A DNA stretch of 64,000 bases from Minwuia sp. (GTDB lineage Bacteria; Pseudomonadota; Alphaproteobacteria; Minwuiales; Minwuiaceae): assembly GCA_029210175.1 (NCBI GenBank), contig JARGPL010000009.1:1-64000 (forward strand), written 5' to 3'. Positions 1 to 64,000 of this stretch are shown in pieces. The notes under the pieces are model-generated. The model saw only the letters and a program-made list of their open reading frames with translations, ran no database searches and had not been told where the DNA came from. The first letter of the stretch is position 1, and each line of letters opens with the position of its first letter. Made by a program: the position numbers and the translations under genes.

Positions 1-63
1 GTGACCCGCCTCGGCAAGCGAGACAATGCGCGTGCGTAGATCAATTGATAGCGGTCTAGCCAT
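1..63 (-). CDS. IS630-family transposase, N-terminal fragment (cut by window edge)
   Basis: An ATG on the minus strand (complement of 61-63) opens a frame that runs off the window, beginning MARPLSIDLRTRIV and continuing SLAEAGH. This matches the usual opening of IS630-type transposases, whose N-terminal helix-turn-helix region often starts MARPLS.DLR.R. A strong ribosome binding site (GGAGGTG, complement of 68-74) lies four bases before the ATG. Only 21 codons are visible, so the DDE catalytic domain and intactness cannot be judged. Family assignment rests on this short N-terminus. Confidence 0.6.
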   Translation of the reverse strand, partial: MARPLSIDLRTRIVSLAEAGH

Positions 64-265
64 GATTCACCTCCAAATAGGGTGAATCACATCCAGACCG
101 ATTTGGGAATCCCCGATTCTGCAATCAGGTCCGATGCTCTAGTTCCCGTTTTATGGCTTATGCCACAATATTTATAATGAATATTATTTGGGTTGCTATT
201 TTGGCAAAACTTCTTGGGGTGGATGCAATAAATCTTTGAATTCAAAATGAATTTCGAGATATCTG
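64..265. other. AT-rich intergenic stretch, probable IS end and flank
   Basis: This stretch separates the transposase start from the fbiC stop and is visibly AT-rich compared with the coding DNA on either side, especially 130-255. It should contain the terminal inverted repeat of the IS630-type element, but the other end lies outside the window so the repeat cannot be defined. A 60-codon minus-strand frame here has no recognisable product and I do not call it a gene. Confidence 0.35.
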
Positions 266-2671
266 TCATGTGTGAGAAAGCCCCGGGCGGACCAGCCGTG
301 TCGGGCGTTGTTCGCGGTCGTACCTTGTGGCCGGTGTATTGACCACGGCGTCCAGCGGGGCGGCCTGGCGGGAGCGTTGGGTGCGGGCCTCCGGTGCTTC
401 GCCGTAGGTGGTGGTGCGCTGGCGGGCGGTACGGCCCGCGGTGTGGATCAACTCATCCATGGCGTGGGGGGGCATTTCCTCCCCATAGGCGGCACCGGCG
501 GCGCGGGTGATGGTTTCGTTCATCAGGGTGCCGCCCAGGTCGTTGACCCCGGCGTCGAGGCAGGCGCGGACGCCCGCCGGACCCATCTTCACCCAGCTTG
601 TCTGGATATTGTCGATCAGCCCGTTGAAGACGAGGCGGGGGATGGCGTGCATCAGCACGGCTTCACGGAACGTCGGTCCCTGACGGGCGTTGCCCTTCAG
701 ATAGATCGGCGCTTCCATGTGCACGAAAGGCAGCGGCACGAATTCGGTGAATCCGCCGGTTTCCGCCTGCAGGTCGCGGATGCTCAACAGGTGCCGCGCC
801 CAGTGCCGGTAATGGTCGATATGGCCGAACATGATGGTCGCCGTGGTGCGGAAACCGGTAGCATGGGCGGCGCGCATGACGTCGAGCCACTGGTCGGAGC
901 GCAGCTTGTCGGGGCAGAGAACCTCACGCACTTCCTCATCCAGGATCTCGGCGGCCGTGCCGGGCAGGGTGCCGAGGCCATGCGCTTTCAGCCGGGCCAG
1001 GAAATCCGGCACCGAGAGGTCCAGCGTCGCCGCGCCCTGCGCCACTTCCAGCGGGGAGAAGGCATGCACGTGCATGTCGGGCGCGGCCTGATGCACCGCG
1101 TCCAGGATGTCGAGGTAGGTCTGGCCGGTATAGTCGGGGTGAATGCCGCCCTGCATGCAGACTTCCGTCGCCCCCCGGTCCCAGGCTTCACGCACCCGGC
1201 GGCGGATCTCGTCCAGGCCGATGTCATAGGGGCGCCCGCGCAGGTTCTCCGACAGCTTGCCCTTGGAGAAGGCGCAGAACTGGCATTTGAAATAGCAGAC
1301 GTTGGTGTAGTTGATGTTGCGGGTGACGACATAGGAAACCGTGTCGCCGCTGACCTGTCGGCGCAGTGCATCCGCAGCCTGCACGACCGCCACGAAATCT
1401 GCATCCCGCGCCCGGAACAGCCGCACGATCTCCGCCGGGTCAAGCCGTTGCCCGGCCAGCGCCCGGTCGATGATCGGTTGCAGGGTTGTCGACGGTTGCA
1501 GGGTGGGCATGTCCGGTACAGCGTCATGTTCGCCCGGGTGCCAGGCGTCTTCGCGCACCAGACCCTGACCATCGACGCGATCCAGCACAGCCTTGTGGAA
1601 TGCCGGATCCAGCCAGCGGTCCGCCTGTTCCAGATGCTCGGGATAGATCGGCAGGCGTTGCGCCAGTCGCTTGCCACCCAGCGCGCTTTCGCGGCGCAGC
1701 AGTTCCAGGTGTGGCCAGGGGGCCTCCGGATTGACGAAATCGGGGGTGACCGGTGACACGCCGCCCCAGTCATCGATGCCGGCGTCGATCAGCCGGGGCA
1801 GCACGCCGGGGCTGAGGTTCGGCGGGGCCTGGATGTGCATGTCCGGCGCAAACATCAGCCGCGCCATGGCGATGGTCCAGCAAAGCTCGTCCAGATCCGG
1901 TTCCGGCGCATCGACCATCTTGGTGCCCGGCTTGGCGCGGAAGTTCTGGATGATGACCTCCTGCAGATGGCCGTGCCGGTCATTCAGGTCACGCAGGGCG
2001 ATCAGCGCGTCCAGCCGCTCCGCCCGTGTCTCGCCGATGCCGATCAGGATGCCGCTGGTGAACGGCACTCCGGCCTCGCCCGCGGCGTCCATGCAGGCGA
2101 TGCGGACGGCGGGGTCCTTGTCCGGTGATCCGAAGTGCGGGCCGCCCCGTTCCATCAGGCTGGGGGCCGTGCCTTCCAGCATGATACCCATGGAGACGGA
2201 GACGGTGCGCAGGTGTGCCAGATCATCCAGATCCATCAGGCCGGGGTTGAGATGCGGCAGCAGCCCGGTTTCACGCCAGACCAGTTCTGCCATGGCATGC
2301 AGATAATCCAGCGTCGTGGCGTAGCCGAGCTGTTCCAGGGCTTCGCGCGCCGCGCGATAACGCAACTCCGGCTTGTCGCCCAGGGTGAACAGCGCCTCGT
2401 TGCAGCCTGCGTCGGCGCCCTTGCGGGCAATCTCCAGCACCTGATCAGGGGACAGGAAGGCGACTTCGCCCTTCTTTGGCGGCTCCGCGAATGTGCAGTA
2501 GTGACAGACGTCCCGGCAGAGGTGGGTCAGCGGAATGAACACCTTGCGCGAATAGGTCACCGTGTCGCCGTGATGGCCATCGCGCCGTTCCGCGGCGCGC
2601 GCCATCAGTCCGTCCAGCGGCAGGGTGGCGAGGGCATCGATGGCCACGCGGTCGGGCAGGCTGCTGCTCAT
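266..2671 (-). CDS. fbiC: F420 precursor FO synthase, CofG-CofH fusion (FbiC)
   Basis: This 801-residue protein carries two radical-SAM halves. The first has CRDVCHYC (Cys52, Cys56, Cys59) and the second CYFKCQFC (Cys459, Cys463, Cys466), both in the CxxxCxxC spacing that binds a 4Fe-4S cluster. The order (CofG-like then CofH-like) and length match FbiC, which makes the deazaflavin FO from tyrosine and 5-amino-6-ribitylaminouracil, the first committed step to coenzyme F420. Its ATG overlaps the stop of the upstream cofC as ATGA, so the two are co-translated. The fused form is known from actinobacteria and some proteobacteria, while archaea use separate CofG and CofH. Both clusters are intact, so it should be active. 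Confidence 0.95.
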   Translation of the reverse strand: MSSSLPDRVAIDALATLPLDGLMARAAERRDGHHGDTVTYSRKVFIPLTHLCRDVCHYCTFAEPPKKGEVAFLSPDQVLEIARKGADAGCNEALFTLGDKPELRYRAAREALEQLGYATTLDYLHAMAELVWRETGLLPHLNPGLMDLDDLAHLRTVSVSMGIMLEGTAPSLMERGGPHFGSPDKDPAVRIACMDAAGEAGVPFTSGILIGIGETRAERLDALIALRDLNDRHGHLQEVIIQNFRAKPGTKMVDAPEPDLDELCWTIAMARLMFAPDMHIQAPPNLSPGVLPRLIDAGIDDWGGVSPVTPDFVNPEAPWPHLELLRRESALGGKRLAQRLPIYPEHLEQADRWLDPAFHKAVLDRVDGQGLVREDAWHPGEHDAVPDMPTLQPSTTLQPIIDRALAGQRLDPAEIVRLFRARDADFVAVVQAADALRRQVSGDTVSYVVTRNINYTNVCYFKCQFCAFSKGKLSENLRGRPYDIGLDEIRRRVREAWDRGATEVCMQGGIHPDYTGQTYLDILDAVHQAAPDMHVHAFSPLEVAQGAATLDLSVPDFLARLKAHGLGTLPGTAAEILDEEVREVLCPDKLRSDQWLDVMRAAHATGFRTTATIMFGHIDHYRHWARHLLSIRDLQAETGGFTEFVPLPFVHMEAPIYLKGNARQGPTFREAVLMHAIPRLVFNGLIDNIQTSWVKMGPAGVRACLDAGVNDLGGTLMNETITRAAGAAYGEEMPPHAMDELIHTAGRTARQRTTTYGEAPEARTQRSRQAAPLDAVVNTPATRYDREQRPTRLVRPGLSHT

Positions 2672-3345
2672 GCGCCGAGGTCCCGTTCACGCTCCGCCAG
2701 CAACCGCTCCGCAATGCCGTTGTCGGTCAGGAACTGGTGCGTGCGCGTGGTGTGCGGCATGTCGAGGAATTTCAGCACATCTTCCGGCGTGTCGATGTCG
2801 AGACCCAGACCGGGCAGGGGGCGGATGTTCGGCGCGATGCCCAGCATCTCGGCTTCCTTCAGATGCGGCATGAAGCTGTGATGCCCGAAATGGAACCTGA
2901 TCAGGTCCGGCGGCGTCGCGACGATGCAATTGGTGCCACGCGTGTCATGCGACGGGCAGAGTGTCACCGACGGCTCCGACGTGCCGTTGAGGGCGATCAG
3001 ACCATCAACCTCGAACGCCGTCAGCGCCGGTGCGTCGCCGGGGATGGTCACGATTCCGCGCCCGCCCTTGCCCAGCACGTGATCGACACCGCGCTGCACC
3101 GCCATCGACTGGCCTTCGTTCAGCGGTTCGGCCAGCAATTCCGCGCCATAGCGTGCCGCGAACTCGGCCGCCTTCGGTTCCCGCGAGACAATGAGAATCC
3201 CGCTGATGCGGCGTGTCTGGACCAGAGCCTCGAACACATCCGTCAGCATGGTTTCGAACAGGCTGCGACGTTCCTGCGGTGACAGTTCACCGGCAAGCCG
3301 CTGCTTCGCCTGATCCAAATTCTTGATTGGCAGAATGATCCACAT
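2668..3345 (-). CDS. cofC: 2-phospho-L-lactate / phosphoenolpyruvate guanylyltransferase (CofC/FbiD)
   Basis: CofC/FbiD enzymes activate phospholactate or phosphoenolpyruvate with GTP, giving the side-chain donor for F420. The protein starts MWIILPIKNLDQAKQRL, the family signature. It has nucleotide-transferase features such as TIPGDAPAL near the middle and LDIDTPEDV near the end. I chose the ATG at 3345 (225 residues) because the 39 extra upstream residues are not conserved-looking and the family is about 210-230 residues long. It is the first gene of a two-gene unit with fbiC (4-base overlap) and is divergent from the F420-type oxidoreductase at 3475. Which three-carbon substrate it uses cannot be told from sequence alone. 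Confidence 0.9.
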   Translation of the reverse strand: MWIILPIKNLDQAKQRLAGELSPQERRSLFETMLTDVFEALVQTRRISGILIVSREPKAAEFAARYGAELLAEPLNEGQSMAVQRGVDHVLGKGGRGIVTIPGDAPALTAFEVDGLIALNGTSEPSVTLCPSHDTRGTNCIVATPPDLIRFHFGHHSFMPHLKEAEMLGIAPNIRPLPGLGLDIDTPEDVLKFLDMPHTTRTHQFLTDNGIAERLLAERERDLGA

Positions 3346-3474
3346 GGACCTGAGATCCACCTTCCTCTGTTTCCCCCCCAGTTGGCGCGGTATCATACAG
3401 GTGGCAAGGGCGGCGTCCATGCGCAGAACCCATCTGTTCGTGCATCCGGCCCCTGCCTGCAATGGGGAGAGAGA

Positions 3475-4533
3475 ATGAAAGTCCAGTTCGCGATGCAGGG
3501 TGTGCCCCTGAAGAATGCCGGAACGTTCGCCAGGTCGATCGAGGATGGCGGCTATGACGGCATCGTCACGCAGGAAAATGCCAATGAGCCGTTCCTGCCG
3601 CTGGCCGTGGCATCGACCACGACGGACACCATCCAGCTGGCCACCGGTGTGGCCATTGCCTTTCCGCGCAGCCCCATGGTGGTGGCGGAGGCGTCATGGG
3701 ACCTGCAGGCCGCATCCGATGGCCGCTTCGTGCTGGGCCTTGGCAGCCAGGTGAAGGGGCACAACGAACGGCGCTTTTCGGTGCCGTGGAGCCCGCCTGC
3801 ACCGCGCCTGAAGGAATACATCCAGTCCCTGCATGCCATCTGGAAATGCTGGTCGGAGGGGGGCAAGGACCTGGCCTTCATCGGCAAGCATTATTCCTTC
3901 ACCCTGATGACCCCCAACTTCACACCCGCCCCCATGGGCCAGGTCGGCGCACCGGTGACGATTGCCGCCGTTGGCCCCGCGATGATGCGCGTGGCGGGCC
4001 ATGTCTGCGATGGCGTCCGCCTGCACGGTTTCTGTACCCGGAAATACATGGAGAACGTCATCATGCCGGAACTGCAGACCGGCTTCGACCGCGGCGGGCG
4101 GTCGCGCGACAATTTCGAGATTTCCGGCGGCGGCTTCATCGCCACCGGCAAGACGGAGGAGGAAGTCGCGAAGATGTTCGAATGGATTCGCTACCGCGTC
4201 GCCTTCTACGGCTCCACCCGGACCTACTGGCCCGTGTTCGAACAGCATGACCTGCTGGACCTGGGGGAGAAGCTGCACCGCATGTCCGTTCAGCAGCGCT
4301 GGGATGAAATGGCCAAGGAAGTCCCCGACGACGTCGTCGATCTGTTCTGCGCCCGGGGCACCTGGGACGTGATTGCCGACCGGATCGCCGACCGCTTCGG
4401 CGGCCTGTCCGATTCCATCGGCTTCCAGACGGCAGAGGGCGAGGAACCCAGCCTGATCGACCGCGGCGTCCTGCAGGACATCCAGCGCATCGACACCACG
4501 TTCAAGGGCTACGACCTGAACCACGCGGCATAG
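3475..4533 (+). CDS. LLM-class F420-dependent oxidoreductase (TIGR03617-like)
   Basis: This 352-residue luciferase-like monooxygenase fold protein starts MKVQFAMQGVPLKNAG. It shows family blocks such as IQLATGVAIAFPRSP (about residue 50), FVLGLGSQVKGHNERRF and GPAMMRVAGHVCDG. Relatives use reduced F420 or FMN to reduce or oxidise small organic substrates; here the position divergent from fbiC-cofC favours F420. The start at 3475 follows a GGGGAGAGAG ribosome binding site six bases upstream; a longer frame from 3382 lacks support. The substrate is unknown. It resembles the group annotated F420-dependent oxidoreductase, MSMEG_2256 family, but this is from memory of the motifs and not from a search. 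Confidence 0.85.
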   Translation: MKVQFAMQGVPLKNAGTFARSIEDGGYDGIVTQENANEPFLPLAVASTTTDTIQLATGVAIAFPRSPMVVAEASWDLQAASDGRFVLGLGSQVKGHNERRFSVPWSPPAPRLKEYIQSLHAIWKCWSEGGKDLAFIGKHYSFTLMTPNFTPAPMGQVGAPVTIAAVGPAMMRVAGHVCDGVRLHGFCTRKYMENVIMPELQTGFDRGGRSRDNFEISGGGFIATGKTEEEVAKMFEWIRYRVAFYGSTRTYWPVFEQHDLLDLGEKLHRMSVQQRWDEMAKEVPDDVVDLFCARGTWDVIADRIADRFGGLSDSIGFQTAEGEEPSLIDRGVLQDIQRIDTTFKGYDLNHAA

Positions 4534-4762
4534 CCAGACTGACAATTCAGGAGTGTGACTGGCGACATCCATTCGCACTCCGATTTGCCATCGACGATCT
4601 GTCTCAAAGAGATGATACGGACTGTAAGTTCCGAATCCCTGGATCAACCGGAACGGATTGCGCCGAGATTTGGCCTTGTTTCCATTGGTGGCAAAGGTCA
4701 GATCTGGAGGCGAGCCAATGTTCCTGGCCAAACACCTGAATCATCGCCGAAAGGGCTGTTGA

Positions 4763-5593
4763 ATGACTGTTGGAGACTATTGCAACAGATATCGCGACTG
4801 GGGTCCCGGTTCATCCCTGCGCAGTGTCTTCCGCGATGTGACGCTCCGCATCCTGTCTGCATCGCAAGGCAAGCCCGCTGAGCCCGCGTTGCGGCTGATC
4901 TATTGCCACTATGTCTTCGATGATCAGGTTGCAGATTTTGAAGGGAAGGTCGAATTCCTGAAGCAGTACGGTCGTTTCATCTCCGGCGATGAGGTGCTTG
5001 AACGTATCGCGCTTGGGACACCAATTGATGAAAATCTGTTTCATCTCTCGTTCGATGACGGCTTTCGCAACATAATTTCCAATGCCCTACCTGTACTCGA
5101 GCGACTCAATGTGCCGTCGACATTTTTTGTCCCGACAGCTGTCATTGGCGCTGAATACGATGTGGTGCGGCACTACTGCCTGAACACGACGCACTACCCG
5201 CGTGTATTTGAAATGGCGTCCTGGGATGACCTGAAGCTTGCGGCTGAAAAGGGGATGACCATAGCTTCGCACACGCGAACACATTCTCGTCTGTCAGAGA
5301 TATCGAACTCCGGCTCACAGCTGGAATATGAGATATCAGGATCCAAGCAGGATATCGAACAGAATCTCGGCATGGAATGCAGGCATTTTTCCTGGCCCTA
5401 TGGTTCGATAGCGGATGCTGATGCCGGCTCCCTGCGCGCAGTCAGGGACGCAGGGTACGACAGCTGTTTTGGAGCGTATCGAGGTCGGGTCGTGCCTGGC
5501 AAGACATCGGCCTTCCACATCCCCAGGCATCATTTCGAACCTCAGTGGCCGCTTTCTCATCTCAAGTATTTCGCATTCGGGGGAAGGGAATGA
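4763..5593 (+). CDS. Polysaccharide deacetylase (NodB domain)
   Basis: This 276-residue protein has a NodB homology domain with the metal-dependent carbohydrate esterase 4 motifs: SFDDG (Asp98-Asp99), SHTRTH (His170, His174), WPYG, and a late PRHH. It should remove an N-acetyl or similar acyl group from a sugar. It has no signal peptide or membrane segment, so it probably acts in the cytoplasm on a nucleotide- or lipid-linked sugar. The stop overlaps the start of the formyltransferase gene as ATGA at 5590, so the two are coupled. Codon use is less GC-rich than flanking genes, which suggests transfer. Substrate is unknown. Confidence 0.85.
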   Translation: MTVGDYCNRYRDWGPGSSLRSVFRDVTLRILSASQGKPAEPALRLIYCHYVFDDQVADFEGKVEFLKQYGRFISGDEVLERIALGTPIDENLFHLSFDDGFRNIISNALPVLERLNVPSTFFVPTAVIGAEYDVVRHYCLNTTHYPRVFEMASWDDLKLAAEKGMTIASHTRTHSRLSEISNSGSQLEYEISGSKQDIEQNLGMECRHFSWPYGSIADADAGSLRAVRDAGYDSCFGAYRGRVVPGKTSAFHIPRHHFEPQWPLSHLKYFAFGGRE

Positions 5594-6375
5594 AGCGGGT
5601 CATTGTCCTGACCACAGGTGGCGGCGGCACGGCAGCAATCTGTCTGCCACGTCTTGTACTCTCTGAGGCCATTGAGGTGGTGGCGGTTGTTCGGGCCAGG
5701 GGCATGAACCCGGACGCGAGTGCGCGGCGACGAAAGAGCAAGTTGCGCAAGGTTCTGCGGATAGGTGTTCTGGGTGCGCTGAACGGCATCCGGATGCGCA
5801 AGTGGTTTCGCCACCGGCACGAGTCGCTGGAATCTGTCTGCGCGTCCGCAGGCGTGCCGCTACATGATGTTCCTTACATCGGGAGTGTTGAAACCGAGCA
5901 GATTGTCCGTCAGGCCAAGGTCGATCTGGGCCTGTCGCTGGGTAATTCGTTCATTCCGAAGCGCATATTCTCGATTCCTGAATATGGCATGCTGAACATG
6001 CACGGGGAACGCCTGCCTGCGTATCAGAACGCGCAAAGCATTATCTGGCCAGTATACAATACGGAAATCACGACTGGCGTGACAGTTCACCGTATTTCGT
6101 CCGTTATCGACGAAGGTGATATCCTGTACTCCGTCGAGTTTCCAATTCAGTTTGGGCCGAGCCTTGAAGAAACAGTTCGCAAGACGCTCATGGACACAAG
6201 AACTCACGTTGTGGAGGCGATTCTTCATTGCTGTGAAAATCTTGATGAACTCTTGAGCACAAGCAAGAAACAGCAGGGTGGTGATCACTATACGACCCCG
6301 ACGTTCTGGCAGTACCTCCGCATGGAGCGCAACAACCGTCGATTCTATAAATTGCATGCAGCAAAGCAGCGGTAA
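5590..6375 (+). CDS. Formyltransferase-fold protein, probable sugar N-formyltransferase
   Basis: This 261-residue protein resembles the catalytic domain of methionyl-tRNA formyltransferase and sugar N-formyltransferases. The catalytic triad is visible: Asn136 and His138 in LNMHGERLP, and Asp174 in VIDEGDIL, with the His-to-Asp distance of 36 residues seen in the family. The usual C-terminal RNA-binding domain of tRNA formyltransferase is missing, so a small-molecule substrate is more likely. It starts at 5590, inside the stop of the deacetylase (GGGGGAAGGGA upstream). Deacetylation followed by formylation of the exposed amine would be a coherent two-step route to an N-formyl amino sugar, as an inference from the pair. 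The following flagellar genes are convergent. Confidence 0.8.
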   Translation: MKRVIVLTTGGGGTAAICLPRLVLSEAIEVVAVVRARGMNPDASARRRKSKLRKVLRIGVLGALNGIRMRKWFRHRHESLESVCASAGVPLHDVPYIGSVETEQIVRQAKVDLGLSLGNSFIPKRIFSIPEYGMLNMHGERLPAYQNAQSIIWPVYNTEITTGVTVHRISSVIDEGDILYSVEFPIQFGPSLEETVRKTLMDTRTHVVEAILHCCENLDELLSTSKKQQGGDHYTTPTFWQYLRMERNNRRFYKLHAAKQR

Positions 6376-6471
6376 TGCCTGGCAGGCGCAAGAACTCTTT
6401 GCCGCGAATCCCCTTGCTGTCGATTGTCGCTGCTGGCGGCGTGAAAAATGCGCACAGCGTCTTCAAGTCTC

Positions 6472-7428
6472 CTACAGCAGGTTCACCAGGCTCAACTGGC
6501 GCATCTGGGCAATCATGCGGAAGCTGGCTTCCAGGGCGACCTGTTGCTGGTTCAGGCGAATGGCGGCTTCGCCGAGATCGGCGTCTTCCTTGTCGGCGAT
6601 CAGTTCGGTCAGGGTGATGCGCTGATCCTCGATGCGCAGCTGCACGTCCTCGACAGTGCGGATGTTCAGGGCATTGTCGGTGGCTGCGGTCTTCATGGTG
6701 TCGATGGCGTTGAGCACCCGGTCCAGTTCGCTCTGCAGGAACTCGGCCTGATTGTTGTCGAGCTGCTGATCCAGGTCCCCGGCGGGGGTGAAGCCAGCGG
6801 CACCGGCCGGCAGGGTGCCCGCGTCGAACATCATGATGCGCTGCATGGCGTGCAGCAGGTCTTCGCCCACCTGGGACGCGGTGTTGCCGACGGTGACGGT
6901 GGTGCGTTCATCCAGGCGGATGCTGTTCGGGTCGCCCTGATCGTTGAAGAACGATCCGGTGGGCGGTTCCGCCGTGGCCAGCAGCTCCGCCGTGGTCTCG
7001 ATCGCCATGGGCGGCTGGTCGCTCTGGCTGCCGCCGAACAGGAAGCGGCCCTCGAAGCGGGTATTCATGATGGATGACGCCTGCTGGAACAGGCTGTCGA
7101 TCTCCGTCACCAGGCCTGTGCCGTCGCTGGTGCCGCGCGCGGTGAACAGCGCATCCCGCAGCCGGTTGCCGATGCCTTCCAGCTCCGTCAGGCTGTGGTC
7201 GAAGGCGTTCAGCCGACCGGCGATCGACTTGTTGCTGTCGTAGAAGCCATCCAGCCGGTTCATGATCGAATGCGAACTCAGCAGCGATGACGTGCCCGCG
7301 CCGAAGCCCTTCACGTCATCATACCTGGTGCCGGTCGAGACCTGACGCTGGGTGTTCACCAGATCCGTCTGTTGACGCAACATCTGCTGGATCATGGCTT
7401 CGCTGTTACCGAAGGTTCCGATGCGCAT
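6472..7428 (-). CDS. flgL: Flagellar hook-filament junction protein FlgL (HAP3)
   Basis: This 318-residue protein has the flagellin-like N-terminus (MRIGTFGNSEAMIQQMLRQQ, then VSTGTRYDDVKGFGAG) and a C-terminal helical region ending RMIAQMRQLSLVNLL. Both belong to the coiled coils that pack in the filament axis. FlgL joins hook to filament together with FlgK and is exported by the flagellar type III system. The ATG at 7428 is preceded by AGGAG. The gene lies 19 bases after flgK in the same direction, so they form one transcript. Confidence 0.93.
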   Translation of the reverse strand: MRIGTFGNSEAMIQQMLRQQTDLVNTQRQVSTGTRYDDVKGFGAGTSSLLSSHSIMNRLDGFYDSNKSIAGRLNAFDHSLTELEGIGNRLRDALFTARGTSDGTGLVTEIDSLFQQASSIMNTRFEGRFLFGGSQSDQPPMAIETTAELLATAEPPTGSFFNDQGDPNSIRLDERTTVTVGNTASQVGEDLLHAMQRIMMFDAGTLPAGAAGFTPAGDLDQQLDNNQAEFLQSELDRVLNAIDTMKTAATDNALNIRTVEDVQLRIEDQRITLTELIADKEDADLGEAAIRLNQQQVALEASFRMIAQMRQLSLVNLL

Positions 7429-7447
7429 GGCGTGGCTCCTCCCTTTC

Positions 7448-9538
7448 CTAGATTCTCAACAGGGCGTCGAACATTTCCTGCGTCGCGGAGATCACGCGGG
7501 CGGAAGCGTTGAACGCTGTCTGGAAGGTGATGAGATTGGTCATTTCCTCGTCCAGGTTGACCCCGGACACTTCGCTGACCCGCTGGCTCAGTTCGTCGCG
7601 CAGGGCCAGGCGATCCTCGGCCCGGACGGAAATGTCCTTGGCGGCCTGGCCGGCGCGGCCCAGGAACTCGGAGCTGATTTCTGACAGTGTTGCGGTCATG
7701 GCAGGCAGGCGACCCGCGCCGTCAAACCGGGCCTCCGCATTGCCAAGGGTCTGCAGCGCCTGCGCGCCGGCGTTGTCACCGGCACCGATGGCGGGGCTGC
7801 GCGAAGCGTCGATGCTGGCCAGCGAGATGCCTTCCGGATTGCCCGCAATGGCTGATGCGACGGAGAACCCTGACGCGATACTGGCCACGGATGCGCTGCC
7901 AAGCCCGAACAGGTTCGCCGCCGAGGCGCCGGTTGCACCACGCGCGGTATTGTCGGCCAGAACCTCCACCCGGAAGCTGCTCGCCACGCTCGCCGGCGTG
8001 GCCGAGAGCTTGCCCGCACTGTCGAGGCTGAAATCCACCAGCCCGGAGAAGCTTGTGTTCAGCTGCGTGACCAGATCCCCGACCGTGCCGCCAATGGCCG
8101 CCATGTCGATGGTGGTGGTGATGGCACGCTGGTTGGCGGGGCCGACCAGGCTGAGGGTCATTTCGCCGGTGAAACCATGCCCTGTCGCTGCCGTCAGACC
8201 GGTGTCGAAAGTCGGGCCGGTGCCGGTACGCACCAGATCGTTCAGTCCGAAGCGGTGCGCAAATCCGCGACCGCCATTGTCGGACGGTGTCGTTGCATCC
8301 TGCTGAATGGCGACACCGCTTGCCGCACCGGCGGCGCTGAAGGTCATGGTGCCGTTGGTCAGGCTGAGGGTGCCCTGTCCGCCCAGACCGGTGTTCACCG
8401 CGTTGATCGCGTCCTGCACCGTGCCGCCGATGGCGCCGAAGTCGATGGTCGCGGATGCGGTGACCGCGTTGTTGCCGTCGAAGGCATGGAACGTGGCGAT
8501 GCCGGTGAAGCCGTGCGGGTCCGTCGCCAGTGCGCCGGTGTTGCGCCCGACCATCTCGGCGGGGGGCGGGACAGCCGTGAAATCATTGTGGATGCGGTTC
8601 AGCTCGTCCGCGACATGCCCGGTCATCGCGCCCAGTTCCACGGCGAGATCGTTCAGTGTCGTGTCGCGAATGTCCATCAGCCCGCGCAGGGTGCCGGACC
8701 GGATGCTGCTGTCGATGGTGCCGTTGACGGCAGTGGCCTGGCCCGTCGCGGAATCAACCCGTTCTATGGTCAGTTGCGGAAAGGTCTGTCCGGCGTTGGC
8801 CGCGTCATTCGGCACATGCACGATGCGCCGCGCCGCCTGGTCGACCAGGGGCAGACCGGCATTGGTGGATACTGCCAGCTTGCCCTGGCCCAGGTCGAAC
8901 GTGCGGATGTCGATCAGTTCACCCAGTTCATCCAGCTTCCGCGCCCGCTGATCCAGCAGGGCATTGTTGTCCGAGCCTTCCAGCCGCTTGCCGATGTCGC
9001 GGTTGAGGCTGTCGATCTGCGCGATCAGCTCATTGATGGTATCGACCGTGTCGCCGACCCGCTGATCGGCCTGCCGCTGCAGGTCGCGCGCGCCGCTGGC
9101 CACCAGATCGATGTCTTCGTCGAGGCGCTGCAGCGCATCCAGCGTCGCGTTGCGCGTCGCCGTGGTTTCGGGGTTGTTGGCCAGCGCTGCTGCGGCGTTG
9201 AAGACATCATCCAGCCGGGACACCAGCGTGCGGTCCTGCGTCGGGTCCCCCAGCAGGGCTGTCATCTGCTGCTGCAACTCGTCCATGGCCTCGAACCGAC
9301 CGGACTCCGCAGCGGCAATCCGGAATTCCTGGGACAGGAAGCTGTCGGCGATCCGACGTACTTCGCTGACCTGAACGCCGGTGCTCTGGCCACCAATGAC
9401 CCGGTTGTCCTGCCGCGCTTCCTTGCGGGCGTAGCCTTCCGTGTTCACGTTGGCGATGTTGTCGGACACGGTCGAAAGGCCGACCTGGGCGGCCAGAAGA
9501 CCACTTGTCCCGGTGCTGAGAATGCCGTTCAGGCTCAT
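7448..9538 (-). CDS. flgK: Flagellar hook-associated protein FlgK (HAP1)
   Basis: This 696-residue protein begins MSLNGILSTGTSGLLAAQVGLSTVSDNIANVNTEGYARKE (given here only as the rod/hook N-terminal pattern around NIANVNTEGYARK). It ends VNLDEEMTNLITFQTAFNASARVISATQEMFDALL-like, the typical C-terminal motif of flagellar axial proteins. The middle, about 320-600, contains repeated Gly/Ala/Thr-rich beta segments including two related blocks built around HGFTG. FlgK is the first hook-filament junction protein. It is upstream of flgL in one operon; an alanine-rich, variable middle is normal for the family. Confidence 0.93.
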   Translation of the reverse strand: MSLNGILSTGTSGLLAAQVGLSTVSDNIANVNTEGYARKEARQDNRVIGGQSTGVQVSEVRRIADSFLSQEFRIAAAESGRFEAMDELQQQMTALLGDPTQDRTLVSRLDDVFNAAAALANNPETTATRNATLDALQRLDEDIDLVASGARDLQRQADQRVGDTVDTINELIAQIDSLNRDIGKRLEGSDNNALLDQRARKLDELGELIDIRTFDLGQGKLAVSTNAGLPLVDQAARRIVHVPNDAANAGQTFPQLTIERVDSATGQATAVNGTIDSSIRSGTLRGLMDIRDTTLNDLAVELGAMTGHVADELNRIHNDFTAVPPPAEMVGRNTGALATDPHGFTGIATFHAFDGNNAVTASATIDFGAIGGTVQDAINAVNTGLGGQGTLSLTNGTMTFSAAGAASGVAIQQDATTPSDNGGRGFAHRFGLNDLVRTGTGPTFDTGLTAATGHGFTGEMTLSLVGPANQRAITTTIDMAAIGGTVGDLVTQLNTSFSGLVDFSLDSAGKLSATPASVASSFRVEVLADNTARGATGASAANLFGLGSASVASIASGFSVASAIAGNPEGISLASIDASRSPAIGAGDNAGAQALQTLGNAEARFDGAGRLPAMTATLSEISSEFLGRAGQAAKDISVRAEDRLALRDELSQRVSEVSGVNLDEEMTNLITFQTAFNASARVISATQEMFDALLRI

Positions 9539-9780
9539 GACTGCGCCTCCTCGTCAACGGCAAGCCTTGCCGGGTAACGGGCAGGGATAACAGCCATGCG
9601 GCAAATCCTGCCGACGTGTGTCACTGGCGTATCGCGATGGTCAACTATATGAAATGCCAACATTTTTTCACCAATCAGGCTTCCGACAACCATGTCTGTC
9701 CGTGTGTTCATGCAAGGGCTGTTGCACGCGTTGGACCAGTTGCGGTGCCGTGGGGGTGAAAGAACCGGCGGGCTGCCGGT

Positions 9781-10395
9781 TCAGCCTGTTGGCGGGTTGG
9801 CGATTGTCGCCCTGATCAGGGGCAGCAACCGATCATGCTGAACGGTCAGCAGGGCATCATGGTGCGCTTCGCCGAACATGTTGCGCAGCGTCGGGCCGGA
9901 AATGGCGAAATAGTTGATCGCGCCCAGCAGCTGGTAGACCGCAGCCAGCGCGCTCGCTGGCGCGACGTCCGCCCAGCCCGGAACCTGGCGCAGCCGGTTG
10001 GCGAGTGCTTCCAGGAACGGTTTCAGATACCAGGTCCCGGCCGTGTCAGCGCGTCGCCGGTTGTCCAGCAGTTCGCGCATCAGTAGCTGCGTTTCCATCT
10101 GATCGCGCTGCGCGCGGTCGGCCAGATCCAGGATCAGATGTTCGAAGTGCCGCCCCGGTTGATCATCGGTGCCGGGCGCGCGGGTCGCCTGTTCGGTGAA
10201 ACCGGCGGAAATGCGCTGCAGCACTTCGGCGTAAAGCTTTTCCTTGCTGGCGAAGTGGTGCAACAGCGCCTGTTTCGTCAGGCCGAGTTCATCGGCGATG
10301 CGGGCGATGCTGACACCATAGAAACCGGACTCGGCGAACAGGCGGCCGGCAGCCTGCAGCAGCTGTTCACGTGTGTCCTGCCTGTCCCGATCCAT
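9781..10395 (-). CDS. TetR/AcrR-family transcriptional regulator
   Basis: This 204-residue protein has the TetR N-terminal DNA-binding domain: REQLLQAAGRLFAESGF, then IARIADELGLTKQALLHHFASKEKLY with the recognition helix TKQALLHHF. The C-terminal part is a ligand/dimer domain of unknown specificity. It is transcribed divergently from the Rieske oxygenase at 10521. The space between them holds two matching palindromes of the type bound by TetR proteins, so it very probably represses that gene and itself until its ligand appears. Confidence 0.9.
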   Translation of the reverse strand: MDRDRQDTREQLLQAAGRLFAESGFYGVSIARIADELGLTKQALLHHFASKEKLYAEVLQRISAGFTEQATRAPGTDDQPGRHFEHLILDLADRAQRDQMETQLLMRELLDNRRRADTAGTWYLKPFLEALANRLRQVPGWADVAPASALAAVYQLLGAINYFAISGPTLRNMFGEAHHDALLTVQHDRLLPLIRATIANPPTG

Positions 10396-10455
10396 TGCGG
10401 CGCTCCAAGATGTGGCGGGGCCGTGGCGCGCTGTCGAACGCCGCTTGCCACAGTC

Positions 10456-10494
10456 CTTACCAGTCGGTAAGTTTTGTGCCTACCAAATGGTAGG
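10456..10494. promoter_or_regulatory. Two tandem palindromic operator candidates (TetR type)
   Basis: Two inverted repeats of the same design lie between the divergent TetR and Rieske genes: CTTACC-agtc-GGTAAG at 10456-10471 and CCTACC-aaat-GGTAGG at 10479-10494. Arms are six bases with a four-base spacer, and their centres are 23 bases apart, about two helical turns. Both share the core TACC-N4-GGTA. This is the layout expected when two TetR dimers bind cooperatively. No binding data can be inferred beyond that. Confidence 0.7.
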
Positions 10495-10520
10495 TACAGG
10501 TGTTTGTGGGGGAGGACAAG

Positions 10521-11675
10521 GTGGACAGGTCGACCGAGATCGCCTTGCTGAAGGAAGTGTTGGCCCTGAAGTCTGCCGGGTCCTTCTTTCTGGATGGCCA
10601 GCAGACCCGCAACAACGCCGATGCCTATGCGTCGGCTGACCGCTTTGCCGTCGAGCGCGCCGCCCTGTTCCGTCGGGTTCCGGCCATGGCAGCCCATGCC
10701 AGCGAACTGAACGGCCCCGACAGCTTCTTGCGGCGCGATGTGGCTGGTCTGCCCATGCTGCTGACCCGGGATGGCGAAGGGCAGGCGCATGCGTTCCTGA
10801 ACGTCTGCCGCCATCGTGGTACCCGGCTGGTGGATGATGCGGCGGGCTGTCGGAAGCGTTTCACTTGCCCGTACCACGCATGGACATGGAACAACCGGGG
10901 TGACCTGATCGCCGTCCCGCACGAGGCGCAGGGGTTCCCAGATCTGGATCGCCAGCACTTCGGTCTCAAGCGGGTCGCCTGTGTCGAGCGGTATGGCTGG
11001 CTGTGGGTCTGCACGGACGCCCCGGAAGCTCTGGACCTCGACGGCTTTCTCGATGGGCTTTCAACGGACATGGCCTGGCTCGACGGCGCGTCATTGCGCG
11101 TGGCGGCGACGCTGGAGGAGGAGCGGGCGTCGAACTGGAAGTTCCTGATCGAGGCGGGGCTGGAGGCCTATCACTTCCAGGTTGCGCACCGGGCGACCAT
11201 CGCCCCGTACTTCCATGACAACCTGTCCACCTATCAGATGTTCGGCGACCACATCCGGTCGGTGCTGCCGCGCGCGTCCCTGATGGAAATGGCCGGGCAG
11301 CCGGAAGATCGGTGGCGCATTCGCGACCATACGAACCTGCTCTACACCATCTTCCCCATGAACCAGCTGCTGGTGCAGCAGGACCACATGATCTGGATAC
11401 ATCTGGAACCGCTCTCGGCGGGCCGTACCCGGCTGGCGTTGAGGACCCTGGTGCCAGCGGATGACGACCGGCACGATCACTGGCAGCGCAATCACGCGAT
11501 CACGCAACGCACCCTGACGGAGGATTTCGTGCTGGGGGAGAGCATCCAGGCAGGCATCGAATCCGGTGCCAACGATGTTCTGACGTTCGGGCGGTTCGAG
11601 GGCGCGCTGGGACGTTTCAACGCGTCAGTCGCCCGTTTCGTCGGCGCCGGGGCGACGTCGGCAGGCAGATCGTGA
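10521..11675 (+). CDS. Rieske non-heme iron oxygenase, large (alpha) subunit
   Basis: This 384-residue protein has a Rieske 2Fe-2S site, CRHRG...CPYHAW (Cys96, His98, Cys116, His119). It also has a mononuclear iron site in NWKFLIEAGLEAYHFQVAHRA (His218 and His223 as ligands, Asn205 nearby). It belongs to the ring-hydroxylating or demethylating oxygenases (SRPBCC C-terminal domain). I place the start at the GTG at 10521 because GGGGGAGGA sits just upstream; the GTG at 10500 overlaps that site. There is no adjacent ferredoxin or reductase, so electron donors must come from elsewhere. Regulation by the divergent TetR protein is likely. Substrate unknown. Confidence 0.88.
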   Translation: MDRSTEIALLKEVLALKSAGSFFLDGQQTRNNADAYASADRFAVERAALFRRVPAMAAHASELNGPDSFLRRDVAGLPMLLTRDGEGQAHAFLNVCRHRGTRLVDDAAGCRKRFTCPYHAWTWNNRGDLIAVPHEAQGFPDLDRQHFGLKRVACVERYGWLWVCTDAPEALDLDGFLDGLSTDMAWLDGASLRVAATLEEERASNWKFLIEAGLEAYHFQVAHRATIAPYFHDNLSTYQMFGDHIRSVLPRASLMEMAGQPEDRWRIRDHTNLLYTIFPMNQLLVQQDHMIWIHLEPLSAGRTRLALRTLVPADDDRHDHWQRNHAITQRTLTEDFVLGESIQAGIESGANDVLTFGRFEGALGRFNASVARFVGAGATSAGRS

Positions 11676-11748
11676 CCTCTGTGCCCCCCACTCGAAGGAC
11701 ATTCACCCCTTTGCCTCGACTTTCTGGCAGTTCATATAAATGCCTTTG

Positions 11749-11785
11749 GCATCTATTTGTGCGCTATAAGCAGATAAATAGATGC
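11749..11785. promoter_or_regulatory. Inverted repeat upstream of the MarR-GNAT gene
   Basis: A perfect 10-base inverted repeat, GCATCTATTT at 11749-11758 and AAATAGATGC at 11776-11785, is separated by 17 bases and ends 16 bases before the start codon. It is AT-rich compared with its surroundings. MarR proteins usually bind such repeats and repress their own genes, so this is a candidate autoregulatory operator overlapping the promoter. Confidence 0.6.
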
Positions 11786-11801
11786 AAGGGAGGTCGTCGT
11801 C

Positions 11802-12737
11802 ATGGACGAAACACTGAAGCTGAGGGCAGAGGCATTGCGGCGCTTCAACCGCACCCACACCAGCATCGTCGGCCTGCTGCAGCAGGCCTATCTGGAGAGC
11901 GGGTTCTCGCTGACCGAGGTGCGTGTCCTCTATGAACTGGCGCATCGCGACGGCGTCACCGTGGCAATGCTCGCCCGTGACCTGTTGCTCGACAGCGGCT
12001 ATCTCAGCCGTATCGTGCGCGGCCTGCGAGAGGCGGGGCTGATCGACGCCCACCCTTCACCGGATGACGCCCGCCAGCAGATCCTGAGGCTTTCCGACAA
12101 GAGCAAGGTCATATACGCGCCGCTGGAGCAGAAATCCCAGACCGAAATGATGTCTCTTATTGCCGGGCTGGGGGATCAGGATCAGCGGGCGCTCGTGGTG
12201 GCGCTGGACACCGCGGCTGATCTGCTGTCGCGCGCTGCGAGGCACGCCGTTCATCCACCCGTCATCACCATTCGCGGGCACCGGCCCGGAGACATGGGCT
12301 GGATCATCGCCACGCACGGCCGGCTCTATGCGGAGGAATTCGGCTGGGACGGAACCTTCGAGGCGATGGTGGCGGACATCGGCGCGGCGTTCCTGCGTGA
12401 TTTCGATCCGGCCTGGGAATATTGCTGGGTGGCGGAGCGGAACGGCGTGCCCGTCGGGTCTGTCACCGTGGTTCGGAAGTCGCCGGAAGAGGCGCAGTTG
12501 CGCCTGCTGATCATCGACCCGTCCGCGCGCGGCAATCGGCTGGGGGAGCGGCTGGTCGATGAATGCATTCGCTTTGCCACCCGGCTGGGTTACGCCCGAC
12601 TGGTGCTCTGGACCAATGACAACCTGCATGCCGCCCGGCGGATATATCAGAAGGCGGGTTTCAGGCTGGTGGCGGAGGAACCGCATCGAAGCTTTGGTGT
12701 CGATCTTGTGGGCCAGAACTGGGAACTGACGCTTTGA
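11802..12737 (+). CDS. MarR-type HTH regulator fused to GNAT N-acetyltransferase
   Basis: Residues 1-150 form a MarR winged-helix domain (VTVAMLARDLLLDSGYLSRIVRGLREAGLI, then the wing HPSPDDARQQ). Residues 155-311 form a GNAT acetyltransferase domain with LLIIDPSARGNRLGERLVDECIRFA as the acetyl-CoA loop and YARLVLWTNDNLHAARRIYQKAGF near the end. This bifunctional arrangement is a known family. Acetylated substrate and regulated genes are unknown. The start follows GGGAGG. The DMT transporter gene overlaps its stop (TTGA at 12734), so the two are co-expressed and the transporter may export whatever the regulator senses. Confidence 0.9.
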   Translation: MDETLKLRAEALRRFNRTHTSIVGLLQQAYLESGFSLTEVRVLYELAHRDGVTVAMLARDLLLDSGYLSRIVRGLREAGLIDAHPSPDDARQQILRLSDKSKVIYAPLEQKSQTEMMSLIAGLGDQDQRALVVALDTAADLLSRAARHAVHPPVITIRGHRPGDMGWIIATHGRLYAEEFGWDGTFEAMVADIGAAFLRDFDPAWEYCWVAERNGVPVGSVTVVRKSPEEAQLRLLIIDPSARGNRLGERLVDECIRFATRLGYARLVLWTNDNLHAARRIYQKAGFRLVAEEPHRSFGVDLVGQNWELTL

Positions 12738-13645
12738 ACCGAGGCGCCGGACTGCTGGCGGCTGCCATGATGGGCATTCTGGTGGGGCTGGGTATTGTCG
12801 CGACGCGGTTCGCGGTCGATCAGGCCGGCCCCGTGTCACTCGCCTTCTTTCGTTATGGCCTGGCGTTCCTGTGCCTGCTGCCGGTCGCGCTGAAGGTCGC
12901 GCCCTGGCCGTTCGCCCGGCGGGACATCATACCGATCGTGCTGCTTGGCATCGTGCAATGCGGTCTGCTGATCGTCTTCCTGAACATCGCCCTGCAGTAC
13001 ATTCCGTCAGCGCGGGCGTCCCTGATATTCGCCACGTTCCCGCTGATGACCATGGTTCTGTCGGTGCTGTTCGGAAAGGAAGCGTTCAGCGCCCGCGTGG
13101 CGCTTGCCGTCCTGCTGACCATCGCGGGTGTCGCCCTGGCACTGGGGGAGAAGGTGACGACGACCGGAGCTGTCGAAACGGAGTGGATTGGCGAGATCGC
13201 GGCCTTCGCGGCGGCCCTTTCCGGCGCCGCCTGTTCGATCTTCTATCGTCCGTACCTGCAACGCTATCCAACCGTATCCGTCGGTGCCCTGGCCATGTTG
13301 GCATCCATCGTCTTTCTGGCTCTGGCAGCCATTCCGGAAGGCCTGTTTGACGCAGTGCCCGCCTTTACTGGCGCGGGCTGGCTTGCGGTCGTCTTCATCG
13401 GCATCAGCAGCGGTGTCGGATACTTCCTCTGGCTGTTCGCCTTGCGCCATGCGGGTGCGACAGAGGTCACGATCTACCTCGGCCTCAGCCCTGTCACCGC
13501 AGCGCTGGGCGGTGCCCTGTTGCTGGCGGAGGTGCCGGGGGTTCTGACGTTCGCCGGTCTGGTGCTGGTCATCGGCGGGCTGTGGCTGGCATCGCGCCCC
13601 GTTGGTGCGAACGGTGGTGCGAAGTCCGGTCCTGATCTTGCTTGA
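12734..13645 (+). CDS. DMT-superfamily transporter (EamA, 10 TM)
   Basis: This hydrophobic protein of about 303 residues has two EamA repeats with ten predicted membrane helices. Examples are GILVGLGIVATRFAVDQAGP at the start, LIFATFPLMTMVLSVLFGKE in the first half, and EVTIYLGLSPVTAALGGALLL in the second. Such proteins export amino acids or other metabolites. The TTG at 12734 overlaps the upstream stop (TTGA). An alternative ATG at 12767 would drop 11 residues and still keep all helices, so the exact start is uncertain. The C-terminal tail after the last helix is short. Confidence 0.85.
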   Translation: MNRGAGLLAAAMMGILVGLGIVATRFAVDQAGPVSLAFFRYGLAFLCLLPVALKVAPWPFARRDIIPIVLLGIVQCGLLIVFLNIALQYIPSARASLIFATFPLMTMVLSVLFGKEAFSARVALAVLLTIAGVALALGEKVTTTGAVETEWIGEIAAFAAALSGAACSIFYRPYLQRYPTVSVGALAMLASIVFLALAAIPEGLFDAVPAFTGAGWLAVVFIGISSGVGYFLWLFALRHAGATEVTIYLGLSPVTAALGGALLLAEVPGVLTFAGLVLVIGGLWLASRPVGANGGAKSGPDLA

Positions 13646-13676
13646 AGTGGGCCAACGTCTCTGGCTTGGTGTCGAA

Positions 13677-14513
13677 ATGAAACGCCTTCTGCTTCTTGCT
13701 CTGCTGATCATGACCGTGGCTCAGGTGTCGCCAGCCCAGGCGCAGCTTGGCAGCCTCTGGCGTGCAATAACCGGGGAGGAGGCGGGACCCAAGCCTGACA
13801 AGGGGTTCCAGGCGTTCCGGGACGAGGCACGTCGTATCGAGGATGCGCTGACCTGTGGCCGCGTCGTGGAACAGGCGACGGACACCTATTCCGACCTGCG
13901 CCGCCATTGCATTCTGGGGGACAATCGCACCGTCCGGGTCACCATCGTGGAACCGGTAGGGTACGAAGGGCTGACCAAGCGTGTCCGCCTGACCTGGACA
14001 GACAATGGCTCCGGGCAGCAACGGGCCTTGAGCGCCCCGCCGCATGTGGATCGATCTGCGGCGATTGCCGCACTGGATACCGTTCTGGACCTCTACGTGC
14101 CGACCCGTTCGGCGGAGTTGAATACCCTGTTCACCGAAGGCCGGGACGGCAATGTGACCGAAGGACCGTTCCGCATTCAGGTGGCGCATCAGGCCCGCGC
14201 CGGACTTGACCTCCGCGTGGTCGAGATCAGGGACGCCAACTATGACGCCCTGGCCAATTCGGAGGTCGAAAGCGCCCGCCCGGGCTATGAACGCTGCCTG
14301 TTCATTGTCAGCAATATCGACGTGCTGAAGAAGCTTAAGATCAGCGGCGAGCCGAAACCCCAACGCTCCGACCTGCATGTCACCTATTTCCTGCATGCCG
14401 AGCGGGGGGACAAGTTCCTCTGCGAATTGCATGATTCCGGCTACTACCGGGTACGGATTTCGCAGGCGCAGGGTGAGGAGTTCAAGACACTGGCGCACGG
14501 CAACATCCGTTGA
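13677..14513 (+). CDS. Exported protein of unknown function
   Basis: The 278-residue product begins with a clear Sec signal peptide (MKRLLLLALLIMTVAQVSPAQAQ), with cleavage likely after the second AQA. I chose the ATG at 13677 because the 25 residues encoded upstream are unrelated to a signal sequence. The mature part is soluble, rich in charged residues, with three cysteines and no motif I recognise. It precedes the large MscS-type channel by about 110 bases on the same strand, so both may act in the cell envelope, but no function can be assigned. Confidence 0.7.
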   Translation: MKRLLLLALLIMTVAQVSPAQAQLGSLWRAITGEEAGPKPDKGFQAFRDEARRIEDALTCGRVVEQATDTYSDLRRHCILGDNRTVRVTIVEPVGYEGLTKRVRLTWTDNGSGQQRALSAPPHVDRSAAIAALDTVLDLYVPTRSAELNTLFTEGRDGNVTEGPFRIQVAHQARAGLDLRVVEIRDANYDALANSEVESARPGYERCLFIVSNIDVLKKLKISGEPKPQRSDLHVTYFLHAERGDKFLCELHDSGYYRVRISQAQGEEFKTLAHGNIR

Positions 14514-14624
14514 CCGCGCTGTTCACTCCAGCGGTACGCTGCAGACAAGACATTCCCCCGCTCCCCTGAAATGAACTACGCTGGTGCCACTGTTGCCGGA
14601 TTGCGGGGCAGGGGGGCGAAATTC

Positions 14625-17000
14625 ATGGGCCATGTGCAACGTTTGACGGCATTGCTTTTCCTTGCGGCGTTCGCCGTGCCGCTGCTGTTTGCCGGCCAGG
14701 CCGATGCACAGCAGCTGCAGGTGCTGAAGCAGGCGGAAAAGCAATCGGCGGTTTCGGCGCCTGCTGACGCGCCGCAAAGCCTGGAAAACCTGCTCGAACC
14801 CACCGTGCGCAAGCTTGTCGAACAGAAGCTGGCCGAGGGCGAGACCCGCGCCACCGAGGCTGTGTCGTCGGAAGGTGGCGGCGACCCCTTCGCTGCCCTG
14901 ATCGACCGTGCCCGCAACAGCATGAACGGCATCAGCAACGGGATTGACGGCGTGATCTCGGTCTGGCCGTTCCTGCCATCCGAAATCGGCGACGCCTTCA
15001 TCCTGCTGACGGATTTCGAAGGCTGGCCCCGCATGTGGACCGGTATCCTGAACCTGGCCCTGATGCTGATCGGTGGCGGGTTGGTGGCCTTGCTGACGCG
15101 GCGGATGTTCGGCCAGGTGCTGGTCGCCCCGACAGAGGTCCGGGGGCGTCTGCTGCCCGCCCTGACCGTCAATCTGGTGCTGTTGCTGCGCGACATGCTG
15201 GTGCTGGTGGTCTTCGTGGCCGTCGGCTTCCTGTTTTCCCTGATCTGGTTCGTCCAGTTCGATCCGATGCGGATCTTCCTGATCAGCTATCTGGCCGTGA
15301 CCACGGTTGCACTGCTTGGCTGGTTTCTTGGCAATACCCTGTTTGCGCCCCGTTCGCCGGAACGCCGGATCGTGGCCGTTGATGACCGGACGGCGGCCCG
15401 CATGGTGGCCTGGATCACGATTGTCTTCGGTCTGGCTGCCATGGCGGGTTTCAGCATGGGCATGCTGCGCCTGCTGGGCATGCCGCAGCCGGTTCTGGAC
15501 ATCGTGCAGCTTGGCGTCGGTCTGCTTGTCGCTCTTGTCAGCATGTTCGCGATCCTGCGCACACCGGTCGCTTCGGATCGGGCGGCATCAAGCACGGGCC
15601 TGGGTAACATGCTGCATCAGCTGTTCGGGCGATACCGCAGGGTCTGGCTGATCATCGCGTCGGCCATGTTCCTGCTGCTCTGGTCGTTGAGTGTCTTCTC
15701 CCCCGACCCAAGCAAGACCGTCGCGGTGTTCTGCCTGTTCACGGCGCTGGCCGCCGGTCTGTTCGTCGCCCGTCTGCATGGACCGGCCGACCTGGGCGGT
15801 GAACCGGCTGGTGGCGTGGTTGCTGCGCCGGTTGGCGATGACACCAACATGCTGGAATTGTCACGCGGCGGCGGCTTGCTGCCGTCCCTGCGCCAGATCG
15901 CCTATGTGTTGCTGGCCATCATCGGCGTGTCGTCGTTCCTCCACGTGGTCGCGGTGGACATGGTGGCGTTGCAGCAAAGCCCGATCGGCCAGCGCGCGAC
16001 GGAGGTGCTGATCGATGTGCTTGTCGTCCTGATGGTCGCGTCGGTTGGCTGGGCGCTGGTCCAGCGCACCATCACCCGTTTCATTGATCGCGAGAACGAA
16101 AGGGCGCTGGCGTCCGCCGCCGATCACGCGACGGATGAGGACGGGTTGGGCGGCATGGTCGTGTCCCGGTTCGGCACCTTGCTGCCGCTCATCCGTGGTT
16201 TCATCCTGACCATACTGGTGGCGATCACCATCATGGTCGTGCTGTCATCCATGGGGCTGGACATTGGTCCACTGATCGCCGGTGCCGGTGTCGTGGGTAT
16301 CGCCATCGGCTTCGGTGCGCAGGCACTGGTGCGCGACATCATCTCCGGCGTGTTCTTCCTGATCGACGATGCGTTCCGGGTCGGCGAGTACGTGGAGTTC
16401 GGGGAGATCCGGGGGCAGGTGGAGCAGATATCCATCCGGTCCATGCGTCTGCGCCATCACCGCGGTGCGATACATACGGTGCCGTTCGGTGAACTGCGGT
16501 CCATCACCAACTACAATCGCGACTGGGCGATCTACAAGCAGGAGTTCCGGCTGCCCTATGACACCGACGTGGACAAGGTACGCAAGATCATAAAGAAGGT
16601 CGGTATCCGATTGATGGAAAACGATGAACTCGGTCCAAAGTTCATTCAGCCGCTGAAGTCCCAGGGCGTTTTCCGGATCGAGGAAGGTGCCCTGATCGTG
16701 CGCACCAAGTTCACCTGCAAGCCGCGCGAACAGTTCATGATCCGCAAGGCCGTGTTTCAGGAAGTGAAGAACGACCTTTATGCCGCCGGGATCGAGCTGG
16801 CACAGCGCCGGGTGCAGATCGAATGGCCGGACTGGGCCAGGGGAGATGCGGAGGAGCCGGAGGCGGACAAGCCGCCGTCAGCCGATGGCGCCGCCAGACC
16901 AGCCAGTACGCCGCTGGCAAGTGCTGTTGCTGCCGCGGGTGCTGCGGGCCTCGTGATTGCCCAGCAGACCACCGCCAAGGAATACCCGGACGAACCCTGA
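14625..17000 (+). CDS. Large MscS-type mechanosensitive channel
   Basis: This 791-residue protein has a signal peptide (start MGHVQRLTALLFLAAF, ending near ADAQQ), a periplasmic segment with helices to about residue 125, and then many membrane helices. The MscS pore/beta domain lies around residues 545-640: GPLIAGAGVVGIAIGFGAQ for the pore helix, then ALVRDIISGVFFLIDDAFRV and VEFGEIRGQVEQISIRSMRLR. It would gate in response to membrane tension under osmotic downshift. I use the ATG at 14625, which sits after GCAGGGGGGC and opens the signal peptide. The last ~50 residues are Ala/Pro-rich with a short hydrophobic patch. Confidence 0.9.
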   Translation: MGHVQRLTALLFLAAFAVPLLFAGQADAQQLQVLKQAEKQSAVSAPADAPQSLENLLEPTVRKLVEQKLAEGETRATEAVSSEGGGDPFAALIDRARNSMNGISNGIDGVISVWPFLPSEIGDAFILLTDFEGWPRMWTGILNLALMLIGGGLVALLTRRMFGQVLVAPTEVRGRLLPALTVNLVLLLRDMLVLVVFVAVGFLFSLIWFVQFDPMRIFLISYLAVTTVALLGWFLGNTLFAPRSPERRIVAVDDRTAARMVAWITIVFGLAAMAGFSMGMLRLLGMPQPVLDIVQLGVGLLVALVSMFAILRTPVASDRAASSTGLGNMLHQLFGRYRRVWLIIASAMFLLLWSLSVFSPDPSKTVAVFCLFTALAAGLFVARLHGPADLGGEPAGGVVAAPVGDDTNMLELSRGGGLLPSLRQIAYVLLAIIGVSSFLHVVAVDMVALQQSPIGQRATEVLIDVLVVLMVASVGWALVQRTITRFIDRENERALASAADHATDEDGLGGMVVSRFGTLLPLIRGFILTILVAITIMVVLSSMGLDIGPLIAGAGVVGIAIGFGAQALVRDIISGVFFLIDDAFRVGEYVEFGEIRGQVEQISIRSMRLRHHRGAIHTVPFGELRSITNYNRDWAIYKQEFRLPYDTDVDKVRKIIKKVGIRLMENDELGPKFIQPLKSQGVFRIEEGALIVRTKFTCKPREQFMIRKAVFQEVKNDLYAAGIELAQRRVQIEWPDWARGDAEEPEADKPPSADGAARPASTPLASAVAAAGAAGLVIAQQTTAKEYPDEP

Positions 17001-17019
17001 CTGCCAATGGATGCCATTC

Positions 17020-19368
17020 ATGACTGATACGAAGCGTATTCCGGCGTTCTGCGCCCAGTGCCGGTCCCGCTGTGGCTGCACGGCAGTCGTGGAGGATGGT
17101 CGCCTGACGGGCATCGAACCGCTGCCGGACCATCCGTCTGGTGCGAAGCTGTGCCCGAAGGGCCGTGCCGCGCCGGAGCAGGTCTATCACCCCGACCGCC
17201 TGACCCACCCGATGCGTCGCACCACGCCGAAGGGCGCGGCCAAGACGGCGTGGGAACGGATTTCATGGGATGAGGCGCTGGATACCATTGCCGAACGGCT
17301 GGGCGAGATCCGTCGTGACCATGGGGCAGAGCAGGTGGCGTTTGGCGTGACCACACCCAGCGGCACCCATGTCTCTGACGGGATCGCCTGGATTGAACGT
17401 TTCATCCGCGCCTATGGCAGCCCCAACACGATCTACGGAACAGAGATATGTAATTGGCACAAGGATATAGCGACGAAATTTACAACGGGACATGATATCG
17501 GCACGCCGGATTTCGCGCGCACGGGCTGTGTCCTGCTCTGGGGTCACAACCCGGCAACGACATGGTTGGCCCGCTCGGTGGAGATCCAGAAAGGCCTGCG
17601 CAACGGTGCCCGGATGATCGTCGTTGATCCCCGACCCACGACATTTGCGCGGCGCGCCGACTGCTGGCTCAGGGTCCGGCCCGGCACCGACCAGGTACTG
17701 GCGCTGGGGCTGGCGCACATCATGGTCCGCGACGGATTGCATGATGGCGACTTTCTGACCCGCTGGAGCAATGGCCCGCTGCTTGTGCGCCAGGACACAG
17801 GTCGTTTCCTGCGGGAGTCCGACCTGTCGGCCACCGGTTCCGACGCCATCCTGATGGCACTGGACGCTGATGGTGGCCTGCTGCGCTATGATTGCGATGC
17901 CGGACGCTGGCTGGACACGAGCAGCACCGCCGTCCTCAACAGCAATGGTACCGTCGAAGGCATTGCTGGCCCGATTGTCTGCCAGTCGGCATTTGGCCGC
18001 TGGCAGGACGTGTTGGCGACGCATACGCCGGATCGTGTGGCCGGGATCACGGGCGTACCGCCTGAGAAACTGCAGCAGGCGGCGAGCATTCTGGGCGGCA
18101 GCTCCTCCGTTGCCTATTACAGCTGGACGGGTGTGGGGCAGAGCATCACTGCCACCCAGACGGACCGGGCGATATCGATGCTCTATGCCATGACCGGCAG
18201 TCTGGGCGTGCCGGGTGGCAATGTTGCGGGCGGGGCGGGGGTGTTCAACGATATTTCCGGCACCGAACTGATCGGTGCGGACCAGAAGGCCAAGGCACTG
18301 GCGCTGGATACGCGACCGTTGGGGCCATCTGCCTCCGGTTGGGTGACAGGCCGTGACGTCTATCGCGCGATCCTGGGGCAGGGGCCCTATCCGGTGCGCG
18401 CCCTGTTCGCGTTCGGTGGCAATCCGCTGGCGGCGCAGCCGGATACGGCGCTGGCACGGGACGCTCTCGCGGCCCTGCCGTTTCATGTTCACGCCGATTT
18501 CTTCCTCAACCCGAGTGCCGAATACGCCGACATCGTTCTGCCGGTCGCGACATCGTGGGAGCGGGAGGGGCTGCGTACCGGTTTCGACTGCGGGCTGGAT
18601 GGCCTGCGCCGGGTTCAACTGCGGCCAGCGGTCGTCGCGCCGGTTGGCGAGGCGCGCAGTGATATCGAGATCGCGCTGACCCTGGCTGAACGGCTCGGCC
18701 TCTCCGGGCAGATGTTCGACGGTGACGTCGACCGGGGGCACGACCATGCGCTGGCTCCATCCGGCCTGACGGTGGCTGACCTGCGCGCCAGACCGGAAGG
18801 TGCCACATTGCCGGGTCAGGTGGCCTTCAGGGCCTATGCGGAACTGGATGGCAATGGGGTGCCAGCTGGATTCCGTACACCGACACGGCGGGTGGAGATA
18901 TGGTCGGAACAGTTTCGCGATCACGGTCAGGACGCCCTGCCTGTCTGGCATGAACAGCCTGGCGCCACGCCTGCGCCCCTCACGCTCAGCTGCGCGAAGA
19001 CCGTCGCCTATTGCCACAGCCAGCACCGCAACATCGCGTCCCTGCGCAAGCTGATGCCGGATCCGACGCTGGAAATTGCGGCGGCGGCAGCGGCTAGCCG
19101 GGGGATCGCCAATCATGACTGGGTAGAGGTCTTGACCAGCACGGGCCGGTTCGTGGCGAAAGCGCGGCTGACCAGGGACATTTCGCCCAATGCCGTATTC
19201 GCCCAGCATGGCTGGTGGGCTCCTGATGCGGCTGATGGTGCTGGCAGCGACGCATTTCTGCCCGCCAACATGAACCAGGCCGTCAATACTGCCGTGTCTG
19301 ATCCGATCAGCGGCTCCATTCCGCTGCGCGCAACACCGTGCGACGTCAGGCGGCTGCCGGATACCTGA
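17020..19368 (+). CDS. Molybdopterin-dependent oxidoreductase (DMSO reductase family)
   Basis: This 782-residue catalytic subunit has an N-terminal 4Fe-4S motif (Cys11, Cys14, Cys18, Cys45; CAQCRSRCGC then LCPKG). It also has a likely molybdenum ligand Cys144 in YGTEICNWHKD and a C-terminal molydopterin dinucleotide-binding domain (SLRKLMPDPTLEI onward). No Tat signal is present, so it should be cytoplasmic. No iron-sulfur or membrane partner subunit lies nearby, which is unusual and suggests either a soluble single-subunit enzyme or partners elsewhere. Relatives include formate dehydrogenase, assimilatory nitrate reductase and thiosulfate reductase subunits; substrate is unresolved. The start at 17020 lies 19 bases after the channel gene stop. 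Confidence 0.85.
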   Translation: MTDTKRIPAFCAQCRSRCGCTAVVEDGRLTGIEPLPDHPSGAKLCPKGRAAPEQVYHPDRLTHPMRRTTPKGAAKTAWERISWDEALDTIAERLGEIRRDHGAEQVAFGVTTPSGTHVSDGIAWIERFIRAYGSPNTIYGTEICNWHKDIATKFTTGHDIGTPDFARTGCVLLWGHNPATTWLARSVEIQKGLRNGARMIVVDPRPTTFARRADCWLRVRPGTDQVLALGLAHIMVRDGLHDGDFLTRWSNGPLLVRQDTGRFLRESDLSATGSDAILMALDADGGLLRYDCDAGRWLDTSSTAVLNSNGTVEGIAGPIVCQSAFGRWQDVLATHTPDRVAGITGVPPEKLQQAASILGGSSSVAYYSWTGVGQSITATQTDRAISMLYAMTGSLGVPGGNVAGGAGVFNDISGTELIGADQKAKALALDTRPLGPSASGWVTGRDVYRAILGQGPYPVRALFAFGGNPLAAQPDTALARDALAALPFHVHADFFLNPSAEYADIVLPVATSWEREGLRTGFDCGLDGLRRVQLRPAVVAPVGEARSDIEIALTLAERLGLSGQMFDGDVDRGHDHALAPSGLTVADLRARPEGATLPGQVAFRAYAELDGNGVPAGFRTPTRRVEIWSEQFRDHGQDALPVWHEQPGATPAPLTLSCAKTVAYCHSQHRNIASLRKLMPDPTLEIAAAAAASRGIANHDWVEVLTSTGRFVAKARLTRDISPNAVFAQHGWWAPDAADGAGSDAFLPANMNQAVNTAVSDPISGSIPLRATPCDVRRLPDT

Positions 19369-19371
19369 CCG

Positions 19372-20058
19372 TCAGGTCGTCGGGTTTTCGACAGGGTTCG
19401 TATAGCCCATCTTCGCCCGATCCCCGGCTGATACCTCCGACAGTCCTTCCAGTGACTTCTCCGACGGTGGGTGCGAGACAGTCGCCACCACCATGCCCAG
19501 CATGTCGTCCAGGAACGCCTCGGAGTATTGTTCCAGCTTGCGGTTCCTGTCCCAGTCACACAGCACGCCGGAAATCATTCTTGTCGCAGCGTAGAGGCGG
19601 AAACGCAGCAACAGGGGCGGAATTTCAGGCAGACATTTCACCACGCCCAGATGGCCGCGCCGCATGCCGCTGTCGATGCCCTTCATGATCTCGATCAGCC
19701 GGATGTTGGGATCGCTCAGGACCTGGTTGAGGAACCGCAGCGTCTGATTGCCGGTCTCCCCTTCAAGCCTCTGTTCGCAAAGCGGCAGAACCAGGGCGGT
19801 GATGTAGTCTTTCAGGACGAGGGGCCGGTTCCTGGCCTCGTACATGTCGAGAATCTCGTTCCGGCGCATGTTGATGCGCGCGACGCCCTGTTCGAACACG
19901 GCGCGCAGAAGCCCCTCCCGCGAACCGAAATGATACTGGATTGCCGAGGCATTGCGCTGCCCCGCAGCTTCCAGGATCTGTTTCTGCGACTCCATTTCAA
20001 TGCCATTGCGGGCAAACAAGTCACCCGCGGCAAGAATGAGCTTCTGTTTCGCGCTGAT
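19372..20058 (-). CDS. TetR-family regulator with apparent ATC start codon
   Basis: The protein carries a TetR HTH: KQKLILAAGDLFARNGIE, then KQILEAAGQRNASAIQYHFGSREGLL with the YHFGS signature. A TTG at 20019 would remove the first half of helix 1, so translation must begin upstream. In frame, the only codons between there and a TAA (20068-20070) include no ATG, GTG or TTG. An ATC at 20056-20058 sits eight bases after a perfect AAGGAG (complement of 20067-20072), giving 228 residues. Either this is a rare ATC start or the base call is wrong or mutated. It is divergent from the dipeptide-type ABC operon and probably regulates it. It stops 3 bases after the convergent oxidoreductase gene. Confidence 0.8.
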   Translation of the reverse strand: MSAKQKLILAAGDLFARNGIEMESQKQILEAAGQRNASAIQYHFGSREGLLRAVFEQGVARINMRRNEILDMYEARNRPLVLKDYITALVLPLCEQRLEGETGNQTLRFLNQVLSDPNIRLIEIMKGIDSGMRRGHLGVVKCLPEIPPLLLRFRLYAATRMISGVLCDWDRNRKLEQYSEAFLDDMLGMVVATVSHPPSEKSLEGLSEVSAGDRAKMGYTNPVENPTT

Positions 20059-20489
20059 TGTCGTGTCTCCTTATCGCTGACGTTTCTTGTCCACTTGCGG
20101 ACGCGAAGAAGACATGAACATCGCGTGTCCGCCCCAGCCTGTTGTGGCTGAAAGGGATGAATTGTACCTGATGCTCGTGACAGGCTCGCGCCTGCTGGGG
20201 GGCAACACTTCCACCTGATCAAGGCGCTTGCTTCGACTCACGCGGCCAACGAACGAAGCAGCAAGGCAACTTGCACCAGGTGAAACTGAAGTGTCAGCAT
20301 ACACTTGGTTGTCGCGAAATGGCAGGATAGGAACGCCCATTCACTTATCATTTGGCTGGTTTCGGCTGCCCTGCAAGACCCGAAATCCGGACTGACCGGT
20401 CCGCTCCGCTGATGAAGCGGTTGCCAGTCGTGGCGCGCGCGCCATACTGCGACCCACAAAACAGGGAACCGGACAGGGAAGGCGGGAGC
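20059..20489. other. Divergent intergenic region with promoter/operator candidates
   Basis: About 430 bases lie between the TetR gene and the substrate-binding protein gene. No frame here looks coding on either strand. It must hold both promoters. The only clear structure I see is the inverted repeat at 20289-20306, annotated separately. Confidence 0.5.
20289..20306. promoter_or_regulatory. Inverted repeat, candidate TetR operator
   Basis: AAGTGT-cagcat-ACACTT is a perfect six-base inverted repeat with a six-base spacer, located in the divergent space between the TetR regulator and the ABC operon, about 185 bases before the substrate-binding protein start. Its size fits a TetR dimer site. 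A repeat of this length can also occur by chance in 430 bases. Confidence 0.4.
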
Positions 20490-22025
20490 ATGAACATTTC
20501 GCGCAGGACGATGTTGCATGGTACGGGGCTTGGCGCGGCGGCGATGCTGCTGGCACCGGGTGGTGCACTGGCGGCGGCACATGGCGGTGGTGATGTCACG
20601 ATCGCCTATCATGTGAACCTGCCATCCTGGGACCCGACAGTCGGCCTTTCGGCGGTCAACCCGACCATTCAGACATTCTATCAGACCGTCTTCGACCAGC
20701 CGATCACGCAGAACCCCGACCTCAGCTTCTCCCCCGGACTTCTGACCGGCTGGGGCTGGAATGATGACCGCACCGAGATTTGGATGGACGTGCGTGAAGG
20801 CGTGAAATGGCATGATGGATCCGACTTCACCGCGGAAGATGTCGCCTGGTCGCTGCGGCGTGCGGGCAATGCGGAAACGGGCAATCCGATGCAGTTCCTC
20901 TGGTCCAAGGTCACCGACTACACGGTCAGCGGCAATCGTGTCACGGGCAAGGTCGCGGCCTATGAGCCGACGTTCTTCAAGTGGCTGTCGTTCCTGACCG
21001 GCTATTTCCTGCCCAAGGCCTATTTCGAGAAGGTGGGCGCGGATGGTTTCGAGAAGGCCGCGATCGGCACCGGCCCCTACATGGTTGAACAGTTCGAGCG
21101 GAATGCCTTTGTCCGCCTGAAGCGGAACCCGAACTACTGGGGCCCGAAGCCGGCGTTCGAGACTGTTGTGTTCAAGTTCGTGACCGATGCATCTGCCCGC
21201 GTGGCGGAAGTGGAGAGTGGCCAGTCGGACGTGACGCTGGAAATTCCCTATCAGGAATATGACCGCCTGAAGGGCAAGCAGGGTCTGGCGGGTGTCACCA
21301 CGCCGGTCAGCGACATCGGCATGATCTTCCTGAATGATATCGAGGTCATGACGGACCCCAACGTCCGCAAGGCCGCTGCACACGCCATCAACAAGAAGGC
21401 CATTGTGGACCGGCTGCTGCGGGGCTATGGCGTTCCCATCGATACGCTTCAGGCGCCTGAGTATGCGGCTTTCGATGCGTCCATCCAGGTTGCCTATGAC
21501 CCGGAAGCGGCCAAGGCGCTGCTGGCCAGGAGCGGCTATTCCACCGACAACCCGGTGCGTTTCCGCATCCAGACCACCCGCGGCTTCAAACCGAAGGATT
21601 ACGAGATGGTGCAGGCCATCGTCGGCATGTGGCGCAAGGTCGGGATCGAGGCCGAGATCGAGGTCTATGAGATCGCCAAGCATTACGAACTGCGTGCCAC
21701 GGATACCCTGGCACCGGCGGCGTTCTACAACTGGGGCAATTCCATCGGTGATCCCTCGACGTCAACCGGCTTTGCCATGTTCGGCCCGTCGCCGCATTCC
21801 GTCTGGGATGGTCAGGACCTGATCGAGATGATCGGCCCGCTGTGGGGGGAGGCCGATGAGGCCAAGCGCATCGCAGGCTACAGGGCCGTGGATCGCCACA
21901 TTGCCGAGAACGCCTATGTCATCCCGCTGCTGCAATACGTTCAGCCGATTGTCCATTCGGACAAGGTATCGGTCGCGACGCACGTTTCAGGTGCCCTGCT
22001 GCCGCAGACCATCAAGCCTGCCTGA
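20490..22025 (+). CDS. ABC transporter substrate-binding protein (dipeptide/oligopeptide type, SBP_bac_5)
   Basis: This 511-residue protein has a twin-arginine signal (SRRTMLHGTGLGAAAMLLAP, then GGALAAAH), so it is probably exported folded by Tat. The mature part shows the family-5 binding-protein layout: YHVNLPSWDPTVGLSAVNPT at the start, then WMDVREGVKWHDGSDFTAEDV around residue 105 and RKAAAHAINKKAIVDRLLRGYG around residue 300. The start at 20490 follows GGGAAGGCGGGAG. Family members bind peptides, nickel, opines, glutathione or other small solutes. The downstream SDR and dienelactone hydrolase suggest an organic-acid or lactone-like substrate, as inference only. Confidence 0.9.
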   Translation: MNISRRTMLHGTGLGAAAMLLAPGGALAAAHGGGDVTIAYHVNLPSWDPTVGLSAVNPTIQTFYQTVFDQPITQNPDLSFSPGLLTGWGWNDDRTEIWMDVREGVKWHDGSDFTAEDVAWSLRRAGNAETGNPMQFLWSKVTDYTVSGNRVTGKVAAYEPTFFKWLSFLTGYFLPKAYFEKVGADGFEKAAIGTGPYMVEQFERNAFVRLKRNPNYWGPKPAFETVVFKFVTDASARVAEVESGQSDVTLEIPYQEYDRLKGKQGLAGVTTPVSDIGMIFLNDIEVMTDPNVRKAAAHAINKKAIVDRLLRGYGVPIDTLQAPEYAAFDASIQVAYDPEAAKALLARSGYSTDNPVRFRIQTTRGFKPKDYEMVQAIVGMWRKVGIEAEIEVYEIAKHYELRATDTLAPAAFYNWGNSIGDPSTSTGFAMFGPSPHSVWDGQDLIEMIGPLWGEADEAKRIAGYRAVDRHIAENAYVIPLLQYVQPIVHSDKVSVATHVSGALLPQTIKPA

Positions 22026-22067
22026 TGGCGGCTGAGCGTTTGCTGATGCCTTGATCGGACAGACCGC

Positions 22068-23072
22068 ATGAACCGCAGCATGCTGCTGCGACGCCTGCTG
22101 CAGGCGATACCGACGCTGTTCGGTGTCTCCGTCGTGGTGTTCGTTCTGGTGCGTGTGGTGCCGGGCAATCCCATCGCCATGATGCTGCCCCCCGGGGCTA
22201 CGGCGGCAGACATGGAACGTCTGCGCGTCGCCTATGGCCTGGATGGCAGCATCGTGGAGCAATATGTCATCTGGCTGGGGCAGGCGCTGACCGGGGCCTT
22301 CGGAACGTCGATCAGTCTGCGCCAGGACGTGCTGGAGCTGGTCCTGGGACGCTTGCCTGCAACGCTGGAACTGGCGCTGTTCGCCACGGTCCTGGCGGTC
22401 ACCATCGGTGTGCTGGCGACCATGCTGGGCAGCCTGTATCGCGGGCGCTGGCCGGAGACGCTGATCGACACGATCAACGGGTTCACCCTGGCCGTTCCGG
22501 ATTTCATCTGGGCACTGGCGCTGATCCTGCTGTTTGGCGTGGTGTTGCCCATCCTGCCGATTTCCGGTCGCATCAACCCCCGCCTCGGCACCGAGTTCCT
22601 GACCGGGTTCTACCTGCTGGAGGCCCTGCTGACGGGGCGTTTCACGGTTCTGGGTGACCTGCTGCGCCACATCATCATGCCGTCGATTGCGCTGGCATTG
22701 CCGCTTGCCGCCATCATCACCCGCGTCCTGAAGAACAGCCTGGCCGAGGCCATGGTGCAGGATTACGTCATGATCGCCCGGGTGAAGGGCTTTTCACGCT
22801 GGCGGATCATCTGGCAGGAGGCACTGCGCAACGCCGCGATTCCGGCTCTGACCCTGACCGGCGTGCAGTTCACGTTTCTGGTGGGTGGGACGGTACTGGT
22901 GGAGAAGATCTTCTCCTACCCCGGTATCGGCAACATGGCGATCGATGCCGTGACCAACCGCGATCTGCCGCTGATCCAGGGCCTGATCCTGTGCTTTGCG
23001 GTCATCTTCATCACCGTGAACCTGCTGGTGGACCTGTCCTACGCGCTGCTGAACCCGAGGCTGCGGTCATGA
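22068..23072 (+). CDS. ABC transporter permease (DppB type)
   Basis: This 334-residue inner-membrane permease has the family-typical N-terminus (LLRRLLQAIPTLFGVSVVVF), six main helices, and the EAA loop ARVKGFSRWRIIWQEALRNA that contacts the ATPase. VEKIFSYPGIGNM is a further DppB signature. It is the second gene of the operon, 42 bases after the binding protein gene, and its stop overlaps the next start as ATGA. Confidence 0.93.
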   Translation: MNRSMLLRRLLQAIPTLFGVSVVVFVLVRVVPGNPIAMMLPPGATAADMERLRVAYGLDGSIVEQYVIWLGQALTGAFGTSISLRQDVLELVLGRLPATLELALFATVLAVTIGVLATMLGSLYRGRWPETLIDTINGFTLAVPDFIWALALILLFGVVLPILPISGRINPRLGTEFLTGFYLLEALLTGRFTVLGDLLRHIIMPSIALALPLAAIITRVLKNSLAEAMVQDYVMIARVKGFSRWRIIWQEALRNAAIPALTLTGVQFTFLVGGTVLVEKIFSYPGIGNMAIDAVTNRDLPLIQGLILCFAVIFITVNLLVDLSYALLNPRLRS

Positions 23073-23901
23073 CGACGGCCTTGCTGAACTGGCGCATTCT
23101 GGTGGGCGGTGGCATCGTCGCGTTGCTTGCCCTGATCGCCCTTTTCGCGCCGCTGCTGGCCCCGGTCGATCCGTTGGAACAGGACCTGTTCCTTGAACTG
23201 CTGCCCCCCTGGTGGCAAGCGGACGCTGATCCGACCCGCGCGCTGGGGGCGGACAGTCTGGGCCGGGATGTGCTGTCGCGGCTGATCCATGCGGCCCGCC
23301 CCGCCCTGATCGTCGCTGTTGTTGCCGGCACCCTGACCATGCTGCTCGGCACGGCCCTGGGTCTGATGGCCGGGTACATGGGTGGCGTGGTGGATACGCT
23401 GATTTCGCGCATGGTCGACATCTGGACCAGCTTTCCCGCTGTCCTGCTGGCGATCATGCTGGTGGCGCTGATCGGGACCGGGCTGCATTCGGTCATCATT
23501 GCCATCGTGCTGATCGACTGGACCCGGTTCTGTCGTGTGGTCCGGGCCGAGACCCTGGCGCAGGCGGAGATGGAATACATCGACGCCGCTGTCACAGGTG
23601 GGCTGCGACGCGGTGCGATCCTGTTTCGGGAGGTTCTGCCCAACATCCTGCCGCTGGTCATTGTCCTGCTGACGCTGGAAATGAGCATCGCGATCATCGT
23701 GGAGGCTGTGCTGTCGTTCGTCGGGCTGTCGGTGTCATCGGACTCACCCACCTGGGGCGGCATGATCGCGGAGGGACGTCAGGTGATCCATCAGGCCTGG
23801 TGGGTCATGGCATTCCCCATGGGACTGATCCTGATTGCGGTGCTGGCGCTGAACCTGTTGGGCGACGGCCTGAAGACCGCGCTGGACCCGGTGCTGCGCC
23901 G

Positions 23902-23905
<4 letters not shown>
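23069..23905 (+). CDS. ABC transporter permease (DppC type)
   Basis: This 278-residue permease has the DppC pattern: an N-terminal helix, then LGADSLGRDVLSRLIHAARP before the transport domain. The EAA loop region is VTGGLRRGAILFREVLPNIL, and SPTWGGMIAEGRQ follows near the C-terminus. It pairs with the upstream DppB-type protein to form the channel. I use the ATG at 23069, which overlaps the upstream stop; longer frames begin inside the previous gene. Its own stop overlaps the next gene as ATGA. Confidence 0.93.
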
Positions 23906-24764
<859 letters not shown>

Positions 24765-24768
<4 letters not shown>

Positions 24769-26327
24769 CCGGGCCGCTGCTGCAGGTGCGCGACCTGACA
24801 CTTTCCCTGCCGGACAGGTCCCGCGCGCCGCTGTTCGGCAGGCCGCCGCTGGTGGATATCGTGAACGGCATCAGCCTGGATCTGGCAGTGGGCCAGTCCC
24901 TCGGCATCGTCGGCGAAAGCGGGTCCGGCAAGACCAGTCTGGGGCGGTGCCTTGTCCGCCTCTATCCACCGACATCGGGGACGATCCGGTTCGGCGGCAC
25001 CGACATCACCGATGCGTCTGAAGCGGTCATGCGACCGATCCGGAAAGATCTGCAGATGATCTTTCAGGACCCGCAGAGTTCGCTCAATCCCCGCCGCACC
25101 GTGGGGCAGATCGTGGCACAGCCCGTGCTGGCGCTCAGCGTGGAAACCGACCGCCGGGCCGCCCTGAAACGCGCCGATGCGGCGCTGGATCGGGCCGGGC
25201 TGGGACATGCGTTCGCCGCACGCTATCCGCATGAATTGTCGGGTGGCCAGCGCCAGCGGGTCGGCATTGCACGGGCGATCGCCACGGAACCCAGACTGAT
25301 CGTTGCGGACGAGATCGTGTCGGGGCTGGATGTCTCCACCCAGGCGCAGATCCTGGCGCTGCTGAACGACCTGAAACAGGACATGGGTCTGTCGCTGATC
25401 TTCATCAGTCACGACCTTTCGGTGGTGCGCGTGCTGGCCGATCAGGTGATGGTGATGCTGGGGGGACGCGTGGTAGAAGAGGGGGCGGCATCCGCCGTTT
25501 TCGACCATCCGCGTCACGCCTATACCCGTGAACTGATCGATGCCGTGCCCTTGCCGGTGATCGATCCGGAATGGTTGAATGCGGAACAGGCAGGTGGAGG
25601 AACGAAGATGGCGGAAATCAAGGGTCAGACGGTGCTGGTCACCGGCACCAGCAGGGGCATCGGCAAGGTGTTTGTCGATCAGCTGCTGGCGGCAGGCGCA
25701 GCGAAGGTTTATGCCGCGACCCGCAGCGGCGGCGGCAGTCATGCCGACAACCGCGTCGTGCCGGTGAAGCTGGACATCACCAGCGCGACGGACATCGCGG
25801 CGGCGGCCAGGGATTGCGCCGATGTGACCGTGCTGGTCAACAATGCCGGTATCAATCACAACAGCAAGCTGCTGGCGACGGATCAGGCGGGCGCAGCGGC
25901 GGCGGAGATGGAAACGAACTATCTCGGCACGCTGAACATGTGCCGCGCCTTCGCGCCTGTGATCACGGACAATGGCGGTGGTGCCATCGTCAACATGGCA
26001 TCGATCCTGGCGCGGGTGAACCTGCCTCTGATGGGTTCGCTCTGCGCCTCCAAGGCCGCTGTCTACTCCATGACGCAGGGCATCCGTGCCGAACTGGCCA
26101 GCCAGGGCGTTGCCGTGTTCGCCGTGCTGCCGGGTGCCGTGGACACCGACATGACGAAGGATTTTCCGCCGCCCAAGGCTGCACCTGCCGATATCGTGGC
26201 CGAGGTGCTGGCGGGCATGCAGGCGGGTGAGGCGGATATCTATCCCGGTGACATGGCCAAGGGCGTTTCCGGTGGCCTCGCCGCAGATCGCCCAGGCGTG
26301 ATCGCGGAAATGGCAGGGTACGTTTAG
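24765..26327 (+). CDS. DppF-type ABC ATPase fused in frame to an SDR-fold domain
   Basis: This continuous 520-residue frame joins two normally separate proteins. Residues 1-281 are a complete DppF-like ATPase: Walker A GESGSGKT (50-57), MIFQDPQSSLNPRR, LSGGQRQR, and VADEIVSGLDVS in place of the usual DEPVSALD. Residues 282-520 are a complete SDR fold: TGTSRGIG for cofactor binding, VNNAG, Ser413, Lys430. The catalytic Tyr position is Leu426 (codon at 26040-26042), so classic dehydrogenase activity is doubtful. No stop separates the parts, yet GGAGG at 25596-25600 lies seven bases before the ATG of the SDR part (25608). A free SDR of 239 residues is therefore probably made as well. Loss of an ancestral stop codon explains the arrangement best; a base-call error is the main alternative. 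Confidence 0.85.
25593..25610 (+). promoter_or_regulatory. Internal ribosome binding site and start codon for the SDR part
   Basis: GGTGGAGG at 25593-25600, then seven bases, then ATG at 25608-25610. This is a near-ideal translation start located inside an open frame, exactly where the SDR domain begins (MAEIKGQTVLVTG). It indicates that the SDR can be translated on its own from the operon mRNA. Confidence 0.7.
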
Positions 26328-26377
26328 GGCTTCACCTCCAGAAACAACAATCGGGTTCGACCAGGGAGTATCGGCAG

Positions 26378-27619
26378 ATGGGCAGTTACGTTGAGATCAG
26401 CGCCACCGACGGCGCAGGCACCATGCGGGCATATCTGGCCACGCCAGAGCAAGGCTCCGGACCGGGACTGGTGCTGTTGCAGGAAATCTTTGGCGTCAAC
26501 GCCTTCATGAAGGACATGGCCGACTACTTCGCTGAGGAAGGCTACGTCGTCATGGTGCCGGACCTGTTCTGGCGGATAGAGGCCGGGGTGGAACTGGGGC
26601 ATTCCGATGAGGACCGGGCCAGGGCATTCGACCTCTACGGCAAGCTGGATGTGGACAAGGCGATGGAAGATGTCGCCGCCACCATCGCTGCCCTTCGCGC
26701 CCATGATGCGCAGGTGGGCAAGGTTGGTGCTGTCGGCTATTGCCTTGGCGGCAAGCTCGCCTGGCTGACCGCGGCCCGGACCGACATTGACGCCGCCGTC
26801 GGCTATTACGGCGTGAAGATCGAGGACGCGCTGGCCGAGAAGGGGCGGATCACTGCGCCGCTGATGCTGCACTTCGCGGAGGAAGACGGCTACACCCCGC
26901 CGGAGGTGATCGAGCAGATCCGTACCGCCACCGCCGACATGCCACACGTGCAGATTTACAGCTATCCCGGTGCGGACCACGGCTTTGCCCGCCCGACCGG
27001 TGCGAACTACGACAAGCCGTCCGCCATGATGGCCTATTCCCGCACCCTGACTGTCCTGCGCGCCGTGCTGGGGCCGATCTATGACCTCAGCCAGCTCTGG
27101 GACATGCACTGCTTCTACGAGTTCGCGGAACGTGATGTGGATGCCACGATGGCGACGATGGTGGCAGAGCCTTATGTGAACCACATCCCGACCATGACCG
27201 GCGGCGTCGGCCACGATCACCTGAAGCGGTTCTACAAGTACCATTTCGTGGATTCGAACCCCGACGACACCAGGCTGGTTCCGATCAGTCGCACCATCGG
27301 CACCGACCGGCTGGTGGATGAAATGCTGTTCTGCTTCACCCACACGCGCGAGATCGACTGGATGCTGCCCGGCGTCGCGCCGACCGGGAAATACGTCGAG
27401 GTCCCGTTGATCGCCATCGTCCATTTCCGTGGCGACAAGCTCTACAACGAACACATCTACTGGGATCAGGCATCCGTGCTGGTGCAGATTGGCAAGCTGG
27501 ACCCTGCGGGGCTGCCGGTTGCAGGCCATGTCACCGCCCAGAAGCTGCTGGACCCGTCGCTGCCGTCCAATGACCTGATGGGCGACCTGTGGGACAGCAG
27601 CAAGGGCAAGCCGCTGTAA
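26378..27619 (+). CDS. Dienelactone hydrolase fused to SnoaL/NTF2-like domain
   Basis: Residues 1-230 form a dienelactone hydrolase with the complete catalytic set at family positions: Glu36, Cys122 in GYCLGG, Asp170 and His201 in PGADHGF. Residues about 245-400 form an NTF2/SnoaL-like alpha-beta barrel (FYEFAERDVDATMATM, then VPLIAIVHFRGDKLYNEHIYWD), a fold used by cyclases and isomerases. Dienelactone hydrolase opens lactones such as carboxymethylenebutenolide; the added domain may process or bind the product. It is the last gene of the ABC operon, 50 bases after the fusion gene. Substrate unknown. Confidence 0.88.
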   Translation: MGSYVEISATDGAGTMRAYLATPEQGSGPGLVLLQEIFGVNAFMKDMADYFAEEGYVVMVPDLFWRIEAGVELGHSDEDRARAFDLYGKLDVDKAMEDVAATIAALRAHDAQVGKVGAVGYCLGGKLAWLTAARTDIDAAVGYYGVKIEDALAEKGRITAPLMLHFAEEDGYTPPEVIEQIRTATADMPHVQIYSYPGADHGFARPTGANYDKPSAMMAYSRTLTVLRAVLGPIYDLSQLWDMHCFYEFAERDVDATMATMVAEPYVNHIPTMTGGVGHDHLKRFYKYHFVDSNPDDTRLVPISRTIGTDRLVDEMLFCFTHTREIDWMLPGVAPTGKYVEVPLIAIVHFRGDKLYNEHIYWDQASVLVQIGKLDPAGLPVAGHVTAQKLLDPSLPSNDLMGDLWDSSKGKPL

Positions 27620-28001
27620 ACAGCGCGCTGACCTCTTCGAGATTGTTCAGACAAGTATTCTGTTCTTCGCTCAACTGAGGTTTGGTTGCCGCCGCCTTGT
27701 CGAAGTTCAAATTCGGCAACAAGCGCGGGTTTGCCAGCAAGCAACATCTCGACCTGAGTTCCAATTTACTTTGGCTCCATCCTCCAATGCGGCGGCTGAC
27801 GAGTTTCGCCCCTGTCGATCGGAGGATCGGGAGGAGAGAACGTGCTGCTCTTGTAGGCAGGAATGATCACGGAGGCACCCGCAATGGGGGTGCTGCAACA
27901 AGGCGCTCTGCTCCATGACCTTCAGTAGGGTAGCCTGCGAATCTTGCAGCGCATGAGGCAAGGGCAAATCGGCCACATCTGATGGAGCAGTCGAGGAGTC
28001 T
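27620..28001. other. Intergenic region between convergent operons, possible gene remnant
   Basis: About 380 bases separate the hydrolase stop from the dxs stop. No intact gene is visible. On the minus strand, short coding-looking pieces occur in different frames (for example SDVADLPLPHALQDSQATLL near 27910-27970 and NLNFDKAAATKPQLSEEQN near 27660-27715), broken by stops and frame changes. This could be a decayed gene, but I do not recognise the family and chance is possible. No T-run terminator is seen. Confidence 0.3.
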
Positions 28002-29921
28002 TCAGGCGCGGACAGGCGTGCTGGCGGTGCTGGCGATGCCCAGGGCTTCGACAACTGTCGTGACGATCTGGGGCGCGTTCAGGCCGGCGACGTCGTACAT
28101 CTTTTCCGGCTTGTCGTGTTCGATGAAGCAGTCGGGCAGCACCATCGGGCGGACCTTCAGCCCGTCCAGCAGGTCGTTGGTGGCCAGGAACTGCAGCACG
28201 TGGCTGCCGAAGCCGCCGACGGCACCTTCCTCGATGGTGACAAGCAGCGGATGCTCCCGCGCCAGCCGGGCGATCAGGTCTTCGTCCAGGGGCTTGGCGA
28301 AGCGGGCGTCGGCGACGGTGGCACTCAACCCCATGGCGGCCAGATCGTCGGCGGCCTTCATGACCTCCGACAGGCGCGCGCCGAAGGACAGGATGGCCAC
28401 CGAGGTGCCTTCGCGCAGGATGCGGCCCTTGCCGATTTCCAGCGGCACGCCGCATTCGGGCATGTCGACACCAATGCCTTCACCGCGCGGGAAGCGGAAG
28501 GCGGAGGGGCGGTCGTCGATGGCGGCGGCGGTGGCGACCATGTGCACCAGATCCGCCTCATCACCGCAGGCCATGACGACAAAGCCGGGCAGGGTGGCGA
28601 GATAGGTGATGTCGAACGACCCGGCATGGGTCGGACCGTCGGCCCCGACCAGACCGGCGCGGTCGATGGCGAACCTGACCGGCAGGCCCTGGATCGCCAC
28701 GTCATGCACCACCTGGTCGTAACCGCGTTGCAGGAACGTCGAATAGATCGCGGCAAACGGCTTCAGGCCGCCCGCAGCCATGCCGGCGCAGAACGTCACG
28801 GCATGCTGTTCGGCGATGCCGACGTCGAAGGTGCGTTCCGGAAATGCCTTGCCGAAGATGTCGAGGCCGGTGCCGGACGGCATCGCGGCGGTGACGGCGA
28901 CGATCTTGCTGTCGCGTGCCGCTTCCTGCACCAGCGCGTTGGCGAAGACCTTGGTATAGGCCGGGGCGTTCGACTTGCCCTTCATCTGGGTGCCGGTCAC
29001 CACATCGAATTTCGCCACACCATGATACTTGTCGGTGGACTGTTCTGCGGGCAGGTATCCCTTGCCCTTTTCGGTGACCACATGCACCAGGATCGGGCCG
29101 TGTTTCGCGTCGCGCACATTCTCCAGCACGGGCAGCAGATGGTCCATGTTGTGGCCATCCACCGGGCCGACGTAGTAGAAACCCATCTCCTCGAACATCG
29201 TGCCGCCGGTCAGCATGCCGCGCGCGAATTCCTCCGCCCGCTCCGCCATCTTCTCGAAACTGCGCGGGAACTTCTGTGCCAGCTGCTTGCCGACCTGGCG
29301 CAGGCTGAGATAGGGCTTGCCGGAGATCAGGCGTGACAGATAGGCGCTCATCGCCCCCACAGGCGGGGCAATCGACATGTCGTTGTCGTTCAGGATGACG
29401 ATCATCCGGCTCTTCATGCTGCCGGCGTTGTTCATCGCCTCATAGGCCATGCCCGCTGACATGGACCCGTCACCGATGACCGAAACGACCCGGTGCGGCT
29501 GGCCCTGCATCTGGTGCGCCACATCGAACCCGAGACCGGCAGATATCGACGTCGAAGAATGCGCTGCGCCGAAGGGGTCATAGCGGCTTTCCGACCGCTT
29601 GGTGAAGCCGGACAGGCCATCACCCGCACGCAGGGTGCGGATGCGGTCGCGGCGTTCAGTCAGAATCTTGTGGGGATAGCACTGGTGCCCGACATCGAAG
29701 ATCAGCTTGTCGTCAGGCGTGTCGAAGACGTAGTGCAGCGCCGCTGTCAGTTCCACGACCCCCAGCCCGGCACCCAGATGGCCACCGGTCACGGATACGG
29801 CGTCGATGGTCTCCGTGCGCAGCTCGTCAGCGAGTTGCTGCAGTCGAGACGGTTCAAGCGTCCGCAGATCAGCAGGGGAATTGATGGTGTCGAGCAGCGG
29901 TGTCTTTGATGTGTCGGCCAA
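28002..29921 (-). CDS. dxs: 1-deoxy-D-xylulose-5-phosphate synthase
   Basis: This 639-residue thiamine-diphosphate enzyme condenses pyruvate and glyceraldehyde 3-phosphate, the entry step of the MEP isoprenoid pathway. Motifs include [18 protein letters not shown], the ThDP/Mg site [33 protein letters not shown] and [19 protein letters not shown] prefer the TTG at 29921, preceded by GGGAGG, over a GTG at 29957, because it gives the normal length. It is the last gene in a minus-strand unit with ispA upstream, so precursor supply and prenyl chain building are linked. Confidence 0.95.
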
Positions 29922-29987
29922 GAATGGCCTCCCATTTCTTTGCCTGCAGGTCAGCACGCATACCCGGCGCAGGGGTCTCGTCGGCCC

Positions 29988-30881
29988 TCAGGATCGGCGT
30001 TCAATGATGTAACGCGCGATGTCCTTCAATAGAAAGGCCTTCTCACCAAACAAATCAAGCCGTGCGACGGCATTTTCGATCAGCGCGGCTGCGGTATTTC
30101 GCGCGCCTTCAATGCCAAGAATGGTGATGAAGGTCGCCTTGCCGGCATCCGCGTCCTTGGCCACGGCCTTGCCCATCTGCGTCGCGTCACCTTCCACATC
30201 CAGCAGGTCATCGGCGATCTGGAATGCCACGCCGACGTCCAGCCCATAGGCGGCAAGGGCGACGCGTTCCGCAGGTGTGGCCCGCCCCAGAATGGCCCCG
30301 GCCTCCACCGACCACGAAATCAGCGCCCCGGTCTTCAGGTTCTGCAGCCGGGTGATCTGGTCGAGGTCATAGGTCACGGTCTCGGCCTGAAGGTCGATCA
30401 TCTGACCGCCGACCATGCCGTTCGCACCTGCGGCCCGGGCAAAGGTCTGCACCAGTTCCATACGGATTGCGGGGTCGGGGTCCGTTTCAGGCTCGCTGAG
30501 GACCTGGAACGCCATCGCCTGCAGGGCATCACCGGCCAGGATGGCGGTTGCCTCATCGAATTGCCGGTGACAGGTCGGCTTGCCCCGTCGCAGGTCGTCG
30601 TCATCCATCGCGGGCAGGTCGTCGTGGATCAGGGAATAGGTGTGCACCATCTCCATCGCTGCGGCCACGCGAATGGCGTCTTCACGGGGGACGCTGAACA
30701 GGTCTGCGCTGGCCAGCACCAGAAACGGGCGCAGGCGCTTGCCTCCGGCGAACAGCGCATAGCGCATGGCCTCATGCACCTGCGCTTCCAGTGTCGCGGG
30801 GACAGGAATCAGGCGATCCAGTTCCGCCTCGACCGCCATGGTGACATCGCTCAGCGCCGTTGCCAGCCGGGTGTCAGACAT
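29988..30881 (-). CDS. ispA: Polyprenyl (farnesyl/geranyl) diphosphate synthase
   Basis: This 297-residue trans-prenyltransferase has a first Asp-rich motif in DDLPAMDDDDLRRGKPT and a second, DDLLDVEGD, which bind Mg-diphosphate. It condenses isopentenyl units to farnesyl (possibly geranylgeranyl) diphosphate. The residues before the first motif (MVHTYSLIH) fit the IspA-type enzymes made by proteobacteria. It lies between xseB and dxs, a common alphaproteobacterial order. Confidence 0.93.
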   Translation of the reverse strand: MSDTRLATALSDVTMAVEAELDRLIPVPATLEAQVHEAMRYALFAGGKRLRPFLVLASADLFSVPREDAIRVAAAMEMVHTYSLIHDDLPAMDDDDLRRGKPTCHRQFDEATAILAGDALQAMAFQVLSEPETDPDPAIRMELVQTFARAAGANGMVGGQMIDLQAETVTYDLDQITRLQNLKTGALISWSVEAGAILGRATPAERVALAAYGLDVGVAFQIADDLLDVEGDATQMGKAVAKDADAGKATFITILGIEGARNTAAALIENAVARLDLFGEKAFLLKDIARYIIERRS

Positions 30882-30887
30882 CAGGCG

Positions 30888-31145
30888 TCATTCCGCATCG
30901 AAGGGAACGGCGTCGCCGGGACGCCCGTCTGGGCTGATCACCAGTTTCTCGACCCGCGCTTCGGCGGCCTTCAGCTTGGTTTCACAATGCGCCTTCAGCA
31001 AGCTGCCGCGGGCATACATGTCGATGGATTTTTCCAGATCGACACTGCCGGACTCCAGTTTCTGGACCAGTGTTTCAAGCTCGGCCAGAGCCGCCTCGAA
31101 ACTCATCGCTGCAATGTCGTCAGGCACGGCTGATTCATCCGTCAT
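30888..31145 (-). CDS. xseB: Exodeoxyribonuclease VII small subunit
   Basis: This 85-residue protein has the family pattern MSFEAALAELETLVQKLESGSVDLEKSIDMYARGSLL and a coiled-coil second half (CETKLKAAEARVEKLV). XseB binds several copies to XseA to form exonuclease VII. Length and position just before ispA are typical. The stop lies six bases before the ispA start. Confidence 0.95.
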   Translation of the reverse strand: MTDESAVPDDIAAMSFEAALAELETLVQKLESGSVDLEKSIDMYARGSLLKAHCETKLKAAEARVEKLVISPDGRPGDAVPFDAE

Positions 31146-31169
31146 GCTGTCTACGCCCCAAACCTTGTT

Positions 31170-32111
31170 TCATTCCTGTCCGCTTGTCCCCTGCAGGGTC
31201 GATACGTGAACCCGTGTTGCCGACTGCAGGGCATCAAGGTCGTAGCCCCCCTCCAGGACCGAAACAAGGCGACCGTCGCAACATTCCGTGGCGATCTTCA
31301 TGATTTCTGCGGTGATCCAGCCATAGTCGTCGTCCGTCAGGGACAGACTGGCCAGCGGATCGCGTTCATGCCCGTCGAACCCGGCGGAGATGATGATCAG
31401 TTCGGGGGCGAACGCCCGCAGCTTCGGCAATCCGGTATCCGACCAGGCCGCGCGGAATGCAGCGGATCCGGCGGTCGGCTCCAGACAGAGGTTCACCAGA
31501 TTGTCCGCGACGCCCGTCTCGTGCGCGGCACCGGTGCCCGGATAAAGCGGCCATTGATGCGATGACAGGTACATGAGGTCCGGGTCGTCGCGGAACCGGG
31601 CCTGTGTACCGTTGCCGTGATGCACGTCGAAATCGACAACGGCGACCCGCCGAACGCCATGGGCCTGCCGGGCGTGCAGGGCACCGATGGCGGCGTTGTT
31701 GAACAGGCAGAACCCCATGGGGCGATCCGGTTCCGCATGGTGGCCGGGTGGGCGCACGGCACAGAATGCATTGTCCGCCGTACCGTCGAAGATTGCATCC
31801 ACGGCGGCGACAACCGCACCCGCTGCACGCCGTGTCGCCTCCGCCGATCCCGGGGAAACGACCGTGTCCGGATCGAGGTTGCGGCGTCCGCTGGCGGGGA
31901 TGGCCGCCTTGACCTTCTGCACATAGCTGTCCGAATGCGCCAGCGCCAGCTGGGCGTCTGTGGCCAGCGGAGCCTGCTGGCGGCGCAGAGCAGGATAGGT
32001 GTCTTCGTCGATTGCGTGATAGACTGCGCGCAGCCGGTCAGGGCGTTCCGGGTGTCCGCCGCCGGTATCATGGAACAGACAATCGGTATGGGTCATGAAC
32101 AGGGTCGTCAC
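31170..32111 (-). CDS. Histone deacetylase-family amidohydrolase
   Basis: This 313-residue arginase/deacetylase fold protein shows the zinc and proton-relay residues of class II HDAC-like enzymes. They are the His pair in RPPGHHAEPD, the Asp/His ligands in DFDVHHGNGTQ, and the Asp in SAGFDGHERDPL. Bacterial members remove acetyl groups from polyamines or proteins. It is the first gene of the HDAC-xseB-ispA-dxs unit, which is widely conserved in alphaproteobacteria. The substrate is not predictable. Confidence 0.9.
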   Translation of the reverse strand: MTTLFMTHTDCLFHDTGGGHPERPDRLRAVYHAIDEDTYPALRRQQAPLATDAQLALAHSDSYVQKVKAAIPASGRRNLDPDTVVSPGSAEATRRAAGAVVAAVDAIFDGTADNAFCAVRPPGHHAEPDRPMGFCLFNNAAIGALHARQAHGVRRVAVVDFDVHHGNGTQARFRDDPDLMYLSSHQWPLYPGTGAAHETGVADNLVNLCLEPTAGSAAFRAAWSDTGLPKLRAFAPELIIISAGFDGHERDPLASLSLTDDDYGWITAEIMKIATECCDGRLVSVLEGGYDLDALQSATRVHVSTLQGTSGQE

Positions 32112-32223
32112 TCAGGCCTCCCGCCACCGGAACGTGACCGGGGGCAACGTTAATTGCGTTTGATCCCGGTGCGCTACGCGCTAACTTCGCGCGGTGGCCT
32201 GATGGCCTCAAGGTAAAAGTATC

Positions 32224-32241
32224 CGACCGGGTGATCGGTCG
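32224..32241. promoter_or_regulatory. Inverted repeat directly before the RND efflux genes
   Basis: CGACCG-ggtgat-CGGTCG is a perfect six-base inverted repeat with a six-base spacer, ending one base before the TTG at 32242. GACCG...CGGTC repeats are typical of TetR/AcrR operators controlling efflux pumps. Because it would cover the ribosome binding site of the 32242 start, it also slightly favours the alternative start at 32266. No TetR gene is adjacent, so the regulator would lie elsewhere. Confidence 0.45.
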
Positions 32242-33372
32242 TTGAACATTGGCAGGGGAACAGGATTGCGCCTCGGTATCCAGCTTCTCGTCGTCGTGGT
32301 GCTCGCTGTGGGCGGCTATCTGGTCTGGCAGATCAGGGCTGACCTGCCGGTTATCGGTCCCTATTTCGCTGAGGCCGAACAGTCCCGTCGTGGCGGCTTT
32401 GGCCCCGTTCTGGTGGACGCGGCGCCTGTCGTCTCCGAACGGCTGATCGACACCATCCAGGCGGTGGGGACAACCCGCGCCAATGAAGCCGTGGTCGTGA
32501 CGTCAAAGGTTGCCGGTCGCGTGTCCGAGATCCGTTTCCGCGAAGGCGACAATGTCCGCCAGGGCGCGGTGCTGCTGCGCCTTGATGCCGTCGAGATTCT
32601 GGCGGAACGCGATGAGGCCGTGGCCCGCCGTACCCGTACCCGACAGAATTACGAACGGGGTGTGAAGCTGCGTGACGCACGCGCGGTGACGGCAAGCCGC
32701 ACCGAGGAACTTGCCCAGGAACTGGCCGAGGCCGAGGCCGCGGTGGCACAGATCGAGGCCCGCCTGCGCAACTATGAACTGAAAGCCCCGTTCTCGGGTC
32801 GGCTCGGCCTCCGACGGGTCAGTTCCGGTGCATTGGTGACACCCGGTGATCCGATCGTCACGCTGGACGATATCTCGATCATCAAGCTGGATTTCGATGT
32901 GCCCGAAACAGCGCTTTCGTCGGTGCATCCCGGTTTGCTGGTAATGGCACGCACCGCTGCTTACCCCGACCTGCAGCTTGAAGGCATTGTGGCGACCGTG
33001 GACACGCGCATCGACCCGACGACGCGCGCGGTGACCGTGCGGGCGGAAGTGCCCAACAAGGAAGGGCTGTTGCGCCCCGGCATGTTCCTGACCGTCAGCC
33101 TTGCGTATGGCGCGCAGGACGGTGCCCTGCTGGTGCCGGAAGAAGCGATTGTTGCGGTGGACGACGGCATGTTCGTCTTCGCCATTGTCGATGGCAAGGC
33201 GGAGCGCCGGGTGGTGACCCTGGGCCGTCGACGCCCCGGACAGGCGGAGGTCACGTCTGGCCTTTCCGTTGGCGAGCTTGTGGTCATCGGTGGTGTGCAG
33301 AAGGTACGGCCAGGTGCGGAAGTGAAAGTGCGTGGCAGCGAAGAAGCAGCAGGCGGCAAGCCGTCTGCCTGA
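32242..33372 (+). CDS. RND efflux periplasmic adaptor (HlyD/MFP family)
   Basis: The protein has an N-terminal membrane anchor (LRLGIQLLVVVVLAVGGYLVW), a lipoyl half-motif (VTSKVAGRVSEIRFREGDNV), and a coiled-coil hairpin around residues 110-175. The second lipoyl half (LKAPFSGRLGLRRVSSGALV), beta-barrel and membrane-proximal domains follow. It links the inner-membrane pump to an outer-membrane channel. The TTG at 32242 gives 376 residues; the TTG at 32266, with AGGGGA six bases before it, would give 368 and may be the true start. The pump gene follows after 87 bases. No outer-membrane factor is nearby. Confidence 0.9.
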   Translation: MNIGRGTGLRLGIQLLVVVVLAVGGYLVWQIRADLPVIGPYFAEAEQSRRGGFGPVLVDAAPVVSERLIDTIQAVGTTRANEAVVVTSKVAGRVSEIRFREGDNVRQGAVLLRLDAVEILAERDEAVARRTRTRQNYERGVKLRDARAVTASRTEELAQELAEAEAAVAQIEARLRNYELKAPFSGRLGLRRVSSGALVTPGDPIVTLDDISIIKLDFDVPETALSSVHPGLLVMARTAAYPDLQLEGIVATVDTRIDPTTRAVTVRAEVPNKEGLLRPGMFLTVSLAYGAQDGALLVPEEAIVAVDDGMFVFAIVDGKAERRVVTLGRRRPGQAEVTSGLSVGELVVIGGVQKVRPGAEVKVRGSEEAAGGKPSA

Positions 33373-33459
33373 CCGCCAGCAGCCTTTCAATGGGCGGCGG
33401 ATGCGCATCGACAGTGACTTTGGTTGAGTGACTTGGTTTGAGTTGGGCAGGAGTTCGGC

Positions 33460-36400
33460 ATGGTCCTTTCGGACGTTGCAATCAAGCGACCGGTGTTTGC
33501 CACGGTGCTCAGCCTGGTCCTGATGATCTTTGGCATGTTTGCCTATCAGGGCATGACCATCCGCGAATATCCGGACATTGATGCGCCCATCGTTTCCGTC
33601 AACACGATCTGGCGCGGGGCATCGCCGGAAATCATCGAATCCCAGATCACGCAGGTGCTGGAAGATGAGGTCGCCGGCATCGGCGGCGTGAAGAAGATCA
33701 GTTCCACAAGTCAGGAAGGATCTTCGGCGATCTCCGTCGAGTTCAATCTGAGCCGCGATATCGACGATGCTGCCAACGATGTCCGCGACCGGGTAAGCCG
33801 CGCCATCAATCGTCTGCCTGATGAAGCCGACCCGCCCCGCGTCGCCAAGACGGAAGCGGATGCGCGGGCGATGATGTGGCTGGTGCTGACCAGCGACCGC
33901 ATGAACGCCCTGGAACTGACCGACTATGCCGAGCGCCAGATCATGGATCGGTTCAGTGTCGTCGACGGTGTGGCACGGGTGCGCACGGGCGGCGGCAAGC
34001 GCTACGCGATGCGCATCTGGTTGCGAAAGGGTGACCTCGCCGCGCGTGGCCTGACCGTCAGTGACGTCGAAAGCGCCTTGCGTCAGCAGAACATCGAACT
34101 GCCGTCCGGTCGCATCGAGTCGGTGGAGCGGGAGTTTGCCGTCAAGTCGCGCACGGCACTGCGCAGTGTGGAAGAGTTTCGCAACATCGTCATCGCCGAA
34201 CGCGACGACTATTTCATCCGCCTGAGCGAGATCGCGGATGTGGAACTTGGTGCGGAGGACGAGCGGACGAAGTTCCGCGCCAACGGCCAGACAGCCATCG
34301 GCATCGGAATCATTCGGCAGTCCAAGTCCAACACCCTCGCGGTGGCGGAGGGCGTCCGGGCGGAACTGGCCAACGTGGTCCCGGCGCTGCCGGTCGGCAT
34401 GGACCTGGTGGTGTCCTACGATCAGGCGGTCTTCGTCGAGGAATCGATCAAGGAAGTCTATCGCGCGCTCGGCATCGCCATGGCCCTGGTGGTGCTGGTC
34501 ATCTTCATCTTTCTGCGGTCGATCTGGGCGACAATCATCCCGGCGCTGGCCATTCCTGTCTCGATCCTGTCTGCCTTCATCGTGCTTGGCGCGCTTGATT
34601 ATTCCATCAACGTGCTGACGTTGCTGGCGCTGGTGCTGGCCATCGGGCTGGTGGTCGATGACGCCATTGTCGTGCTGGAGAACATTCACCGCCGGATCGA
34701 GAACGGGGAACCGCCGTTGCTGGCCGCGACCCGTGGTGCGCGCCAGATTGCCTTTGCCGTCATCGCGACGACCGTGGTGCTGGTCGCGGTCTTTGTGCCG
34801 ATCTCCTTTCTGGACGGCAATGTCGGGCGACTGTTCCGGGAATTCGGCATCGCGGTCGCGACTGCGGTCATATTCTCCAGCTTCGTTGCCCTGACCCTGA
34901 CGCCGATGCTCTGTTCGAAACTGCTGCGTCCACAGTCCCAGTCCGGTGCGTTGGGCCGGGGAACGGAGCGTATCTTCGCTGGCATGTCGTCAGGCTACGG
35001 CTGGCTGCTGCAGCGCGCCCTTTCGGTGCCCCTGATCGTGGTTGCACTGGCGATTGCCGTGTCAGCGCTGGCCTATCTGCTGCTGCTGGCGCTGCCCAAT
35101 GAACTGGCCCCGCGCGAAGACCGGGGCGTGATCTTCGTTTCCGTCTCCGCCCCCGAGGGCAGCAGTCTTGAATATACCGACCGCTACACGCGGGAAGTGG
35201 AGACCGCGCTGCAGCCCTATGTCGACAATGGCCAGGCGGAACAGACACTGATCATCCTGGCCCCCGGCTTTGGCGGACGTCCGGGCGACGTGAATGCAGC
35301 GTTCGGTATCGTCCGACTGAAGGACTGGGACCAGCGCGACGTGTCGCAGGGCGAAGTCATTGGCCAGATATTCCCCCGCATGCTGAGCATCCCCGGCATC
35401 AAGGCCTTTGCCTTCGGGCGTCCACCGCTGGGTCAGCGGTTTTCCCGGACGCCGGTGCAGGTGGTTATCGGTGGCCCCAGTTATGAGGAACTGGACCGGT
35501 GGGCGGACCTGCTGCTCGACGAAGCGCGCACCAACCCGGGCCTGCTGAACGCCGACAAGGACTTCGACCAGACGGTGCCGGAGCTGCGGGTCAACATCAA
35601 CCGCGACCGCGCTGCAACCCTGGGCGTCAAGGTTGACGAGATCGGACGCACGCTGGAGACCATGCTGGGGGAACGGCGCGTCACCAATCTGGAGCGGGGC
35701 GGCAAGCAGTACCCTGTGATCCTGCGAGCGCAGCAAAGCGACCGTGCGACGCCACAGGACCTGCAGAACATGTACGTGAAGTCCGATACCACGGGCCAGT
35801 TGGTCCCGCTGTCCAATCTGGTGACCCTGTCGGAAGGCGCGACTGCGGGCAGTCTGAAACGTACTGACCGCCTGCGCTCCATCACCATCACGGCGGCACT
35901 CGCGGAAGGCTATACGCTGGGTGAGGGGCTGAAGTTCCTGGAGGATGCGGCACGCCGGACCCTGCCGAGCGACGCCCGCATCTCCTTTGCAGGTGAGAGT
36001 GAGGAGTTCCGCTCTTCGACAGGTGCGCTCTACTTCACGTTCGCCATGGCCATCGTGATTGTCTTCCTGGCCCTGGCTGCGCAGTTCGAGAGCTTCGTGC
36101 ATCCATTCGTCATCCTGACGGCGGTGCCATTGGCCGTGACAGGGGCGCTGGGCGCTTTGATCATCGCGGGACTTTCGATCAACGTGTACAGCCAGATCGG
36201 CATCGTCATGCTGATCGGACTGACGGCGAAGAACGCGATTCTGATCGTGGAATTTGCCAATCAACTGCGCGATGAAGGCAAGACAGTGCCGGAGGCGGTG
36301 CTGGAAGCGGCGAAGATCCGTCTGCGCCCGATCCTGATGACGACGATTTCCACTGCGCTCGGCGCCCTGCCGCTTGCCATGGCAAGCGGGGCAGGCGGCG

Positions 36401-36663
36401 AAACCCGTGAAGTGCTGGGTATCGTGATCATCGGCGGGATCGGCTTCTCCACCGTGTTGTCACTGTTTGTCGTGCCGGTATTCTACCTGCTGCTGGCGCG
36501 TTTCACCAAACCGGCGGGCCATATCGAGCGGCGGTTGCGACGGATGGAGACTGATGACGTGCTGAACGCCGAAGCCCAGGCTCAGGCCGAGGCTCACGCA
36601 AAGGCTCAGAAGGCAGCCCAGCCGGCGCCGGCCGACCCGACGCCCGCACCGGCAGGCGACTGA
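33460..36663 (+). CDS. RND multidrug efflux pump, inner-membrane subunit (HAE1 type)
   Basis: This 1067-residue transporter has the AcrB-like repeat architecture: N-terminal IKRPVFATVLSLVLMIFGMF, two large periplasmic loops and twelve membrane helices. The proton-relay Asp pair lies in LAIGLVVDDAIVVLENIHRR (near residue 400), and GLTAKNAILIVEFANQLRDEG is in the second half. It exports hydrophobic compounds using the proton gradient. The C-terminus carries an Ala/Gln/Pro-rich cytoplasmic tail of about 40 residues. It works with the adaptor encoded upstream. Confidence 0.94.
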   Translation: MVLSDVAIKRPVFATVLSLVLMIFGMFAYQGMTIREYPDIDAPIVSVNTIWRGASPEIIESQITQVLEDEVAGIGGVKKISSTSQEGSSAISVEFNLSRDIDDAANDVRDRVSRAINRLPDEADPPRVAKTEADARAMMWLVLTSDRMNALELTDYAERQIMDRFSVVDGVARVRTGGGKRYAMRIWLRKGDLAARGLTVSDVESALRQQNIELPSGRIESVEREFAVKSRTALRSVEEFRNIVIAERDDYFIRLSEIADVELGAEDERTKFRANGQTAIGIGIIRQSKSNTLAVAEGVRAELANVVPALPVGMDLVVSYDQAVFVEESIKEVYRALGIAMALVVLVIFIFLRSIWATIIPALAIPVSILSAFIVLGALDYSINVLTLLALVLAIGLVVDDAIVVLENIHRRIENGEPPLLAATRGARQIAFAVIATTVVLVAVFVPISFLDGNVGRLFREFGIAVATAVIFSSFVALTLTPMLCSKLLRPQSQSGALGRGTERIFAGMSSGYGWLLQRALSVPLIVVALAIAVSALAYLLLLALPNELAPREDRGVIFVSVSAPEGSSLEYTDRYTREVETALQPYVDNGQAEQTLIILAPGFGGRPGDVNAAFGIVRLKDWDQRDVSQGEVIGQIFPRMLSIPGIKAFAFGRPPLGQRFSRTPVQVVIGGPSYEELDRWADLLLDEARTNPGLLNADKDFDQTVPELRVNINRDRAATLGVKVDEIGRTLETMLGERRVTNLERGGKQYPVILRAQQSDRATPQDLQNMYVKSDTTGQLVPLSNLVTLSEGATAGSLKRTDRLRSITITAALAEGYTLGEGLKFLEDAARRTLPSDARISFAGESEEFRSSTGALYFTFAMAIVIVFLALAAQFESFVHPFVILTAVPLAVTGALGALIIAGLSINVYSQIGIVMLIGLTAKNAILIVEFANQLRDEGKTVPEAVLEAAKIRLRPILMTTISTALGALPLAMASGAGGETREVLGIVIIGGIGFSTVLSLFVVPVFYLLLARFTKPAGHIERRLRRMETDDVLNAEAQAQAEAHAKAQKAAQPAPADPTPAPAGD

Positions 36664-36713
36664 CAGCGAACCTGACCGACAATGATTGAACGCCCGGGGA
36701 GGGGCAGGGAACA

Positions 36714-37265
36714 ATGACGCGCATCTATCTGGTACGGCATGGCAAGGCAGCGGCAGCCTTTGACGAGGATCATGATCCGCCGCTGGACAAGGCGGGTATT
36801 CGTCAGGCGCTGGCCATGGCCGACACGCTCGGCCCGCTCGGTCCCTTGCCGCTGGTCACCAGCCCGATGCGTCGGACCCGCGAAACCGTTTCTGCGCTGG
36901 AAGCCGTCTGGGGATCTCCGGCCCGTATCGACCGGCGTGTCACGGAAGTGCCCAGCCCGACCGAGGACCTGGGCGCGCGGCGCACCTGGCTGACTGGTAT
37001 CATGGCAGGCCGCTGGTCCGATGACGCCGCTGCGCATCTTGCAGGCTGGCGTTCCAACCTGTTGGCAGCCATCGAAGAACTGGAAACCGACACCGTGATC
37101 TCCACCCATTTCGTGGCGATCAACACCATTGTCGGCCTGCTGACCGACGACGATCGTGTCACCATCTTCCGCCCGGACAATTGCTCCATCACCTGCCTGG
37201 AACGGCGTGACGGCAAGCTTGTGGTGGCAGAGAAGGGGCGCGAAGTGGAGACGGAGGTTCTCTGA
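36714..37265 (+). CDS. Histidine phosphatase-family protein (SixA/phosphoglycerate mutase-like)
   Basis: This 183-residue protein has the catalytic RHG motif at residues 8-10 (IYLVRHGKAA), an SPMRRTRET segment that supplies a second arginine, and the second histidine in VISTHFVAIN. These form the phospho-histidine pocket of the superfamily. Substrate cannot be inferred. It lies 50 bases after the RND pump and its stop shares one base with the next start (TGATG). Confidence 0.88.
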   Translation: MTRIYLVRHGKAAAAFDEDHDPPLDKAGIRQALAMADTLGPLGPLPLVTSPMRRTRETVSALEAVWGSPARIDRRVTEVPSPTEDLGARRTWLTGIMAGRWSDDAAAHLAGWRSNLLAAIEELETDTVISTHFVAINTIVGLLTDDDRVTIFRPDNCSITCLERRDGKLVVAEKGREVETEVL

Positions 37266-37642
37266 TGCGTCTGGATCACGTCAACGTCCGGTCCCGCGAT
37301 CTGGAGGGCATGCGGGCCTTCTTCGAGACCGTTGTCGGACTGACTGTCGGCGATCGCCCGGACTTCGACTTTCCCGGATACTGGCTCTATGGCGCGGCAC
37401 CGGGGGAGGCGATCGTGCATCTGGTGGGTATCGCCGATGATGGGCAGACGCCGGAACCCGGCCCTGTCGATCACCCTGTCGATCATTTCGCCTTTCGCGG
37501 TGGTGACTACGACAGCCAGGTTGCCGCTATCCGAAAGGCAGGCCTGAAATCACGCGAGGTCACGGTGCCGGGCCGCCCGGTGCGTCAGGTCTTCGTGAAG
37601 GGGCCGGAGAGCGTCACCGTGGAGCTGCAGTTTCCCGCCTGA
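37265..37642 (+). CDS. VOC-family (glyoxalase/dioxygenase-like) protein
   Basis: This 125-residue single vicinal-oxygen-chelate domain starts MRLDHVNVRSRDLEGMRAFF, includes HPVDHFAFRGGDYD and ends VFVKGPESVTVELQFP. His5, the second His in DHFAF and the Glu near the end are the usual metal ligands. It overlaps the phosphatase stop by one base and is translationally coupled to it. Specific reaction unknown. Confidence 0.85.
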   Translation: MRLDHVNVRSRDLEGMRAFFETVVGLTVGDRPDFDFPGYWLYGAAPGEAIVHLVGIADDGQTPEPGPVDHPVDHFAFRGGDYDSQVAAIRKAGLKSREVTVPGRPVRQVFVKGPESVTVELQFPA

Positions 37643-37645
37643 GCA

Positions 37646-37671
37646 GGATCGCTGGCGCGCGCCAGCGATCC
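37646..37671. terminator. Perfect 26-base palindrome between convergent genes, likely bidirectional terminator
   Basis: The 13 bases GGATCGCTGGCGC at 37646-37658 are followed immediately by their exact reverse complement to 37671. The palindrome sits 3 bases after the VOC stop and 20 bases before the livF stop. It would form a very stable hairpin in either transcript. No T-run follows on either side, so termination may be imperfect or Rho-assisted; it might alternatively be a protein-binding site. Confidence 0.55.
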
Positions 37672-37691
37672 GCCGTCGGCACCAGCTTTGA

Positions 37692-38486
37692 TCAGCCGAG
37701 CCAGCGCTTGCGGCGGCGGTAATGCTTCACATCGCGGAACGACTTCTTGCCGCCGCCTTCGCCGATGCCGAGGTAGAATTCCTGGATGTCGGAGTTGGAA
37801 ATCAGCTCCTTCGCAGGGCCTTCCATGACGATGGAGCCGTTTTCCATGACATAGCCATGGTCGGCAATCGACAGCGCGAGGTTGGCGTTCTGCTCCACCA
37901 GCAGGATCGTCACGTCAGCTTCCTTGCGCATGCGCTGGATGATGCCGAAGATCTCCTCGATGATCATTGGTGCCAGGCCGAGCGACGGCTCATCCAGCAT
38001 GATCATCTTCGGGTTCGACATCAGCGCGCGACCAATGGCCAGCATCTGCTGCTCGCCACCGGACAGGTAACCCGCCTGGCCCTTGCGCCGTTCCTTCAGC
38101 CGCGGGAAAAACGTGTAGACCTGATCGATCATGTCGCGGACTTCGCCCATGTTCGGGACGATGTGCGCCCCGGCAAGCAGATTGTCCTCGATACTGAGAT
38201 GGGTGAAGACGCGACGGCCTTCGAAGACCTGCACCACGCCCTTCTGCACCGTCTCATGCGGAGCCAGCGTGTCGATGCGTTCGCCATCGAATTCGATGGA
38301 GCCACGGGTAATGGAACCGCGCTCCGGCTTCAGAAGCCCCGAAATGGACTTCAGTGTCGTTGTCTTGCCCGCACCATTCGCACCCAGAATGGTCGTGATC
38401 GACTGCGGTTTCACGTCGATGGAGATGCCTTTGAGCACCAGCACGACGTTGTTGTAGATCACTTCGATATTATTGATGGCGAGCAT
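37692..38486 (-). CDS. livF: LIV-type ABC transporter ATP-binding protein LivF
   Basis: This 264-residue ATPase has Walker A GANGAGKT, signature YLSGGEQQMLAIGRAL and Walker B MIMLDEPSLGLAPM, all typical of the branched-chain amino acid (HAAT) transporters. The C-terminus has a short basic extension (HYRRRKRWLG). It is the last gene of the operon that starts with livG at 44601. The real substrate could be an aromatic or carboxylic acid given the embedded CoA ligase. Confidence 0.93.
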   Translation of the reverse strand: MLAINNIEVIYNNVVLVLKGISIDVKPQSITTILGANGAGKTTTLKSISGLLKPERGSITRGSIEFDGERIDTLAPHETVQKGVVQVFEGRRVFTHLSIEDNLLAGAHIVPNMGEVRDMIDQVYTFFPRLKERRKGQAGYLSGGEQQMLAIGRALMSNPKMIMLDEPSLGLAPMIIEEIFGIIQRMRKEADVTILLVEQNANLALSIADHGYVMENGSIVMEGPAKELISNSDIQEFYLGIGEGGGKKSFRDVKHYRRRKRWLG

Positions 38487-38571
38487 GACAGCCTCTGAAA
38501 AAAGGGATCAAGAGCCGGGTCGGCTGGCAGGACCATGGTCCCGAGCCGACCCGGCAAATGTTCAGTCAGTA

Positions 38572-39807
38572 TCAGTTCTTCTTCGCGGATTCTTCCTTGA
38601 TCATCTCGAAGACGACATCGCGATAGCCCTTGAACCAATCGGTTGCAGGCGCGAAGCCGTCCTTGGTGACCTTGAAGACACGGACCCAACCGCCACCTTC
38701 GTGGTCACCACCAGCAAGATTCAGCGGCGGCAGCAGCCCACCAAGCGAGAAATCCTTGATCTTGCGGAAACCGTCACGGACCTGGGTTCCGGTCACGTCG
38801 GCCTCGCCGCCATTGATTTCAACGGCATGGGTCAGGGCTTCGACATGCAGGGCAGCGATCAGGATTCCGCGATTGTAGAACACCGTGGACGACATGCTGG
38901 TGCGCGGTTCCCTGCCCTGAGCCTTGAACATGGCCCTGATATCGCGACGCACCTGAAAGTCATCACCGACGCCAGCGAACTGGAGGCCGGAATAACCCAG
39001 AGCAGCTTCGTTGCCACCAGCGGCATCGACATCAGCTTCAGACGCTCCCCAAACGAAGGACACAACCTTCTCGAGAGGGAAACCCGCGCGCGTCAGTGCG
39101 TTGATCTGAACGGACGGTGCACGACCGAACAGATGGCTGATGACGAAATCGGCCCGGTAGCGGCGGGCGATATCACGGGCCTGATTGTCCATCTCGATAC
39201 CAGGTGCAGGTACCGGAAATTCGTTCAGGGTGAAGCCTTCCATCTCGGAGAGCTTCCGCAGCACCGGCAGACCTTCACGTCCTGCGGGATTATCATAGAA
39301 CAGATAAGCGATCTTCTTGCCCTTCAGGCCGCCCATCTGCTGCTTGGCATACTCGACCGAAGCGCCGGCCTGCGACCAGTAGCTGGCAGCCGCCGGAAAC
39401 AGGTATGGGAAAGCCGCACCGTCTGCCGCCGCAGCAGTTCCGAAACCAGGCGTGGTCCCAGGGGTCTTGTCCTTCTCGAGATCAGCCGTCAGGGCCTGGG
39501 TGATCGGCGTGCCGAAGAGGCCGACCAGTACCGCGCCTTCCGACTTGAGCCGCTGATAGCCCTCTACTGCGGGCGGGACCTTGTATTGATTGTCGATTCC
39601 AATCAAGCGGATGGTATGGCCGCCAACGCCGCCTTGCGAATTGACCAGATCAATGTAGTCGCGCACTCCGTCACCAAGAGGGTTGCCAACGTTCGCGAGC
39701 GGACCGGTGCGGTCCGTCATCTGGCCGATGACGATCTCCCCGGCATGGGCAGCAGTCATGGCGGCGAGCCCACCAACCACTGCGATGGATGTCAAAATCT
39801 TCTTCAT
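38572..39807 (-). CDS. LIV-type ABC transporter substrate-binding protein
   Basis: This 411-residue periplasmic protein has a Sec signal (MKKILTSIAVVGGLAAMTAAHA, cleaved before GEIVIGQM). The type-I binding fold follows, with TGPLANVGNPLGDGVRDYID and the hinge segments YLFYDNPAGREG and VSFVWGASEADVDAAGG. A GGGAGG ribosome binding site precedes the ATG. It sits between livM and livF. Such proteins bind branched-chain or other hydrophobic amino acids, amides, or aromatic acids. Confidence 0.92.
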   Translation of the reverse strand: MKKILTSIAVVGGLAAMTAAHAGEIVIGQMTDRTGPLANVGNPLGDGVRDYIDLVNSQGGVGGHTIRLIGIDNQYKVPPAVEGYQRLKSEGAVLVGLFGTPITQALTADLEKDKTPGTTPGFGTAAAADGAAFPYLFPAAASYWSQAGASVEYAKQQMGGLKGKKIAYLFYDNPAGREGLPVLRKLSEMEGFTLNEFPVPAPGIEMDNQARDIARRYRADFVISHLFGRAPSVQINALTRAGFPLEKVVSFVWGASEADVDAAGGNEAALGYSGLQFAGVGDDFQVRRDIRAMFKAQGREPRTSMSSTVFYNRGILIAALHVEALTHAVEINGGEADVTGTQVRDGFRKIKDFSLGGLLPPLNLAGGDHEGGGWVRVFKVTKDGFAPATDWFKGYRDVVFEMIKEESAKKN

Positions 39808-39868
39808 GGATAGTTCCTCCCTGTTTTTTCGCGCCCCGTCATCCTGCTGATAGAGGCTTGGCGACAGT

Positions 39869-40939
39869 CTAGTACGAAAATGGCCAGACCCGGAAATAAC
39901 TCCGGATGTTGAGCCACAGACGATTCAGTCCTTCCGGTTCCACGACCAGGAAGAACATGATCAACCCACCGAACAGGATCAGCCGCATGTGCGACTTGAT
40001 CCCGGAAAGAGAGCCGGCGTCGGCAATCAGGTACGGACCCAGCGACGACATGATCAGGTCGATGGTGATAGGCAGCAAGGTGACAAACGTGGCCCCGAAT
40101 ATGGCACCCAGCACGGACCCCATGCCGCCGATGATCACCATGGCCAGATAATCGATCGAGACGACCAGGGGAAAGAACTCGTTGTTCGCGACACCGGAAT
40201 AGTAGGTGTAGAGAACTCCAGCGACCCCGGCATAGAAAGAGGAAATTGCGAAGGCCATCAGCTTGTAGCGGCGGACGTTGATCCCCAGGATCTCGGCGGC
40301 GATGTCCTGATCGCGGATGGCGATGAAGGCCCGGCCAACGCGGCTGCGGGCGATGTTCAGTGCCACCACGATGGCAATGACCACCGTCACGAGAATGAAC
40401 AGATACAATTCCCGTTGGGTGTCCAGCACGACGCCGAAGATGCTGGGCCGCGGGACCTGAATTGACGCCTGAAAACCGCCTGATATGGCCGGCGTATGGA
40501 CAATGAACCAGTCGATGATGAACTGCGCCGCCAAGGTCGAGATGGCGAGATACAGGCCCTTGATCCGGACAGACGGAAAGCCCACGACAATGCCGATGGC
40601 CGCCGCCATCAGGCCACCCGATGGCAGCGTGATCCAGAACGGCAGGTCAAAACGGGTCGCCAGATTGGCTGCTGTGTAGGCCCCAACGGACATGAAGGCC
40701 GCGTGCCCGATGGAGATCTGGCCGGTCAGACCCACCAGGATGTTCAGGCCCAGCGCGCCAACGACGGCGATTCCGACCAGATTGAGGATGGTCAGGTAAT
40801 AGCTGCTGACCAGCAACGGCGCGACAACGAAGAACAGCACAGCAAACCCGGCCACTGCCCACTTCGCAACAGGCAAGGGATAGAGTGCCGAGTCGCTGGC
40901 ATAGCTGGTCTTGTAATATCCACTTTCACGATGAAACAT
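39869..40939 (-). CDS. livM: LIV-type ABC transporter permease LivM
   Basis: This 356-residue membrane protein has about nine helices and HAAT permease blocks: LGLNILVGLTGQISIGHAAFM, and the cytoplasmic coupling segment IAIRDQDIAAEILGINVRRYKLMAFA. VVIIGGMGSVLGAIFGA-like residues also appear near the end. It partners with LivH, whose stop lies four bases upstream. Confidence 0.93.
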   Translation of the reverse strand: MFHRESGYYKTSYASDSALYPLPVAKWAVAGFAVLFFVVAPLLVSSYYLTILNLVGIAVVGALGLNILVGLTGQISIGHAAFMSVGAYTAANLATRFDLPFWITLPSGGLMAAAIGIVVGFPSVRIKGLYLAISTLAAQFIIDWFIVHTPAISGGFQASIQVPRPSIFGVVLDTQRELYLFILVTVVIAIVVALNIARSRVGRAFIAIRDQDIAAEILGINVRRYKLMAFAISSFYAGVAGVLYTYYSGVANNEFFPLVVSIDYLAMVIIGGMGSVLGAIFGATFVTLLPITIDLIMSSLGPYLIADAGSLSGIKSHMRLILFGGLIMFFLVVEPEGLNRLWLNIRSYFRVWPFSY

Positions 40940-40943
40940 GGCC

Positions 40944-41879
40944 TCAGACCCTTTCGATGATGACTTTGCCGAACAGGCCGTAGGGCTTGAAGAAGAGCAC
41001 CACGATCATCAGCAGATAAGGCAGGAAGTCCTTGGTGCCGCCCCCTTCGAAGGGGAAGAATTCGCGGAACCAGGGCTGAGTCATTGCCGGGTCGATGTAG
41101 GTGCCGCCCCAGGCTTCGACAACGCCGACGATGACGCCACCGACAATGGCACCGGGGATGCTTTCGAGACCGCCCAGGATAACCACCGGGAAAACCTTCA
41201 GTCCGACCACTGCCAGCGTGTTGTCGACACCGATGGCACTGCCCCAGAGCAGGCCGCCCAGAACCGCGACGACACCGGCCATGGACCAGGCCAGCACGAA
41301 GTAACGCTCCACATTGATACCCATGGCCATGGAGACCTGATGGTTGTCGGCCACGGCGCGCAGGGCAACGCCCTTGCGCGATTTCATGAAGAACCAGGAG
41401 AATGCGGCGAAGAAGGTGATGGCCACCGCGCCACCGACCACGTTGATGGGGGTCAGGTAGACATCACCGATGATGATGGGTTCATTCGGGATGCCCAGAT
41501 CCAGCGCCCGGGTCGTTGCCCCGAAGATCATCGGGAACAGACCTTCCAGAAAAGCCGCAAGTCCGATCGTCGCCATGATGATCGACACGACAGGCCGACC
41601 GATCATGGGTCTGAGAACGATGCGTTCCAGCATGACGTTGAAGAGGATCATGAAAACGAGGGCGATAATGGCACCCAGGAAGACCGGGACACCATAGTCA
41701 GCAGCAAGTGCCGCCACCATGACGCCGGAGATCATGACGAACTGTCCCTGGGCGAAGTTGATGGCATCGGTCGATTTGTAGATCAGCACGAAACCCAGGG
41801 CGATCAGGGCATACATCAGCCCGATAAGCGCCCCGTTGATCGTGGTCTCCACGAAATACCAGACGGCGAACATATCCAT
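40944..41879 (-). CDS. livH: LIV-type ABC transporter permease LivH
   Basis: This 311-residue permease has ETTINGALIGLMYALIALGF at the N-terminus and the LivH signature FAQGQFVMISGVMVAALAAD. A coupling segment follows (LRAVADNHQVSMAMGINVERY), then VVILGGLESIPGAIVGGV. The ATG at 41879 is eight bases after GAGGGGGAA; a TTG two codons earlier is too close to that site. It lies 14 bases after the acyl-CoA ligase stop. Confidence 0.93.
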   Translation of the reverse strand: MDMFAVWYFVETTINGALIGLMYALIALGFVLIYKSTDAINFAQGQFVMISGVMVAALAADYGVPVFLGAIIALVFMILFNVMLERIVLRPMIGRPVVSIIMATIGLAAFLEGLFPMIFGATTRALDLGIPNEPIIIGDVYLTPINVVGGAVAITFFAAFSWFFMKSRKGVALRAVADNHQVSMAMGINVERYFVLAWSMAGVVAVLGGLLWGSAIGVDNTLAVVGLKVFPVVILGGLESIPGAIVGGVIVGVVEAWGGTYIDPAMTQPWFREFFPFEGGGTKDFLPYLLMIVVLFFKPYGLFGKVIIERV

Positions 41880-41893
41880 GGTCAAATTCCCCC

Positions 41894-43792
41894 TCAGGCC
41901 GCTTCAAGAATGGTCAGGCGCGTATCCAGCATGGATTTGCGACCATCCTCGAACGTGACTTCCGTTGCCAGTTCGACCTCCACCCCGCCGCTGTAGAATG
42001 CATCGATCACTGGTGCGTACTTTTCCGCGATGTAGCCGCGACGCAGCTTGCGTGTGCGCGTGACCTCCGCATCATCTGCATCAAGATCCTTGGCGAGCAG
42101 CAGGAAACGCTTGATCCGGCTGACTTCGGGCAGGGACGGGTTGATGCGGTTGATCTCTTCCAGAATCAGGTCACGAACTTCCTGCTTGTGCGTCAGGTCC
42201 ATGTAGTTGGTGTAGGCCAGACCCAGTTTCTCGGCCCAGTTCCCCACCGTGTTCATGTCGATGGCGATCATGGCGCAGACGTATGGCTTGTCATGGCCGA
42301 ACGACACGGCTTCCGAGATGTAGGGGCTGAACTTCAGCTTGTTTTCGACGAACTGAGGCGCGAACGGCGTACCGTCCACCAGCTTGCCCACGTCCTTGGC
42401 CCGGTCGATGATGGTCAACTCGCCACTGCTTTCCAGAATGCCGGCATCGCCGGTACGGAACCAGCCATCCTCCGTGATGGCCTCCCGCGTGGCGTCGTCG
42501 TTCTTGTAGTACCCCTGGAAAACACCGCCGCTCTTGATCAATACCTCGCCATTCTCCGCGATCATCACGTCGATCCCGTCGCAGGGCTTGCCCACATGAT
42601 CGGGGGACGCATCTCCGTCGCTCTGCAGTGTCACCAGGCCGGTGACTTCCGTGGAGCCGTAGACCTGTTTCAGGTTGATGCCCATCGCGCGGAAGAACCG
42701 GAACGAATCCGGCCCCAGCGGCGCGCCACCGACATAGACCCAGCGGGCACGGCCAAAGCCGTACTGGTCGCGGATCGGGCCATAGACCAGGATCTCGCCC
42801 AGCCCCTGCATCAGCTTCAGGCCAAGGGAGACGTCCTTGCCTTCGGCCTTGCGGTTCTCGATCTCCACCGCCGCGTTCTTGAAGGTCCGGTATACCCAGC
42901 GTTTCAGGCCGGACGCATCGTTGGCCTTCACTTGGATCTCCGAAAGGATCATTTCCAGACTGCGCGGGGCGGCCACAAATCCCGTCGGCCCCAGTTCGCG
43001 ACCGTCACGACGGAACGTTTCCGGTGATTCCGGGCAATTCGTGGCGCAGCCGGACAGCAGGCTGACCATCGTGCCGTACAATGCCTCGCCAACCCAGGCG
43101 AGAGGCAGGTACGACAGCAGATCGTCCGATTCACGCACATCCTCACTTGCCAGGAAGGCCCTGGCTGATTCCACCAGGTTGCTGTGCGACAGCATGACCC
43201 CCTTCGGATTGCCAGTGGTGCCGGAGGTATAGACCATGAAAGCAATGTCGGTCGGCTTTACCTGCGCCACGGCGTCGGCGAAAGCCGTCGGATTGGCCTT
43301 GCCATGGGCGACACCGCTCGCCTGCACATCCTCGAAGCTGTGGATCATGTCGTCGTCGATTTCCGCGACGCCACGCGGATCATCGTAGATCAGCATTTCG
43401 AGGCCGGTCAGCCCGTCGCGAAGGGAAAGCACCTTGTCGACCTGTTCCTGATCTTCGGCGACGATCACCTTCACATCGGCATTGTTCAGAACATACTGCA
43501 ACTCGGTCGCGATGGCGTCCTGATAGACCGGAACCGCGGTCCCGCCGAGACTGATCGCGGCGAGTTCCGCCCAATAGAGGCGCGGTCGATTGTTGCCTGC
43601 CACGCACAGCTTGTCGCCCGGGCCAAAGCCGTGCGTTGCCAGCCCCATGGCAAAGTCGCGGACGTTCTGGGCGTAATCGGCCCAGCTGTATGTCCGCCAG
43701 ATGCCCAGGTCCTTTTCCCGGATCGCGGGCGTCCTGGGACGATTGCGTTCATTCTCAAGTAACAGCGCGCCAAGGGTGTCGGTATTGGCCAT
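41894..43792 (-). CDS. Long-chain acyl-CoA ligase / AMP-binding protein embedded in the liv operon
   Basis: This 632-residue adenylate-forming enzyme has the P-loop YTSGTTGNPKGVMLSHSN, the motif QVYGSTEVTGLVTLQS, and WFRTGDAGILESSGELTIIDRAKD. It activates a carboxylic acid as acyl-AMP and then acyl-CoA. Its place between livG and livH, in the same direction with 14-base spacing on both sides, suggests that the imported acid is activated on entry. This arrangement recurs in alpha- and betaproteobacteria. The exact acid is unknown. Confidence 0.9.
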   Translation of the reverse strand: MANTDTLGALLLENERNRPRTPAIREKDLGIWRTYSWADYAQNVRDFAMGLATHGFGPGDKLCVAGNNRPRLYWAELAAISLGGTAVPVYQDAIATELQYVLNNADVKVIVAEDQEQVDKVLSLRDGLTGLEMLIYDDPRGVAEIDDDMIHSFEDVQASGVAHGKANPTAFADAVAQVKPTDIAFMVYTSGTTGNPKGVMLSHSNLVESARAFLASEDVRESDDLLSYLPLAWVGEALYGTMVSLLSGCATNCPESPETFRRDGRELGPTGFVAAPRSLEMILSEIQVKANDASGLKRWVYRTFKNAAVEIENRKAEGKDVSLGLKLMQGLGEILVYGPIRDQYGFGRARWVYVGGAPLGPDSFRFFRAMGINLKQVYGSTEVTGLVTLQSDGDASPDHVGKPCDGIDVMIAENGEVLIKSGGVFQGYYKNDDATREAITEDGWFRTGDAGILESSGELTIIDRAKDVGKLVDGTPFAPQFVENKLKFSPYISEAVSFGHDKPYVCAMIAIDMNTVGNWAEKLGLAYTNYMDLTHKQEVRDLILEEINRINPSLPEVSRIKRFLLLAKDLDADDAEVTRTRKLRRGYIAEKYAPVIDAFYSGGVEVELATEVTFEDGRKSMLDTRLTILEAA

Positions 43793-43806
43793 GCTACGTC
43801 CCCCCT

Positions 43807-44601
43807 TCAGTGTGTGGTGCCGAGATAGGCCTTGATGACCGCCGGGTCCGCCTGAACCTCAGCCGGTGTGCCCTCCGCGATCTTCATGCCCTGGTCGAGT
43901 ACGGCGATATGGGTCGAAATATCCATGACCACGCCCATGTCGTGTTCGATCAGGATGATGGTGGTGCCGAGCTGCTCGTTCACATCCAGGATGTAACGGG
44001 CCATGTCTTCCTTTTCCTCGGCATTCATCCCGGCCATCGGCTCATCGAGCAGCAGCAGGGTGGGCTCCAGTGCCAGGGCACGGCCGAGTTCCACACGCTT
44101 CTGGAAACCGTAGGCGAGCGCGCCGGTCGACTGCTTGCGCAGATCGTTGAGCTTCAGGAAATCGATGATCTCCTCACAGCGCGCGCGGTGGCGAACCTCT
44201 TCCTTCTGGTTCGGGCCCCAGTAGAGGCATGACTTCAGAAGGTTGGTCTTCATGTGCACATGCCGACCGAGCATCAGGTTCTCCAGCACGTTCATGCCGG
44301 CGAACAACGCAATGTTCTGGAATGTCCGGGCGATACCGCGCTCCGCCCGTTCATTGGGCCGTCGCTCGGTAATGTCTTCACCCTGGAAGACGATCGAACC
44401 CGTGTTCGGCGTGTAGAAACCGCTGATCATGTTGACCAGAGACGTCTTGCCGGCACCGTTCGGCCCGATGATTGCGAAAATATCGCCTTTCGGAATGTCG
44501 ACGGAGACATCGTCCACCGCACGCACACCACCGAAATATTTTGACACACCGGTGACGCTCAGAGTCACATCACCGGCAGTCGATGCTTTTGGCATCGCCA
44601 C
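43807..44601 (-). CDS. livG: LIV-type ABC transporter ATP-binding protein LivG
   Basis: This 264-residue ATPase has Walker A GPNGAGKT, VNMISGFYTPNTGSI and the LivG-specific insertion ERGIARTFQNIALFAGMNVLEN. Walker B is LLLLDEPMAGMNAEE and the C-terminus is the usual AEVQADPAVIKAYLG. The GTG at 44601 follows GGGGAGG by five bases; the ATG two codons later is also possible. It is the first gene of the operon livG-ligase-livH-livM-SBP-livF. Confidence 0.92.
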   Translation of the reverse strand: MAMPKASTAGDVTLSVTGVSKYFGGVRAVDDVSVDIPKGDIFAIIGPNGAGKTSLVNMISGFYTPNTGSIVFQGEDITERRPNERAERGIARTFQNIALFAGMNVLENLMLGRHVHMKTNLLKSCLYWGPNQKEEVRHRARCEEIIDFLKLNDLRKQSTGALAYGFQKRVELGRALALEPTLLLLDEPMAGMNAEEKEDMARYILDVNEQLGTTIILIEHDMGVVMDISTHIAVLDQGMKIAEGTPAEVQADPAVIKAYLGTTH

Positions 44602-44650
44602 TCTGGCCTCCCCAATGACAAATGTTTCTTGTTGTTGGGGGTAGGAGACT

Positions 44651-44664
44651 ATACCAGCCGGTAT
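44651..44664. promoter_or_regulatory. Short inverted repeat upstream of the liv operon
   Basis: ATACC-agcc-GGTAT is a five-base inverted repeat with a four-base spacer, 50 bases before the livG start and just after the kinase stop. The TACC-N4-GGTA core is the same as in the operator pair at 10456-10494. It is a candidate TetR-type operator; five-base arms alone are weak evidence. Confidence 0.4.
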
Positions 44665-44668
44665 TTGT

Positions 44669-47014
44669 CTACTCGGAGTCTGAAATTAATCTCTCATACA
44701 TGTTCTGAGAGTCTGAAACACGTGCCATCGGCAACCAGAGGACGGCCCTTGTCCCCTTTCCCTGACTGCTGTGCAACGTCAGCTTGCCGTCATGCAGTTC
44801 CGCAAGGGAACGCGACAGGGAAAGTCCAAGCCCGGTGCCCTCGAACCGTCGCGAAAGTCCGGAATCACTCTGGACAAATGGCTCGAAGATGCGACTCAGT
44901 TGTTCGGTCGGGATACCTATCCCGGTATCGGTGACAGACAGCTCGATGCCGTCACTGACCATCTGGACATCGATGGCGACCTCGCCGTCGTCCTTCGTGA
45001 ACTTCGTCGCATTCGACAGAAGGTTGATGAGGATCTGCTTGATCAGACGGCTGTCGGCGATGATCTCCGGCAGATCGCGCCCTTCGGTCCGGTTGATGAT
45101 CGTCGCGCCGGCGGCGTCCCCGCGGCTCCTGGCGATCCGCAGCGCCGATTCGATCATCAGGTCCAGCGTGACCTCCTGATCGCGGACTTCCAGCCTGCCC
45201 GCCTCGGCCTTCGACAGGTCCAGAATGTCATTGATGACCGACAGCAGGTGGGTGCCACTGTGGTGTATGTCATTGATATAGGTGGCGTACCGCTCATTGC
45301 CGATCGGACCATACATGCTGTCACGGATGATCTCGGAAAATCCGATGATGGCGTTCAGGGGCGTACGCAGTTCATGGCTCATGTTGGCCAGAAACTCGGA
45401 TTTCGAACGGCTTGCCAGCTCCGCCTGTTCCTTTGCCTGATGCAGTGCCTTCTCGGCCCGTTTCCGTTCCGTCACGTCGCGGATCACGACCTGCGCCATG
45501 GGTTCCCCGGCGAAGGAGATCACAGCGCTCTCGATCTCCATGTCGAATCGCTCACCGTCCAGTCGCAGGCATTCAACCACCACGCCGGATCGGGAGGATC
45601 CGACGCCTTCAGCGAGCATGTCGCGTGATTGCTGGCGCAGGTCTGTCAGGGTGCGGGGACGGATGATGCGGGTGATCGGGCTGGCCAGCAGATGTGCCCG
45701 GTCGTCGGCACGGAAGATGGTGACCGCGGCGGAGTTGGCAAATCGGATGGCGCTCTGGTCGTGCACCAGAATCGCATCCGGGCTGCTTTCCACCAGGTGA
45801 CGATATCTTTCCTCCCGCTCCCGCAGGGTCTCGTGCATCTGCTTCCATGCGGTCTGGTCGCTGACGCCGATCACGACGCCGCCGTCAGGCAATGCATCGT
45901 TGCTGATCTCCAGATGGGTGCCGTCGGGACGGGTCCGCTCGAACCGAAGTGTGACGCCGTCTCTGAGGATTTCGTAGCGCTGCGCCGCCTCGATCCTGGT
46001 CTTGCCATCGCCGTATTCACCGCGCTGCACATTGTATTCGAATATGTCGGCGACAGAACGTCCGGGTGCGACCAGATCGGCAGGCAGGCCCAGTAACTCC
46101 TGGAACCGCTGATTGGCATGGGTAATCAGCCGGTTGGCATCAGTGACGCAGACGCCCAGCCGCAGGTTGGTGAATACGGTCGACAACATGTCGGCCTGTT
46201 TCTGCCGTTCCATATCGCGCTGCCTGCGTGCCGTGATATCCGTGTAGACGCCCACAAAACCCGCGCCCTTGACCCGATTCTCGGACACGCGATAGGAACG
46301 ACCGGTATGAAAGGTGAACTCCCCCTCGAAGCTGCCGGACCGGTGGGTGGCCAGGCGCATTTCCGCATCGCGGGGGCCGACGTCACCGAGGTAAGTCGTT
46401 CGACCAGTGTCGAACACCCACGTGATCCAGTCTTCCAGCATCAACCCAGGGCGCAGGATCTCGTTATCGGGATCGAATGCAGCGCGAAACACCTCATTGT
46501 ACATGATGATCCGCTCATCCTCGCCATAGAGGATGAAACCTTCATTGATGGAATCGAGTGCGCCTGCCAGCCGGCCTTCCGCGTCACGCACACGGTCCTC
46601 GTCGGCCCGTGTCTTGGTGATGTCAGTCCCGGTTCCGCGATATCCCAGGAACTCGCCGCCGTCACCGATCACGGGTCGCCCGCTGACCTTGAACCAGTGA
46701 AACCCGTTCGGTGTCTGACCACCATAGACATAGTCGACAAAGGGGCGGTGTTCGGCCAGGTCGGCAAGATGGGCGCGGAATTCAGGCGTGTCGGCGGTGT
46801 TGGTCGCATCGGCGCGGGACTTGCCGAGAAACGCCTCTGCCTGCACGCCGGTATATTCCGTGAAACGCTGTGAGATGAACGTGAAGCAGTGGTTCCGGTC
46901 CGTTTCCCAGAACCAGGTGCTCGCGCTATCCATGAAATCAGCAAGCCGCCGCTCCGCGCTGAACGCCTCCTGGCCTTCTCCGTCTGGCAGCTTGGGCGGC
47001 ATTTTCGCGTTCAT
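44669..47014 (-). CDS. Soluble multi-PAS sensor histidine kinase
   Basis: The 781-residue protein has no membrane segment, so it senses a cytoplasmic signal. Several PAS domains fill residues 20-520; the first has FWETDRNHCFTFISQRFTEYTGV and ENRVKGAGFVGVYTDIT closes the second. The phosphoacceptor is His547 in MSHELRTPLN. The ATPase domain has the N-box INLLSNATKF and G-boxes DTGIGIP and FEGTGLGLSL. No response regulator is adjacent, so the partner is unknown. The start lacks a good ribosome binding site; an ATG four codons later is an alternative. Confidence 0.9.
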   Translation of the reverse strand: MNAKMPPKLPDGEGQEAFSAERRLADFMDSASTWFWETDRNHCFTFISQRFTEYTGVQAEAFLGKSRADATNTADTPEFRAHLADLAEHRPFVDYVYGGQTPNGFHWFKVSGRPVIGDGGEFLGYRGTGTDITKTRADEDRVRDAEGRLAGALDSINEGFILYGEDERIIMYNEVFRAAFDPDNEILRPGLMLEDWITWVFDTGRTTYLGDVGPRDAEMRLATHRSGSFEGEFTFHTGRSYRVSENRVKGAGFVGVYTDITARRQRDMERQKQADMLSTVFTNLRLGVCVTDANRLITHANQRFQELLGLPADLVAPGRSVADIFEYNVQRGEYGDGKTRIEAAQRYEILRDGVTLRFERTRPDGTHLEISNDALPDGGVVIGVSDQTAWKQMHETLREREERYRHLVESSPDAILVHDQSAIRFANSAAVTIFRADDRAHLLASPITRIIRPRTLTDLRQQSRDMLAEGVGSSRSGVVVECLRLDGERFDMEIESAVISFAGEPMAQVVIRDVTERKRAEKALHQAKEQAELASRSKSEFLANMSHELRTPLNAIIGFSEIIRDSMYGPIGNERYATYINDIHHSGTHLLSVINDILDLSKAEAGRLEVRDQEVTLDLMIESALRIARSRGDAAGATIINRTEGRDLPEIIADSRLIKQILINLLSNATKFTKDDGEVAIDVQMVSDGIELSVTDTGIGIPTEQLSRIFEPFVQSDSGLSRRFEGTGLGLSLSRSLAELHDGKLTLHSSQGKGTRAVLWLPMARVSDSQNMYERLISDSE

Positions 47015-47131
47015 TGAGTACGTGGCAACAGGATGCTTCCTGCACCTTCCATCAGGTCAAATGGCTGTCTTCGAAACAAACGCATCTGAACGTCTGCTCA
47101 TGAATATTCATTTAACACATGTGGCAGATGT

Positions 47132-47632
47132 CTAGCCAGTCCGCCGCTGGCTCAACGCCTGTTCCTCCGCCCGGATGCGCCAGATCAGAAGGGCGAGATT
47201 GAGCAGACTGAAGACAACGGCAACTTCCCACAGCCCGATCATGAGGGGCACGACCGCGATTTCCCCGATGACGACCAGATAGTTCGGGTGCCGCACGAAT
47301 CTGAACGGTCCCCGCCGCACCAGAGGGGCCCCGGGCACATTGATGATGCGTGTCGTCCAGTACCGGCCCAGTGTGGCAATCACCCAGATGCGGCCCAGCT
47401 GCAGCAGAACGAAAGCCACCAGCAGCGCCGGGTTGATGGTGGCATCGGCAGGCGTCAGAACGATCAGCGCTATGATCCAGCCGCCATGCAGCAGCACGAA
47501 CAGCGGATAATGGCGACGGCCATGTTCTTCCGCCCCTTCTGCCAGCAGCCGTTTCGTATTCCGGTTGGCCAGTACCAGTTCTGCCAGCCGCTGGACGATC
47601 AGAACCGCCAGAACCAGATGGAACAGGTTCAT
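47132..47632 (-). CDS. Isoprenylcysteine carboxyl methyltransferase-family protein
   Basis: This 166-residue membrane protein has about four to five helices and the C-terminal ICMT motif: LVRRGPFRFVRHPNYLVVIGE followed by a hydrophobic stretch and RIRAEEQAL. The motif binds S-adenosylmethionine. Its ATG shares one base with the stop of the type III polyketide synthase gene (TGATG), so the two are translationally coupled. In known pairs (Bacillus BpsA-BpsB, Streptomyces SrsA-SrsB) the ICMT-like partner O-methylates the alkylpyrone or phenolic lipid. By analogy this one probably does the same. Confidence 0.85.
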   Translation of the reverse strand: MNLFHLVLAVLIVQRLAELVLANRNTKRLLAEGAEEHGRRHYPLFVLLHGGWIIALIVLTPADATINPALLVAFVLLQLGRIWVIATLGRYWTTRIINVPGAPLVRRGPFRFVRHPNYLVVIGEIAVVPLMIGLWEVAVVFSLLNLALLIWRIRAEEQALSQRRTG

Positions 47633-48726
47633 CAGAGGTCTACTGTCATGAAGCCGGCCGTGAAGCCCGGGCCCAGGGTGGACAGCAGCGCGCGACCCTT
47701 CAGCCCGTCGCGTTGCGCGGCGGCGATGACGAACATGACGGTTGCCGCCGACATGTTGCCGAAGTCGCGCAGGGTTTGCCTGGAATGCTTCAGCCCACCC
47801 TCCGGCAGCTTGAAAATGCCTTCCAGCGCATCCAGTACCTTGGCCCCGCCGGGGTGACACAGAAAATGGTCGATATCGGCCAGGTCCAGCGACTGTTCGG
47901 CCAGGAACGTCTGCAGGGCGTCATTCATCTTGGTGCGGACATGGGTCGGGATATCGCGTGAGAAGACGACCGACAGCCCGTCGTCGGTGACGTCCCAGCC
48001 CATGATGTCCAGGGAATCTTCCCACGTATGTTCGCGACTGACCCCGATCTCTGCGCCGTCGATCTCCGACCCCACGATGGCGCCGGCGGCACCATCACCG
48101 AACAGCGCCGTCGCCACGACGTTGCTCTTGGAAAAGTCGCGACTGCGGAAAGTCAGCCCACACAGTTCCACCACCAGAAACAGATAGTTCGCGCCCGGAC
48201 GACCGCGGGCCATCTGGGCCGCACGGGCCAGGCCGACCACACCACCGGCACAGCCGAGGCCGAAGATCGGCAGCCGGTCCAGATCCCGGCGCAGCTTCAG
48301 CCGTTCCATGACCAGGGCGTCGAGGCTGGGCGTCGCGATCCCGGATGTGGAGACCGTGACGATCCCGTCGATTTCATCCAGCCCCAGCCCACATTGCTCC
48401 GCGCTGCGCACGGCGACTTCTTCGAGCAGATCGACCGCTGTCTCGATGTATTGCCTGTTGCGCGCGCCGAAGCCGTGAACTTCCTGATACCACTCGATCG
48501 GCACGCTGGAGTATCGCGTCTCGATCTCGGCATTCTCGTAGACGGGGCGCAGGCGGTCAAAGCTGGCCAGATTGCCGCCGAAAAGCTCCCCGGCGCGGCG
48601 CGCGACCTCGGACTGCTTCAGGACATGCGGCGGGTTGGCCGTGACCAGGCCGGCAAAGGCGGCACGGGTCAGCGTCGCCTTCTGCTTCTGCTTTGGCTGA
48701 ATGTGCATAGGTTGGGTGTCTCCCAT
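47632..48726 (-). CDS. Type III polyketide synthase (chalcone synthase-like)
   Basis: This 364-residue ketosynthase has the full catalytic triad: Cys159 in FGLGCAGG, His291 in LCHPGG and Asn324 in FGNMSAAT. The C-terminal STLGPGFTAGFM loop fits the family. It would extend an acyl-CoA or fatty-acyl starter with malonyl-CoA to an alkylpyrone or alkylresorcinol. The ATG at 48726 is five bases from an inverted repeat and lacks a ribosome binding site. The ATG at 48708 lies after GGGAG and may be the true start, giving 358 residues. It forms a two-gene unit with the ICMT-like methyltransferase. Confidence 0.92.
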   Translation of the reverse strand: MGDTQPMHIQPKQKQKATLTRAAFAGLVTANPPHVLKQSEVARRAGELFGGNLASFDRLRPVYENAEIETRYSSVPIEWYQEVHGFGARNRQYIETAVDLLEEVAVRSAEQCGLGLDEIDGIVTVSTSGIATPSLDALVMERLKLRRDLDRLPIFGLGCAGGVVGLARAAQMARGRPGANYLFLVVELCGLTFRSRDFSKSNVVATALFGDGAAGAIVGSEIDGAEIGVSREHTWEDSLDIMGWDVTDDGLSVVFSRDIPTHVRTKMNDALQTFLAEQSLDLADIDHFLCHPGGAKVLDALEGIFKLPEGGLKHSRQTLRDFGNMSAATVMFVIAAAQRDGLKGRALLSTLGPGFTAGFMTVDL

Positions 48727-48730
48727 AAAT

Positions 48731-48749
48731 CTGGCTGAATTTCAGCCAG
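48731..48749. promoter_or_regulatory. Perfect inverted repeat in front of the type III PKS gene
   Basis: CTGGCTGAA-T-TTCAGCCAG is a perfect nine-base inverted repeat around one central base, ending five bases before the upstream-most PKS start. It could be a repressor site at the promoter, or a hairpin in the leader mRNA. Its position would block the ribosome site for the 48726 start. Confidence 0.5.
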
Positions 48750-49010
48750 CCGACGCTGCCGGGCCGTCCCGACGATATACCTGTTCGTGGCGTTGCAGCA
48801 ATCGGAGCGCAATCCCGGCGGGTTCCGTACGCCCGGGTTTCACCGTCAGGGGTGACATGACTCACATCTGGCCGCTTCGGCGCGTGACAAATGCGTGACC
48901 GGAAGCCCGCGGAGATCACTGCGGCCTGAAACGCTGTGCAGCGACACTTTTTGCGGTCGAGAGAGCCTGGTCGCCGTGCTATATCCCGAAGTCATGGAGT
49001 ATGTCCCCTG

Positions 49011-49757
49011 ATGAGTTCCTCGCCAAAGATGCCGATGAAGACCCGTTCGCCATTCATGAAGCGGCTGCGCACCTATTTCCTGACGGGCGTGATCGTCACT
49101 GCGCCGATTTCGATCACGGTCTATGTAACGTGGTCGATCATCGAATGGTTTGATGCCAAGTTTCTGCCGCTGGTGCCGACACTGCCCAAGAAATATGACG
49201 ATTATCTGCATCTGCCGTTCGATCTGCCGTTCGACATACCCGGCCTCGGGCTGGTTGTGGCGATGGTCGGGCTGACCGTGATCGGCTTCCTGACCGCCAA
49301 TCTGCTGGGGCGCTCCATCGTGCGCGTCGGTGAGCGGCTGGTGGATCAGATGCCCATCGTGCGCGGCATGTACAATGTGCTGAAGCAGCTTTTCGAAACG
49401 GTATTGCAGGACTCCAGTCAGGCGTTCCAGCACGCGGCGCTGGTCGAATATCCCCGACGCGGCCTTTACACCATCGGCTTCGTTGCCGGTGACACCAAGG
49501 GGGAGGTGCTGCTGCGCACGGAACTCGATCTGGTGAGCGTCTATGTGCCGACGACACCCAACCCGTCATCGGGTTTCATCCTGTTCATCCCGCGCGAGGA
49601 CGTACGGTTGCTGGACATGACGGTTGAACAGGCGATGAAGTATGTGGTCTCGGTCGGTGTTGTTGTCCCGCCGGATCTCGGCACCAAGCCGATGCCCACC
49701 AACGACGTTACCCCGATCGGTGGCGGCAAGGATGGCGGCGCGCGCAAGTCAGCCTGA
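49011..49757 (+). CDS. DUF502-family membrane protein
   Basis: This 248-residue protein has two membrane helices: FLTGVIVTAPISITVYVTW at about residue 25 and LGLVVAMVGLTVIGFLTANL at about residue 80. A conserved soluble region follows, with VPTTPNPSSGFILFIPREDV, the hallmark of DUF502. The function of the family is unknown. I use the ATG at 49011; an ATG six codons later is possible. The 3' end overlaps the convergent recG gene by nine bases. Confidence 0.88.
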   Translation: MSSSPKMPMKTRSPFMKRLRTYFLTGVIVTAPISITVYVTWSIIEWFDAKFLPLVPTLPKKYDDYLHLPFDLPFDIPGLGLVVAMVGLTVIGFLTANLLGRSIVRVGERLVDQMPIVRGMYNVLKQLFETVLQDSSQAFQHAALVEYPRRGLYTIGFVAGDTKGEVLLRTELDLVSVYVPTTPNPSSGFILFIPREDVRLLDMTVEQAMKYVVSVGVVVPPDLGTKPMPTNDVTPIGGGKDGGARKSA

Positions 49758-51848
49758 TTTCAGGTATCGGATCGCCGCATCACGCTCGAACAGGTACAAC
49801 AGCGTCCTCAGGTCAGGGCCGCGCTTGCCCTGCAGTTCCGGGTCCGTGTTGATGATCAGCCGCGCATCATCATGGGCGGCGGCCAGCAGGTCCTGATCGC
49901 GTTCCACGCTGGCCAGTCGCATGGGCGGCAGACCGCTCTGGCGTGTTCCCAGCAGATCACCGCCGCCGCGCAGGCGGAAGTCTTCCTCCGCGATCAGGAA
50001 CCCGTCGTCGGTATTCCGCAGCACTTCCAGCCGCTTGCGTGCCGTCTCACCCAGTGGCGGCCGGTAGAGCAGCAGGCAATGTCCCGGCTTGTCGCCGCGT
50101 CCCACGCGACCGCGCAACTGATGCAACTGGGCAAGGCCGAACCGTTCGGCATCCTCGATGACGATCACCGTGGCCTCCGGCACGTCCACGCCCACTTCGA
50201 CCACCGTCGTGGCGACCAGCAGGCTCGTGCGCCCCTCCGCGAAGGCGACGAGTGCCGCGTCCTTGTCCTCTGGCTTCATGCGTCCGTGCACCAGCCCGAC
50301 CTGGGTGCCAAATGGCTGTTGCAGTTCCCGGTGACGGGCCTCTGCCGCCGCCGCGTCACTCTCCCCCTCATCATCCACCAGCGGGCATATCCAGTAGGCG
50401 CGCTCCCCCCGAGCCATCAGCCCGCGCAGCCGGTCGATCACCGCATCGGCCCGGTCGGCAGGCAGCACCCGTGTGTCGACCGGCTTGCGCCCCGGCGGAC
50501 GCTCGTCCAGCCGTGATACGTCCATGTCGCCATAGGCCGTCATGGCCAGGGTGCGCGGGATCGGTGTGGCCGTCATGACCAGCACGTCACTGGTCTTTCG
50601 GCCCTTGGCGGAAAGCAGCATGCGCTGATGCACGCCAAAGCGATGCTGTTCATCGATGATCGACAGGCCGAGGTCGCGAAACCGGATACTGTCCTGAAAC
50701 AGGGAATGCGTGCCCACGACCAGATCGATCTCGCCACCGGACAGCCTTTGCAGGATCGCCGCGCGACCCTTGCCCTTGTCGCGTCCCGTCAGTGCTTCCA
50801 CCCGAATGCCCACCGCCGCACCCATGTCGGTCAGTGTCCGCGCGTGCTGTCGGGCCAGTACCTCGGTCGGGACCATCAACGCCACCTGGGCGCCGGTCTC
50901 TATCACCGCCGCGGCGACCAGCAAGGCAACAGCGGTCTTGCCGCTGCCGACGTCGCCCTGCAGCAGGCGCAACATGCGGGTCGGATCGGCGAGGTCGTTC
51001 ATGATCTCCGCGATCACCCTGTCCTGTGCGCGGGTCAGCGGCCAGGGCAGGGCCGCGCGCAGTTCGGCGGCCTTGCCATCCGGTGTCACGGGCAGCGCCC
51101 GCCCGCCCTGGCGGCGCATCCGCTGCCGCACCAGCGCCAGCGCCAGCTGATTGGCCAGCAGTTCGTCATAGGCCAGCCTGCGCCGGGCCAGCATGTCCGC
51201 GTCGCCGACAGCGACCGGGTCTTTCACCGCGCCGTCCGAATGCACCTGATGCAGGGCGGACCGCCAGTCGGGGAAGCTGTTCTGTTTCCTGAATGCCGCA
51301 TCCTGCCATTCCGGCATGTCCGGTGCCCGCTCGACGCACTGCACGATGGCGTTGCGCAGCGATTTCGGGGCAAGGCCTGCGGTAAGTGGATAGACCGGTT
51401 CGCGCAGGGGCACGTCCTCCCCCTTGTCCGGGTCGGCCACATGTTCGGGATGCACCATCTGCAACTGGTCGCCATAGCGTTCCAGCTTGCCGCTGACGAT
51501 GCGCCGTTCGCCGGGTGGGAACTGGCGTTCCAGCCAGTCGCGGCGGGGCCGGAAGAACGTCAGGCCAACCACGCCGGTCTCGTCACTGCCATAGATGCGA
51601 TAGGGTTGCTTGTCCGTGCGTCCGGGGCGGTGTTCCAGAATGGTCAGGGTCAGCGTGACGGTCACGCCCGGTTCGGCATCTTCCACCGTCGGGCGCTGGC
51701 TGCGGTCGATATGACTGTGCGGCAGCAACCAGAGCAGATCGACCACCCTGGTGACATCCAGCTTTTCCAGCAATGCGGCCACGCGCGGTCCGACACCCTT
51801 CAGGGTGCTGACGCTGGCGAACAGGGGAAAAAGGATCTCGGGGCGCAT
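49749..51848 (-). CDS. recG: ATP-dependent DNA helicase RecG
   Basis: This 699-residue superfamily 2 helicase rescues stalled forks and processes branched DNA. It has the N-terminal helix-hairpin (LKGVGPRVAALLEKL), the OB/wedge domain, and Walker A GDVGSGKTAVA. Motif II is IIDEQHRFGVHQR, and QLRGRVGRGDKPG is motif VI. I place the start at 51848 (MRPEILFPLFASV), which gives the usual length; a longer frame to 52001 would overlap the divergent sdhE. Neighbours sdhE and mfd on the other strand are a common alphaproteobacterial arrangement. Confidence 0.95.
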   Translation of the reverse strand: MRPEILFPLFASVSTLKGVGPRVAALLEKLDVTRVVDLLWLLPHSHIDRSQRPTVEDAEPGVTVTLTLTILEHRPGRTDKQPYRIYGSDETGVVGLTFFRPRRDWLERQFPPGERRIVSGKLERYGDQLQMVHPEHVADPDKGEDVPLREPVYPLTAGLAPKSLRNAIVQCVERAPDMPEWQDAAFRKQNSFPDWRSALHQVHSDGAVKDPVAVGDADMLARRRLAYDELLANQLALALVRQRMRRQGGRALPVTPDGKAAELRAALPWPLTRAQDRVIAEIMNDLADPTRMLRLLQGDVGSGKTAVALLVAAAVIETGAQVALMVPTEVLARQHARTLTDMGAAVGIRVEALTGRDKGKGRAAILQRLSGGEIDLVVGTHSLFQDSIRFRDLGLSIIDEQHRFGVHQRMLLSAKGRKTSDVLVMTATPIPRTLAMTAYGDMDVSRLDERPPGRKPVDTRVLPADRADAVIDRLRGLMARGERAYWICPLVDDEGESDAAAAEARHRELQQPFGTQVGLVHGRMKPEDKDAALVAFAEGRTSLLVATTVVEVGVDVPEATVIVIEDAERFGLAQLHQLRGRVGRGDKPGHCLLLYRPPLGETARKRLEVLRNTDDGFLIAEEDFRLRGGGDLLGTRQSGLPPMRLASVERDQDLLAAAHDDARLIINTDPELQGKRGPDLRTLLYLFERDAAIRYLKSG

Positions 51849-51963
51849 GGGGCGGATCATCCGGACATGAACGCGATGACGCAAGCGGTGCGACTTCCCC
51901 GTGACGGGAAATCGTACTATATCCTGCCGACCGCAATACGCCGCATGCCGAGGAGCCGTCATC

Positions 51964-52245
51964 ATGTCCGACGAAGAAGCAAGACTGGCCGTCCGTCGCA
52001 AGAAGATGCTCTACCGGTCACAGTACACGGGTACCAAGGAAACCGACATCCTGCTGACCCGGTTTGCGGAGCGCCACCTGCCGACGTTCACGGACCGGCA
52101 GATGGACCTGTATCAGCAGATGCTGAACGCGGGTGACCCGGAAATTCTGGCCTGGGTGATGGGGCGTCGGCCCGTCCCGGCTGAATTCGACAATGAAGTC
52201 ACCCAGATGCTGATGCAGTTCAAGTTCTACCAGACCGCCAGTTGA
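51964..52245 (+). CDS. sdhE: Succinate dehydrogenase assembly factor SdhE (DUF339)
   Basis: This 93-residue protein has the SdhE core: RRKKMLYRSQYTGTKETDILL and MDLYQQMLNAGDPEILAWVMG. It helps attach FAD to the flavoprotein subunit of succinate dehydrogenase. The family motif is usually RGxxE; here the matching stretch reads TGTKE, keeping the Gly and Glu. Its stop overlaps the mfd start (TTGA). Confidence 0.92.
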   Translation: MSDEEARLAVRRKKMLYRSQYTGTKETDILLTRFAERHLPTFTDRQMDLYQQMLNAGDPEILAWVMGRRPVPAEFDNEVTQMLMQFKFYQTAS

Positions 52246-55200
52246 AACCACTCATAGACATCCTGTCGGCGCCAGGCAGGATCACCGTCCAGAACGCGCC
52301 TGAAGGGCTGGACGCACGCCTGCTTGTGTCTCTCGTCACCGGGACGAAGGCCGGTGTCGTGCATGTTGCGCGCGATGACCAGCGCCTTGCCGCAACGGCG
52401 GAAATGCTGCGATTCTTCGCGCCGGGCCTGCAGGTCCTGACGCTGCCTGCGTGGGATTGCCTGCCCTATGACCGGTCATCCCCGAATCGCCAGGTCGTGG
52501 CGGCACGGATGCACACGCTCGGGCTGCTGGCGGAGGATGGTCTGGCGGGCCGCGTCCTGCTGACCACCGTCAATGCCATGACCCAGCGTGTGCCAGCACG
52601 CGCCACGGTGATGGACGGGCGCTTCGTGGCCCAGCTGGGCGACAAGATCGACGAGACGGCGCTGACGACCTTTCTGGTCGGGCAGGGCTATTCCCGCACC
52701 GGAACGGTCATGGAGCCGGGCGAGTACGCGATCCGTGGCGGTCTGATCGACATCTTCCCGCCGAACGATTCCTATCCCGTGCGCCTCGACCTGTTCGGTC
52801 GCGAACTGGAAAGCATTCGCCTGTTCGATTCCATGACCCAGCGCACGCTGGAGAAGATCGAACGGTTCGAACTGACGCCCGTGGGCGAACTGGTTCTGGA
52901 AGCACCGGCAGTCAACCTGTTTCGCGCGCGGTATCGGGAGCTGTTCGGCAATCGGGCGGAGGGCGATTCCCTCTACGCGTCGGTATCCGAATCCCGCGCG
53001 CATCCGGGCATGGAACACTGGCTGCCGATCTTTCACCGGAAGCTGGAGACCGTTTTCGATTACATTGGCGACGCCCCCATCGTGCTGGACTATCTGGCCG
53101 ATGATGCGTCCGAACAGCGGTTCGAGGCGATCGAGGACTATTACAGGACACGCCAGGAAGCGCTGAAGGCGAACGCCGGTGCTTCCGGGGCAGCCGGTGC
53201 TGTCTACCGCCCTCTTGAACCAGGCATGCTGTATCTGGGGCGCGGCGAATGGGCGGAAGAACTCGGCAACCACGCAGTGGCGGCCCTGACGCCGTTCGCC
53301 GTCAGCGACGTGCCCGGCGAAGCCTTTGATCTGGGCGGTCGCAAGGGCAGGGACTTCGCGCCGGAACGCGCGATTCCGGGCAACAATGTCTATGACGCCC
53401 TCGTCACGCATCTGCAGGAAGTGTCAAAGGCCGGGCACCGTGCTGTCATGGCCAGCTATTCCGATGGCGCGCGCCAGCGCCTGTCGGGCATGCTGCGCGA
53501 CGGCGGTATCGCTGTCCTGAGCGATGTGGCGGACATGTCGGAGGTGGAGAAACTTCCTGCCGGCGCGGTTGGCCTGACGGTCCTGCCTCTGGAATCAGGT
53601 TTCGAGAGCCCTGACCTGTATCTGGTGTCGGAACAGGATGTTCTGGGGGACCGGCTGGTACGGTCGCGCAAGCGTTCATCGCGCCGGTCAGACAATTTCA
53701 TCGCCACGGCGACGGAGCTGCAGCTGGGTGATTTCGTGGTCCACGTGGATCACGGCATTGGCCGCTATGAAGGGCTGCAGGCGCTGGACATCATGGGGGC
53801 GCCGCATGATTGCCTGCTGCTGGTCTATCAGGGGGGCGACAAGCTCTATCTGCCCGTGGAAAACATCGAACTGCTGTCGCGGTTCGGTTCGTCCGAGGGC
53901 GAGACCGTCCTCGACCGGCTGGGCGGCAAGAACTGGCAGGCCCGCAAGGCCAGGCTGAAACAGCGGCTGAAGGACATGGCGGAGGCGCTGATCCGCATTG
54001 CTGCCGGGCGCGAACTGGCCTCGGGCCAGGTGATGCAGCCGCCTGCGGGCGCATTCCACGAGTTCTGTGACCGTTTCCCCTATCAGGAGACGGATGACCA
54101 GGCGAAGACCATCGACCACGTGCTGGGCGATCTGGCATCTGGCCGCCCCATGGACCGGCTTGTCTGCGGCGACGTGGGCTTCGGCAAGACGGAAGTCGCG
54201 CTGCGCAGTGCCTTCGTTGCGGCTATGGAGGGCATGCAGGTCGCCATCGTCGCACCGACAACCTTGCTGGCAAGACAGCACTACGAGACCTTCACGGCCC
54301 GTTTCCGGGACTTCCCCGTGCGCATCGCGCAATTGTCGCGCCTGGTGACAGGCAAGGATGTCACTGCGGTGAAGGACGGCCTGAAGAGCGGCACCACCGA
54401 CATCGTCATCGGCACCCACGCCCTGTTGAGCAAGAGCATCAGTTTCAAGCGCCTGGGTCTGCTGATCGTCGATGAGGAACAGCATTTCGGCGTCAAGCAC
54501 AAGGAACGGCTGAAGGAACTGAAGGCCGATGTGCATGTGCTGACGCTGACCGCGACGCCGATCCCGCGCACCCTGCAGCTGGCCCTGACCGGCATCCGCG
54601 ACCTGTCGATCATCGCGACGCCGCCGGTGGATCGTCTGGCGGTTCGGACCTTCGTCCTGCCGTTCGACGAAATCGTGGCGCGGGAGGCGCTGCTGCGGGA
54701 ACATTATCGTGGCGGTCAGAGCTTCTTCGTCGCACCGCGCCTGACTGACCTGACCAAGGTCGCCGACTTTCTGAAGAACCACGTGCCGGAGGTGAAGTTC
54801 GCCCTGGCACACGGTCAGATGCCGGCGCGGGAACTGGAAGATGTCATGCACGCGTACTACGAAGGTGCGTTCGACGTGCTGGTGTCCACCAACATCGTGG
54901 AATCCGGGCTGGATGTGCCGTCCGCCAATACGATGATCGTCTATCGATCCGACATGTTCGGGCTGGCGCAGCTTTACCAGTTGCGCGGGCGGATTGGCCG
55001 TTCGAAGGTGCGCGCCTACGCCTATCTGACCGTCCCGGCATCGAAGCGGCTGACCGCCAGCGCCGACAAGCGGCTGCGCGTGCTGCAGACGCTGGATCAG
55101 CTCGGGGCCGGGTTCACCCTGGCCAGCCATGATCTGGACATTCGTGGCGCAGGCAACCTGCTGGGCGAGGAACAGTCCGGCCAGATCAAGGAAGTCGGCG

Positions 55201-55742
55201 TCGAGCTTTACCAGGCCATGCTGGAGGAGGCGGTGGCCGAAGCACGTGGTGCGACGGACGCCGATGAACGCAGCTGGTCCCCGTCAATCAATCTCGGTGC
55301 ACCGGTGCTGATCCCGGAATACTACGTCCACGACCTGTCGGCGCGGCTGGATCTCTATCGCCGTCTGGCCCATGTGACCGATGAAACCGGTGTCGAGGAG
55401 ATCGCGGCGGAGATGATCGACCGTTTCGGTCCCCTGCCGGGGGAGGTCGACAACCTGTTCGACGTCGTGGCCATCAAGGGGCTGTGCCGCATGGCCAACA
55501 TCGACAAGCTGGATGCCGGGCCGAAGGGCGCCACCGTGCATTTCCGTGACAATTCATTCCCTGATCCGGCGGGTCTGGTGCGCTTCATCTCCGGCCAGTC
55601 CGGCACGGCCAAGCTGCGCCCCGACCACACGATGGTCTTCCTGCGCGGATGGGATGATGTACCGGTCAGGGTAAAGGGCGTCCGCCAGCTCGTGCGGGGC
55701 CTCGCACGCATTGCCGAGAAGGCAAAAGCCGAAGCGGCCTGA
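52242..55742 (+). CDS. mfd: Transcription-repair coupling factor Mfd
   Basis: This 1166-residue translocase removes RNA polymerase stalled at DNA damage and recruits UvrA. It has the UvrB-like N-terminal domains (LTLPAWDCLPYDRSSPN at the start), the RNA polymerase-interaction domain (LQLGDFVVHVDHGIGRYEGL), and Walker A GDVGFGKTEVALRSAF. VDEEQHFGVKHKERLK and the motif VI region YQLRGRIGRSKVRAYAYL follow, then the C-terminal domain. The TTG at 52242 overlaps the sdhE stop and gives the standard length. Confidence 0.96.
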   Translation: MKPLIDILSAPGRITVQNAPEGLDARLLVSLVTGTKAGVVHVARDDQRLAATAEMLRFFAPGLQVLTLPAWDCLPYDRSSPNRQVVAARMHTLGLLAEDGLAGRVLLTTVNAMTQRVPARATVMDGRFVAQLGDKIDETALTTFLVGQGYSRTGTVMEPGEYAIRGGLIDIFPPNDSYPVRLDLFGRELESIRLFDSMTQRTLEKIERFELTPVGELVLEAPAVNLFRARYRELFGNRAEGDSLYASVSESRAHPGMEHWLPIFHRKLETVFDYIGDAPIVLDYLADDASEQRFEAIEDYYRTRQEALKANAGASGAAGAVYRPLEPGMLYLGRGEWAEELGNHAVAALTPFAVSDVPGEAFDLGGRKGRDFAPERAIPGNNVYDALVTHLQEVSKAGHRAVMASYSDGARQRLSGMLRDGGIAVLSDVADMSEVEKLPAGAVGLTVLPLESGFESPDLYLVSEQDVLGDRLVRSRKRSSRRSDNFIATATELQLGDFVVHVDHGIGRYEGLQALDIMGAPHDCLLLVYQGGDKLYLPVENIELLSRFGSSEGETVLDRLGGKNWQARKARLKQRLKDMAEALIRIAAGRELASGQVMQPPAGAFHEFCDRFPYQETDDQAKTIDHVLGDLASGRPMDRLVCGDVGFGKTEVALRSAFVAAMEGMQVAIVAPTTLLARQHYETFTARFRDFPVRIAQLSRLVTGKDVTAVKDGLKSGTTDIVIGTHALLSKSISFKRLGLLIVDEEQHFGVKHKERLKELKADVHVLTLTATPIPRTLQLALTGIRDLSIIATPPVDRLAVRTFVLPFDEIVAREALLREHYRGGQSFFVAPRLTDLTKVADFLKNHVPEVKFALAHGQMPARELEDVMHAYYEGAFDVLVSTNIVESGLDVPSANTMIVYRSDMFGLAQLYQLRGRIGRSKVRAYAYLTVPASKRLTASADKRLRVLQTLDQLGAGFTLASHDLDIRGAGNLLGEEQSGQIKEVGVELYQAMLEEAVAEARGATDADERSWSPSINLGAPVLIPEYYVHDLSARLDLYRRLAHVTDETGVEEIAAEMIDRFGPLPGEVDNLFDVVAIKGLCRMANIDKLDAGPKGATVHFRDNSFPDPAGLVRFISGQSGTAKLRPDHTMVFLRGWDDVPVRVKGVRQLVRGLARIAEKAKAEAA

Positions 55743-55767
55743 GGCGGGAAGTGCGCGCGACCCGGCT

Positions 55768-56427
55768 TCAGTCCGCGTCGGACATTTCCGGCACGGGCAC
55801 GGTTTCATTCAGCGCCAGATCAAAGACCTTCTGGAACACCGGAACGTCCTGAGCGCCGGAAACGGCGTACTTTCGGTCGATGATGAAACAGGGCACGCCA
55901 TTGATACCCATCGACCGCGCCATGGCGTCTTCCTGGCGAATGAGGTCGAGGTCGGTATCGTTCTGCAGCCGGTCTCTCGTCGTCTTCTGGTCCATGCCGC
56001 ATTCCACCGCGATGCGTTCCAGCACGTCCAGATCGCCGACATCCGCGCCTTCGGTGAAGTAGGCGACGAACAATGCCTCGACCAGGGTGTCCTGCAGTCC
56101 CTCCGCCGTGGCCCAGCGGACCAGCCGGTGCGAATCCAGGGTGGACGGCGTGCGCTTGATCAGGTCGAACCGGAACGGGATGCCCAGTTCCGCACCCGCA
56201 GCCCGGATGGTCTCATAGATCCGTGACGCCCGATCCGCGCCGCCGAACTTGGCCGAGAGATAGGCGTCGCGTGACATGCCGACGCGCGGCATCTCCGGAT
56301 TCAGCTGGAAAGGCCGCCAGCCGATTTCCGCTGTGACATCAGGGCGGGTCTGCATGGCGGATTCAAGCTTGCGCTTGCCTATGAAGCACCACGGACAAAT
56401 GGTATCGGAAACAATATCTATCAGCAT
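55768..56427 (-). CDS. DsbA-family oxidoreductase (FrnE-like)
   Basis: This 219-residue thioredoxin-fold protein has the active site CPWC at residues 11-14 (ISDTICPWC pattern), the FrnE-type insert YLSAKFGGADRASRIYETIR, and a cis-proline loop GVPCFIIDRKYAVSGAQ. No signal peptide is present, so it acts in the cytoplasm, unlike true DsbA. Relatives are named FrnE or 2-hydroxychromene-2-carboxylate isomerase-like; the substrate is unknown. It converges with mfd. Confidence 0.9.
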   Translation of the reverse strand: MLIDIVSDTICPWCFIGKRKLESAMQTRPDVTAEIGWRPFQLNPEMPRVGMSRDAYLSAKFGGADRASRIYETIRAAGAELGIPFRFDLIKRTPSTLDSHRLVRWATAEGLQDTLVEALFVAYFTEGADVGDLDVLERIAVECGMDQKTTRDRLQNDTDLDLIRQEDAMARSMGINGVPCFIIDRKYAVSGAQDVPVFQKVFDLALNETVPVPEMSDAD

Positions 56428-56519
56428 GCAGCAGAGATTAGGTCAGGGTCAGGCTCAGGACCACTCAAAACGACGCGAGAGCCGAACGGACCGCTGATTC
56501 ATGGGGGAGGCGAGGGACG

Positions 56520-57281
56520 ATGGAACAGGAACTGACAGGCAAGGTGGCGTTCGTGACAGGCGCGAGTTCGGGGCTGGGTGCTCATTTCGCAAGGTTGCTG
56601 GCCAGCCGGGGCGCAAAGGTAGGTATCGCGGCACGGCGACAAGAACGCCTCTCTGACCTGGTGGCAGAAATCGGCGCGGCAGGCGGTGAAGCCCATGCCG
56701 TGTCCCTGGACGTCACGGACATCCCCGCCATCGATCCGGCGATCGACGCGGTGGAACAGGCCCTGGGGCCGGTGGACATACTGATCAACAATTCCGGTGT
56801 GACCGTGCCAAACGCCCTGCAACGCATTACCGAAGAAGAATATGATCAGGTGCTGGATACCAACCTGAAAGGGGCGTTCTTCGTCGCGCAATCGGTCGCC
56901 AGGCGGTTGATTGCGCGCAAGAGCGAGGGGCGGATCGTCAATATTTCCTCCACCCTGGCGCACCGGGTGATCGGGCAACTGTCAGTCTATTGCATGTCCA
57001 AGATCGCGATGGACCAGATGACGCGGGCAATGGCACTGGAATGGGCCCGCCACGGCATCAATACCAATGCGCTGTGCCCGGGATATATCGAGACCGAGAT
57101 GAATGCCGATTACTGGCAGACAGACGCGGGCAAGGCGTTCCTGTCGCGGTTCCCCCGGCCCCGTGTCGGTGAACCGGCAGATCTCGACGGCATGCTGATG
57201 GTGCTTGCCGGACCATCCGGCGGTTTCATCAACGGCTCGATCGTGAGCGTCGATGACGGTTTCGCGGTCGGTTTCAAGTAG
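56520..57281 (+). CDS. SDR-family NAD(P)-dependent oxidoreductase
   Basis: This 253-residue classic short-chain dehydrogenase has TGASSGLG for cofactor binding, INNSGV, the catalytic Ser in NISSTLA, and YCMSK as the Tyr-x3-Lys pair. LCPGYIETEMNADYW and the C-terminal SGGFINGSIVSVDDG complete the fold. Its catalytic residues are intact, unlike the SDR domain at 25608. Substrate unknown; it stands alone. Confidence 0.88.
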   Translation: MEQELTGKVAFVTGASSGLGAHFARLLASRGAKVGIAARRQERLSDLVAEIGAAGGEAHAVSLDVTDIPAIDPAIDAVEQALGPVDILINNSGVTVPNALQRITEEEYDQVLDTNLKGAFFVAQSVARRLIARKSEGRIVNISSTLAHRVIGQLSVYCMSKIAMDQMTRAMALEWARHGINTNALCPGYIETEMNADYWQTDAGKAFLSRFPRPRVGEPADLDGMLMVLAGPSGGFINGSIVSVDDGFAVGFK

Positions 57282-57329
57282 GGGCATCGCGGAACGGCGA
57301 TCCAGGCCAGGCCGGATCAGACAGGTGCG

Positions 57330-57740
57330 TCAGCTGCCGACGGCTGCGTTTTCCTGCCTGGTTCGCGACTGCTTCAGAATGGCCTCAAGGTTTTCCACCA
57401 GAGGCGTGCGCTGGATCGGCTTGGTCAGATATCCATCCATGCCTGCCGCCGAACACTGCAGTCGCATGCCGGGCACGTCATGTGCCGTCCATGCCACGAT
57501 CGGTGTCATTGCGACGCTGCCGCCCATCCGGCGGATCTGCCGGGTGGCTTCCAGCCCGTCGACTTCGGGCATTGCGATATCCATCAAAACGATGTCGATG
57601 GCATTGGCGCGAATTTCCCGCAGGCCAGCGACGCCGCCATTGGCTTCAACAACCGTATGGCCTTCCCGCTCCAGGAAGACGCGTGCCACCTTACGGTTCG
57701 CATCGCTGTCATCAACAATCAGCACACACATGGTCTGCAT
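57330..57740 (-). CDS. Single-domain response regulator (CheY/DivK-like)
   Basis: This 136-residue receiver domain with no output domain has Asp10-Asp11 acid pocket, phospho-acceptor Asp54 in VLMDIAMPEVDG, Thr85 in VAWTAHD and Lys107 in YLTKP. The GxEATRxIR helix and GMDGYLTKP loop resemble DivK and phosphorelay receivers more than CheY. The ATG at 57740 follows GAGGAT. The kinase partner is not adjacent; the soluble PAS kinase at 44669 is one candidate. Confidence 0.9.
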   Translation of the reverse strand: MQTMCVLIVDDSDANRKVARVFLEREGHTVVEANGGVAGLREIRANAIDIVLMDIAMPEVDGLEATRQIRRMGGSVAMTPIVAWTAHDVPGMRLQCSAAGMDGYLTKPIQRTPLVENLEAILKQSRTRQENAAVGS

Positions 57741-58175
57741 AGAGGCATCCTCGGTCGTTACCGGCAGCCTTTGCCCATTGCTTCGTGCCATTTGCATGGC
57801 ATTTGGCAAATTGAGAGCGAAAAACCTGGCCACAGGCTTCCTGTCACACAACGCAGCAAGCGTGATGCCAACACCGTCACAGTTTCGAAGAAAATTAACC
57901 ATTTGCGAGAGTTGGCGATTTTCCAATACCACCAAATGGCAAGGCCCACAGGCTATTCTAGAGACATAACTCAATTGAAATAATGACTTGATGTCATGCG
58001 TCGTGTTTCGGCACTGGGTCGGCGACGCAAGCGGATCGGGTCTGTGGGACACCCGATAGGTGTGCTCTACCACACTTGCGCTGGCCATCAGGGTTTCGCA
58101 ATGGTCCGACAGCCGGTCTGGCGGGCGTGCCCTCCGCCGGACCGGCGTCGCGTGGATATCAGCGGCTGCTTGAAC
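57741..58175. other. Regulatory region upstream of the response regulator, with CCATTTG repeats
   Basis: About 435 bases without a gene lie between the response regulator start and the msrB stop. The half near the regulator is AT-richer than its surroundings and contains CCATTTG at 57788-57794 and 57899-57905 and its reverse complement CAAATGG at 57933-57939. A related GGCATTTGG starts at 57798. A TTAACCAT at 57895-57902 matches a half-site form of the CtrA motif. These look like promoter elements for the regulator gene. Nothing is seen in 57960-58175. Confidence 0.4.
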
Positions 58176-58628
58176 TCACGAATCCGGCAACTCGGCAATC
58201 TCGCGGTAGGCACCGTAGCCTTCGTCTTCCAGGTCACTCAGCGGAATGAACCGCATGGATGCCGAATTGATGCAGTAGCGGATTCCCGTCGGGGGCGGGC
58301 CATCGGGGAAAACGTGCCCCAGATGTGAATCCCCGTGCCGGGACCGCACTTCGATGCGGACCATGCCGTGCGAGACATCGCGCTTCTCCACGATGTTGTC
58401 GGGTTCCAGCGGACGGAAGAAGCTGGGCCAGCCACACGCGGAATCAAACTTCTGGGACGCGGCAAACAACGGCTCGCCACTGACCACATCGACGTAGATT
58501 CCGGCCTCCTTGTGATCCCAGTACTGGTTGCGGAACGGCGGCTCGGTATGGTCTTGCTGCGTTACAGCGAATTGCTCCGGCGACAGCTTCTGCACGGCGT
58601 CGTCGGTCTTCTTGTAGGGGGCTGTCAT
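58176..58628 (-). CDS. msrB: Peptide-methionine (R)-S-oxide reductase MsrB, zinc-less form
   Basis: This 150-residue enzyme reduces methionine-R-sulfoxide in proteins. The catalytic cysteine is in [11 protein letters not shown], with a second Cys in SACGWPSFF and the active-site stretch [13 protein letters not shown]. The two CxxC zinc motifs of E. coli-type MsrB are absent (VDVVSG and RSRHGD stand in their places), so this is the zinc-free form. I use the ATG at 58628 ([10 protein letters not shown]); a longer frame from 58724 has unrelated residues. Confidence 0.92.
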
Positions 58629-58795
58629 GGAGATGTCCGTCCTCTGCGGATTGAAAATGTCATGCTCAAGAGATAGGGAGTATCGCACGCGGATCGAGTC
58701 GCAACCGCCCCGGGCCCTTTTCATCGGGGGAACGCGGCTCGCCCTGTCCTGCTAACCTTGGACTTCCAGTACTCTATCGTTAGGTGATAGCTCCC

Positions 58796-59893
58796 ATGAA
58801 CGCGACGAAAACGGCAAAAACTGCCCTGGTGACCGGCGTGACAGGTCAGGATGGTGCCTACCTGACGGAATTGCTGCTCGAAAAGGGCTACGTGGTCCAT
58901 GGCATCAAGCGCCGGTCGTCATCCTTCAACACCGGCCGACTGGAACATCTCTACCAGGACCCGCATGCGGAAGATGTCCAGTTGCACCTGCATTACGGCG
59001 ATCTGACTGACGCGACCAACCTGTTGCGCATCGTGCAGCAGGTTCAGCCTGACGAAATATACAATCTGGCCGCCCAGAGCCACGTTCAGGTCAGTTTCGA
59101 GACACCTGAATACACCGCCAACTCGGACGCCATGGGCACGCTGCGCCTGCTGGAGGCGATCCGTATCCTGGGCATGGACAAGACCGTGCGGTTCTATCAG
59201 GCGTCGACATCAGAGCTTTACGGCAAGGTGCAGGAGACACCGCAGAAGGAGACAACCCCGTTCTGGCCCCGCAGTCCCTACGCGGCCGCCAAGCTCTATG
59301 CCTACTGGATTACCGTGAACTACCGCGAAGCCTATGGCATGCACGCATCCAATGGCATCCTGTTCAATCATGAGAGCCCCCTGCGTGGCGAGACCTTCGT
59401 GACGCGCAAGATCAGCCGTTCCGTGGCGTCGATCCAGCTTGGTTTCGAAGACAAGCTCTACCTCGGCAATCTCGACGCCCAGCGCGACTGGGGGCATGCG
59501 AAGGATTATGTCGAGGGCATGTGGCGGATGCTGCAGCAGGACACGCCCGACGACTACGTGCTGGCGACCGGGGAAACCCATTCGGTGCGCGAATTCGTGG
59601 AGTCCGCCTTCGCGGAAGTGGGGCGCAAGATCGTCTGGTCCGGGTCCGGCGTGGAAGAACAGGGCCGCGATGCAGCGACAGGCGACGTGCTGATCGAGGT
59701 CGATCCCCGCTATTTCCGCCCGACAGAAGTCGAGTTGCTGCTTGGTGACCCGACGAAGGCGCGCGAAAAGCTTGGCTGGACGCATACGACCGGCTTCGCT
59801 GACCTGGTGGGGCAGATGGTGCGCGCCGACCTTGTTGCCGTGAAGCGCGAGCATGAGTTCAACACGGCCATGCGGCAGGCCCGAGAGTCCTGA
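58796..59893 (+). CDS. gmd: GDP-mannose 4,6-dehydratase
   Basis: This 365-residue extended SDR has the GMD signatures: [20 protein letters not shown] for NADP binding, [37 protein letters not shown], and [12 protein letters not shown] with the Tyr-x3-Lys pair. It makes GDP-4-keto-6-deoxymannose, precursor of GDP-fucose, GDP-rhamnose or GDP-perosamine. The ATG at 58796 follows AGGTGA. The fcl gene follows one base after its stop. Confidence 0.96.
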
Positions 59894-59894
59894 C

Positions 59895-60851
59895 ATGACA
59901 GCGTCGTTCAACCTGCAGGGGCGTCGGATCTTCGTTGCCGGGCACAAGGGCATGGTCGGTCAGGCCATTGTCCGCAGGCTGGCCGGCGAAGATGTCGAGA
60001 TCCTGACAGTCGATCGCGCTGCGCTGGACCTGCGGCAGCGCGGCCCGGTGCGTGACTGGCTGTCCGACAATCGACCCGATGTGGTCATAGACGCCGCTGC
60101 ACGGGTTGGCGGCATCCACGCCAACAACACCTATCCGGTTGATTTTCTGGCTGAAAATCTGGAATTGCAGTCCAGTCTGATCAGCGGTGCATTCGAAGCG
60201 GGCGTCGCGAAGCTGCTGTTCCTGGGCTCATCATGCATCTACCCCCGGGAGGCACCACAGCCGATCAGCGAGGACGCCCTGCTGACCGGCCCGCTGGAGC
60301 CGACGAATGAGCCCTATGCCATCGCCAAGATCGCGGGGATCCGCCTCTGTCAGGCCTATCGGCAGCAGTACGGCGCGGATTTCATCTCGGCCATGCCGAC
60401 GAACCTCTACGGGCCGGGTGATAATTTTCACCCGGACAACAGCCATGTGGCTGCGGCTCTGCTGCGCCGTTTCCATGAGGCGAAGCGGGATGGGGTCGAA
60501 CGGGTCACGGTCTGGGGCACGGGCAGGCCGCGGCGCGAGTTCCTGCATGTGGACGACATGGCCGACGCCTGCGTGCACCTGCTGGTCCACTATTCGGATC
60601 ATGGGCATGTGAATGTCGGATGCGGTGAGGATATCTCGATCGCCGACTTCGCGCGGCTGATCCAGACCACGGTCGGGCACGATGGGGAACTTGCCTTCGA
60701 TCCGTCGAAGCCAGACGGCATGTACCGCAAGCAACTGGATGTGGCAAAGCTGACCGGCATCGGGTGGCAGCCGGGCATTGGTCTGTCAGAAGGGCTGCAG
60801 GGCTATTACCGGTGGTTCCGCGACAACATCGACGCCGTGCGGGAACGGTGA
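59895..60851 (+). CDS. fcl: GDP-L-fucose synthase
   Basis: This 318-residue epimerase/reductase has VAGHKGMVG for NADP binding, LGSSCIYPREAPQPI with the catalytic Ser-Cys-Ile-Tyr-Pro stretch, NEPYAIAKIAG as the Tyr-x3-Lys pair, and NLYGPGDNFHPDNSHV. It converts the gmd product to GDP-L-fucose. Together gmd and fcl make fucose donor for a surface polysaccharide. The start at 59895 follows the gmd stop directly. Confidence 0.95.
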   Translation: MTASFNLQGRRIFVAGHKGMVGQAIVRRLAGEDVEILTVDRAALDLRQRGPVRDWLSDNRPDVVIDAAARVGGIHANNTYPVDFLAENLELQSSLISGAFEAGVAKLLFLGSSCIYPREAPQPISEDALLTGPLEPTNEPYAIAKIAGIRLCQAYRQQYGADFISAMPTNLYGPGDNFHPDNSHVAAALLRRFHEAKRDGVERVTVWGTGRPRREFLHVDDMADACVHLLVHYSDHGHVNVGCGEDISIADFARLIQTTVGHDGELAFDPSKPDGMYRKQLDVAKLTGIGWQPGIGLSEGLQGYYRWFRDNIDAVRER

Positions 60852-60906
60852 TGCCTGTCCGTTCTGGCAAAGCTGAACGACATGGCCGTGGGGCAGGGGG
60901 CTGCCC

Positions 60907-61656
60907 ATGAAGATGTCGGTTGTCACGGTCTGCTTCAACTCGGCCGCAACCATCGGCTGGACCATCGAGTCCTTTCTGGCGCAGGACTGGCCGGACAAGG
61001 AACTGCTGATCGTTGACGGCGTATCGCGGGACGACACGCTGAAGATTGCGGAGAGTTTCAAAGACCCGGCCGTGCGCATCAGCAGCGAGCCTGATTCCGG
61101 CATCTATGACGCCATGAACAAGGGGCTGCAGCGGTTCAGTGGTGATGCCGTCGGGTTCCTGAATTCGGATGACCGCTATCGCGACAGCCGCGCCCTTTCG
61201 GCCATTGCCGACGCTCTGACCGACCATGATGTCGCCTATGGTGATATCGATATTGTCGCGGATCATGAATCGCGGAAGCTTGTCCGTGCCTGGCGCAACA
61301 CGCCTTACCTGCCCGGCGGATTTCGTCAGGGCTGGATGCCGGCCCATCCCGGTTTCTATGTGCGGCGCCAGGTCGTCGAAGCGGTCGGAGAATTCGACCT
61401 GACGTACCCCAGCGCCTCCGACTACGACTGGATGCTGCGGGCGATGGAACTGAATGATTTCCGCACCAGGCATGTGGACCAGGTCCTGGTCGAGATGGCG
61501 AATGGCGGGTACAGCACCAGCGGGGTCCGTGCCTTCCTGCGCGGCAACATGCAGAGCCTGCAGGTCCGCCGCCGCCGCCTGGGCGTGGGCCTGATCGACA
61601 GGGCGCTGGTGGCCAAGCCCCTGCGCAAGATTCCGCAATGGCTCGGGCGGCGCTGA
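60907..61656 (+). CDS. Family 2 glycosyltransferase (WcaE-like)
   Basis: This 249-residue GT-A fold enzyme starts MKMSVVTVCFNSAATIGWTIESFL and has IVDGVSRDDTL, the donor site GFLNSDDRYRD and the acceptor region PSASDYDWMLR. The pattern resembles colanic acid WcaE-type transferases, which fits its place 55 bases after fcl. It may transfer fucose or another sugar to a surface glycan; sequence alone does not fix the sugar. Confidence 0.85.
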   Translation: MKMSVVTVCFNSAATIGWTIESFLAQDWPDKELLIVDGVSRDDTLKIAESFKDPAVRISSEPDSGIYDAMNKGLQRFSGDAVGFLNSDDRYRDSRALSAIADALTDHDVAYGDIDIVADHESRKLVRAWRNTPYLPGGFRQGWMPAHPGFYVRRQVVEAVGEFDLTYPSASDYDWMLRAMELNDFRTRHVDQVLVEMANGGYSTSGVRAFLRGNMQSLQVRRRRLGVGLIDRALVAKPLRKIPQWLGRR

Positions 61657-61684
61657 GCCACTCTTCCCTCAAGAAAATTCTGAC

Positions 61685-61713
61685 CGCTTGCCCGGGCCTG
61701 ACCCCGGCAAGCG
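61685..61713 (+). terminator. Hairpin after the glycosyltransferase gene
   Basis: CGCTTGCC at 61685-61692 pairs with GGCAAGCG at 61706-61713; after one mismatch, GGG and CCC add three inner pairs around a short loop. It lies 29 bases after the glycosyltransferase stop and has no T-run, so termination here is a guess. Confidence 0.4.
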
Positions 61714-61726
61714 CTGGTTCACAGAC

Positions 61727-61760
61727 AGAAAAGGGGCCGCAGCGCGTGGCTGCGACCCCT
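61727..61760 (-). terminator. Intrinsic terminator of glnA
   Basis: On the minus strand the stem AGGGGTCGCAGC pairs with GCTGCGGCCCCT around a five-base loop, with one G-U pair, and is followed by TTTTCTGT. It begins 27 bases after the glnA stop. The G-U pair forms only in the minus-strand RNA, which supports that direction. Confidence 0.8.
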
Positions 61761-61786
61761 GTTTCGTGCAGTGTCTGTACCGGTGA

Positions 61787-63196
61787 TCAGACCGAGTAGT
61801 ACATCGCGAACTCGACCGGATGCGGTGAATGCTCGAAGCGGTACACCTCTTCCCACTTCAGGGCCATGTAGCCGTCGATCTGGTCGTCGGTGAACACGTC
61901 ACCCTTCTTCAGGAAGTCACGATCCGCGTCCAGGCACTGCAGGGCTTCACGCAGCGAACCGGCAACGGTCGGCACTTCGGCCAGCTCCTCGGGCGGCAGG
62001 TCATAGAGGTTCTTGTCCATCGGGTCGCCCGGATGGATCTTGTTCTCGATACCGTCAAGGCCAGCCATCAGCATGGCAGCGAACGCCAGGTAAGGGTTGG
62101 CGGTCGGATCGGGGAAGCGAACCTCGACACGCTTCGCCTTCGGACCGGAACCGAACGGGATCCGGCAGGAAGCAGAGCGGTTGCGGGCAGAATAGGCCAG
62201 CAGCACCGGCGCTTCGAAACCCGGGATCAGGCGCTTGTAGGAGTTGGTGGAGGCATTGGTGAAGGCATTCAGGGCCTTCGCATGCTTGATGATGCCACCG
62301 ATGTAGTACAGCGCCGTCTCTGACAGGTCAGCATAGCCGGAGCCTGCGAAGGTCGGCTTGCCGTCCTTCCAGATCGACATGTGCGTGTGCATGCCGGAGC
62401 CATTGTCACCCGATACCGGCTTCGGCATGAACGTGGCTGTCTTGCCCCACTGGTGCGCGACCTGGTGGATCACGTACTTGTAGATCTGCATGCTGTCAGC
62501 GGTCTTCACCATGGTATCGAACCGGGTGCCCAGCTCATGCTGGCTCGGTGCAACCTCATGATGATGCTTTTCGGTCACGAGACCCATTTCGCGCATGACG
62601 GACAGCATCTCGCCGCGAATGTCCTGCCCGGAATCCATCGGCATGACGGGGAAGTAACCGCCCTTGACCGGCGGACGATGGGCCATGTTGCCGCCTTCCA
62701 GCGCGGCGCCGGAATTGTGCGGGGCCTCGACGTCGTCCAGCTGGTACGACGTGTGATGCGAACCGGTCGTGATCCGCACATCGTCGAACATGAAGAACTC
62801 GGCTTCCGGGCCGAAGAACGCCGTGTCACCGATGCCGGTGTACGCCAGATAGGCTTCGGCGCGCTTCGCGGTCGTGCGCGGATCGCGGCCATAGCCTTCA
62901 CCGGTCGAGGGCTCATGGATGTCGCAGAACAGGATCAGCGTCGGCTGAGCCGTGAACGGATCCATGACGGCGGTGGATGCATCGGGCATCAGCGCCATGT
63001 CGGATTCGTTGATCGCCTTCCAGCCTGCGATCGACGAGCCATCGAACATGATGCCCTCCTCGAAGAACTCCTCAGTGAAGTCCAGGGCATCCATGGAGAG
63101 ATGCTGCCACTTGCCGCGCGGGTCCGTGAACCGCACGTCGACATAGGCAATCTCGCCCGATTTGATCTGTTCCATAACGCTTTTGACGTCAGACAT
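61787..63196 (-). CDS. glnA: Glutamine synthetase type I
   Basis: This 469-residue ammonia-assimilating enzyme has the beta-Grasp N-terminus ([21 protein letters not shown]), the active-site segments [12 protein letters not shown] and [12 protein letters not shown], the ATP loop [16 protein letters not shown] and [19 protein letters not shown]. The Tyr in [10 protein letters not shown] is the adenylylation site of GSI-beta enzymes. It is downstream of glnB in one operon, so its adenylylation and transcription are tied to PII signalling. Confidence 0.97.
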
Positions 63197-63279
63197 TTTT
63201 CACCCTCTGAAGTGGATAACTAACCTGTCGTAGTTGCTGGCCCCTGCGACGGGGCCAAATTCGTCCTGGCAGGGACGCG

Positions 63280-63642
<363 letters not shown>

Positions 63643-63688
63643 TCAGTACGTTTCCTCACGCGATCCTGCGACCGCGCCTTCAAGGAAT

Positions 63689-63704
63689 AGCATGGCTCAT
63701 GCCA
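63689..63704 (-). promoter_or_regulatory. Sigma-54-like promoter of glnB-glnA
   Basis: On the minus strand, TGGCATGAGCCATGCT has the invariant GG and GC dinucleotides exactly ten bases apart and fits the consensus TGGCAC-N5-TTGC at most positions. It lies about 70 bases before the glnB start. Nitrogen-controlled sigma-54 promoters are known for glnBA operons in related bacteria. The stretch is also partly palindromic, which weakens the case. Confidence 0.45.
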
Positions 63705-63806
63705 TCCTGTCCGATTGTAAAAGACCTTGTGTTTCATGGAATTAGGGATATGTGCCAGAATATTGCGCAGTCACGTTGCCGATTTTTTGATCAGTATGAC
63801 GTATTA

Positions 63807-64000
63807 ATGGGCAAAATTGCCGCGTCCATCCTGGCTCTGCTGCTGCTCGGTCTGGCCGTTCAGGTTGCACACGCCGGTTCCCCGTCACCCGCTCCCGCTA
63901 CTCTTCGGATTCCTGCCGGGCCGGTCATCGTCGGATCCGACCGTGGTGAGCGAGAGATGGCCTATGCGCTGGATGAGGCCGCCTACGGCCACAGTGTGAC
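63807..64000 (+). CDS. Exported formylglycine-generating-enzyme-like protein, N-terminal part (cut by window edge)
   Basis: From an ATG at 63807 an open frame runs to the window end. It encodes a Sec signal peptide (GKIAASILALLLLGLAVQV, then AHA) followed by LRIPAGPVIVGSDRGERE and YALDEAAYGHSV. The pattern IPAGxxxVGSDRGE...DE.. is the opening of the FGE-sulfatase (SUMF1) domain, where substrates or metal are handled later in the fold. Only 64 codons are visible. There is no clear ribosome binding site before the ATG. The gene is divergent from glnB. Confidence 0.6.
   Translation, partial: MGKIAASILALLLLGLAVQVAHAGSPSPAPATLRIPAGPVIVGSDRGEREMAYALDEAAYGHSV

Follow-up and report, generated by a model that had tools for sequence, protein, structure and literature searches.

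A predicted coenzyme F420 pathway encoded at two unlinked chromosomal loci in the alphaproteobacterial genus Minwuia

Analysis of a 64,000-nucleotide stretch from Minwuia sp. (Alphaproteobacteria; Minwuiales; Minwuiaceae; assembly GCA_029210175.1, contig JARGPL010000009.1, positions 1 to 64,000), hereafter the window, together with the other contigs of the same genome and the genomes of its relatives, suggests, with a probability of about 90%, that two unlinked chromosomal loci together encode a complete and vertically kept pathway for coenzyme F420 in this alphaproteobacterial genus. Judged from its gene content, the bacterium very probably makes F420, an uncommon type of electron carrier. 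The chemistry of the enzyme families involved is established. Applied to the genes found here, FbiC of the window locus would make the deazaflavin FO, and CofC, encoded beside it, would activate a three-carbon phospho-acid with GTP; at the other locus, CofD would join the activated phospho-acid to FO, CofE would add glutamates, and Fno would reduce F420 with NADPH. Luciferase-like (LLM-type) enzymes, probably including the one encoded divergently in the window, would then take F420H2 for hydride transfer.

The three genes of the window locus are all open from start to stop and their products each exceed curated NCBIfam cut-offs, which bears out the earlier note in describing fbiC, cofC/fbiD and a divergent LLM-class gene as intact at this place. 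The fbiC gene (positions 266..2671, minus strand) encodes a fused CofG-CofH FO synthase of 801 aa. The protein scores 1132 bits against NF006687, the model of the fused CofGH enzyme (cut-off 1018), it passes both half models, those of CofG and CofH (TIGR03550 and TIGR03551), and it contains two radical-SAM CX3CX2C motifs, CRDVCHYC and CYFKCQFC. Its identity to the FbiC proteins of five relatives in the genus is 90-76%. The cofC gene (2668..3348, minus strand), overlapping fbiC by 4 bases, encodes a 2-phospho-L-lactate (or PEP) guanylyltransferase of 226 aa, with 128.8 bits against TIGR03552 (cut-off 105). The LLM gene (3475..4533, plus strand) encodes an oxidoreductase of 352 aa with a predicted dependence on F420; it reaches 369.8 bits against TIGR03617, a family named F420-dependent (cut-off 278).

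Since the ATG starts of the LLM gene and cofC both line up in five relatives of the genus, the ATG at 3475 appears more likely than the mechanically called TTG at 3382 for the former, and the ATG at 3348 more likely than the TTG at 3462 for the latter. The 126 bp between the two genes (3349..3474) are presumed to hold both promoters of the divergent pair. When this region was aligned with those of the five relatives, it was found to be alike in three of them, and longer and less alike in genomes G003 and G007.

The genome of this strain comprises 4,085,462 bases in 43 contigs and is 99.99% complete. It contains one CofD-family match and one F420-ligase match, which lie together on another contig (C34) in the cluster fno-cofE-cofD (L003, 10304-7898, minus strand). 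CofD scores 269 bits against TIGR01819 (cut-off 257), and its identity as a YvcK relative was ruled out, the YvcK model TIGR01826 giving 21 bits of the 196 needed. CofE, a protein of 257 aa, consists of a single domain without the reductase domain; it scores 252 bits against TIGR01916 (cut-off 181) and 253.5 bits against NF009809, below the cut-off of 274. Fno passes TIGR01915. The earlier note had placed the later steps, CofD/FbiA and CofE/FbiB, outside the window and had proposed a search of the genome for them; since both genes are present, on another contig and together with fno, its reading came through that search at the gene level.

As predicted from CofC, the product would be ordinary F420, with a lactyl linker derived from 2-phospho-L-lactate (2-PL) or PEP, and not 3PG-F420. 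Among solved structures, CofC comes closest to the 3PG guanylyltransferase 7p97 (E 2.8e-25), while FbiD (6bwg) matches at E 4.3e-12, and the substrate and metal residues K17, D116, T148, S166, D188 and D190 (FbiD numbering) are kept. According to Hasan et al. 2022 (PMC8764529), CofC enzymes that use or tolerate 3-PG have a diagnostic Ser or Thr at position 162 (Mycetohabitans numbering), 2-PL is the best substrate of CofC from Paracoccus denitrificans and Oligotropha carboxidovorans, and PEP turnover is 3.5-30% across the CofC enzymes tested. The window protein has Gly at this position, as FbiD does, which underlies the prediction of ordinary F420 and disfavours 3PG-F420. Among 66 CofC proteins from the loci compared (67 found, minus the fused one of locus L054), position 162 is Gly in 52, Asp in 13 and Asn in one, and Ser or Thr in none. 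At position 92 (FbiD numbering), the window protein has Gln; of the 66 proteins, 46 have Leu here and nine have Gln, five of these nine coming from the genus.

If PEP is the source of the linker, a dehydro-F420 reductase is needed. A search for this enzyme (FbiB C-terminal/FbiE, TIGR03553) found nothing in the strain's own genome at E<=1e-5, and among the nine genomes of the order none exceeded the cut-off, with weak matches in three (G003, G007 and G001); of 14 control genomes, seven had a match, likewise none over the cut-off. These results are suggestive only, hinting that the lactyl-linker step may not be fully accounted for in this genome. Another form of the linker, as in 3PG-F420 or unreduced dehydro-F420, would agree with the missing FbiB C-terminal/FbiE match and with a 3PG enzyme being the best solved relative of CofC. 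It is nevertheless improbable, given the Gly where 3PG enzymes have Ser or Thr and the preference of the Paracoccus and Oligotropha enzymes for 2-PL (PMC8764529), and the FbiE miss says little when no control genome passes the cut-off and G003 and G007 show weak matches. Returning to the lactyl linker, the lack of a reductase domain in CofE and of any FbiE-like protein found in the strain's genome leads to the tentative suggestion that the genus might make this linker through a so far undescribed enzyme, which would either supply 2-phospho-L-lactate or reduce dehydro-F420 without being related to FbiB/FbiE. The 3PG-F420 system of Mycetohabitans (Paraburkholderia) rhizoxinica, to whose type of enzyme 7p97 belongs, differs in two respects: its diagnostic Ser162 is replaced by Gly here, and ten F420-named LLM proteins are encoded here, whereas, according to a 2021 review (PMC8498797), the rhizoxinica genome encodes no homologue of any known F420-dependent enzyme.

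Conservation of the two loci was followed in nine genomes sampling the order, seven from the genus and one each from two other genera. FbiC was found in six of the seven genus genomes (E<=1e-100) and CofD in all seven (E<=1e-20), and at these thresholds neither protein had a match in the single genomes of two other genera of the family. In the seventh genus genome, G006, the LLM gene and about 137 codons of cofC are followed by the contig end. Every genus genome whose assembly reaches this side, six in all, shows the divergent LLM/cofC-fbiC order; in G008 only some 60 bases precede cofC on the contig. The distance between cofC-fbiC and fno-cofE-cofD is about 0.7 Mb in G004 and 2.0 Mb in G003, each a single-contig genome, so the division into two loci is real and no effect of assembly. 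The LLM gene lies beside flgL/flgK in four of the six genomes (the window genome, G004, G005 and G006), with inserted genes intervening in the window and G005, and the stretches taken from G003 and G007 had no flgL/flgK match.

The earlier note had described an F420 module in a proteobacterial chromosome, a patchy trait in this group, and the distribution agrees: of 385 Alphaproteobacteria genomes in the sample, 59 have FbiC (E<=1e-150), a count that includes the strain's own genome and three of the genus, and 55 of them exceed the curated cut-off. On the FbiC tree (FastTree, 115 rows, no bootstrap; L132 omitted for its shortness, duplicate genus loci entered once), the six genus rows form one clade (support 100, starred) in the half that holds alphaproteobacterial rows and some Acidobacteriota, Chloroflexota and others. 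The nearest rows outside the genus are two genomes of the same class (support 92, not starred), both showing cofC-fbiC alone, with 9 kb upstream in one and under 5 kb to the contig end in the other. On the tree of CofD and CofE (FastTree, 88 rows, no bootstrap; rows with stops or odd lengths omitted), the seven genus rows form one clade (support 100, starred) inside a mostly alphaproteobacterial fork (support 98, starred). The named rows hold no Actinobacteria or Archaea, and the trees speak only to shallower history. At that depth, the FbiC phylogeny that the earlier note had proposed places the genus among alphaproteobacterial rows, with no sign of recent import.

The same note had taken an adjoining IS630-type transposase as a hint of mobility. 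The start of a transposase is indeed present, but it comprises the first 21 codons only, cut by the contig end at base 1, and the IS630 name is weakly supported: the piece matches 24 plasmid records, and seven of the ten listed are annotated IS630, with E of 2-4. A contig ending in a repeat is a simple account of this fragment. Recent acquisition of the F420 genes as a mobile module would fit the transposase start at the contig edge and the lack of fbiC and cofD matches in the single genomes of the two other family genera, but it is very unlikely and was rejected on the conserved gene order and the trees: the order is shared across the genus, in four of the six genomes next to the same flagellar genes, and the genus forms one clade among alphaproteobacterial rows on both trees. 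The GC content of positions 1-4000 (61-66%) is also like that of most of the window. The vertically kept pathway may have been gained long ago, when the genus arose, or its genes may have been lost in the two sister genera. Least probable of all, and rejected, is a locus that makes FO only, for example as a photolyase antenna. FbiC alone does yield FO and the window lacks CofD and CofE, but the genome as a whole has cofC, cofD, cofE and fno, and all four are conserved throughout the genus.

Gene order was compared with that of relatives by tblastn matching, in stretches of which some are short. The named FbiC loci are the best 80 of 589 relatives, with FbiC proteins 60-68% identical to that of the window. 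Among these best 80, the commonest order is fno-cofE-cofD-cofC-fbiC (50 loci); eight more lack only fno in the stretch, two have other orders, 17 have fbiC with none of the other four genes, and three have cofC-fbiC only. Of the 59 class genomes in which FbiC was found, 40 supplied a locus for the comparison, and no fewer than three of these loci duplicate named records. The five genes stand in the common order in 13 of these 40, and the others are permuted or partial; cofC-fbiC is found alone in five, three of which have at least 8 kb on both sides (L182, L186 and L197). The split in the genus is most simply read as a rearrangement of the common operon; since cofC-fbiC without the rest also occurs elsewhere in the class, it is not unique to the genus. 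The proteobacterial F420 operon, seen in this comparison in Rhodospirillaceae MAGs, Kaistia, Zhongshania and others shares the same five genes, with fused FbiC, single-domain CofE and Fno, whereas in Minwuia fno-cofE-cofD and cofC-fbiC are set apart and the LLM gene is divergent from cofC.

The linkage of the LLM gene to F420 genes is not strict, since six of 20 selected named genomes with FbiC have no LLM match (E<=1e-60), and a 40% relative of the window LLM is encoded in G002, where neither FbiC nor CofD was matched. In the 14 selected genomes that have a match, six matches reach 55-60% identity. In L005, L006 and L009, the gene of a close LLM homologue (at least 48%) points towards the 3' end of fbiC.

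The genome of the strain contains 21 luciferase-like (PF00296) hits, of which 20 were scored, 18 as domain pieces, leaving out one with an in-frame TGA (L152). Half of the 20 pass cut-offs of F420-named models (three TIGR03559, two TIGR03617 and five TIGR03619). Two others pass TIGR03860 and TIGR03558 and were taken as FMN-type, and eight pass no model. On these family assignments, the window LLM is a candidate F420-using enzyme, and the position of its gene beside cofC-fbiC lends this indirect support. One further match, to PF04075 (F420H2 quinone-reductase-like), is present in the genome, and this piece had no NCBIfam model match at E<=1e-20. No LLM protein among the 20 scored exceeded the cut-off of an Fgd model. 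Fno is the only F420-reducing enzyme identified in the genome, which points to NADPH and suggests that it would be the main F420 reductant.

Compared with the actinobacterial system of Mycobacterium (FbiA, FbiB, FbiC and FbiD), the enzymes are homologous, and the fused FbiC and the Gly at the CofC/FbiD specificity position are held in common; in contrast, CofE here has no reductase domain, a match to a separate FbiE was not found in the strain's own genome, and Fno is present with no Fgd assignment among the 20 scored LLM proteins. In the 2021 review, predicted alphaproteobacterial F420 producers are stated also to encode Fgd, unlike the present genome as judged at model cut-offs only (PMC8498797). 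The same review reports F420 in trace amounts in two tested Alphaproteobacteria, and on this ground its role in the genus may be minor. F420 genes are a known, already described and patchy trait of part of the Alphaproteobacteria, and that principle is unchanged; what is new is one more genus with the full standard F420 gene set among the alphaproteobacterial carriers. The TIGR03617 LLM, a candidate F420 enzyme whose gene is tightly linked to cofC-fbiC, could offer a handle on the role of F420 in Gram-negative bacteria, from which, by the account of that review, no F420-dependent enzyme had yet been studied experimentally (PMC8498797).

Some other features of the loci were observed. Between the LLM gene and flgL, the window contains an additional segment (4534-6471) with genes for a polysaccharide deacetylase (4763-5593) and a formyltransferase (5545-6375). 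Their GC3 is low, 0.58-0.61 against mostly 0.7-0.87 in the other calls, and the gap between the LLM gene and flgL is only about 70 bp in G006 and about 110 bp in G004. The two genes appear to have been inserted in this strain or its lineage and might serve a surface or flagellar glycan. At the same site, G005 carries a TetR-like regulator and an enoyl-CoA-hydratase-like frame, judged by eye (L090, 13907-15450), which suggests a position open to insertion. Three proteins were also scanned with PADLOC, and the single match, to an oxidoreductase model, was weak and uninformative.

In Seongchinamella unica (L054, about 7200-10412), cofC and fbiC seem to share a single open reading frame of 1071 codons, which may represent a CofC-FbiC fusion; its 'CofC' was dropped as a query after it had mislabelled loci, and was also removed from the residue comparison. 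Several class loci likewise show open frames of more than 1000 codons at FbiC. A MAG named Klebsiella pneumoniae (L080) carries cofE-cofD-cofC-fbiC and groups with an unclassified Pseudomonadota MAG; its bin is most likely mislabelled or mixed.

At the second locus, a DUF4915 gene (TIGR03032; L003, 10374-11477) lies directly upstream of fno in all seven genus genomes. It was considered as a further F420 gene and treated as a local neighbour, since the 80 named FbiC loci, some of whose stretches are short or end before fno, gave no hit to it at E<=1e-5. About 4-8 kb from cofD (L003, 269-3617) are genes for an MttB-like methyltransferase that falls below the model cut-off, a putative corrinoid protein and a DUF1638 protein. 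A further LLM gene lies near them, and their order is kept in G004, G005 and G008, in the latter two within the stretches taken.
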